A stretch of 34,990 nucleotides of DNA from Clostridia bacterium (GTDB lineage: Bacteria > Bacillota > Clostridia > Oscillospirales > CAG-272), in the NCBI GenBank assembly GCA_017625065.1, contig JAGALS010000012.1, positions 1 through 34,990 of the forward strand, written 5' to 3'. The position numbers and the translations under genes were made by a program. Below, piece by piece: positions 1 to 34,990 of this stretch. A model generated the notes under the pieces. It was not told the origin of the DNA, ran no database searches, and saw only the letters and a program-made list of their open reading frames with translations. The number at the start of each line of letters is the position of its first letter. The first letter of the stretch is position 1.

Positions 1-58
1 CCATTCTTGCGTTTTTTGCATCCCGCACAATTGCCTTCTTCGCATCTGAAATTCTTTT

Positions 59-526
59 CTATTTCAGAGATAGTATAACTATGACCGCTACCGCCACTAT
101 TGCCACTCCTGCTGCCACCAGACCGGCTATTTTGAGTTTGTTTGTGTTGTGTGTCTGATGGCACTCTGCGTTTGGGCTTGTACCTGTGCCTTTTGCAGTA
201 TCCGTAGAAGCAGGCGCTTTTTTATAAAGCATTGTACCTATCTTTTTTACGTCGGCAATTCTCTCCTTGCAAAAGTTACGCTTCAATTCGAACACAGCTC
301 TTGCAAAATCTTCATCTGTGAAGGTGTCTTTATTTGCGGAAACCAACTCGCCATTTAAGACAGTTTCAAACAACGTTATCCCTTTGCTTACAACATAATT
401 GACAACCTCGTCAAATTCGCCGTCAGAAAAATCGCGGCATGTATAGCATATGCTACCGATAGATTCTCTCAATCCATTAACATCGTTTTCCGCTATGCCT
501 TTTTCTATTGCATCATATTTTTGCAT
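59..526 (-). CDS. Small tail-anchored membrane protein of the dynamin operon
   Basis: Family not recognised. The 155-aa product has a charged, probably helical N-terminal part (about residues 1-105), a low-complexity Thr/Asn-rich linker (about 106-129) and one strong hydrophobic helix at the very end (about 131-153, rich in Ala, Val and Ile) closed by a single Lys. That layout is a C-tail anchor with the bulk of the protein in the cytoplasm. There is no signal peptide. The start follows a GGAGG box 7 nt upstream. The gene begins only 16 nt after the stop of the large dynamin-like GTPase, so it is almost certainly co-transcribed with the two GTPases. Inference: it may tie the GTPases to the inner membrane or serve as a partner that they act on. 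The gene is AT-rich like the rest of the island. Confidence 0.72.
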   Translation of the reverse strand: MQKYDAIEKGIAENDVNGLRESIGSICYTCRDFSDGEFDEVVNYVVSKGITLFETVLNGELVSANKDTFTDEDFARAVFELKRNFCKERIADVKKIGTMLYKKAPASTDTAKGTGTSPNAECHQTHNTNKLKIAGLVAAGVAIVAVAVIVILSLK

Positions 527-542
527 CTCTACGCCTCCAATA

Positions 543-2843
543 TCACACCGAAAGTAAAGTGCTTATTCTTCTTTCAATGTCAGAAATCCATTTAAGTGTT
601 TCTTCGTCACTCTTTACTTTCTGCTTAATTTCCTCGGAACGAAGAATATCTTGTTCCAATTGATGCAAGATCTCATCAATCTTTGCATCAAGTCTATCAA
701 TGTTATCGTTGAACGCCTGCTTATATGCGTTTATCTGCTGTTCCGCTTGCGCAAATATTTGAGCAATATTCGCTTTCATAGCGTAAGAAAATTCGGCGAG
801 AATATCAACAATAACATTTCTTACATTGATGTCTACGCCATCTTTGACCGATTCGGTGTAAGAAATTCTTCTCGGTTTCCAAAACTTGAAGAAGCCCAAA
901 AATCCGGCACGTTCGGGGTTATCCTTCCACCTTGTTTCTTCTCGGTATCTATCTTGCTGATTGCTTCTTACAATCTCATCAATGCTCGTGATTTTAATTT
1001 CACCAAGTGAGGAAACTTTTTCAAAATCAAAACCTTCTATTTCGATATCCTCAAGAATGGAAGATACGACTCTTGAATATTCCTCCAACAATTCATTGCA
1101 ACGAAGGAAGAATTGCTCATCGATATCTCTCTGCAATCTGCTTTCACAGATTTTCTGATATCCGTTCAATTTGCGTTGGAACTCAGCTATAAGTTGATCG
1201 GCAATAATCTTATCGACCCTCTCCTTGCCATCAAATTCCTTTGAAAAAGCTTGCAATTCCATCTCAACCTTAAACTGTTCTTCGCCTTGATCAATGGTAT
1301 CCAGCTTAAGCATTTTGATCTTTTTCTTAAAGTCTTGGGAGATGCTGTCACCTTGTGTTCTTTTCACTCTTGCTCTTTTTATTTGCTCACGAACTCTTTC
1401 CAATAATTCCGAATCACTTGCAATACTTTGCTCAAAGCGCCCTTTCATATTGAGTTCTGTAATCAAATTCAAAATATTCTTTATAGCATCGTTTATCTTT
1501 ATGGGATACGCATATTTGTCTATGTATTCGCTGATTGTTGCCTCGACAACAGGAAGTCCTGTATGCACCAATGCTTCGAGGTCGTATGTATCCTCATCTG
1601 TGTGATATTCAGAAATTTGCCTTTCTAACTGAACTCTAACAGAAGGCGTTAATGTTGCGTATTTTTCAAAGTGCAAAAGTTCGCTATCAATGAAGTCCTC
1701 AACGCTGTCAAGCTCAATCCTTTCTTTTCGGGATAGTTTATCGCCCTTGCGATTCTTTCTGATCAGCAATGCCAACCTCGCACTTGTGGGAATCAATGTG
1801 GGGTCTTCAATTCCGAAGCCTTTAAGATACTCCCTAATATCTCTCAAAAGCTTGTCAATTGTTTCGCCTTTTTCCTCATCCAGAGCATCGCATTTGTTTA
1901 TGACGAAAATAAATCTATCCCGTGATTGCTTACCTGCACGCTTCATTTCGTTGGAAATGTCGTAAAGAAGCTGATGGTCATCGTTAATACCTATCTGCGT
2001 TGCATTCATTACGTAAAGGATTACCGAATTCGTTCTCTTAATGATCGAACGAGTCAATCTCTCGTGATTCTCATTACGTGAATTGTTAGGACCGGGCGTA
2101 TCTATCAAGCACAATCTGATCTTATTACTCGGTATCGAAGGGATGCTTCCTTCGATGTCAATATATTGGACAGATTCGTCTGCATTATACGCACGAATCA
2201 TTTCCGAGTTAATCGGTGAACGAGGATATACTACTTCCTTTGATGCGTCATAACATTCTGCTTCATAGCCATCCATTTGATCATTATCAAAAATACGGGC
2301 AATGGTTGCCGTACACGCCTTGTTCTCAGACGGTAATAGTTCTGTGTGAAGTAACGAATTGATGAGAGTTGATTTTCCGCTGCTCATTGTAGCAATAACG
2401 CTTACCTCAAAGATGCCGTTCTTTGCTTCCTCATAAGCACCAAAAACACCTCGACCACTTGAATCAAGTTCTTCAAATTGAGGCAACTTTTTCTTTTTGA
2501 TATCAGTAATTATGGCATCCAATTCGCTCATAATCGCTGTTTCGTTTTTACCTTCTTCAAGAACACATTCGAATTTTACCTCGCCTGAATATTTATCTAC
2601 ACTATAAAGTAAATCTTCAAAGTCTATTTTTCGTCCTTTGAAGGTAATACGAATTTGAGTATCATTGCAAACCTTTGCAATTTCAGAAAGCAATCCTTCC
2701 CAATTTGTTGACGGGCTAAGAAGAATTTGTAATCTTTGATTCGCTTTTGATCCGATTTTTGTTTTATCTCCGATCTTACGACCATTCTTATAGAATGTGC
2801 ATGTAACAAGATACGGATTATAGTCGATTATAAAGTCTGTCAT
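543..2843 (-). CDS. Large dynamin-like GTPase (766 aa)
   Basis: Dynamin-family large GTPase. Visible G motifs: a P-loop with GKST (about residues 151-159), the G2 threonine near 178, the G3 motif DTPG (248-251) and the G4 motif NKCD (316-319). About 100 residues before the G domain form a separate N-terminal domain. The long part after about 430 is charged and heptad-like, as in the stalk of bacterial dynamins, with a basic/aromatic patch (FKFWKPRR) that could touch lipid. No transmembrane helix is evident. Bacterial dynamin-like proteins bind and remodel membranes in a GTP-dependent way, and some protect against envelope stress or phage lysis. Which job applies here is unknown. The start has an AAAGGAG box. 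The gene follows the short GTPase by 18 nt, and the pair recalls other bacterial dynamins encoded in tandem. Confidence 0.85.
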   Translation of the reverse strand: MTDFIIDYNPYLVTCTFYKNGRKIGDKTKIGSKANQRLQILLSPSTNWEGLLSEIAKVCNDTQIRITFKGRKIDFEDLLYSVDKYSGEVKFECVLEEGKNETAIMSELDAIITDIKKKKLPQFEELDSSGRGVFGAYEEAKNGIFEVSVIATMSSGKSTLINSLLHTELLPSENKACTATIARIFDNDQMDGYEAECYDASKEVVYPRSPINSEMIRAYNADESVQYIDIEGSIPSIPSNKIRLCLIDTPGPNNSRNENHERLTRSIIKRTNSVILYVMNATQIGINDDHQLLYDISNEMKRAGKQSRDRFIFVINKCDALDEEKGETIDKLLRDIREYLKGFGIEDPTLIPTSARLALLIRKNRKGDKLSRKERIELDSVEDFIDSELLHFEKYATLTPSVRVQLERQISEYHTDEDTYDLEALVHTGLPVVEATISEYIDKYAYPIKINDAIKNILNLITELNMKGRFEQSIASDSELLERVREQIKRARVKRTQGDSISQDFKKKIKMLKLDTIDQGEEQFKVEMELQAFSKEFDGKERVDKIIADQLIAEFQRKLNGYQKICESRLQRDIDEQFFLRCNELLEEYSRVVSSILEDIEIEGFDFEKVSSLGEIKITSIDEIVRSNQQDRYREETRWKDNPERAGFLGFFKFWKPRRISYTESVKDGVDINVRNVIVDILAEFSYAMKANIAQIFAQAEQQINAYKQAFNDNIDRLDAKIDEILHQLEQDILRSEEIKQKVKSDEETLKWISDIERRISTLLSV

Positions 2844-2861
2844 TTACATGCTCCTTTGCTT

Positions 2862-4046
2862 TTATCTTCTCGCATCAAAATGTTCGCTGTCAATTTGTGC
2901 GTTTTGTATGTATCTTTCAAGATATGGGATTCCCGTATTATTAAGTGCCTCAATAATATCTGCGACCCTGTAAGACACGCCGGATACTTCAATGCATTCG
3001 CAAGGATTTTGACATCCCTTCGTGATAGCATATGCGCTTAAGTCCGCTCTTTGAGGAGGATATAGCGCAAAATATTGATTGAATTTCCTGCGTTCAGTTC
3101 TCGTCAATTCTTCATGCCGTAAAACTTTTTTGAAGATCTCTGCCCACAATGCCGAAGTAGGTATTATATCGGGATTTTCAATTTTACATTCAGATGTAAG
3201 ATAATCACGTATATCCACCAAAATTTTTTCGATAGACTCACCCTTTTCGGCTTCGTATTCATCGCATTTGTTAACTACAAACACCGCAGAGAGTTCCTTG
3301 CGCTTATTTAATGTTTGACACACATTCAGTAGCAATGTCTTATCATCGTTTATTCCGAACTGCGTGGCATTGATGATATATACGATCAGCCCTTCTTTAA
3401 TTTTTGAAAGAATGTCGAGCGTGATCTTGCCATGAGAGGCATCCTGAGAATTGTTGGTGCCGGGAGTATCTATCAAAACCACTCTCTTTTTCGTGTTAAG
3501 TACACCCTTGATTTGAGTTCTGATGATGATTTTATCAATGTTGGGATTTTCGTTGGCTTCCTTAAGTACAGTTGCCCAATCATCATACGAAATCTGCGCT
3601 TTTTGTCCGTCTTTATAAACCGGTTCTATTTCTGTCACATCATCAGTATCATTATCATAAATTCGATATGATTTGGCAGTGCATGCAGAATTGCTACTTG
3701 GCAGAATGCTCTTGTTCAATAAAGCATTAATCAATGTGCTTTTTCCTGATGACATTGTTGCCATCACGACAACGGGGAACAGAGCCGTACTGCTTTCCGA
3801 TCGATACTTCAAAGGTTGATTTCTGCAAACTAAAAATTTATCATTCTTTGTATAAACCTTTTTATAGTCGAATGGCTTACCTCGACTCCAGCCTTCACCT
3901 TTAAGCACATCTGCAACTTCGATAATTCTGTATCTAAAATCTGTATCTTGCCAACCTTTTCGTTCAACAAATATAGGTAATTCAAAAATTTCAGCTATCT
4001 CCTGCGCTGAATACAATTGATTAAAATCAAATTGATTATTGTTCAT
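2862..4046 (-). CDS. Short dynamin-like GTPase (394 aa)
   Basis: A second GTPase of the dynamin type, related to its 766-aa neighbour through nearly identical G motifs: P-loop ending GKST (residues 96-104), G2 threonine about 123, DTPG (193-196) and NKCD (259-262). It has a distinct N-terminal region of about 85 residues and ends about 130 residues after G4. It therefore lacks the long helical stalk and probably works with the large partner. The start at 4046 was chosen because AAGGAG lies 5 nt upstream; a longer in-frame extension to 4175 would run through the inverted-repeat segment and has no ribosome binding site. It is the first gene of the three-gene operon. The only good promoter just upstream points the other way (see 4217-4245). 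Confidence 0.83.
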   Translation of the reverse strand: MNNNQFDFNQLYSAQEIAEIFELPIFVERKGWQDTDFRYRIIEVADVLKGEGWSRGKPFDYKKVYTKNDKFLVCRNQPLKYRSESSTALFPVVVMATMSSGKSTLINALLNKSILPSSNSACTAKSYRIYDNDTDDVTEIEPVYKDGQKAQISYDDWATVLKEANENPNIDKIIIRTQIKGVLNTKKRVVLIDTPGTNNSQDASHGKITLDILSKIKEGLIVYIINATQFGINDDKTLLLNVCQTLNKRKELSAVFVVNKCDEYEAEKGESIEKILVDIRDYLTSECKIENPDIIPTSALWAEIFKKVLRHEELTRTERRKFNQYFALYPPQRADLSAYAITKGCQNPCECIEVSGVSYRVADIIEALNNTGIPYLERYIQNAQIDSEHFDARR

Positions 4047-4132
4047 AACATCTCCTTTTTGCTCCAACAAGAAAGAAGCGATGTCTATTGCATCGAATGG
4101 TATATTCGACGCAGTAACAAGAACGAAAAAGA

Positions 4133-4165
4133 GCATATTTTCTTCCCAAGGGGGTGAAAATATGC
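4133..4165. other. Hairpin inside the putative invertible segment
   Basis: A perfect 10-bp stem (4133-4142 with 4156-4165; GCATATTTTC and its complement) around a 13-nt loop. It has no proper T-run on either side, so it is a weak terminator candidate at best. It could help hold the switch or bind a protein. Confidence 0.4.
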
Positions 4166-4216
4166 CGCTTAACATATATCTTTATTTAAAGTAACATATA
4201 AATTTACATTATTGTC

Positions 4217-4245
4217 TTGAAAAGAAGTCGAAAAAGTAGTACAAT
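4217..4245 (+). promoter_or_regulatory. Promoter inside the putative invertible segment, facing away from the dynamin operon
   Basis: TTGAAA (4217-4222), 17-bp spacer, TACAAT (4240-4245). In the sequenced orientation it would produce RNA from about 4252 rightward, antisense to the 3' end of the recombinase gene. No comparable promoter was found on the minus strand between 4046 and 4300. After inversion about the two arms, the -10 box would fall at about 4136-4141 on the minus strand, with a predicted leader of about 80 nt before the dynamin start at 4046. Confidence 0.6.
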
Positions 4246-4299
4246 AATTATGTATATGTCGAATTTGTGTGAAGAATATACCAATCGATGCAGTTTTGC

Positions 4300-5232
4300 T
4301 CATAAAACACGAGGCAGCCTTTGCATCATTTGAATTTTGTGTTCGATCATGCAATGTGCATATCGATTTAGTGTTATAGATGCATTTTGATGTCCCATGA
4401 TATCTGCCACTGTCTTTATATCAATTCCGCATTCAACAGCACGGGTGGCAAAGGTATGACGAAGTGCATGAAAATTCAACTTTCGTACTCCGGCTCGCTC
4501 TGTTATTTTTTCAAACATATATTGGTAGGAACGAATTGACATTCGTTCTCCTTTTTTATTTTCAACCACATATGGAGTCTGCGCTAATTTATAATCTTCT
4601 TTTAACAGTTCTATAATGTATTCGGGCAAAGGAATCACTCTGTCTGAGGACTTTGTTTTTGGTGTATCTACGCAGAGCTGCCAAACCCCGTTCTCGTTTT
4701 TCTCTCGGTATACCGTTTTAGTGATTTTTATTACACCGCAATCAAAGTCTACATCATTCCACATAAGCCCAAGCAATTCTCCAATACGCAAGCCCGTATA
4801 GAGACAGAGCAGAATTCCATGCAATCTTCTATCATCTGATTGGACAATTGCTTGTTCGATTAATCTTTGCTCCTCGAGTGTAAACGCTTCTACTTTTTTG
4901 GATTCTACCTTTGTTCTGCGTACCTTTATGCAGGGGTTATCCTTTACATATTCCATATCGTACGCATATTCAAATGCAAGACTAAGTATTGAAAGCATCA
5001 TATTAGTGCTTGTTGCGGATAACTTATCCCCATTTTTTACATTTCCATCTTTTTTCTGTTGTAAGAGAAATTCTTGGATTTCCTTTCTTCCAATTTCAGA
5101 TATTTCATATTCACCAAGAGATGGGATTATATGCATCTCAATCAATCCCTGATATCGACGATATGTCCTTGATTTAATATGATCCTTTTGGTAAGTTTCT
5201 AACCATTCGGTTAGCAAATTGCTAATTGTCAT
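4300..5232 (-). CDS. Tyrosine recombinase / phage-type integrase
   Basis: A 310-aa site-specific recombinase. The N-terminal half (about 1-110) has the SAM-like core-binding domain typical of phage and ICE integrases. The catalytic domain carries the full set: Arg149 (TGLRIGE), Lys194, His255 and Arg258 (HALRH), His281 (GHQN) and the nucleophile Tyr291 (NRYAH). The enzyme therefore looks active. It is at the short end for integrases and lacks the extra N-terminal arm-binding domain of about 60 residues, a feature shared with invertases. AGGAG precedes the start. It lies next to the inverted-repeat segment at 4089-4292, on the same strand as the dynamin operon. It may be the switch recombinase, the integrase of the AT-rich island, or both. 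Confidence 0.9.
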   Translation of the reverse strand: MTISNLLTEWLETYQKDHIKSRTYRRYQGLIEMHIIPSLGEYEISEIGRKEIQEFLLQQKKDGNVKNGDKLSATSTNMMLSILSLAFEYAYDMEYVKDNPCIKVRRTKVESKKVEAFTLEEQRLIEQAIVQSDDRRLHGILLCLYTGLRIGELLGLMWNDVDFDCGVIKITKTVYREKNENGVWQLCVDTPKTKSSDRVIPLPEYIIELLKEDYKLAQTPYVVENKKGERMSIRSYQYMFEKITERAGVRKLNFHALRHTFATRAVECGIDIKTVADIMGHQNASITLNRYAHCMIEHKIQMMQRLPRVL

Positions 5233-5352
5233 AACATTCTCCTTTGATTTTGATATTACATTTATTGTACACCAAAATTTTTACAAGCTTATTAGCAACA
5301 CAATATCATGCTCTTTGCTGTAAGTCCAGATAACTTTTTGTTAATTTGTTTA

Positions 5353-5387
5353 GGAATAATAAAGGCATCGGGGATTAATCCGATGCC
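5353..5387 (-). terminator. Intrinsic terminator downstream of the DUF6809-like gene
   Basis: Perfect 8-bp stem GGCATCGG/CCGATGCC (5364-5371 with 5380-5387) with an 8-nt loop. On the minus strand it is followed by a T-rich run (TTTATTATT). It begins 8 nt after the stop codon of the gene at 5395. Confidence 0.7.
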
Positions 5388-5394
5388 TGACTCG

Positions 5395-5670
5395 TTATTC
5401 GTTTGTATCCGATTGTACCTCCATCGCCAATCGCGCTCCGAGGCGGAAGGCGTATTCGAAGATGGCTGCTTCAGCAAGGCTTACGTACTCGTCCCAGCAG
5501 TCGTGGAACTTTTCAAAGATCTCCTTCTGCTCGTCGGTGAAGGTCTTTGCTAAGTCCTCGTGATGCCTCGCCATGTACTCCATAAGCTGCTTCATTTCGG
5601 GGGAGTTGTTTCTGCTGTCCTCTTGCGGTATTATGTTGCCGTGCCACAGTTCTTTTATCATACTTTTCAT
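5395..5670 (-). CDS. Small DUF6809-like protein (91 aa)
   Basis: A small, acidic, helical protein that resembles the DUF6809 family, short proteins common in mobile elements and phages of Clostridia: an N-terminal MKSMIKELWHGNI segment, a central stretch of charged helix, and a C-terminal ...FEYAFRLGARLAMEV end. Function unknown. The ATG at 5670 was chosen because AGGAGG lies 7 nt upstream; the in-frame GTG at 5679 overlaps that Shine-Dalgarno box. The gene has its own terminator and stands alone between the recombinase and the tRNA remnant. The family assignment is from recall of the sequence pattern, not a search. Confidence 0.68.
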   Translation of the reverse strand: MKSMIKELWHGNIIPQEDSRNNSPEMKQLMEYMARHHEDLAKTFTDEQKEIFEKFHDCWDEYVSLAEAAIFEYAFRLGARLAMEVQSDTNE

Positions 5671-5695
5671 AGGTTGCACCTCCTGTTAGCACAAC

Positions 5696-5724
5696 AACAT
5701 ACCACAGAAGAGAGAGAAAGTCCA
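5696..5724 (-). promoter_or_regulatory. Possible promoter of the DUF6809-like gene
   Basis: On the minus strand, TGGACT, 17-bp spacer, TATGTT, about 26 nt before the start codon. Both boxes are imperfect. Confidence 0.4.
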
Positions 5725-5821
5725 GCACTTTTGCGAAAATAAATCCAACTTTTTTCGTCGGGCGTTTTCTTTGCTTACAGCGATGCAAATTTTGCGTGTT
5801 GATGCGCGTTGAATAAGGCTC

Positions 5822-5850
5822 TTGACTATTTCCTTGGTCTATGGTATAAT
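5822..5850 (+). promoter_or_regulatory. Near-consensus promoter in front of the tRNA-Pro remnant
   Basis: TTGACT (5822-5827), 17-bp spacer, TATAAT (5845-5850). The predicted start is near 5857. No protein gene follows on this strand; the transcript would run through the tRNA-like 3' half and stop at the hairpin at 6106-6141. Confidence 0.75.
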
Positions 5851-6059
5851 AACGGCAGAAAAAGAATTTTTGCGGAGTCGGATTTTCGATTTCCTGATAG
5901 CATCCACATCCCACCGAAACGGGCTTGACCACAGTTTTGACCATCTACAACTTCGGACTACGTGGAAACAGTGCTTACAAGAGCATCAAAAAGCATCGTT
6001 TTCGGACATAAAAGCCCCGAAAAGCCTTGTAAATCAAGCAAAAAATCGGTGCAGATTTG

Positions 6060-6104
6060 TTTGGGAGCATCAGGCCGCAGGTTCGAGACCTGTCACTCCG
6101 ACCA
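6060..6104 (+). pseudogene. 3' half of tRNA-Pro(UGG), 5' half missing
   Basis: The segment matches the tRNA-Pro pattern from the anticodon loop onward: loop TTTGGGA (6060-6066, anticodon TGG), 3' anticodon strand GCATC, variable loop AGGCC, T arm GCAGG-TTCGAGA-CCTGT (6077-6093), 3' acceptor strand CACTCCG, discriminator A and encoded CCA (6102-6104). The preceding bases cannot form the 5' anticodon strand, and no D arm is present. The bases CGGAGT at 5873-5878, 16 nt after the predicted transcript start, match the expected 5' acceptor strand, but about 180 nt of unrelated sequence separates them from this half. An attachment-site remnant or a broken tRNA gene is likely; a structured RNA is less likely. 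Confidence 0.65.
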
Positions 6105-6105
6105 A

Positions 6106-6141
6106 GATCAAAGAGGGGGAGCTTGCTCCCCCTCTTTGATC
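6106..6141 (+). terminator. Strong hairpin terminator after the tRNA-Pro remnant
   Basis: 17-bp perfect stem (6106-6122 with 6125-6141) with a 2-nt loop, GC-rich in the centre, starting 2 nt after the CCA end. The T-run after it is short. On the minus strand it also lies downstream of the glycosidase gene that ends at 6229 and may end that transcript too. Confidence 0.75.
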
Positions 6142-6228
6142 TTTGATCGAAAGACCTTTTCGTTTCGAAGAAACGGATGGCGTTTGTTTCGGTACTATCG
6201 CATCAGAATTCCATAAATATTACGATGA

Positions 6229-7428
6229 TCATTTTATTTCCATGATCATTTCCATAGCAAATACGCACGACCACGAGAAGTCAGGGTTGCATTTACCTTC
6301 TCCCGTTATAGGATTATAATTTTCGTGTATGCTCTCGTCTTTATCTACCCATTCAAGCAAAGTCTCTTTTATATCTACGGCTGTTTGCCTGAATCCGTAA
6401 TCGTAAAGGCCTTTTATGGCAAAATATGCTGTGTTCAACCAAACGGATCCCCTCCAATATCCTAAAGGGTTCATTTTAGGATGATCAAGAGCAACCGTAG
6501 GCATACATGGATAAAGTTTTTGGGGATCGGTTGCATATTTATTAACAGCTACCGCTTGTGACGGAGTTGCTATACCTACCCATAACGGCATATATATTGC
6601 GGGAGTTATGACCTTAACGAAGCTGTTTTCTTTAAAATTCCAATCAAAGAAGCAGCTTTCTTCATCACACCACAATACTTTAAGTATTTTCTCGGTCAGT
6701 TCTTTCTCGCGTTTGTTCCACTTTTCTGCTTCTGACGTCAAATTTTGACGCAGCGCCAAGTATTGCATGGATTTGTAAAAGGATACCATAAAGCAATTCA
6801 AGTCAACGGGATACAAAAATTCGATCACTCCGCCGTCAAAGCGAATGGAATCGTCAAGACCCGACTCCCAACGGATATATTTATCTCTGTTTTCTCCCTG
6901 CTCGGTCGTAGAATAGAAAAACAGACCGTCGTTGGATCTATATCGTTCGGTGCGCCAAAAGCCCTCGTTTAGCACAAGCTTGGGATACATTTTTTTCAAA
7001 AAATCATCGTCAGGACATCTTTTGTCCAGCTGTTCCAGTGCCCAAGCCCACACGGGCGGCTTACCGTACTGATCCATTATTTTGTTTCCTATTACGGGCA
7101 TATAAATGACGTCGGGCAGCATACCGTTATCCTTTTGAAAAAGAAAGAACGCTTCCATTTGTTCTTGCGCTAATCTTTTGTCAAATCTGGCTACTCCGAC
7201 CGTGTGGAAAGCACTGTCCCAATTCCAAATTCCCGCAAAACCCAGTTTGTTGGACTTTTTGGAATTTGGAGACATTGACGGTGCTATTGCCCTATATGGA
7301 TTCCATAACGTGCCCTCTGTATTGGGGGCGACGTTTTGTATGAGAATTTTCGTTGCTTTTTCAAGAATTCTGTAATCACGCGCTGAAATGCTGTTTTTGT
7401 GTTGATCCAGCCACTGTTCTCTTGACAT
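6229..7428 (-). CDS. GH63/GH37-like glycosidase (trehalase/glucosidase fold)
   Basis: A 399-aa cytoplasmic enzyme (no signal peptide) of the (alpha/alpha)6-barrel type related to GH63 and GH37. Signature stretches: IWNWDSAF (67-74), GKPPVWAWAL (122-131), ESGLDDS (188-194; Asp192 fits the general acid), YWRGSVWLN (324-332) and HENYNP (368-373; Glu369 fits the general base), then NPDFSWS near the end. Family members cleave glucosyl or mannosyl bonds, such as processing glucosidases, trehalases and mannosylglycerate hydrolases. The substrate here is unknown. The length fits a bare catalytic domain without the N-terminal beta-sandwich. A second six-hairpin enzyme lies just upstream in the same orientation, but a terminator separates the two. 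Confidence 0.82.
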   Translation of the reverse strand: MSREQWLDQHKNSISARDYRILEKATKILIQNVAPNTEGTLWNPYRAIAPSMSPNSKKSNKLGFAGIWNWDSAFHTVGVARFDKRLAQEQMEAFFLFQKDNGMLPDVIYMPVIGNKIMDQYGKPPVWAWALEQLDKRCPDDDFLKKMYPKLVLNEGFWRTERYRSNDGLFFYSTTEQGENRDKYIRWESGLDDSIRFDGGVIEFLYPVDLNCFMVSFYKSMQYLALRQNLTSEAEKWNKREKELTEKILKVLWCDEESCFFDWNFKENSFVKVITPAIYMPLWVGIATPSQAVAVNKYATDPQKLYPCMPTVALDHPKMNPLGYWRGSVWLNTAYFAIKGLYDYGFRQTAVDIKETLLEWVDKDESIHENYNPITGEGKCNPDFSWSCVFAMEMIMEIK

Positions 7429-7697
7429 AAATCATATTTCCTTTCCGCGTTTTGATGGATATGGGTCTGTGAACGCTTTAAAGCATCCTCCTGAATCGAA
7501 TGCATTCTTGCAAGATACATCGTATCACATTTTAGAAATAATATCAACAGAATATTTGAACTTTTCTGAAAATATGATTCCTGCTTTTGATGTGCCAAGA
7601 GTGATCCATACCAAGCTTGAAAGAATCCTTCGTTTCCAAGAACGGGCGGTTTTGCGTTGTGCTTCGTATACCGCTCGCGCAAAACGGGGCTTTGAGG
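7429..7697. other. Intergenic stretch without a recognisable gene
   Basis: No supported coding region. The right part (about 7650-7690) holds an imperfect stem, GTTTTGCG pairing with CGCAAAAC, directly in front of the second tRNA-like tail. No good promoter was found on the plus strand. Confidence 0.4.
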
Positions 7698-7713
7698 CCT
7701 GTCACTCCGACCA
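7698..7713 (+). repeat. Second copy of the tRNA-Pro 3' tail
   Basis: Sixteen bases, CCTGTCACTCCGACCA, identical to 6089-6104 (end of the T stem, acceptor strand, discriminator and CCA). The T arm just before it is only loosely similar, and no anticodon arm or D arm is visible. As in the first copy, a strong terminator follows at once. The direct repeat brackets about 1.6 kb containing the GH63-like gene. Confidence 0.6.
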
Positions 7714-7752
7714 AAACCCAAGGGGGCAAGCGCGCTTGCCCCCTTGGGTTTT
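7713..7752. terminator. Bidirectional terminator, perfect 40-nt palindrome
   Basis: 20-bp perfect arms (7713-7732 with 7733-7752), A-run on the left and T-run on the right. It can end transcription after the tRNA-like tail on the plus strand and after the large glycosidase-like gene on the minus strand, whose stop is 15 nt away. Confidence 0.85.
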
Positions 7753-7766
7753 TATGTTAAAAAGCT

Positions 7767-9731
7767 TTATAAATCTTTCTTTTCAAAGCCTTTTTTGAAG
7801 AGTGCGGAAAGGGCAGAAAGGCGGAACGCCGCGGGCCACGCCACCAGCCAGTCGTTGAGCTTGCCGCGCGGATCGCCTTGCTTGAAGCCCCAATGGCAGT
7901 GGAAGATCGCCTCGTTCTGGCTGCCGATCGGGCGCTTTTTGCCGTGGATGGTCAGCTCCCCGTCGCCGATGCACTGCAGGATCGCGTGAAACATCGTGTC
8001 ACCAAGGCGCTTGAAGGTTTCATCACCTGTGATCTCGGCAAGCTCCCAGAAATAGGGAACGGCAAGCCCCGCATACGGGTCAAGGTGGTGGTGTTGGGCG
8101 GAAACCGAGGTGAGCCCTCGGATCCTCACGCCAAAGCGAGCGACGTCGCACTCGGAAGGGTAGATCGGATCGTAATAAAACATCCACGAGGCAAAGTAAT
8201 ACGCTGCTTTTTTGCCGTATTCCTTGTAAATTTCTTTGCCTGTGAGCTTGTGGAGCAGTACTGCGCTGATGAGGAAGGGGATCGAGGTCTCCTTGTCGAC
8301 ACAGCAGGTGTCAAGCGCGCCCGCGGTGCAGCAGAAGGCGTCAAGGTCGCGCTCTACGTAAAATTGCATTGCCCGCTCGGCGGTGTCAAGATATTTTTGC
8401 CTGCCTGTCAGCTCATAAGCCTTTGCAAGCGCGGGGATGATAAATGCGCCGACCGTGCCGCTTTGGTCAAGGCAGGTGCCGTCGTGCCGCCACTTTTTGC
8501 CAAAGCCGTATGTGGGGGAGTCGTGCTTGCAGAAAAAGTCGCAAAGCCCAAGGCCCGCCTGCAGGTATGCGGGCTTGTCGATGCCCGCATCGTTGAGTGT
8601 CTTCCACGTCCGCAGAAATTCGTACGCGCCATACCCCATATTACAGGTGTCGGATGCGGTATTTTCGACGTTGTCACAGTAGCGCAGCTGCGAGAGCAAA
8701 AGCCCGTTCGGTGCAACGCCGTATTTTGCTCTTGTGTCAAGAATTTCAAGCGCCGTATGCAGATTTTCGGTGTTTTTGTTTTGTAAATAGTCCTCAATGA
8801 ACATTCTGCAAAACAGAATATTCTGCCCGCACCACGCAAGCTCAAAGCAGTTGTCACCGCGGTGCACGAATTCGCCATCTTCATTTAATTTGAATCCGAT
8901 GATAAAGCCCTTTTTGCCGTTGTAATCGCTGATCAGACTTTTTGCAAAGGTGATGCTGTCGCTCCAGAGCTTTTCCAGCGACGGGAGCTTGCGCGCATCC
9001 TTTTCGGGAAAGAGCGTGAGCGCCGCGTCAAGTGTGTCGCAAATGCCGTAATTTTTCCATTTTGGTGTTGAGAGCAGCACGTAGATGCCGACCTCAAAGC
9101 GCTCGCCCGCGGCAAGCGTGATCGAGTCGTCGAAGGCATCCCCGTAGGTGTCGCGGTCGATGTAAGATACGGGGGATTCAAAGGCGGGGTGCAAAAGCTC
9201 CTGATGATACGTGCCGTCCGCATCCTTCCAGATGCTGCACGAGGAAACAAGAGAGCGTTCGTTTTCCCCCGATGCGAAAAGCGAGAGGGCGTGTGCGGCA
9301 TTTTCGGTCAAGGTGCAAGCGGGGATCGAAACGCGGTCGTAGGCGAACACCCACTTTTTTCCATCGCGCTCCAGCCCCTTTGGCTCTTTGCCTGCGCCGA
9401 AAGGATTGCCGTTGACGCTCACACACGGGATCAGGAATTTTTGCACGTCAAAGCACGCGGCAACGCGAAAGACGGTCTTGATGCTTCTTTCGTGCGGCGC
9501 GGTGTTTTCCCAAATTCTTTTGATGTAAAAAAGCCCGTCCTTTTCGCGTTTTACCGATACCGTTATGCGGTCAAATGCGCCTTGATAGAGCCAAGTGTCG
9601 CCTTTTTGCGACACGGGTGAGAGGGCTTGCTCCGCGCCGTTCTCGATCACGCAGGGCGGCTCGATGTGCGCGATCGCACCCGCGCTTTTGTCGGAGATCC
9701 GATAGGCGTTATCACGATAGGTCAAGAACAT
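7767..9731 (-). CDS. Six-hairpin glycosidase-like protein, specificity unknown
   Basis: A 654-aa protein without signal peptide. The first 220-250 residues look like a beta-sandwich domain. The rest is a series of paired helices with conserved-looking aromatic and acidic patches, typical of the six-hairpin (alpha/alpha)6 glycosidase superfamily: WCGQNILF, YGAYEFLRTWKTL, KWRHDGTCLDQSG, AGALDTCCVDKET and SAQHHHLDPYAG. No specific GH family could be assigned, and the catalytic residues are not certain. The ATG at 9731 was chosen because AAAGGAG lies 7 nt upstream and the promoter at 9766-9794 lies before it; a 50-residue upstream extension would cross that promoter. Inference: intracellular breakdown of an oligosaccharide or glycan, perhaps together with the GH63-like enzyme. 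Confidence 0.72.
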   Translation of the reverse strand: MFLTYRDNAYRISDKSAGAIAHIEPPCVIENGAEQALSPVSQKGDTWLYQGAFDRITVSVKREKDGLFYIKRIWENTAPHERSIKTVFRVAACFDVQKFLIPCVSVNGNPFGAGKEPKGLERDGKKWVFAYDRVSIPACTLTENAAHALSLFASGENERSLVSSCSIWKDADGTYHQELLHPAFESPVSYIDRDTYGDAFDDSITLAAGERFEVGIYVLLSTPKWKNYGICDTLDAALTLFPEKDARKLPSLEKLWSDSITFAKSLISDYNGKKGFIIGFKLNEDGEFVHRGDNCFELAWCGQNILFCRMFIEDYLQNKNTENLHTALEILDTRAKYGVAPNGLLLSQLRYCDNVENTASDTCNMGYGAYEFLRTWKTLNDAGIDKPAYLQAGLGLCDFFCKHDSPTYGFGKKWRHDGTCLDQSGTVGAFIIPALAKAYELTGRQKYLDTAERAMQFYVERDLDAFCCTAGALDTCCVDKETSIPFLISAVLLHKLTGKEIYKEYGKKAAYYFASWMFYYDPIYPSECDVARFGVRIRGLTSVSAQHHHLDPYAGLAVPYFWELAEITGDETFKRLGDTMFHAILQCIGDGELTIHGKKRPIGSQNEAIFHCHWGFKQGDPRGKLNDWLVAWPAAFRLSALSALFKKGFEKKDL

Positions 9732-9765
9732 AGCAGCTCTCCTTTGCGGTGAATATTCTGCTTGT

Positions 9766-9794
9766 ATTATAGCATAGTGTTTTGTGACTTTCAA
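9766..9794 (-). promoter_or_regulatory. Promoter of the six-hairpin glycosidase-like gene
   Basis: On the minus strand TTGAAA (9789-9794), 17-bp spacer, TATAAT (9766-9771), about 35 nt before the start codon. It is back to back with the promoter at 9836-9864. Confidence 0.75.
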
Positions 9795-9835
9795 CTGTAT
9801 TTTGTAGCCTTTGGGTGAGTGCTTGGAGAGATGTG

Positions 9836-9864
9836 TTGACAGCCTTTTAAAAATATGGTAAAAT
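9836..9864 (+). promoter_or_regulatory. Promoter of the unrecognised gene at 9909
   Basis: TTGACA (9836-9841), 17-bp spacer, TAAAAT (9859-9864); predicted transcript start near 9871. This excludes the in-frame ATG at 9855 as a start codon. Confidence 0.75.
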
Positions 9865-9908
9865 ATATACGGACTCGACAAGAGTTACTCTACAATGCCC
9901 ATTTTTTA

Positions 9909-10640
9909 ATGGTGCGTGCCCGTTATGGCACAGGTGTTTTTTTGAAGTTAAATCAGAGAATTTGCGAGATCAGAGTAAGACTGACTCCCATCGGCGCGGA
10001 CTTCATGCAAGTCCACTTCAGAATAGGCGGTGACAACCACTATTTCTATCCGAGCTGCGTTATGGGGGATCAGTTTTCTTCTTTTTTAACGGCGGTCTAC
10101 TGTCTTTACAATGAGGGATATGACTACCATCAGCTGCATATGCGACAATGGAAAAGAAGATATGGGTGTGAGTTTCAAGCTCCAAGCAAGGAAAACGGCG
10201 ATCGTTATTTCAGATCCATCCCCATTTTGTGGGATGAAGAGGGGCGTACGATCGACGTGACCCTTTCCCGTTATTGCGCGAAAGGTGATTGCTTTTCGAT
10301 CGTGCCCGAAGGGTTACCCGATCCGATCAACGTGGAATTTTCCTATAATAAAGGTGTTTTTCGATATACGGTTGATGGACGGGATCTGTGCTATGCCATA
10401 GCAAGGGGATATACAGAGGCACTCAAAAAATACGGCTTTCAAGGTTATCTTCGCTCGACCGGTATGCAATACATAGGAGATACATTTGAGATGGAAGAGC
10501 TTTTGTTCGTTAAGGCGTATGCGCTGAACGCGATGGAGGCAAGGGAGCTGAAAACGGCGTGGGAGCATCCAAGAGGCTGGATGGGTGCGCAGGCATCCTC
10601 CTTTGAGCAGGAGCTTGAGCTTTTGCTTTTTGATATGTGA
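9909..10640 (+). CDS. Unrecognised protein (about 243 aa)
   Basis: Function not recognised. The product is soluble, with no signal peptide or membrane segment, rich in aromatic residues and probably mixed alpha/beta (for example a stretch FRIGGDNHYFYPSCVMGDQ and a C-terminal acidic helix). An in-frame ATG at 9855 overlaps the -10 box of the promoter, so the start must be later. ATG 9909 is the first usable one, but no clear ribosome binding site precedes it, and starts at the TTG near 9939 or the ATG at 10005 are possible. It is the only gene under its promoter; the next gene has its own promoter 34 nt after this stop codon. Confidence 0.6.
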   Translation: MVRARYGTGVFLKLNQRICEIRVRLTPIGADFMQVHFRIGGDNHYFYPSCVMGDQFSSFLTAVYCLYNEGYDYHQLHMRQWKRRYGCEFQAPSKENGDRYFRSIPILWDEEGRTIDVTLSRYCAKGDCFSIVPEGLPDPINVEFSYNKGVFRYTVDGRDLCYAIARGYTEALKKYGFQGYLRSTGMQYIGDTFEMEELLFVKAYALNAMEARELKTAWEHPRGWMGAQASSFEQELELLLFDM

Positions 10641-10673
10641 AGGCAATATGCGTGATTTTGACGGCAAAGCCTC

Positions 10674-10702
10674 TTGCGCGTAGCGCAAAAATGTGGTATA
10701 CT
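10674..10702 (+). promoter_or_regulatory. Promoter of the membrane-anchored protein gene
   Basis: TTGCGC (10674-10679), 17-bp spacer, TATACT (10697-10702), 31 nt before the start codon at 10734. Confidence 0.6.
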
Positions 10703-10733
10703 AAACGCGAAAATGCCGCAAGGGAGTGGTTGG

Positions 10734-11315
10734 ATGCATTTTAAGGATATGAAATGGTATATGAAGGCGCTGATGGGCTTGCTTGTTTTGCTGCTCTTTC
10801 CCGTTTTGCTGCTTTTGATCATCGCCACGCTGGCGATCACGATCCTCTTTCCGTTGTTTGAGATCCCTTATTATAAAAGGTCGGTCTATCACCGCGCGTT
10901 CGGCGAAAAATACTCGTTTTTCATCACCCGTACCCCGCGATATCAGATCTTTCGCAGGCTTCGCAGGTACCGTCCCGACGTGGCGTTTCCGCCTGCGGGT
11001 GACGACCGCTTCCACTGCTTTACGGTGGGCGATACCCTTGTTTTGTTTGGTATGTTTGACCGCTTTGTGTTCGACAGCGACACGGGCGAGTGGTGTGCCG
11101 CGATGTCCGAAAGCGACGAGCCGCGGCCGCTTGCCGAGGCAATCGCCGAGTACCCGTTTTTGCCCGATGGTACAAAATACCCCACAACGGGTGTGAAAAT
11201 TCTTGCCAGCACATCGCTTTTTTATGAGGAAAACATCCACCGCGCGTACGCCGACCCGCGTTTTGTGATCTGCAAAAGCAAAAAGGATCTGAAGAAAAAG
11301 CTGCTTTCGCTGTAA
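10734..11315 (+). CDS. Unrecognised membrane-anchored protein (193 aa)
   Basis: Family not recognised. A long hydrophobic stretch (about residues 10-37, many Leu and Ile) near the N-terminus forms one or two closely spaced membrane helices. It is followed by a basic stretch and a soluble domain of about 140 residues that ends in a Lys-rich tail (KSKKDLKKKLLSL). By the positive-inside rule the soluble part is probably cytoplasmic. The ATG at 10734 follows AGGGAG by 7 nt and lies after the promoter; an in-frame upstream start would fall inside the promoter. A strong terminator at 11376-11416 closes this single-gene unit. Confidence 0.65.
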   Translation: MHFKDMKWYMKALMGLLVLLLFPVLLLLIIATLAITILFPLFEIPYYKRSVYHRAFGEKYSFFITRTPRYQIFRRLRRYRPDVAFPPAGDDRFHCFTVGDTLVLFGMFDRFVFDSDTGEWCAAMSESDEPRPLAEAIAEYPFLPDGTKYPTTGVKILASTSLFYEENIHRAYADPRFVICKSKKDLKKKLLSL

Positions 11316-11375
11316 ACAAAAGCATACATCTATATGCTTTCAATAACAGAAAATCTGTAACGATCGTTTTATCCA

Positions 11376-11416
11376 AAAAAGAGTTGCCTCGATCACAAAA
11401 TTGAGCAACTCTTTTT
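11376..11416 (+). terminator. Intrinsic terminator, A-run/T-run hairpin
   Basis: 12-bp perfect stem (11376-11387 with 11405-11416) with A-run before and T-run after, so it can work on both strands. Confidence 0.85.
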
Positions 11417-11430
11417 CTTTTATTATATCG

Positions 11431-11505
11431 ACTACTCATCCACCGCAAACGGTCCCCCTTCCCTTGTGAGGGAAGGTGGCAGGCGTAGCCTGACGGATGA
11501 GTAGT
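11431..11505. repeat. 75-bp intergenic repeat with 11-bp terminal inverted repeats
   Basis: Begins ACTACTCATCC (11431-11441) and ends with its exact complement (11495-11505). Inside are an inner AAGGGAAGG-type palindrome and a GGCAGGCGTAGCC hairpin. The same ends and inner motif recur at 18336-18529, so this is a dispersed, non-coding, MITE- or REP-like family. Confidence 0.7.
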
Positions 11506-11553
11506 TTCTTGCGGATTTTCACATTATTCCGCGGATATGTACTTGGCGAATTT

Positions 11554-11592
11554 AAAGTGGCTGCCTCGATTCAAAGAGGCAGCCACTTTTTT
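11554..11592. terminator. Intrinsic terminator downstream of cotJC (bidirectional)
   Basis: 14-bp perfect stem (11554-11567 with 11576-11589) with an 8-nt loop, then T residues on the plus strand. It is 45 nt past the cotJC stop on the minus strand. Confidence 0.75.
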
Positions 11593-11636
11593 GTGTGGAT
11601 TTAATTTTTTCTGCGTGAATGCTCTAGCTTTGCTTC

Positions 11637-12233
11637 TTATTTGTCGTAAGAGGGGTTGAAGGCGTAGAAATTTTTGCTGTCCAAGTTGTCCTGCGCGATG
11701 CGGAGCGCATCGCCGAAGCGCTGGTAGTGCACAAGCTCGCGCTGGCGCAGATACTTGATGGGGTCGCGCACGTCGGGATCGTCCACCATACGCAGGATAT
11801 TGTCGTAGGTCACGCGCGCCTTCTGCTCGGCAGCAAGATCCTCGTTGAGGTCGGCGATGACGTCGCCCTTGACGCCGACGTACTTCATATCAAAGGGCAC
11901 GCCCGACGCCGCCACGGGGTAAAGCCCCGTCGTGTGGTCGACGAAATAGATATCCATTCCCGCTTTTTTGATCTCCTCGGGCGAAAGGCCTTGGGTCAGC
12001 TGATAGAGGATCGCGCCGATCATCTCCAGATGCGCGAGCTCCTCGGTGCCGACGTCCGTTAAGATGCCGCGCACCTTGTCATAGGGCATCGAATAGCGCT
12101 GATGCAGATAGCGCATCGAGGCGGCAAGCTCGCCGTCGGGGCCGCCGAGCTGGCTGATGATGATCTTGGCGTAGTTCGCGTTCGGGTTCTTGATCTTAAC
12201 GGGATATTGCAGCTTTTTGTCATAGGTCCACAT
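11637..12233 (-). CDS. cotJC: CotJC, spore coat manganese-catalase-like protein
   Basis: A 198-aa ferritin-like four-helix protein of the CotJC / manganese catalase family, a component of the inner spore coat. The expected dimanganese ligands are in place: Glu35, Glu65 with His68 (TEELAHLE), Glu136 and His169 (RELVHYQRF). An active dimetal centre that removes peroxide is therefore plausible. It is the last gene of cotJABC; the cotJB stop is 3 nt upstream of its ATG and AGGAGG sits within the cotJB end. In Bacillus cotJ is transcribed in the mother cell under sigma-E. The gene is good evidence that the organism makes endospores. Confidence 0.95.
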   Translation of the reverse strand: MWTYDKKLQYPVKIKNPNANYAKIIISQLGGPDGELAASMRYLHQRYSMPYDKVRGILTDVGTEELAHLEMIGAILYQLTQGLSPEEIKKAGMDIYFVDHTTGLYPVAASGVPFDMKYVGVKGDVIADLNEDLAAEQKARVTYDNILRMVDDPDVRDPIKYLRQRELVHYQRFGDALRIAQDNLDSKNFYAFNPSYDK

Positions 12234-12236
12234 AAC

Positions 12237-12509
12237 TCAGTTGCCCTCCTTTTCCCAGGGCCAAGGGCCGTCGACCCATTCCCATTTTTGGTCGTTGTGG
12301 TTGCTATAGATCGTCAACGGTCCGAATTTTTCTTCAAATTCGGCCTTCAGCATATGGGCGATCTTGTGATGCTCCTGGTAGTATTTCATCGCCTTTTTGT
12401 TGTTCGGATAGGCATCCAGATAGAGCGCGACCTCGTAGAGCGCGAAGTCCTCCGCCTGGATCTTGTGCAAGAGCGCGGAGCGCTCGTTCCAATTTACATT
12501 ATTGTTCAT
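12237..12509 (-). CDS. cotJB: CotJB, spore coat protein
   Basis: A 90-aa protein that matches the CotJB family: a short helical protein with the typical stretch EDFALYEVALYLDAYPNNKKAM-like (about 19-41) and a C-terminal WVDGPWPWEKEGN end, usual for the family. It is needed with CotJA and CotJC for coat assembly in Bacillus. Its ATG overlaps the cotJA stop by 4 nt (ATGA), so translation is probably coupled. Confidence 0.93.
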   Translation of the reverse strand: MNNNVNWNERSALLHKIQAEDFALYEVALYLDAYPNNKKAMKYYQEHHKIAHMLKAEFEEKFGPLTIYSNHNDQKWEWVDGPWPWEKEGN

Positions 12510-12730
12510 TTGAGCCTCCTTGCGCCGTAGAAAGGCTTTTCAAGCTCCATAAAGACGGTGCCGCGGCACAGCCCCTCCTCGGGGGAGTAGAGCCCCTGAA
12601 AGCTCTGGCAGGGCGAGTAGACCATGGCAAGCGATTTGCCCGTCAGGCACTGCTCAAACGAGCCGTCCGTGCCCTCAAGCGGACAGGTGCTGCCAAGCGG
12701 CGGCATCGGTTGGTTGTTGTTGTCGTACAC
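12506..12730 (-). CDS. cotJA: CotJA, spore coat associated protein
   Basis: A 74-aa protein with the CotJA hallmarks: LAMVYSPCQSFQGLYSPEEG in the middle, then GLCRGTVFMELEKPF. It starts at GTG 12730 with AGAAGGAG 9 nt upstream; the nearby upstream ATG is out of frame. First gene of cotJABC. An 18-bp palindrome (12756-12773) lies upstream of the ribosome binding site. No clear sigma-E promoter could be fixed by eye. Confidence 0.92.
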   Translation of the reverse strand: MYDNNNQPMPPLGSTCPLEGTDGSFEQCLTGKSLAMVYSPCQSFQGLYSPEEGLCRGTVFMELEKPFYGARRLK

Positions 12731-12755
12731 GTCGGTGATCTCCTTCTCATTTGGG

Positions 12756-12773
12756 TTGAGCGATATCGCTCAA
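12756..12773. promoter_or_regulatory. Perfect 18-bp palindrome in the cotJA leader
   Basis: TTGAGCGATATCGCTCAA, a perfect dyad about 12 nt upstream of the cotJA Shine-Dalgarno box. Its size and symmetry suit the operator of a dimeric regulator; the loop would be too tight for a good RNA hairpin. The regulator is unknown. Confidence 0.5.
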
Positions 12774-12890
12774 TGTCAGTATATGTCGAAAAAGCGGATT
12801 TGGGGATGTGAATTTAGCGCGCCGCGCCTGTGCGTGTGCGATTATATAATAATTTATTATAAAAAAAGATAGAAAATGCGCGAAAATCGC

Positions 12891-12919
12891 TTGACAAGCG
12901 AGTGGGTTTGTGGTATGAT
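12891..12919 (+). promoter_or_regulatory. Promoter of the purine cluster (purE leader)
   Basis: TTGACA (12891-12896), 17-bp spacer, TATGAT (12914-12919); predicted transcript start near 12926, just before the riboswitch aptamer. It is the only strong promoter seen for the 14-kb pur cluster. Confidence 0.85.
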
Positions 12920-12938
12920 AATAACGCAATTGAAAAGA

Positions 12939-13056
12939 CTCCTGCAACTGACGGAAAACGTGGACTGACCACGGTGGAGCAGGGGATCTGGCGGGCCGTG
13001 CCCGCGCCGACCGTCTGGGCACACTAACCGTTTCTGGGTTCAGTGCGCCTTTTTTC
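12939..13056 (+). ncRNA. ZTP (ZMP/ZTP, pfl-type) riboswitch with terminator
   Basis: Aptamer: P1 stem 12939-12945 with 12979-12985; between them the conserved ACTGACGG-type junction (12947-12954), the P2 hairpin CGTGG-ACTGA-CCACG (12959-12973) and GTGGAGC; then a GC-rich P3 hairpin (12991-12996 with 13000-13005) and the conserved 3' block ending TCTGGGC (13014-13020). The expression platform is an intrinsic terminator made of 13018-13029 pairing with 13037-13049, followed by six T. Its 5' arm takes over the GGC of the aptamer's TGGGC, so ligand binding should block the terminator and turn the genes on. ZTP riboswitches typically control purine and one-carbon genes, which fits purE downstream. 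Confidence 0.85.
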
Positions 13057-13167
13057 ATTGAACGCACGGCATTTTCTGTGCCGTTTTACTGTGAATTTAA
13101 ACTAAAAGTGCATTGATCGCTAATGATTGTTCAAAACACTCGCAAAAAATTGTTGGGAGCTAAATCA

Positions 13168-13260
13168 GCCTCTCCTGTTGGGAGAGGTGGCGGTGTAGCC
13201 GACGCAGAGGCCCCCTCTCACCTGCCTCTCGGCAGGAGCTCTCCCCCAAGGGAGAGCCTT
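13168..13260. repeat. GC-rich intergenic repeat between riboswitch and purE
   Basis: Several overlapping palindromes of the type CTCTCC...GGAGAG and GCCTCTCGGCAGG, with the GGTGGCGGTGTAGCCGACG motif that recurs in similar form at 13871-13890. Non-coding, REP-like. It lies in the purE leader after the terminator. Confidence 0.55.
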
Positions 13261-13329
13261 GGAATTACACAAGCACAGGCTACCATCAATGAGATTTATC
13301 TTGATTAAGTTATGAGGAGGGGAAGAAAC

Positions 13330-13827
13330 ATGAGTAAAAAAGTTGGCATTCTGATGGGGAGCGACAGCGACCTGCCCATCGTCCGCAAAGCGACCGATAT
13401 TCTCGATGCGCTTGGCGTTTGTTATGAGGTACACGTTTATTCGGCGCACCGCACACCCGTTGAGGCTGCCGAGTTTTCGAAAAACGCGCGTGAAAACGGC
13501 TTTGGCGTGATGATCGCCTTTGCGGGGATGGCCGCCCATCTTGCGGGTGCCGTTGCCGCCAATACCACGCTGCCCGTGATCGGCGTGCCCTGCAAGTCCT
13601 CCAACCTTGACGGACTTGACGCGCTGCTTTCCACCGTGCAGATGCCCACGGGCATTCCCGTGGCGACGGTCGCCATCAACGGCGGCGGAAATGCCGCGCT
13701 GCTTGCGGCGCAGATCCTTGCCACCGAGGACGTGGCGCTTGCCGAGAAGCTGATCGCAAAAAGAGCCGCGGATGCCGCGAAGGTGCTGGAAAAAGATGCA
13801 GCCGTTGCGGCTGAATTGAATCGCTAA
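13330..13827 (+). CDS. purE: PurE, N5-CAIR mutase (AIR carboxylase catalytic subunit)
   Basis: A 165-aa protein with the PurE signature at the N-terminus ([13 protein letters not shown]) and SAHRTP, the loop with the catalytic His. PurE moves the carboxyl group in the step from AIR to CAIR. The length fits class I (bacterial) enzymes, which normally use the N5-CAIR made by PurK; no purK is in this window. The ATG at 13330 follows AGGAGGGG by 8 nt; an in-frame ATG at 13312 overlaps that box and is rejected. First gene after the ZTP riboswitch. Confidence 0.95.
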
Positions 13828-13853
13828 ATTGAGGTAAGCCATTGATTTTATTT

Positions 13854-14023
13854 GCCTTCCCCAGCGGGGAAGGTGGCGGCGAAGCCGACGGATGAGGAGA
13901 AGCCGGCTTGTGCTGTATAAAGTGGTGCTCTCCTCATCCACCACTATTGTGGTCCCCTGTGATGTTTGCATAGCAAACTCAACGTTGTCGCAATGCGACA
14001 ACAGCCTCCGGCTGGAGAAGGCG
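13854..14023. repeat. Intergenic repeat between purE and purC
   Basis: Contains GGATGAGGAGA (13890-13900) inverted at 13929-13939, CCTTCCCC-AGC-GGGGAAGG near the left end, a GTTGTCGCAATGCGACAAC hairpin and CAGCCTCCGGCTGGAG at the right end. Related in style to the GGATGAGTAGT family at 11431 and 18336. It fills nearly the whole purE-purC gap. Confidence 0.6.
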
Positions 14024-14073
14024 AAAAACACTGTATTCAAAATTTAACTTTTCACATAAAAGGAGAACAAACC

Positions 14074-14754
14074 ATGAAACTCGTTTACACCGGAAAGACC
14101 AAGGACGTATTTGCTCTGGACAACGGAAACTACCTGCTGAAATTCAAGGACGACTGCACCGGCAAGGACGGTGTGTTCGATCCCGGCGAAAATGCCGTGG
14201 GACTCACGATCGAGGGCGTTGGCGACGTCAACCTTCGTATGTCCATTTATTTCTTTGAAAAGATCAATGCCGCAGGCATTCTGACGCATTACGTCAGCGC
14301 TGACCTGAAGAACACCACCATGGAGGTCAAGCCTGCCAAGGTGTTCGGCAAGGGCTTGGAGGTCATCTGCCGCTATAAGGCAGTCGGCTCCTTCTATCGC
14401 CGCTATTCCGACTACTGCACCGAGGGGCAGGACCTGCCCGCTTACGTGGAGACCACCTTCAAGAACGACGCCAAGGGCGACCCGCTGGTCACCAAGGACG
14501 GTCTGGTGGATCTGGGCGTGATGACCGCAAAGCAGTATGACGATCTGAAGGCGATGACGCAGGCGATCACCAAGATCGTTGCCGACGACCTGAAGGCAAA
14601 GGGACTTGATATGTACGATATCAAGTTTGAGTTCGGCTACGACGCCGAGGGCAACGTGATGCTGATCGACGAGATCGCCTCGGGCAATATGCGTGTATAC
14701 AAGGATGGCGAGTATGTCGATCCCATGACGCTGAACAAACTCTTTTTCGCGTAA
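14074..14754 (+). CDS. purC: PurC, SAICAR synthetase
   Basis: A 226-aa phosphoribosylaminoimidazole-succinocarboxamide synthase, which joins aspartate to CAIR using ATP. Recognised by the N-terminal [36 protein letters not shown] and the C-terminal [14 protein letters not shown] and [13 protein letters not shown]. The Ser-Xaa-Arg of the usual DE(I/V)SPDxxR site is replaced here by ASGNMR. The length is close to the common 230-240 aa. AGGAG lies 9 nt before the ATG. PurC has a repeat element on either side, the right-hand one overlapping its stop codon. Confidence 0.95.
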
Positions 14755-14856
14755 AAATCGCACATAGCGTCGTTGCTCCTCGCCTCAGCCCTCGACGATG
14801 GCAAACATCGCCTTCGGGTGTCGGCTCCGGTGCGCCTTGCTCTGCACGATTTTTAC
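14751..14856. repeat. Intergenic repeat after purC (copy 1 of a pair)
   Basis: 10-bp ends GTAAAAATCG (14751-14760) and complement (14847-14856), overlapping the purC stop codon. Inside it shares CGTTGCTCCTCGC (14771-14783) and CTCCGGTGCGCCTTGC (14825-14840) with the element after purN at 16665-16766. The A-run/T-run ends would let it act as a weak terminator. Confidence 0.65.
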
Positions 14857-15002
14857 TGCGAAAAGATTCGTAGCCGGTCAATGCGGCAAAAAGCGCCAAA
14901 AGGAATAAAACGATGAACGCCTTGCCCCGTTTCGGGGCAAGGCTACCTCTGTCTTTAGAAAAAAACAAAAATCACATAAAAACGCTGTAAAGGAGCGAAA
15001 AA

Positions 15003-16055
15003 ATGGATCACAAGAATTCTCATTCCGCAAGCTACGCCGCTGCAGGCGTGGATATCACCGCAGGCTACAAGGCGGTTGAACTGATGAAAAAGCACGTCGC
15101 GCGCACCAAAAACGAAGGCTGCCTTGACGACGTGGGCGGCTTTGGCGGCTGCTTTGGATTGCCGCTCTCCGGCATGGAGGAGCCCGTTCTGGTTTCGGGC
15201 ACCGACGGCTGCGGCACCAAGGTGAAGCTGGCGATTCTGATGGACAAGCACGACACCATTGGCATTGATGCCGTGGCGATGTGCGTGAACGATATCATCT
15301 GTGTTGGCGCAAAGCCGCTGTTTTTCCTTGACTACATCGCTTGCGGCAAGAACGTGCCCGAAAAGATCGCCGAGATCGTGGGCGGCGTTGCCGAGGGCTG
15401 CGTGCAGTCGGGTGCCGCGCTGATCGGCGGTGAGACTGCCGAGCATCCCGGGCTGATGCCCGTGGAGGATTACGACCTTGCAGGCTTTGCCGTGGGTGTT
15501 GTGGATAAGAAGAAGATCCTGAACAAGGACCGTATGGCGGTGGGCGACGTTGTGATCGCGCTGCCCTCGACGGGTATCCACTCCAACGGATTTTCGCTTT
15601 GCCGCAAGGTATTTAACATTGATAACAACGATCCTTTGCTTTACGTGAAGCGCGACGAGCTCGGCGGCAAGACCATTGCCGAGGCTCTGCTTACCCCCAC
15701 CAAGATCTACGTTAAGCCCGTGCTTGCGCTCTTGGAAAAGGTCGACGTGAAGGGCATTTCGCACATCACGGGCGGCGGATTTTACGAGAATATCCCGCGC
15801 TCGATCCCCAAGGGGCTGACCGCCAAGATCGACAAGTCTGCCGTCAAGGTCCTGCCCATCTTCGATCTGATCGCAAAATTCGGCAACATCCCCGAGCGCG
15901 ATATGTTCAACACCTACAACATGGGCGTTGGTATGAGCATCGTGGTGCCCGCAAATGAGGTAAAGACCGCTATGGCAGTGCTTGCCGAGAACGGTCAGGA
16001 CTCCTACGTGATCGGTGAGATCGTCGCCGGTGACGAGGGCGTGATCCTTGCGTAA
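15003..16055 (+). CDS. purM: PurM, AIR synthetase
   Basis: A 350-aa phosphoribosylformylglycinamidine cyclo-ligase. It closes the imidazole ring of FGAM to AIR with ATP. Seen: the Gly-rich segment near residues 40-70, SGTDGCGTK (about 65-73), the metal-binding CVNDIICVGAKPLFFLDY stretch, and GGETAEHPG in the second half of the N domain, all typical of PurM. Full length for the family (about 340-350 aa). GGAG lies 7 nt upstream of the ATG. The stop overlaps the first possible purN start (TAATG), which suggests coupled translation. Confidence 0.96.
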   Translation: MDHKNSHSASYAAAGVDITAGYKAVELMKKHVARTKNEGCLDDVGGFGGCFGLPLSGMEEPVLVSGTDGCGTKVKLAILMDKHDTIGIDAVAMCVNDIICVGAKPLFFLDYIACGKNVPEKIAEIVGGVAEGCVQSGAALIGGETAEHPGLMPVEDYDLAGFAVGVVDKKKILNKDRMAVGDVVIALPSTGIHSNGFSLCRKVFNIDNNDPLLYVKRDELGGKTIAEALLTPTKIYVKPVLALLEKVDVKGISHITGGGFYENIPRSIPKGLTAKIDKSAVKVLPIFDLIAKFGNIPERDMFNTYNMGVGMSIVVPANEVKTAMAVLAENGQDSYVIGEIVAGDEGVILA

Positions 16056-16666
16056 TGGGTGACGTTATGAGCAAAAAACGCATTGCCGTTTTCGTTTCGG
16101 GCGGCGGCACCAATCTGCAGGCGCTGATGGATGCCGAGGACAAGGGAATCCTGCACAGCGGCGAGATCGTGCTGGTGGTTGCTAGCAACCCCACCGCCTT
16201 TGCGCTGGAGCGCGCAAAGAAAAAGGGAATTGAAACCGCGGTGGCGTGGAAGCGCGAGCTTGGCTCGCAGGAAGCGTTTGAGGCGGCGATCGGGGAGCAG
16301 CTTGCCGCGCACAAGATCGACCTGATCGTGCTGGCGGGCTTTATGAACATTTTGTCCGCTGACTTTACAAAGCAGTGGCCCGAGCGCATCATCAATGTGC
16401 ATCCCGCCCTGATCCCCAGCTTTTGCGGCAAGGGGATGTACGGCCTTGCGCCCCACGTGGCGGCGCTTGAAAAGGGCGTGAAGGTCACGGGCGCGACGGT
16501 GCATTTCGTCAACGAGATCCCCGACGGCGGTAAGATCATCGCGCAAAGGGCGGTCTACGTTGAGGAAGGGGATACCCCCGAAGTTTTGCAGCGCCGCGTG
16601 ATGGAGCAGGCGGAGTGGATCATTCTGCCCGAGGCAGTTGAAAAAGTCTGCGCCTCTCTCGGCTAA
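16055..16666 (+). CDS. purN: PurN, GAR formyltransferase (10-formyl-THF dependent)
   Basis: A 203-aa phosphoribosylglycinamide formyltransferase. Seen: N-terminal FVSGGGTNLQAL (13-24), LAGFMNIL, INVHPALIPSF with the catalytic Asn114 and His116, and Asp157 in NEIPDGG. It takes its formyl group from 10-formyl-THF, which links it to the Fhs at the end of the cluster. The start is either the ATG at 16055, overlapping the purM stop, or the ATG at 16067, where homologues more often begin; neither has a strong ribosome binding site, so coupling to purM is likely. Confidence 0.95.
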   Translation: MGDVMSKKRIAVFVSGGGTNLQALMDAEDKGILHSGEIVLVVASNPTAFALERAKKKGIETAVAWKRELGSQEAFEAAIGEQLAAHKIDLIVLAGFMNILSADFTKQWPERIINVHPALIPSFCGKGMYGLAPHVAALEKGVKVTGATVHFVNEIPDGGKIIAQRAVYVEEGDTPEVLQRRVMEQAEWIILPEAVEKVCASLG

Positions 16667-16766
16667 AAATACCGTCCCGCGGCGTTGCTCCTCGCAGACG
16701 AACTCGACGTAGACCAACTACGCCATCGTCCGTCTGCTCCGGTGCGCCTTGCGCTACGGCATTTTT
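16665..16766. repeat. Intergenic repeat after purN (copy 2 of a pair)
   Basis: 11-bp ends AAAAATACCGT (16665-16675) and near-complement (16756-16766, one mismatch), sharing CGTTGCTCCTCGC (16683-16695) and CTCCGGTGCGCCTTGC (16737-16752) with 14751-14856. Confidence 0.65.
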
Positions 16767-16770
16767 CGCG

Positions 16771-16934
16771 CGAGAGAAACACAGACGGTAAAAAACATTG
16801 CACCTCACGGACCGTCCGGGAGGCCGGTCCCTACATTCTCGTGTGGTGACCGCCATCCTTGTAGGGACTGGCGTCCTCGACAGTCCGCATAGTTTGAATA
16901 ATGTTTCGCACGAGAGAAACGCAGACGGTAAAAA
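16771..16934. repeat. Direct repeat pair enclosing a GC-rich inverted repeat
   Basis: 24-bp direct repeats at 16771-16794 and 16911-16934 (one mismatch) start CGAGAGAAAC and end GGTAAAAA. Between them 16809-16834 and 16861-16886 form an imperfect inverted repeat (about 20 of 26 pairs) built on GTAGGGAC. This looks like a small element inserted between, or bounded by, duplicated sequence. No coding potential. Confidence 0.6.
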
Positions 16935-16968
16935 TGCGTTCTAAAGAGCACAATGTTCGCACTTTTTG

Positions 16969-17092
16969 CCTCCCTTGTGTAAAGGGAGGTGGCTTGCGAA
17001 GCAAGACGGAGGGATTGTAAAATTTGGTTTGTGCCGTAACAATCCCTCACCCGCTTCGCGGGATGCTCCACGAAGAACGCAAAGCGTTCTTC
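16969..17092. repeat. Intergenic repeat before purO
   Basis: CCTCCCTT...AAGGGAGG hairpin at the left, GCTTGCGAAGCAAG hairpin, GAGGGATTGT (17009-17018) inverted at 17039-17048, CCCGCTTCGCGGG, and GAAGAACGC (17072-17080) inverted at 17084-17092. A mosaic of short palindromes without coding potential. Confidence 0.55.
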
Positions 17093-17097
17093 AAAAA

Positions 17098-17123
17098 AAA
17101 GAAGCCAAAGGCTTCTTTGTTTT
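17098..17123 (+). terminator. Possible terminator between purN and purO
   Basis: AAAGAAGCC (17098-17106) pairs with GGCTTCTTT (17110-17118), followed by GTTTT. It stands in the middle of the pur cluster, 47 nt before purO, so it may reduce read-through into the distal genes. No strong promoter was found after it. Confidence 0.55.
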
Positions 17124-17169
17124 GCTACAAGGGAGCCTTTGACAGCATTTACCAAAAAGGAGATTTAAT

Positions 17170-17886
17170 ATGAAGGTATCGACCATTGCAAATGAGCTGA
17201 ACTCCCTCGCCTATCACGGCAGAGGCATTATGATCGGCAAGAGCGCCGACGGCAAGAAGGCAGTCACCGCCTACTTTATCATGGGTAGAAGCGTGAACAG
17301 CCGCAACCGCGTGTTTGTCGCTGAGGGCGAGAATATGCGTACCAAGGCGTTTGACGAGAGCAAGATGGTAGACCCCCATCTGATCATTTACTACCCTGTG
17401 CGCGTGCTTGGCAACAAGACGATCGTCACCAACGGTGACCAGACCGACACCATTTATGATCTTATGGATAAGCAGATGACCTTTGAGCAATCCTTGCGCA
17501 CCCGTGAGTTCGAGGACGACGCCCCCAACTTCACCCCCCGCATTTCGGGCATCATCCGTCTGGAAAAAGAGGGCATGAACTACGCGATGTCGATCCTCAA
17601 GAGTGCCGAGGGCGACGATAGCTCCTGCGAGCGCTTTACCTACGCGTACTCCAACCCTGTAGCGGGTCGCGCAAAGTTCATCCACACCTACAACTGCGAC
17701 GCAGATCCCTTGCCTTCCTTTGAGGGCGAGCCCAAGACGTTGGAGCTCCCCGATATGGACATCGACGCGCTGACCGACCTGATCTGGACAAACCTCAACC
17801 GGGATAACAAGGTGTCGCTGTTCGTGCGCTACATCGACATCGCCACCGGCGAGACCGAAACGCGTATCGTCAATAAGAACGTGTGA
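17170..17886 (+). CDS. purO: PurO-type IMP cyclohydrolase
   Basis: A 238-aa member of the archaeal-type IMP cyclohydrolase family (PF07826 type), which closes FAICAR to IMP, the last step of the pathway. Recognised by the N-terminal LAYHGRGIMIGKSADGKKAVTAY-like stretch, FIMGRSVNSRNRVF (37-50) and SNPVAGRAKFIHTYNCDADPLPSF further on. No MGS-like fold as in PurH is present. It sits in the same cluster as a PurH-like protein that lacks its own cyclohydrolase half, so the two together replace bifunctional PurH. AAGGAG lies 8 nt before the ATG. Confidence 0.9.
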   Translation: MKVSTIANELNSLAYHGRGIMIGKSADGKKAVTAYFIMGRSVNSRNRVFVAEGENMRTKAFDESKMVDPHLIIYYPVRVLGNKTIVTNGDQTDTIYDLMDKQMTFEQSLRTREFEDDAPNFTPRISGIIRLEKEGMNYAMSILKSAEGDDSSCERFTYAYSNPVAGRAKFIHTYNCDADPLPSFEGEPKTLELPDMDIDALTDLIWTNLNRDNKVSLFVRYIDIATGETETRIVNKNV

Positions 17887-17907
17887 CCTTGTGCGACGAT
17901 ATCCGAA

Positions 17908-18270
17908 ATGTTTGGCTACAATAAAAAGCTTGTGGGAAATGCGCAACATTTAAGAAAAAATATGACAGATGAAGAGAAGCATCTGTGGTACGATTTTTTA
18001 AGAATGCTTCCCATTTCTGCCAAAAGGCAGAAGAACATTGCAAATTACATTTTGGATTTTTATATCCCGAAAGCAAAACTAGCAATTGAGGTGGATGGCT
18101 CACAGCATACGGAAAGGAGCCACGCAATAGCGGATGCAAAAAGAGATGAGGACTTGAAAAAATTGGGTATAACAGTATTGAGATATCGAAATGCTGACGT
18201 AAACAATTGCTTTTTCGCTGTTGCAGAGGATATTTTGAAAAACATCCGAGAAAAAGGTTTTGACATTTGA
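17908..18270 (+). CDS. DUF559 endonuclease-like protein
   Basis: A 120-aa DUF559 (PF04480) protein with the restriction-endonuclease-like / Vsr-like fold. The family pattern is visible: ARHLRKNMTDEE-like start (NAQHLRKNMTDEEKHLWYDF), KRQKNIANYILDFYIP, the nuclease-like core Asp...Glu-Val-Asp (LDFYIPKAKLAIEVDGSQH), and LKKLGITVLRYRNADV near the end. The biological function of the family is not settled; DNA cleavage or repair is inferred from the fold. It starts 21 nt after purO with no clear ribosome binding site and is much more AT-rich than its pur neighbours. It is probably a recent insertion, not a purine gene. Confidence 0.85.
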   Translation: MFGYNKKLVGNAQHLRKNMTDEEKHLWYDFLRMLPISAKRQKNIANYILDFYIPKAKLAIEVDGSQHTERSHAIADAKRDEDLKKLGITVLRYRNADVNNCFFAVAEDILKNIREKGFDI

Positions 18271-18335
18271 AGCTCACTTTTGTCGATAGGATGGTCAACA
18301 GACAGGATGTTTGCATAATGTTTTCTCTCTGTGCG

Positions 18336-18529
18336 ACTACTCATCCACCGCTAACGCGGTCCCCCTTCCCTCACAAGGGAAGGCAAACGGCGTCCATCGA
18401 TTTTCAATGGACGGGAAGCTTGTAAACCTTTGGAAGAATTTTTCATAATCCGTCTATTGTCAAAAGCAGCAAATTTGGTAGCCTTCCCTTGTGAGGGAAG
18501 GGGGACCGCGTTAGCGGTGGATGAGTAGT
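18336..18529. repeat. 194-bp element with 49-bp perfect terminal inverted repeats
   Basis: Arms 18336-18384 and 18481-18529 are exact reverse complements over 49 bp, starting ACTACTCATCCACCGC. The outer 11 bp are shared with the element at 11431-11505. The 96-bp centre has no open frame worth noting but has a small TCCATCG...CGGATTATGA-type AT-rich part. A MITE-like element in the gap before purH. Confidence 0.8.
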
Positions 18530-18586
18530 TTGTAACACAAAGTATTTAAAAATCCCAAAATCATCGATATAAAAAACGAGAGGTAT

Positions 18587-19768
18587 ATGATGAAAGAATT
18601 TGAACTGAAATATGGCTGTAATCCCAATCAAAAGCCCGCGAAGATCTATATGCACGACGGCAGCGAGCTGCCGATCAAGATCCTGTGCGGCAGACCAGGA
18701 TATATCAACTTCCTTGACGCATTCAACTCCTGGCAGCTCGTCAAGGAGCTGAGAGGTGCCCTCGGTCTTCCCGCCGTGACGTCCTTCAAGCACGTCAGCC
18801 CCACCTCGGCGGCTGTCGGCATCCCGATGTCAAAGGAGCTCATGCAAGCGTGCTTCGTCACCCCCGAGGAGGTCAGCACCCCTCTCGCTCTCGCTTACGC
18901 GCGTGCGCGCGGCACCGACCGTATGTGCTCGTTCGGTGACTGGGTGGCGCTTTCCGACGTGTGTGACGTCGCCACCGCAAAGCTCATTCAGCGCGAGGTG
19001 TCGGACGGCGTGATCGCCCCCGGCTACGAGCCCGAGGCGTTGGAGATCCTCAAGACCAAGCGCAAGGGCGCATACAACATTGTAGAAATTGATCCCGATT
19101 TCGTTCCCGCCGAGATCGAGCGCAAGCAGGTCTTTGGCATCACCTTCGAGCAGGGCAGAAACAATTTCCATATTGGTGAGGAGCTGCTGCAAAACATCGT
19201 GACCGCGAACAAGGACCTGCCCGACTCGGCAAAAAGAGACCTGATCATCTCGCTGATCACGCTCAAATATACGCAATCCAACTCGGTGTGCTACGCCGTG
19301 GACGGACAGGCGATCGGCGTGGGTGCCGGTCAGCAGTCGCGTATCCACTGCACACGCCTTGCGGGCACCAAGGCAGATACCTGGTTCCTGCGCCAGCACG
19401 AGAAGGTGCTGAATCTGCCCTTCGTCGACGGCATCGCCCGTCCCACCCGTGACAACGTCATCGACGGTTATATCAACCGCAACGAGGAGGACGTTTGCGC
19501 CGACGGCAATTGGCAGAAGTACTTCACCAAGCAGCCTGAGCCCCTCACCGATGCCGAGATCAAGGCATACCTTGCCACCAAGACCGGTGTTGCGCTCGGC
19601 TCGGATGCCTTCTTCCCCTTCGACGACAACATTCAGCGCGCCGCGGCAAGCGGTGTCAAGTACGTCGCTGAGCCCGGCGGCTCGATCCGCGACGATGCGG
19701 TGATCGAATGTGCCGACAAGTACGGTATGGTCGTGGCGTTCACGGGTATGAGACTGTTCCACCACTAA
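18587..19768 (+). CDS. purH: AICAR formyltransferase, stand-alone (PurH C-terminal half only)
   Basis: A 393-aa protein equal to the formyltransferase half of PurH. It transfers formyl from 10-formyl-THF to AICAR, giving FAICAR. The catalytic Lys-His pair is at 68-69 (SFKHVSPTSAAVG). Further marks: YTQSNSVCYAVDGQAIGVGAGQQSR-like stretch (about 230-254) and the C-terminal SDAFFPFDDNIQRAAASGV, then PGGSIRD. The MGS-fold cyclohydrolase domain of about 200 residues that starts usual PurH is absent, and upstream PurO supplies that activity. Such single-function forms are sometimes called PurV. Start at one of two adjacent ATGs (18587, 18590) after GAGAGG. Confidence 0.93.
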   Translation: MMKEFELKYGCNPNQKPAKIYMHDGSELPIKILCGRPGYINFLDAFNSWQLVKELRGALGLPAVTSFKHVSPTSAAVGIPMSKELMQACFVTPEEVSTPLALAYARARGTDRMCSFGDWVALSDVCDVATAKLIQREVSDGVIAPGYEPEALEILKTKRKGAYNIVEIDPDFVPAEIERKQVFGITFEQGRNNFHIGEELLQNIVTANKDLPDSAKRDLIISLITLKYTQSNSVCYAVDGQAIGVGAGQQSRIHCTRLAGTKADTWFLRQHEKVLNLPFVDGIARPTRDNVIDGYINRNEEDVCADGNWQKYFTKQPEPLTDAEIKAYLATKTGVALGSDAFFPFDDNIQRAAASGVKYVAEPGGSIRDDAVIECADKYGMVVAFTGMRLFHH

Positions 19769-19771
19769 GAG

Positions 19772-20219
19772 AGATACGGAGATACAAGATACAAAGATAC
19801 AAGATATGGGCGAAGAAGGGTGAAGAAAGCATGTCAACCGAAAGCATTATCAAGCAAAAGAGCTTGCTCTTTGCGCAACGGATCGTACAAATGTACCGAT
19901 ATTTGGTTAAGGAGCACCGTGAAACCGTTTTATCAAAACAGATCTTGCGCAGCGGAACCAGCATTGGAGCGAATGTTGCCGAAGCAATTTACGGTAGCAG
20001 CCGCAAGGATTTTGTTGCCAAATTGCAGATCGCACGCAAGGAGGCAGCCGAAACCGCCTATTGGTTGGAGCTGCTGTATAAGAGTTCCTTTTTGACAAAA
20101 GATCAATACTCCTCTATGCAAAATGATTGCAGGGAATTGATGGCCATGCTGTCATCAAGCATTAAAAACTGCGAAGAATAGATATCTTGTATCTCGTATC
20201 TCGTAACTTGTATCTTTCC
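19772..20219. mobile_element. Insert: four-helix-bundle gene flanked by GATAC-type inverted repeats
   Basis: Left flank 19772-19806 and right flank 20181-20219 are inverted relative to each other and made of GATACAAG/GATACGAG units; the inner 12 bp GATACAAGATAT (19795-19806) are exactly inverted at 20182-20193. The unit contains one gene and sits between purH and purD. The boundaries suggest a small mobile unit; the mechanism is unknown. Confidence 0.55.
19831..20181 (+). CDS. Four-helix-bundle protein (23S rRNA intervening-sequence protein family)
   Basis: A 116-aa all-helical protein with the pattern of the TIGR02436 family: SLLFAQRIVQMYRYL in helix 1, LSKQILRSGTSIGANVAEA (35-53) between helices 1 and 2, then KDFVAKLQIARKEAAETAYWLELL. 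Members are encoded inside 23S rRNA intervening sequences, and relatives act as accessory proteins of diversity-generating retroelements; most have no known role. No rRNA or reverse transcriptase lies here. The ATG at 19831 was chosen from homology length; GAAGAAAG is a weak ribosome binding site. The gene is flanked by inverted GATAC-type repeats and interrupts the pur cluster. Confidence 0.85.
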   Translation: MSTESIIKQKSLLFAQRIVQMYRYLVKEHRETVLSKQILRSGTSIGANVAEAIYGSSRKDFVAKLQIARKEAAETAYWLELLYKSSFLTKDQYSSMQNDCRELMAMLSSSIKNCEE

Positions 20220-20240
20220 ACAATGTAAGGAGAAAATAAA

Positions 20241-21509
20241 ATGAAAATTATGGTTGTCGGTGGTGGCGGCCGCGAGCACGCCATCATCAAAAAGCTGAAA
20301 GAAAATAAAACGGTTAAAAAAATTTACGCCCTGCCCGGCAACGGCGGCATCGCCGCCGATGCCGAGTGTGTCGCCATCGGCGCGAAGGATATCCCCGCGA
20401 TCGTTACGTTCGCCAAGGCGAACGCCGTTGATTTCGCGGTGGTCGCGCCCGACGATCCGCTGGTGCTTGGCTGTGTGGACGCGCTCGAGGAGATCGGCAT
20501 TCCTTGCTTCGGTCCGCGCGCAAACGCCGCCATCATCGAGGGCAGTAAGGTGTTCTCTAAGAGCCTGATGCACAAATACGGCATCCCCACCGCCGCGTCC
20601 GAGACCTTTGACGATCCCGATAAGGCGATCGCGTATCTTGCAAAGCAGGACTACCCCGCCGTCATCAAGGCGGACGGCCTTGCGCTTGGCAAGGGTGTTG
20701 TCATCGCGCAGAGCTTTGACGAGGCAAAGGCAGCCGTGAGGGAAATGATGTGCGATAAGGTCTTTGGCGAGAGCGGCAGCCGCATTCTTGTCGAGGAGTT
20801 CATGACAGGCCCCGAGGTCTCGGTGCTTGCGTTCATGGACGGCAAAACGGTGGTGCCGATGGTCTCGGCAATGGACCACAAGCGCGCAAAGGATCATGAC
20901 GAAGGACTGAACACGGGCGGTATGGGCACCGTCGCGCCCAACCCCTACTACACCGACGCCGTGGCGAAGGAGTGTATGGAGAAGATCTTCGTGCCCACGA
21001 TGAACGCGATGAACGCCGAGGGCAGACCCTTCAAGGGATGCTTGTTCTTCGGACTGATGATCACCCCCAAGGGCCCGCGCGTGATCGAGTACAACTGCCG
21101 CTTCGGCGATCCCGAAACGCAGGTGGTGCTGCCGCTCTTGGAAAGCGATCTGCTGACTATTATGCAGGCAGTCGCCGCCGAGCGACTTGCCGAGGTCGAG
21201 GTCAAGTTCTCAAGCGGTGCTGCGTGCTGCGTGGTGCTGGCATCCAACGGCTATCCCAAAAAGTACGACAGCGGCTTTGAAATGACGCTGCCCGAAACGG
21301 CTGAGGGCGAATATCTGTTCGTCGCGGGCGCGAAGAAGGACGGCGACAAGCTCCTTACCGCGGGCGGCCGCGTGATCGGCGCTGTGGCGACCGACAAGGA
21401 TCTCCCCGCTGCCGTAGCGCACGCTTACCGTGTCGCCGAGAAGGTCGAATTTGAAAACAAGTATTGCAGAAAAGATATCGGCAAGCGCGCGCTTGCCGCA
21501 CTGAAATAA
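20241..21509 (+). CDS. purD: PurD, GAR synthetase
   Basis: A 422-aa phosphoribosylamine-glycine ligase of the ATP-grasp superfamily. It joins glycine to phosphoribosylamine. Seen: the N-terminal MVVGGGGREHAI (4-15), ALPGNGG, the ATP-grasp stretch PAVIKADGLALGKGV, EEFMTGPEVSV, DHKRAKDHDEGLNTGGMG and the metal-binding end EYNCRFGDPETQ. Full length for the family. AAGGAG lies 9 nt upstream of the ATG. Thirteen nt separate its stop from purL, so these two are clearly co-transcribed. Confidence 0.97.
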   Translation: MKIMVVGGGGREHAIIKKLKENKTVKKIYALPGNGGIAADAECVAIGAKDIPAIVTFAKANAVDFAVVAPDDPLVLGCVDALEEIGIPCFGPRANAAIIEGSKVFSKSLMHKYGIPTAASETFDDPDKAIAYLAKQDYPAVIKADGLALGKGVVIAQSFDEAKAAVREMMCDKVFGESGSRILVEEFMTGPEVSVLAFMDGKTVVPMVSAMDHKRAKDHDEGLNTGGMGTVAPNPYYTDAVAKECMEKIFVPTMNAMNAEGRPFKGCLFFGLMITPKGPRVIEYNCRFGDPETQVVLPLLESDLLTIMQAVAAERLAEVEVKFSSGAACCVVLASNGYPKKYDSGFEMTLPETAEGEYLFVAGAKKDGDKLLTAGGRVIGAVATDKDLPAAVAHAYRVAEKVEFENKYCRKDIGKRALAALK

Positions 21510-21522
21510 GAGAGGACAACAA

Positions 21523-24500
21523 ATGGTTTACAGAGTTTTTGTTGAGAAAAAGCCTGAGCTTGCGCACGAGGCGAACGGCCTTTGCAGTGAGCTGAAAAAT
21601 CTGGTGGGCATCGAAGCGCTGGAAAAGGTGCGCGTGATCAACCGCTATGACGTGGAAAACATTGACGGGGCGCTGTTCCGGCAAGCGGTCCGCACCATCT
21701 TCTCCGAGCCGCAGCTCGACATCGTCACCGACGCGGTGGATGCCAAGGGCGGCACCGTGTTTGCCGTAGAGCCTCTGCCCGGTCAGTTCGATCAGCGCGC
21801 GGACTCCGCCGCGCAGTGCATCCAGCTCCAGAGCCAGGGCGACCGCCCCACGGTCCGTTCGGCAAAGGTCTACGTGCTGTCGGGAAAGCTGTCCGACAAG
21901 GACGTTGAGGCGGTCAAGAAGTACGTGATCAACGCGGTGGAGAGCCGCGAGGCGAGCCTCTCAAAGCCCGAAACGCTGGCGATCGAGTACGCCATCCCTT
22001 CGACCGTCGCGACGGTCGAGGGCTTCATCACCCTTGACGAAAAGGGACTTGCAGACCTGCTTGATACCCTTGGTCTTGCGATGGACCTTGACGACCTCAA
22101 GTTCCTGCAGAATTATTTCAAGAACGAGGAAGGGCGCGATCCCACCATCACCGAGATCCGCGTGGTCGATACCTACTGGTCCGACCACTGCCGCCATACC
22201 ACCTTCTCCACGCACATTGACGACGTCAAGATAGGTGACCCCGCCGTGCAAAAGGCTTACGAGCGCTATCTTGCCGCACGTGTTGAGGTCTACGGCGAGG
22301 AAAAGGCGGCAAAGCGCCCCCAGACTCTGATGGATATTGCGACCATCGCGGTCAAGACCCTCAAAAAGCGCGGCGTTCTGCCCGAGCTTGACGAGAGCGA
22401 GGAGATCAACGCCTGCTCGATCCACGTGAACGCCAACGTCAACGGCGAGGATCAGGATTGGCTCTTGATGTTCAAGAACGAAACGCATAACCACCCCACC
22501 GAGATCGAGCCCTTCGGCGGTGCTGCCACCTGTATCGGCGGCTGTATCCGCGACCCGCTTTCGGGCCGTGCCTACGTGCATCAGGCGATGCGCGTGACGG
22601 GTGCGGGCGATCCGCGCAAGTCTCTGTCCGAGACGCTGGCGGGCAAGCTGCCCCAGCGCAAGCTCTGCCAGACCGCGGCTGCGGGCTATTCCTCTTACGG
22701 TAACCAGATCGGCCTTGCCACGGGACACGTGGCAGAGGTCTATCACGACGGCTACGTCGCAAAGCGCTTGGAGTGCGGTGCCGTTGTTGCGGCTGCTCCC
22801 GCTTATAACGTCCGCCGCGAGCGTCCTGCCCCCGGTGACGTGATCGTTCTGCTTGGCGGCAGAACCGGCCGCGACGGCATCGGCGGCGCGACGGGCTCGT
22901 CCAAGAGCCATAATATGAAGTCGCTCACGACGATGGCTTCCGAGGTGCAGAAGGGTAACGCACCCGAGGAGCGCAAGATCCAGCGACTGTTCCGCAACCC
23001 TGCGGTCACCAGACTCATCAAGCGCTGCAACGACTTTGGCGCGGGCGGCGTGTCGGTCGCCATCGGCGAGCTTGCCGACGGCCTTCGCATCGACCTTGAC
23101 GCAGTTCGCAAGAAATATGACGGCTTGGACGGCACCGAGCTTGCCATCTCCGAATCTCAGGAGCGTATGGCCGTTGTCGTCGCCGCAGAGGATGCCGACA
23201 AGTTTATCGAATATGCCGAGAGCGAGAACCTTGAGGCGTATCGCGTGGCAGTTGTCACCGAGGAAGCGCGTATGGTGATGTCCTGGAAGGGGCAGACCAT
23301 TGCCGACCTTTCCCGTGAGTTCCTGAACACCAACGGTGCCGACAAGCACACCGCGGTCGAGGTCACCGAAAAGGATCTGTCGGTCTTCTCCAAGGCGCTT
23401 TACAGCGACCTGCGCGAGATGGCGGCTGACCTCAAGACCGCGGGTCGCCGCGGACTTGTCGAGCGCTTTGACGGCTCGATCGGCGCGGGCTCTGTGCTGA
23501 TGCCCTTCGGCGGCAAAACGCAGACCACCCCCGCACAGGCCATGGCGGCAGTGCTGCCCGTTCTGCCCGGCGAGGTCACCGATCAGGCAAGCGTGATGGC
23601 TTGGGGCCTTGATCCCGACCATATGAGCATCGATCCCTACACCGGCGCGCGCGCCGCTGTTTACACCTCGATGGCAAAGATCGTTGCCGCGGGTGCTGAT
23701 TATAAGGACGCGTATCTGACCTTGCAGGAGTTCTTCGAGAAGCTGCGCACCGAGCCCACCCGTTGGGGCAAGCCCTTTGCGGCATTGCTCGGCGCAATGG
23801 ACGCGCAGTTTGAGCTGAATGCCGCCGCGATCGGCGGTAAGGACTCGATGTCGGGTACCTTCCTGGATATGGACGTTCCCCCCACACTCATCTCCTTCGC
23901 CATCGCGCCCATCAAGGCAAGCGAGGTGCTGTCTCCCGAATTCAAGGAAGCGGGACATCCCGTTTACCTGTTTGCCCCCGACGAGGATACGGCTGATAGC
24001 CAAAAGGCAGCTTGGGAATACTTCCACGCGCTCTGCAAAGAGGGTAAGGTGAAGGCGGCTTGGGCTGTGGAAAACGGCATCGGCGAGGCTGTGATGAAGA
24101 TGTCCTTTGGTAACAGGATCGGCTTCAAGTCCGCACAGTGCGACGATTGGCACAGCGCGGGTATGTACGGCTTCATCGTCGCCGAGCTTTGCGAGGAAGT
24201 GGAAAACACCTACGCCTTCAAGCTGGGTGAGACCACCGCAGAGGCGGTCATCGACCTCGCGGGCGACAAGGCGACCGTCGACGAGCTGCTTGCCATCAAC
24301 GAGGGCACGCTTTCGGGCGTTTACCCCACCGATGCACCCGCAAAGAGTGCGCTTGAGACCTTTAGCTACACGGGCGGCTGCAACGCGGTTCCCGCTGTCA
24401 AGGTGGCACGCCCCAAGGTGCTGATCCCCGTATTCCCCGGCACCAACTGTGAGTACGATTCCGCCCGTGCCATGGAAAAGGCAGGGGCTGATGCCGATAT

Positions 24501-25206
24501 CGTCGTCATCCGCAACCTCACCGCAGACGACGTGGCAAGAAGTGTGGAAACGGTATCGAAAAAGATCGCCGAGAGCCAGATGATCTTCATTCCCGGCGGC
24601 TTTTCGGGCGGCGACGAGCCCGACGGCTCCGCAAAGTTCATCACCGCCTTCTTCCGTAACCCCGAGATCAAGGCAGAGGTCACGAAGCTCCTGGAGAGCC
24701 GCGACGGCCTGATGCTTGGTATCTGCAACGGCTTCCAGGCGCTGATCAAGCTCGGTCTTGTACCCTACGGCAAGATCATCGACACCGACGCAAGCTGCCC
24801 CACGCTGACCTATAACATCATCGGTCGCCACCAGTCCAAGCTGGTCCGCACCCGTGTGTGCACCAACAAGTCTCCCTGGCTTGCGGGCACCGAGGTGGGT
24901 GAGATCTACACCGTGCCGATCTCCCACGGCGAGGGACGGTTCCTCGCGTCCGACGAGCTTGTGAGGGAGCTTGCCGCAAACGGCCAGATCGCAACGCAGT
25001 ACGTCGATCTTGCGGGCAACCCCACCATGGACACCACCTTCAACCCCAACGGCTCTGTCTTTGCCATCGAGGGCATCACCTCTCCCGACGGCCGCGTGCT
25101 TGGTAAGATGGGTCACAGCGAGCGTATCGGCAAGAACCTTTACAAAAACGTCATTGGCGAATACGATATGCATTTGTTCGCCTCGGCTGTGAAATACTTT
25201 AAATAA
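21523..25206 (+). CDS. purL: PurL, single-chain FGAM synthase with glutaminase domain
   Basis: A 1227-aa phosphoribosylformylglycinamidine synthase of the large fused type. Order: N-terminal PurS-like region (about 1-150), two synthetase halves (TYWSDHCRHTTF about 208-219; metal/ATP site MFKNETHNHPTEIEPFGGAAT-like near 315), and a class I glutaminase domain from about 963 with the nucleophile Cys1068 (GICNGFQAL) and the His1135/Glu1137 pair (SHGEGRF). It takes ammonia from glutamine to convert FGAR to FGAM. Length close to the proteobacterial form; many Firmicutes use separate PurS, PurQ and PurL. GAGAGG lies 8 nt before the ATG. Confidence 0.97.
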   Translation: MVYRVFVEKKPELAHEANGLCSELKNLVGIEALEKVRVINRYDVENIDGALFRQAVRTIFSEPQLDIVTDAVDAKGGTVFAVEPLPGQFDQRADSAAQCIQLQSQGDRPTVRSAKVYVLSGKLSDKDVEAVKKYVINAVESREASLSKPETLAIEYAIPSTVATVEGFITLDEKGLADLLDTLGLAMDLDDLKFLQNYFKNEEGRDPTITEIRVVDTYWSDHCRHTTFSTHIDDVKIGDPAVQKAYERYLAARVEVYGEEKAAKRPQTLMDIATIAVKTLKKRGVLPELDESEEINACSIHVNANVNGEDQDWLLMFKNETHNHPTEIEPFGGAATCIGGCIRDPLSGRAYVHQAMRVTGAGDPRKSLSETLAGKLPQRKLCQTAAAGYSSYGNQIGLATGHVAEVYHDGYVAKRLECGAVVAAAPAYNVRRERPAPGDVIVLLGGRTGRDGIGGATGSSKSHNMKSLTTMASEVQKGNAPEERKIQRLFRNPAVTRLIKRCNDFGAGGVSVAIGELADGLRIDLDAVRKKYDGLDGTELAISESQERMAVVVAAEDADKFIEYAESENLEAYRVAVVTEEARMVMSWKGQTIADLSREFLNTNGADKHTAVEVTEKDLSVFSKALYSDLREMAADLKTAGRRGLVERFDGSIGAGSVLMPFGGKTQTTPAQAMAAVLPVLPGEVTDQASVMAWGLDPDHMSIDPYTGARAAVYTSMAKIVAAGADYKDAYLTLQEFFEKLRTEPTRWGKPFAALLGAMDAQFELNAAAIGGKDSMSGTFLDMDVPPTLISFAIAPIKASEVLSPEFKEAGHPVYLFAPDEDTADSQKAAWEYFHALCKEGKVKAAWAVENGIGEAVMKMSFGNRIGFKSAQCDDWHSAGMYGFIVAELCEEVENTYAFKLGETTAEAVIDLAGDKATVDELLAINEGTLSGVYPTDAPAKSALETFSYTGGCNAVPAVKVARPKVLIPVFPGTNCEYDSARAMEKAGADADIVVIRNLTADDVARSVETVSKKIAESQMIFIPGGFSGGDEPDGSAKFITAFFRNPEIKAEVTKLLESRDGLMLGICNGFQALIKLGLVPYGKIIDTDASCPTLTYNIIGRHQSKLVRTRVCTNKSPWLAGTEVGEIYTVPISHGEGRFLASDELVRELAANGQIATQYVDLAGNPTMDTTFNPNGSVFAIEGITSPDGRVLGKMGHSERIGKNLYKNVIGEYDMHLFASAVKYFK

Positions 25207-25221
25207 AAAAGGAGAATCGTG

Positions 25222-26895
25222 ATGGCTTTCTTGTCTGATATCGAGATCGCGCAAAGCGCGAAGATGCGCCCGATCACCGAGATCGCGAAGGTGGCAGGGA
25301 TCGGAGAGGACTATCTGGAGCAATACGGTAAATATAAGGCAAAGGTCGATCCCGCTATTTTGCGGGATCAGACCAAAAAGGACGGCAAGCTGATCCTTGT
25401 CACTGCCATCACCCCCACCCCCGCGGGCGAGGGTAAGACCACCACCACCATCGGACTTGCCGACGGTATGAAGCGCATCGGCAAGAGCGTGTCGGTCGCG
25501 CTGCGCGAGCCCTCGCTCGGCCCCGTGTTCGGTATCAAGGGCGGCGCTGCGGGCGGCGGCTATGCGCAGGTCGTGCCCATGGAGGATATCAACCTGCACT
25601 TCACGGGTGATTTTCACGCCATCGGCGCGGCGAACAACCTGCTTGCCGCGATGCTGGATAACCACATCTATCAGGGCAACGCGCTGAACATCGATCCCCG
25701 CCGCATCACCTGGAAGCGCTGTGTCGATATGAACGACCGTCAGCTCCGCTTTGTGACCGACGGCCTTGGCGGCAGAGTCAACGGCGTGCCGCGTGAGGAT
25801 GGCTTTGACATCACCGTGGCATCCGAGATCATGGCAGTATTCTGCCTGTCAAACGATATCGAGGATCTGAAAGCGCGTCTTTCGCGCATCGTGGTGGCTT
25901 ACACCTACGACGAAAAGCCCGTGACCGCGGGCGATCTCAAGGCAGTCGGCGCGATGGCGGCGCTGCTGAAGGACGCGATCAAGCCCAATTTGGTGCAGAC
26001 GTTGGAGGGAACGCCCGCGCTCGTGCATGGCGGACCCTTTGCCAACATCGCACACGGCTGTAACTCGGTCATGGCGACCAGGATCGCGATGAAGCTGTCC
26101 GATTACGCCATCACCGAGGCAGGCTTTGGCGCGGATCTCGGTGCTGAAAAGTTTCTGGACATCAAATGCCGCGCGGCAGGGCTCACGCCCTCCGCTGTGG
26201 TGATGGTCGCAACCGTCCGCGCGCTCAAGATGCACGGCGGCGTTGCCAAGACCAATCTCGGTGCTGAAAACCTTGAGGCGCTGGAAAAGGGACTTCCCAA
26301 CTTGTTGCGCCACGTTTCCAACATCAAAAATGTGTACAAGCTCCCCTGCGTGGTGGCGGTCAACCGTTTCCCGACCGATACCGATGCCGAGATCGCGCTT
26401 GTCATTGAAAAGTGCAAGACGCTGGGTGTCAACGTCGTCCTTTCGACCGTCTGGGCAGAGGGCGGCAAGGGCGGTATGGCGCTTGCCGAGGAGGTCGTGA
26501 GACTCTGCGAGCAGGAAAACGATTTCACCCACGCTTACGAGCTGAACACCACGATCGAGGAGAAGATCGAAGCGATCGTTACGAAAATTTACGGCGGTAA
26601 CGGTGTGAGTTTTACGGCAGAAGCCAAGAAGCAGCTTGCAACTCTCAAGCAGCTCGGCTTTGACAATTTGCCCGTTTGTATGGCGAAAACGCAGTATAGC
26701 TTTTCCGACGATCAGACAAAGCTTGGCGCGCCCGACGGCTTCACCGTCACGGTGCGTAACCTCAAGGTCAGCGCAGGCGCGGGCTTTGTGGTGGCACTCA
26801 CGGGCAGCATTATGACGATGCCCGGACTCCCAAAGGCTCCCGCCGCCGAGCGCATCGACGTCGATGCCGACGGCAAGATCACGGGACTGTTTTAA
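25222..26895 (+). CDS. fhs: Fhs, formate-tetrahydrofolate ligase
   Basis: A 557-aa formate-tetrahydrofolate ligase. It makes 10-formyl-THF from formate, THF and ATP. The P-loop is at 64-73 ([10 protein letters not shown]); [22 protein letters not shown]-like and the [10 protein letters not shown] stretch follow, and the C-terminal [12 protein letters not shown] is characteristic. It supplies the formyl donor for PurN and PurH in the same cluster, which explains its position. The ATG at 25222 is directly preceded in frame by a GTG at 25219; AGGAG lies 7 nt upstream of the ATG. Last gene of the pur cluster; a terminator follows at 27187. Confidence 0.97.
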
Positions 26896-26902
26896 GTGAA
26901 TA

Positions 26903-27282
26903 AAAAAGACCTTCTCGAAATGTGTAATGTTCTTAGCGGAGAATTTGAAACAGGGGCATGGGCATAGCCCAAAGCATTTGTAAAACAAATGCGAAACTAG
27001 CAATAATGCAGAGAACGCTCTATAGCCTCCCTCCGGGAGGGAGGGGGACCACGAAGTGGTGGAAGGAGCCTGCGGAGCTTTCAGTACCACCTAACTTCAT
27101 TGTCACGCACTCTCCCTCAGTCGCCTACGGCGCCAGCTCCCTCCCGGAGGGAGCCTTTCTCCGCCATTTCTTTTGCCTATATAAATAAAAGTTCCCACAA
27201 ACCGTTTGATTGGTCTGTGGGAACTTTTTGTTGCTGCGTTTTCTCCGTTAAGAACAACAGAGAAAGTCGAGAAGGTCTTTTT
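26903..27282. repeat. 380-bp inverted-repeat element after fhs
   Basis: Outer arms AAAAAGACCTTCTCGA (26903-26918) and exact complement (27267-27282). Inner arms GTTCTTAGCGGAGAA (26929-26943) and complement with one mismatch (27241-27255). Inside is a nested repeat rich in CTCCCTCCGGGAGGGAG (about 27028-27155) and a terminator. No coding potential. Confidence 0.65.
27187..27229 (+). terminator. Terminator of the purine cluster
   Basis: AAAAGTTCCCACAAACC (27187-27203) pairs with 27212-27228 (one internal mismatch), 8-nt loop, ending in five T. It lies inside the inverted-repeat element after fhs and is usable on both strands. Confidence 0.8.
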
Positions 27283-27352
27283 GTATCAACCGCCGCGCCC
27301 ACGTTTCGATCTCGGCGTGATCGTTTGAGGAGCGCTTTGGGAAGCTTGGGCT

Positions 27353-28159
27353 TCATTCGTTTTTGCCGCTTTCGCCAAGGCCTGCTATAAATTCCTTTGG
27401 CGAAACGCCAAGCGCCTTTTTGAATATGCTTGAAAAATACAAGGGGTCGGTAAAGCCGGAAAGAAGCGACACGTTTTTGACCGAGCTGATGCCAAGCTCA
27501 AAAAGCGATACCGCATATTTCAGGCGGAACGAGCGCAGATACTCGCTGTAACCGATCCCCATTTTTTCTTTGAAGAAATGGGAAAGGTATTTGGGATTGT
27601 AGCCGATCTCCTTGGCGATCTGTGCGATCGAAAGCGTCGGGTCGCGAAAATGCTCTTCGGTCCATTCGCTGACCCTTTGTATGGCGTCGTTTTTTGCGGC
27701 AAAGGAGGCGGAAAGCCGTGAAAAGATATAAAGCAAGACGCCCTGTGCCGCGACGTCGATATTTTCTTGCTGTGTGCTCAGCAGCGTATCCCTGCAAAAG
27801 GGGATCAAAGCGTTGAAATTATCCCGCTTGCGCGTGTGGGGATAGATGCCGAAGCGATGGCAAAGACTGTCAGCGCGCGTGCCGCTGAAATCGACGTATA
27901 AATAGCGAACGTCCTCTCCCCTTGAAAGCGTGAAGGTCTCGCCCTTAAATCCAAAAAGAAGCGTACCCTTGACAAACGCGTGTGGGGTATTGTCGAATAA
28001 AAATTCCCCCTCTCCCTGATCGATCAGGATCATACGGTGCGAGAGGAGCGTCGTTTTGAGCGACATCACGTCCCTGTCGGTTTCCAGCACGAAGCAAGAG
28101 GCGGACAGGTCGTCAGTCATATCGGACGTGGAAAGCTTACATACGTTATTGCTTTTCAT
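27353..28159 (-). CDS. AraC-family transcriptional regulator
   Basis: A 268-aa regulator. The first about 150 residues form a cupin-type sensor domain (for example FLFDNTPHAFVKGTLLFGF), and the last about 90 (170-257) the double HTH of AraC/XylS with LSIAQIAKEIGYNPKYLSHFFKEKMG and VSLLSGFTDPLYFSSIFKKALGVSPKEF-type helices. It probably senses a sugar-like ligand. The start at 28159 follows GAGGT by 5 nt and lies after the promoter at 28188-28216; a longer in-frame start would overlap that promoter. It is divergent from a permease and an oxidoreductase gene, which it most likely controls. Confidence 0.93.
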   Translation of the reverse strand: MKSNNVCKLSTSDMTDDLSASCFVLETDRDVMSLKTTLLSHRMILIDQGEGEFLFDNTPHAFVKGTLLFGFKGETFTLSRGEDVRYLYVDFSGTRADSLCHRFGIYPHTRKRDNFNALIPFCRDTLLSTQQENIDVAAQGVLLYIFSRLSASFAAKNDAIQRVSEWTEEHFRDPTLSIAQIAKEIGYNPKYLSHFFKEKMGIGYSEYLRSFRLKYAVSLFELGISSVKNVSLLSGFTDPLYFSSIFKKALGVSPKEFIAGLGESGKNE

Positions 28160-28187
28160 ATAGACCTCACTGCTGTTTTGTGATATC

Positions 28188-28216
28188 AGTATAGCATATA
28201 CGAAGAAGGAAATCAA
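28188..28216 (-). promoter_or_regulatory. Promoter of the araC-type gene
   Basis: On the minus strand TTGATT (28211-28216), 17-bp spacer, TATACT (28188-28193), 28 nt before the start codon. Confidence 0.7.
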
Positions 28217-28257
28217 TGAAATCAAACTTTTTTATATGTTTTCATAGAAAATACGTA

Positions 28258-28285
28258 TTGGCAAGAGTGAAATTTATGGTAAAAT
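28258..28285 (+). promoter_or_regulatory. Promoter of the permease-oxidoreductase operon
   Basis: TTGGCA (28258-28263), 16-bp spacer with TGG just before TAAAAT (28280-28285), 29 nt before the permease start. It is back to back with the regulator's promoter, about 40 bp apart, where the AraC-type protein could bind. Confidence 0.65.
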
Positions 28286-28314
28286 GATATTGGAAAGAAA
28301 GGTGGCGGGCTTGT

Positions 28315-29205
28315 ATGTGGGTCTATTATGTATGGATCCTTCTGTCGGTCGTGATGTTCGGCGGAAACTTTGCGCTCAATGACGTATATCGCAAGCAGCG
28401 CGGCAGTGGGCTTAAGATCAGTATGGAGGCGGCTTGCATCGGTGCCTTGGCGGGATGCGCCGCGTTGCTGGTATCGGGCGGCTTCACCCTTGCGTGCACG
28501 CCCTTTACACTGCTTATGGCTACTTGCGCCGCGCTGGATGCCATCGCGTTTACCTTTTGCTCGTTTCGGGCGCTTGATTACGTCAATCTGTCGTTGTTTT
28601 CGCTTTTTGCGATGCTTGGCGGTATGGCGCTGCCCTTTTTGCAGGGAATACTGTTTTACGGCGAGGGCTTTACGATCGCAAAGGGTGTGAGCGTGCTTTT
28701 TATTTGCATCGCGCTGATCTGCACGGTCGAGCGAGGGAGCCGAAAAAAAGGAACGGTCTATTATATCGGCGTTTTTCTTTTGAACGGGACGGCGGGTGTG
28801 CTCTCAAAGCTCTTTACCGAAAGCGATCTGCCCAAAACGAGCGTGACGGAGTATAGCGTTTGGGTGGCCATCGTAAGCATCGTGCTGTCGGGCGGTGCGT
28901 GGATCGCGCTAGCCCTGCTTGAAAGGCATAGAGGGTGTGCAGAGGTCGTGACGGGGAAGGTTCGCTTGCGATCCTGTGGCGTCTGTGCGCTGAACGGTGT
29001 TGTCAACAAGCTTGCGAACCTTCTGCTTGTGTTCGCGCTCGTGCACGTGGATGCCTCTGTTCAATATCCGATGGTCACGGGCGGCACGATGATCGTTTCC
29101 ACGGTCTTGAGCTGCTTTGGAAGCAGAAAGCCGAGCAAGCGAGAAATACTAAGCGTTGCGCTTGCGTTTGTCGGAATGCTGTCGTTGTTTATCATCCCCG
29201 TTTGA
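28315..29205 (+). CDS. DMT-superfamily (EamA-like) permease
   Basis: A 296-aa integral membrane protein with about ten hydrophobic segments in two similar halves of five, as in the drug/metabolite transporter superfamily. The second half starts near residue 145 after a basic loop (RGSRKKGT). No family-specific substrate motif is visible. From its operon it probably moves a sugar, polyol or related metabolite across the membrane that the downstream oxidoreductase uses or makes; that is inference. The start is the ATG at 28315 after GAAAGGTGG. The oxidoreductase gene follows 38 nt after its stop. Confidence 0.82.
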   Translation: MWVYYVWILLSVVMFGGNFALNDVYRKQRGSGLKISMEAACIGALAGCAALLVSGGFTLACTPFTLLMATCAALDAIAFTFCSFRALDYVNLSLFSLFAMLGGMALPFLQGILFYGEGFTIAKGVSVLFICIALICTVERGSRKKGTVYYIGVFLLNGTAGVLSKLFTESDLPKTSVTEYSVWVAIVSIVLSGGAWIALALLERHRGCAEVVTGKVRLRSCGVCALNGVVNKLANLLLVFALVHVDASVQYPMVTGGTMIVSTVLSCFGSRKPSKREILSVALAFVGMLSLFIIPV

Positions 29206-29243
29206 CAGGGGAACGTAAAATAAAATATGATAAGGAGAAGGGT

Positions 29244-30488
29244 ATGGAAAGGATAAGAATTGGCGTATTCGGTGCGGGTAGAGGCGCGTACGTGGCGAAA
29301 AACTTTATGCTGCTGAATGCGGAGATCGTGGCGATCTGCGACCATCACAAGGAGCGTCTGGAAAGCGCGATGAAGGGCTTTGACCAAAGCGTTGTCGCGT
29401 ATGAGCATTTCGATGATTTTATTGAGCATCCGATGGATGCGGTGATATTAGCCAACAATTTTTATCAGCACGCCCCTTACGCGATCAAATGCTTTGAGCG
29501 TGGCATACACGTTTTTTGTGAGTGCATCAGCAACGGCACGATGAGAGAGGGTGTGGAGCTTGCGCGCGCGTTTGAAAAGAGCAAAAGCATTTATATGCTT
29601 GCCGAAAACTATCCCCAAATGATCTTCAACCGCGAGATGAAGCGTGTGGCGGATGGCGGAACGCTTGGAAAGATCCTGTATGCGGAAGGGGAATACAATC
29701 ATCCCGTCAGCTATTGGGATACCGCCTTTACCAAGCAATTTCGCTTCTATCCCGAGCATTGGCGTCATTTTCTGCCCGCAACCTACTATATCACGCACTC
29801 GCTCGGCCCCGTGATGCATATCACGGGCGCGACGCCGAAAAGAGTGACGGCGTTTGCAACGTACGCGCCCTTGACCGAAGACGTTCCCAGCGCGTCGTAT
29901 AACGCGGACCGTTCCGCCAATATCACCACACTCAACGACGATGGCTCTGTCTTCCGCGTGACCGCGTGCTCGCAGTATGGCGCACATCACAATTCCTACC
30001 GTGTTTGCGGTACGAAGGGGCAGATCGAAAACTTCCGCGGAATGGGCGGTCAGGTGATGCTGCGCTATAACAAATGGGATACGCCCGAGGGGGAAAGCAG
30101 AGAAAAGCTCTATCAGCCGCAGTGGAACGATAAGGATGAGGAGTTGATCCTGAAATCGGGACACGGTGGGGCAGATTTCATTACCGCGCGTATCTTTATG
30201 GATTGCGTGAAGGCAGGAAAGCAGCCGCCCCATCCGTTCGATCTCCATTCGGCGATCGCTATGTCCTCGGTGGCGCTTTTGGGACACAGATCGGTGCTTG
30301 AGAACGGAAAGCCGTATGATATTCCCGATTTTCGGAAGGAAGAGGATCGGAGGTTGTATGAAAACGATGACCTGACACCGTTTTGGGGCGACGACGGCAG
30401 TGCGCCGACCTTGCCCTGCTGCTCTCATCCCAACTACAAGCCCACAGAGAAGCAAATGGAGCTTTATTTGAAGGAATTGGAGAAATAA
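29244..30488 (+). CDS. Gfo/Idh/MocA-family oxidoreductase
   Basis: A 414-aa NAD(P)-dependent oxidoreductase. The N-terminal Rossmann domain has GVFGAGRGAYVA (7-18) and the acidic end of the second strand at ICDHHK (31-36). The C-terminal alpha/beta domain carries YWDTAFTKQFRFYPEHWRHF-type dimer/substrate stretches and HSLGPVMHITGA. At the place of the usual Glu-Lys-Pro motif the protein has Glu-Cys-Ile (93-95), so the catalytic lysine of many family members is not there. Substrates of the family are mostly sugars and inositols. The ATG at 29244 follows AAGGAG by 7 nt; an in-frame upstream extension overlaps the permease gene and is rejected. Confidence 0.9.
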   Translation: MERIRIGVFGAGRGAYVAKNFMLLNAEIVAICDHHKERLESAMKGFDQSVVAYEHFDDFIEHPMDAVILANNFYQHAPYAIKCFERGIHVFCECISNGTMREGVELARAFEKSKSIYMLAENYPQMIFNREMKRVADGGTLGKILYAEGEYNHPVSYWDTAFTKQFRFYPEHWRHFLPATYYITHSLGPVMHITGATPKRVTAFATYAPLTEDVPSASYNADRSANITTLNDDGSVFRVTACSQYGAHHNSYRVCGTKGQIENFRGMGGQVMLRYNKWDTPEGESREKLYQPQWNDKDEELILKSGHGGADFITARIFMDCVKAGKQPPHPFDLHSAIAMSSVALLGHRSVLENGKPYDIPDFRKEEDRRLYENDDLTPFWGDDGSAPTLPCCSHPNYKPTEKQMELYLKELEK

Positions 30489-30494
30489 AGAAAG

Positions 30495-30523
30495 AAAAAT
30501 CCCTCGCTTGGCGAGGGATTTTT
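30495..30523. terminator. Bidirectional terminator between the oxidoreductase and holA
   Basis: 13-bp perfect stem AAAAATCCCTCGC/GCGAGGGATTTTT with a 3-nt loop. It serves the plus-strand operon and also the convergent holA, whose stop is 19 nt away. Confidence 0.9.
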
Positions 30524-30541
30524 CCGTATAAGAAGCCGCGC

Positions 30542-31579
30542 TTACAGCGCGCAGATCAGCTTTTCGATCGCGGCGTAATCGTTTGAAGAGCGCTTCAGCG
30601 CCGCGTCCGCCTCGGCGCACAGCTCCACCGCGCGCGCGAGTCGCGCCGGCTCGGTGCGCGAAACGGCTCTTGCGTAAAGCCCTGCCTTGTATTCGTGCAT
30701 ACCGCCGAGGAGCTTCGCGATCTCCTTCAGATTTTTGCCCGCATCCAGATATATCCGCACCGCCTGCATATCGCAAAGCGTGCGCGACAGCTCGCCCATA
30801 ATGATCACAGGCTCGGTCCGCTCAAATTTGAGTACCGAAAGCGCATCCAGCGCCTTCGCGGTGCGCCCCTCAAGGATCGCGTTGGAAAGGGCAAAGGTGT
30901 CCATTTCCATCGTGGGCACGGCAACCAGACGAATGTCGTCGGCGTTGGCTGCGTTGAGCCCTTTTGAGAGAACGTAGTAGCAAATTTTTTCAATTTCGTT
31001 TGCAAGCAGGTACATGCTCTTGCCCGCGTAGGCGACCAAAAAGGCGCAATCGGCAGGGGAAACGGTCACACCGAGGTGGGCAAAATGCTTGCCCGCCCAC
31101 GCGGCAAGTCTGCCGTCGGTCGAGGCAGGAAATTGCACGGGCGTTGCCACCTCGCCAAGCTTTTTGAGTACCGTTGGGATGCGTTTGGGTAGTCCGCGCT
31201 CGTCAATCAGCCCCGCCGCCACGTGCAACAGCACCGTGTTGTAATCGTATTCGGGCAGCAGCGCCAGCGCTTCGACAAGCGCGTCAAGCTCCGCCGCCTT
31301 CATCGAGGCGGGGTCAAGTCCTCGCACCACGATCAAGCGCTCGTCCGCCATCATCGGGGGCGGCGTCATCGCGTCCAGGAGCTTGTCCGCGCTGAAGTCC
31401 AGCGCATCCAGCGTGATGTCGTTGAACACCGCGAACGCCTCGTCGGGGCAGATCGCCTCGCGCGTTTTTTTCACGGTGTGCGATTTGAGGTAATCCTCGT
31501 CGCCGAACAAGACGAAGGCACGTCCTGCGGTCTTGCCGATCAGCTTGCGATAATCGGCTTCGGTTATGATCTGATTCAC
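30542..31579 (-). CDS. holA: HolA, DNA polymerase III delta subunit
   Basis: A 345-aa protein of the clamp-loader delta family, which opens the sliding clamp during replication. Marks: FVLFGDEDYLKSHTV near the N-terminus (22-36), an AAA+-like core without a working P-loop, AFLVAYAGKSMYLLANEIEKICYYV in the lid region (about 178-203), the MEMDTFALSNAILEGR stretch, and the C-terminal helical collar. Start codon GTG at 31579 after GGGGGG; no ATG fits. It has its own TTGACA/TATAAT promoter and convergent terminator, so it is a stand-alone unit. Confidence 0.93.
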   Translation of the reverse strand: MNQIITEADYRKLIGKTAGRAFVLFGDEDYLKSHTVKKTREAICPDEAFAVFNDITLDALDFSADKLLDAMTPPPMMADERLIVVRGLDPASMKAAELDALVEALALLPEYDYNTVLLHVAAGLIDERGLPKRIPTVLKKLGEVATPVQFPASTDGRLAAWAGKHFAHLGVTVSPADCAFLVAYAGKSMYLLANEIEKICYYVLSKGLNAANADDIRLVAVPTMEMDTFALSNAILEGRTAKALDALSVLKFERTEPVIIMGELSRTLCDMQAVRIYLDAGKNLKEIAKLLGGMHEYKAGLYARAVSRTEPARLARAVELCAEADAALKRSSNDYAAIEKLICAL

Positions 31580-31614
31580 GGCGTGTCCCCCCCTTTTTTT
31601 TCGGCGTTTTCTTT

Positions 31615-31644
31615 ATTATACCCCCGAACGGGTGCGTTTGTCAA
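31615..31644 (-). promoter_or_regulatory. Promoter of holA
   Basis: On the minus strand a consensus TTGACA (31639-31644), 18-bp spacer and consensus TATAAT (31615-31620), 35 nt before the GTG start. Confidence 0.8.
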
Positions 31645-31659
31645 GAGAGGGGGAGCTTC

Positions 31660-31684
31660 AAAACGGCGTGGATCACGCCGTTTT
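31660..31684. terminator. Hairpin between holA and guaA
   Basis: 11-bp perfect stem AAAACGGCGTG/CACGCCGTTTT with a 3-nt loop. It lies upstream of the holA promoter and may insulate the two units. Confidence 0.55.
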
Positions 31685-31699
31685 GTTGCTTTGTAAATT

Positions 31700-31860
31700 G
31701 TCGGATCGGACAGTCGAGGACCAAACTCGCCATCGGCGAGTTAGCTCAATTTTATCTTGACGGCTTAACACCGTCAATTTGCTGCGCAAATACCGCCAAA
31801 CTTGGACGGACAGTCGAGACTTGCGAAGCAAGTGGTTCGCCATGTCCCTGCGGGTTGTCA
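31700..31860. repeat. Cluster of short hairpins before guaA
   Basis: Four small perfect hairpins in a row: 31724-31731/31735-31742, 31757-31763/31771-31777, 31777-31782/31786-31791 and 31819-31824/31828-31833. GGACAGTCGAG occurs twice (about 31708 and 31808). Non-coding, REP-like. Confidence 0.5.
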
Positions 31861-31934
31861 CTTTTTTTATCAGTTTGCCGAAAAAGGCGCCGCGCGGCAC
31901 TGAAAATTTCTGCTACTTTTTGCGCGGATTTCTA

Positions 31935-31963
31935 TTGCATTTTGGCGAAAAATGTGGTATGAT
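31935..31963 (+). promoter_or_regulatory. Promoter of guaA
   Basis: TTGCAT (31935-31940), 17-bp spacer, TATGAT (31958-31963), 45 nt before the start codon. No purine riboswitch is seen in the short leader. Confidence 0.7.
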
Positions 31964-32008
31964 AAATTGCATAAAAGTTTTAATTTTTTGTGTGGGAGGA
32001 AGTTTATC

Positions 32009-33010
32009 ATGGATACCAACAAACGCCCCGAAACAATGCAACGTATTACCACCTTTGAGCTTGCAAATGCCTTCATCGAAGAGCAGGTCAAGGCCGTGCG
32101 CGAGCAGGTGGGTGACAAAAAGGTCCTGCTGGCCCTGTCGGGCGGCGTGGATTCCTCTGTGGTTGCCGCGCTTCTCATCAAAGCGATCGGCAAGCAGCTC
32201 TACTGCGTGCACGTCAATCACGGTCTGATGAGAAAGGGCGAGAGCGAGGCTGTCGTTGATATTTTCGGCAAAACGCTTGACGCGAACCTCATTTATATTG
32301 ACGCGACCGACCGTTTCCTTGACCTGCTCGCAGGTGTTGCCGAGCCCGAAAGAAAGAGAAAGATCATCGGCAAGGAATTTATTGAGGTCTTTGCGGATGA
32401 GGCAAGAAAGCTGGAGGACGTGACCTTCCTTGCGCAGGGCACGATCTACCCCGACATTCTGGAAAGCGTGAAGCAGGCAGAGGGCAAAAAGGCGGTCAAA
32501 TCCCACCACAACGTGGGGGGACTTCCCGAGGATCTGAAATTCGAGCTGGTCGAGCCTGTAAAGCTGCTCTTCAAGGACGAGGTGCGCGTTGTGGGCGAGG
32601 CGCTTGGACTGCCGCACGCGATGGTCTACCGTCAGCCGTTCCCCGGCCCCGGTCTTGGCGTGCGCTGCCTTGGCGCGATCACGCGCGACCGTCTGCACGC
32701 GCTGCGTGAGGCGGACGCCATCCTGCGCGATGAGTTTGATAAGAACGGCCTTGCCGAGAAGGTCTGGCAGTATTTTGTGATCATTCCCGACATGAAGAGC
32801 GTTGGCGTGAAGGACGACAGCCGTTACGAGGGCTGGCCCGCGATCATCCGCGCCGTAAACACCAAGGACGCCATGACCGCCACCGTTGAGGAGATCCCCT
32901 ATGCGGTGCTGCACAAGATCGTTGCCCGCATCACCAATGAGGTCGAGGGCATCAATCGCGTGCTGTACGATCTCACGCCCAAGCCCACGGGAACCATTGA
33001 GTGGGAATGA
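32009..33010 (+). CDS. guaA: GMP synthase, ATP-pyrophosphatase subunit without glutaminase domain
   Basis: A 333-aa protein with the ATP-pyrophosphatase (SGGVDSSV, 44-51) and the C-terminal dimerisation domain of GMP synthase, ending in the invariant-type ...GTIEWE. It converts XMP to GMP. Most bacterial GuaA proteins are about 510-525 aa, with a glutaminase domain of about 190 residues first; that domain is fully absent and no frame upstream encodes one. The ATG at 32009 follows GGGAGGA by about 8 nt and the promoter at 31935-31963, so the gene is not truncated by a late start. It must use free ammonia or a separate glutaminase, as in archaeal GuaAb. Confidence 0.92.
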   Translation: MDTNKRPETMQRITTFELANAFIEEQVKAVREQVGDKKVLLALSGGVDSSVVAALLIKAIGKQLYCVHVNHGLMRKGESEAVVDIFGKTLDANLIYIDATDRFLDLLAGVAEPERKRKIIGKEFIEVFADEARKLEDVTFLAQGTIYPDILESVKQAEGKKAVKSHHNVGGLPEDLKFELVEPVKLLFKDEVRVVGEALGLPHAMVYRQPFPGPGLGVRCLGAITRDRLHALREADAILRDEFDKNGLAEKVWQYFVIIPDMKSVGVKDDSRYEGWPAIIRAVNTKDAMTATVEEIPYAVLHKIVARITNEVEGINRVLYDLTPKPTGTIEWE

Positions 33011-33021
33011 TACCAACCGGC

Positions 33022-33300
33022 TAGGCAAGAGTGAATAATCCGAACCCGCCCTAAAGCCATGCTTTTTCGCGGTTTTTGTGCTTGTCCTTCTTGCAAAGTC
33101 CACACTTGGCGGCGAACGCCAAGCAGCAAAAAACATCAAAAAATCAAGGCTTGAGGGTCTTCCGAGTTTTGAGAGAGCAAATATTTGTAGATGCAAGGTG
33201 AAATTTTCGAGATAATATGTGGATATTATAAGAAAATTTCCCGACGCAGATGCACATATTTGCCTCTCAAAACCGCGTTCGGATTATTCACTCTTGCCTA
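33022..33300. mobile_element. MITE-like element with 24-bp perfect terminal inverted repeats
   Basis: Ends 33022-33045 and 33277-33300 are exact reverse complements (first bases TAGGCAAGAGTGAATAATCC). An inner hairpin from about 33167 to 33272 pairs over nearly its whole length with a few mismatches (TTTTGAGAG... with ...CTCTCAAAA). No coding potential for a transposase. It lies 12 nt after the guaA stop. Confidence 0.8.
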
Positions 33301-33454
33301 ACAATTGCACGAAAGCCCTTGCAAACAAAAAACCTCGGGCATTTATACAATCTTGGAAATTGTCGCCTCGGCACGCAGAATGGATTTGAAAAAGAATGGC
33401 TGTGAGTGGATGTGAAGTACACGTTTGGATGAGCGCAGGGGAGGCGAAAGTGGC

Positions 33455-34804
33455 ATGGGAGACAATATGTCGATAGAAATACAGGGGATGCGGGGCAGAT
33501 ATTTTTGCTTTTGCATCGTTGTAAGAGTAAATCAGATCGAGGTTGCGCCCGGTATCAATGTGGGCCATGACGAACGGCATGAGAACACCGTTGAAAATCT
33601 TGTGAAATACAGACAGGCAATCTGCGATGCGATCCCAAACGCAAGGATCACGATCGCGTTCAGTCATGAAGCGCTGTCGGATAAAAGCCCCAATTTTGTC
33701 GCACTGCGCGAGAAAGCAAAGGAATATCATTTCACATACGGTGACGATATAACCTATATGCTAGGGGCGTATTTTTCCGGAGCGTACAGTCCAAGAAAGG
33801 CGATCAATTCTCACGTAGACAACGCCATCAATCTCCTGAAATCTTTTATGGGCAAGGATTATCTTCCTCTTTCCATTGTCGGAGGATTTGTGCCCGCTGA
33901 TGTAATGGAACACATTGCAAGCATAGGCATACACGTGGTTCAGGGTGTGATATTCAGCCAATATGCAGTTGATAATCAGGACGGCGACGGATCTATGTGC
34001 TATCCGTATTATCCCTCAAAGGAGCATTTTTGCAAACCCGCGCAAAGTAAAGCGGATTTTATCGACACGGTTGTTCTTGACGGTTGGACCGTCGATTTTG
34101 TGAACGCCACGTATGACGGAGTGAAAAAAGTCAACGGAGAAGCTTGCAATAGCCGTATGGGTTGTGGCCCAATTGAAACCGTTCGCCTGTTTGGTCAAGA
34201 GGTTGGCATAGATATAATGGTCAAATCCGCAGCACAAATGCTCGAAGAAAGCTATGCGCTGAACGGCAATTTTGGATATGCTGCCTCGATCTGGGAGCTT
34301 TGCCTGATAGAGGAAAACGGTTATCACCGAATGGGAATGGACGGAAATACGGTCACAAGCTTCTTCAAAAAAATGAAGCAAACGTTTCCCGACGTAAAGA
34401 TCGTTCCTTTTGGCGAGTTTGGAAACGAGTTCCGAAAAGTACATAAGGACAATGAAAACATCAATTACGTTTTCAAGCACAGGGGTATTGGTATTGGAGG
34501 GAGTCTGAGCGAAATTCAGATTTCGTGGTATATGAATTCACTGTTCAGGCTTGCAATCAAAACGGATTTAAAGACCGGTGAACAGAGAGTGATCGATTTT
34601 ACCGATTATACTAAGCCTGCCTTCGAGCCCCCCGATTCTAATTATCGGGAGGGCGTGGTTTTCAGAAACTGGAGCTTGTTAGGCGACATCAATCAAAAAG
34701 GTCTGAGAGAACAAGATAAGCCGATCCCGTTGGAAGAGTTAAATGCTCACCAAAAGGAATTGATATACCTTGCCGAGAAAAAATTCAATTTGAAAATTCT
34801 GTAA
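33455..34804 (+). CDS. DUF3863/DUF3864-like protein, function unknown
   Basis: A 449-aa soluble protein without signal peptide. By recall of the family pattern it resembles the DUF3863-DUF3864 proteins first noted in Bacteroides: RYFCFCIVVRVNQIEV near the N-terminus, YGDDITYMLGAYFSG, SQYAVDNQDGDGSMCYPYYP, KEHFCKPAQSKADFID, SRMGCGPIETV and FKHRGIGIGGS. Conserved His, Asp and Cys in these stretches suggest an enzyme, maybe of the deacetylase/hydrolase barrel kind, but none is proven. Start uncertain: ATG 33455 follows GGGGAGG by 10 nt and ATG 33467 follows GGGAG by 5 nt. The first about 20 residues are doubtful. No promoter was found. Confidence 0.7.
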   Translation: MGDNMSIEIQGMRGRYFCFCIVVRVNQIEVAPGINVGHDERHENTVENLVKYRQAICDAIPNARITIAFSHEALSDKSPNFVALREKAKEYHFTYGDDITYMLGAYFSGAYSPRKAINSHVDNAINLLKSFMGKDYLPLSIVGGFVPADVMEHIASIGIHVVQGVIFSQYAVDNQDGDGSMCYPYYPSKEHFCKPAQSKADFIDTVVLDGWTVDFVNATYDGVKKVNGEACNSRMGCGPIETVRLFGQEVGIDIMVKSAAQMLEESYALNGNFGYAASIWELCLIEENGYHRMGMDGNTVTSFFKKMKQTFPDVKIVPFGEFGNEFRKVHKDNENINYVFKHRGIGIGGSLSEIQISWYMNSLFRLAIKTDLKTGEQRVIDFTDYTKPAFEPPDSNYREGVVFRNWSLLGDINQKGLREQDKPIPLEELNAHQKELIYLAEKKFNLKIL

Positions 34805-34990
34805 GCCTGTACAATCACAGCAAACAGAAAAGCATATCTTTCAGCGATATTCTCAACAGTATCCTTATTGGGTGACTGTATACTAATAACGATTTTTTCT
34901 CCGCCGAATTTTCAGAAAATTGATGTCAAGCTTTGATACCAAAACAGCACCAAACGGGCTGAGAACACAGAGAATACAGAGAAAAACGAA
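34805..34990. other. Right edge, no gene seen
   Basis: 186 nt after the DUF3863-like gene with no supported coding frame, hairpin or promoter. Confidence 0.4.

Follow-up and report, generated by a model that had tools for sequence, protein, structure and literature searches.

The segment at positions 4089-4292 of the stretch of DNA analysed here (34,990 nt, in the following called the window) is very probably an invertible promoter segment, or inverton, which is flipped by the adjoining tyrosine recombinase and which at present stands in the OFF orientation for an operon encoding dynamin-like GTPases. A promoter switch in this orientation had been proposed in an initial annotation of the DNA. 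It was supported as the best explanation by the anatomy of the locus, by the recurrence of the arrangement within the recombinase family and by the occurrence of both orientations, together with an inversion, among relatives. The predicted features are listed in Table 1.

In the mechanism proposed here, strand exchange would take place in the identical 7-bp cores (TGGTATA) of two opposed sites, and the segment would be turned round. In the assembled state the promoter would be directed toward the recombinase, and an internal terminator would hinder read-through into the dynamin operon (OFF). When the segment is inverted in silico, the -10 box comes to end 89 nt ahead of the dynamin start; the leader would then measure about 82 nt (ON), and the hairpin would sit behind the promoter, without a T run. 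Cells within one population would differ in making the two GTPases and the anchored protein.

Table 1. Predicted features of the switch locus and its neighbouring genes (positions in the window)
Feature	Position	Strand	Basis or remarks
Small protein, 155 aa, C-terminal hydrophobic anchor	59..526	-	Resembles the small protein that follows the dynamins of L209 and L207
Dynamin-like GTPase 2, 766 aa	543..2843	-	Dynamin_N
Dynamin-like GTPase 1, 394 aa, first gene of the putatively switched operon	2862..4046	-	Dynamin_N
Putative distal recombination site	4089..4113	+	Arm TGCATCGAA, 7-bp core TGGTATA (4098-4104), inner arm TTCGACGCA; contains the 19-bp repeat 4089-4107
Terminator-like hairpin (4133-4165) with T5 (4130-4126), toward the dynamin genes in the present state	4126..4165	-	Folding
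Putative invertible promoter TTGAAA-17-TACAAT, OFF (toward recombinase)	4217..4245	+	Consensus scan; like promoters at the same place in relatives
Putative proximal recombination site	4268..4292	-	Arm TGCATCGAT, identical core TGGTATA (4277-4283), inner arm TTCTTCACA; contains the 19-bp repeat 4274-4292
Tyrosine recombinase, 310 aa	4300..5232	-	Phage-integrase domain; complete reading frame
DUF6809 small protein, before the recombinase	5395..5679	-	Common to L002 and L003, absent from most of the recombinase family

The inverted repeats described in the initial annotation are present: TGCATCGAATGGTATATTC and GAATATACCAATCGATGCA are complementary at 18 of 19 positions and are separated by 166 nt, with the promoter within. 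The latter was found again with a score of 10/12, directed at the recombinase and away from the dynamin operon, and the spacings of 42 nt between the left arm and the first dynamin start (4046) and of 7 nt between the right arm and the recombinase stop (4300) were confirmed. The repeat score of the region 4001-4500 was reached by one of 2000 first-order Markov shuffles of the same 500 bases. Elsewhere in the 35-kb window, three inverted repeats at similar spacing are stronger than the 4089/4292 pair, so that the repeat pair alone proves nothing, and the case is built on context and relatives. The window contains a 49-bp inverted repeat at 18336-18384 and 18481-18529 with its arms 96 nt apart, which by its appearance gives the impression of a dispersed repeat element, and another at 33022-33048 and 33274-33300 (score 24.5) with 225 nt between the arms. 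A search of the assembly for the repeats of the switch returned one further site with 3 mismatches, and no second pair of them was found elsewhere in the assembly.

A terminator-like hairpin with a T5 run, absent from the initial annotation, was detected by folding (-17.1 kcal/mol, z -3.6); none of 200 shuffles was equally stable. The consensus scan for promoters and terminators does not contain it, and its loop probably exceeds the length that the scan allows. Since the promoter faces away from the dynamin genes and the hairpin faces them, the present state looks OFF twice over. Two promoter-like sites directed toward the dynamins were returned by the consensus scan, one within the segment at 4273-4244 (9/12) and one inside the recombinase gene at 4424-4397 on the minus strand (10/12). 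Both are located upstream of the hairpin, and read-through would have to pass it. A weak terminator-like site from the same scan (4095-4079, minus strand) lies just ahead of the dynamin start. It is part of the leader whichever way the segment stands and might lower expression. In the gap of 42 nt from the segment to the start codon, a ribosome-site-like AAGGAGA is visible by eye, and there is hardly space for a separate full promoter. Dynamin expression looks dependent on inversion, as judged from this arrangement of predicted signals.

The recombinase gene claimed beside the right arm is complete, with an intact 310-aa frame and a phage-integrase domain. In an alignment of 20 recombinases the residues R149, K172, H255, R258, H281 and Y291 are invariant, which we take to be the catalytic set of the enzyme. 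In the profile search, the protein scored well under the curated cut-offs set for XerC, for XerD and for tyrosine-type DNA invertases. The neighbouring DUF6809 protein was considered as a fixed partner of the recombinase and rejected, being found at only 6 of 94 loci, of which two are second copies of the same record and three are model seeds or a copy of one; no mention of DUF6809 was found in the open-licence literature. Antisense RNA to the recombinase from the OFF promoter is possible. A terminator-like hairpin at 4528-4549 on the plus strand inside the recombinase gene would stop such an RNA; it is not counted as evidence, as like shapes in relatives may reflect a conserved stretch of the protein.

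The alternative that survives best is a family of switches that inverts, with the copy in the window locked OFF, so that the dynamins would be silent or would owe their expression to rare read-through starting, for instance, at the promoter-like match in the recombinase gene. We regard this as unlikely. It would agree with the single orientation known at the window locus, with the difference between the inner arms (TTCGACGCA versus TTCTTCACA) and with the position of the match at 4424-4397 on the dynamin strand, whereas the complete recombinase frame with its family-invariant residues, the identical cores of the two sites and the open frames of all three operon genes argue against decay.

The preferred reading, a promoter switch, draws on the relatives of the recombinase; compared loci and genomes are designated by L- and G-numbers, respectively. 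At E 1e-40, such relatives were detected in 83 of the 395 genomes of the family, own genome included. When 28 of these loci were read downstream, 21 showed a promoter of at least 10/12 toward the recombinase and the other seven none that strong either way; in L020, promoter matches of equal score point in both directions. From a scan of GTDB contigs, the best 80 of 577 confirmed recombinase loci were used. These loci, together with locus L119 from a viral contig and minus L092, for which the contig contains no stop codon, form the scored set of 80. A layout of recombinase, repeat pair enclosing a promoter and a variable gene is common to many relatives. A repeat pair with a score of at least 10 was found at 63 of the 80 loci (from the best 80 of 577) and none at the remaining 17, six of which have less than 150 nt downstream and eleven of which do not. 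Restricted to loci with at least 440 nt downstream, the repeat score is at least 10 in 60, at least 12 in 54 and at least 14 in 44 of 71 among the matches listed. The corresponding numbers for control phage integrases are 14, 3 and 2 of 28, these being the members of 79 other viral loci with sufficient downstream sequence (29 listed, one dropped), and shuffles reached scores of 10, 12 and 14 in 586, 78 and 10 of 2000 cases. A score of 10, often attained by controls and shuffles, says little; scores of at least 12 carry weight.

In 58 of 66 site pairs the two sites have the same central 6-7 bp, and 29 different cores occur among the 35 clear dyads whose centres agree. The exact-seed search for repeats partly favours identical cores, but the dyad centre was located independently of it. 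A cargo-facing terminator at -9 kcal/mol or better was found at 12 of 51 loci and on the other strand at 4 of 51; as a rule of the family such a terminator was rejected, for it is merely a tendency (12/51). The recombinase family occurs mostly in Clostridia records (among the best 80 of 577 GTDB loci). Relatives on plasmids were found in three records with 31-34% identity, and in the viral collection many distant relatives lie near contig ends. The viral locus L119 is located on a 7.5-kb contig, filed as viral, which is broken inside the switch region; judged by eye, the first 144 nt past its stop codon are nearly identical to those of L041.

A comparison of orientation across related genomes, as suggested by the initial annotation, revealed both promoter orientations among homologous loci. 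For this purpose the genomes of the family and the best 80 of the 577 GTDB loci were pooled, with the window included, a repeat score of at least 12 and identical segments counted once (n=68). By a strict rule, the promoter is directed toward the recombinase (OFF) at 41 loci, the window among them, and toward the downstream gene (ON) at 10, and 17 are unclear. A simple promoter score, applied to the 63 repeat-bearing loci from the best 80 of 577, gave 43 OFF, 16 ON and 4 undecided. Single calls shift with the rule: from the simple to the strict one, L042 turns from ON to unclear and L106 from OFF to ON, and L099 also changes. As OFF outnumbers ON about four to one, the ON state could be rare. 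A tree was built from 52 recombinases, namely those 51 with clear calls and L041, added by hand with a repeat score of 11.5. ON and OFF require 10 changes on it compared to a shuffled mean of 10.2, and do not cluster. This is expected from a fast change of state; random calling errors would fit as well.

The relatives closest to the window can be compared directly. L039 (78% recombinase identity to the window; recorded as a Clostridia MAG from sheep colon) and L040 (67%) are OFF, and the window segment aligns better with them as assembled than flipped (157 versus 106 and 158 versus 85.5, respectively). In L041 (62%), the promoter is directed toward a methyltransferase-type gene and the hairpin is reversed (ON), and the window segment aligns better flipped (81.5 as assembled versus 122). 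The alignment with L042 does not discriminate between the orientations (126 versus 130.5). Close relatives of the window, as far as orientation can be read from these predicted elements, occur in both states.

The clearest case of an inversion is presented by L078 and L117, from two species genomes. The recombinase side (91.8% identity over 931 nt) and the far side (98.7% over 77 nt) match in the same direction, and the intervening 162 nt are 99.4% identical in the opposite direction. The outer half-sites are retained, the inner halves are swapped and the core TTTCCCA is unchanged. As read from this alignment, the pair is an exact natural inversion with half-site exchange across a 7-bp core, and the exchange locates the presumed crossover to within about 7 bp. 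Weaker cases are L075/L081, with 82% identity over 100 nt reversed and both flanks in the same direction, and L097/L099, with 81% over 93 nt reversed and no far-side match listed. The screen for natural inversions yielded some 20 pairs; in most of them the reversed matches are short and confined to the repeat arms, and these pairs remained uncounted.

These comparisons also bear on an integrase of a mobile element as the source of the recombinase gene, with the repeats as remnants of attachment sites and the promoter as incidental. The enzyme does share a protein superfamily with phage integrases, and the many distant relatives near contig ends in the viral collection would suit such an origin; nevertheless, we hold it to be highly improbable, as the sites are inverted, not direct, lie 166 nt apart and enclose a promoter, the repeat pair recurs at the same place in 54 of 71 relatives (among the matches listed) with unlike cargo, and L078 and L117 differ by an exact inversion. 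Just as improbable is the reading of the segment as a fixed promoter, antisense to the recombinase and restraining it, whose target is not the dynamin genes: the promoter is directed toward the recombinase at 41 of 68 loci (GTDB part from the best 80 of 577) and the hairpin at 4528-4549 lies on the same strand inside the recombinase gene, but the opposite direction is found at 10 of the 68 loci and in L041, and such a promoter needs no repeat pair.

The first genes downstream of the switch differ even among close recombinases. As cargo we took the longest open frame past the switch, an assignment that may be wrong in single cases. Twenty-one cargo proteins, picked by hand, were scanned by Pfam and/or PADLOC, not each against both. 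Models of restriction-modification or candidate defence were matched by 11 of them (L041, L042 in part only, L052, L055, L062, L069, L072, L080, L083, L105 and L117), a number which, with a non-random selection, yields no rate. Other cargo comprises an NRPS (L040), an SPFH protein with zinc ribbons (L054), a repeat-bearing protein (L043), a NusG-like protein (L057), an AraC-type regulator (L087), a DegT-type match (L053) and a TPR protein (L049). For the cargo of L064 no PADLOC match was obtained, and for that of L086 and L103 no Pfam match.

The two GTPases and the tail-anchored protein of the initial annotation were recovered as two Dynamin_N proteins and a third protein with a C-terminal hydrophobic stretch. 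The window makes up one entire contig of an assembly of 97 contigs that is 87.7% complete. Between the end of the third gene and that of the contig lie 58 bases, so the operon may extend past base 1. Eleos (LeoA-LeoBC) is a defence system of two dynamin-like GTPases side by side. This adjacency is shared by the window, whose proteins match the PADLOC models of LeoA and LeoBC weakly and partially (1.3e-8 and 1.9e-5); a full-length match of both proteins was not obtained, and L207 likewise gave only a partial match.

Relatives of the first dynamin were detected by tblastn in nine plasmid records (five from Lactococcus, two weak ones from Lysinibacillus, one each from Treponema and E. coli). Besides the own genome, there is one in the 395 genomes of the same family (G134, at E 1e-15), and three further ones occur in the 394 genomes of the order sample (G476, G547 and G678, at E 1e-25). 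No first dynamin was found in viral contigs and no long dynamin in phage records. Three plasmid operons (L207, L208, L209) consist of two dynamins, one or two small proteins and a HerA/DUF87 ATPase, and the order of two dynamins followed by an anchored small protein in the window matches this plasmid layout from Lactococcus, Treponema and E. coli. Compared with Eleos, the plasmid relatives add the small protein or two and the HerA-type ATPase. Within a set of four sequences, BLAST of the third protein gave E-values of 1e-6 (L209), 6e-6 and 4e-4 (L207) and 0.95 (L208, no detectable likeness); a hydrophobic C-terminal stretch is also present in the small proteins of L208 and L209 and in the second one of L207. 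A search of the 87.7%-complete own assembly for HerA with one query, the L209 protein, gave no match, and the window contig ends after the third gene. The dynamin-dynamin operon recurs in L207, L208, L209, L038 and L206; the plasmids are typed as conjugative in Lactococcus and E. coli, and a Treponema plasmid also carries it. With its small proteins and, on three plasmids, the HerA/DUF87 ATPase, this recurring operon is a candidate defence operon only partly matched by PADLOC. Weak family matches and the company kept by the relatives suggest that the dynamin operon of the window may serve anti-phage defence.

A WYL-domain gene precedes the dynamins in four of the six other operons with the upstream side seen: L207 and L209 (by annotation, L207 also by Pfam), L038 and L206. 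In L208 this place is taken by an IS66 transposase and in L205 by two frames without Pfam match. The recombinase and the switch of the window occupy the position held by the WYL gene in 4/6 other dynamin operons. No switch was found before these operons, as the best inverted-repeat scores in the 600 nt upstream of L207, L208, L209, L038, L205 and L206 range from 7 to 12.5; the 12.5 of L207 is taken as chance, since 78 of 2000 shuffles of the window region reach 12 or more. The 120 nt obtained upstream of the dynamin in L203 contain no repeat. It is conceivable, if somewhat doubtful, that recombinase, private repeats, promoter and terminator form a portable cassette, which moves before unrelated costly operons, very often restriction-type or defence-like ones, and turns them ON by chance in a minority of the cells. 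In the window, it would stand in the place of a WYL regulator, with stochastic switching instead of sensed induction.

Recombinase-linked invertons of Clostridia are already known, as described for inverton group 139, of which 32 of 33 members belong to Clostridia and which is tied to a nearby tyrosine-type recombinase (invertase group 35); flipping was observed by read mapping in two named members (PMC11892184). This pair of groups from gut Clostridia is the closest known kind, the window being likened to it by description; no dynamin cargo was found in what is described of the group (PMC11892184). In C. difficile, the tyrosine recombinase RecV serves several sites with unlike repeats, among them the flgB switch with 154 bp between 21-bp imperfect repeats, and the cwpV switch, which lacks a promoter and forms a terminator in the OFF state; both are described as acting after initiation (PMC5386303). 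The window likewise has a tyrosine recombinase, and its segment holds both promoter and terminator; compared with the several sites of RecV, the sole other repeat-like match in its assembly has 3 mismatches. In E. coli fimS, the promoter is located inside the invertible segment (PMC5386303), as in the window, in another host; the window recombinase belongs to a mostly clostridial family (among the best 80 of 577) with changing cargo. PinQ links a recombinase-made inversion to phage resistance, here by a serine recombinase and an inversion that creates a new protein and is not a promoter switch (PMC12529663). Judged by these descriptions, the RecV and PinQ switches are more distant from the window than inverton group 139 (PMC5386303, PMC12529663). 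An inverting dynamin operon was not found among the titles and abstract openings listed from the open-licence literature. By its predicted elements, the segment is a well-built promoter switch; its general kind is known, and its dynamin cargo is newly met in the literature surveyed.

From the locus and its relatives we infer that flipping of the segment at 4089-4292 and transcription would take place here, and that bet-hedged defence may be the purpose. If this is true, a bacterial dynamin system, of a kind mostly without known purpose, would be under the control of a simple genetic switch. Its state would be readable from existing metagenomes, and a comparison of the ON and OFF fractions between samples, such as those containing phages and those free of them, would show when the GTPases pay off. 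The recombinase family provides many natural switches that are built alike and carry different cargo, DNA methylases among it, by which phase-variable defence in uncultured Clostridia would become testable at scale.
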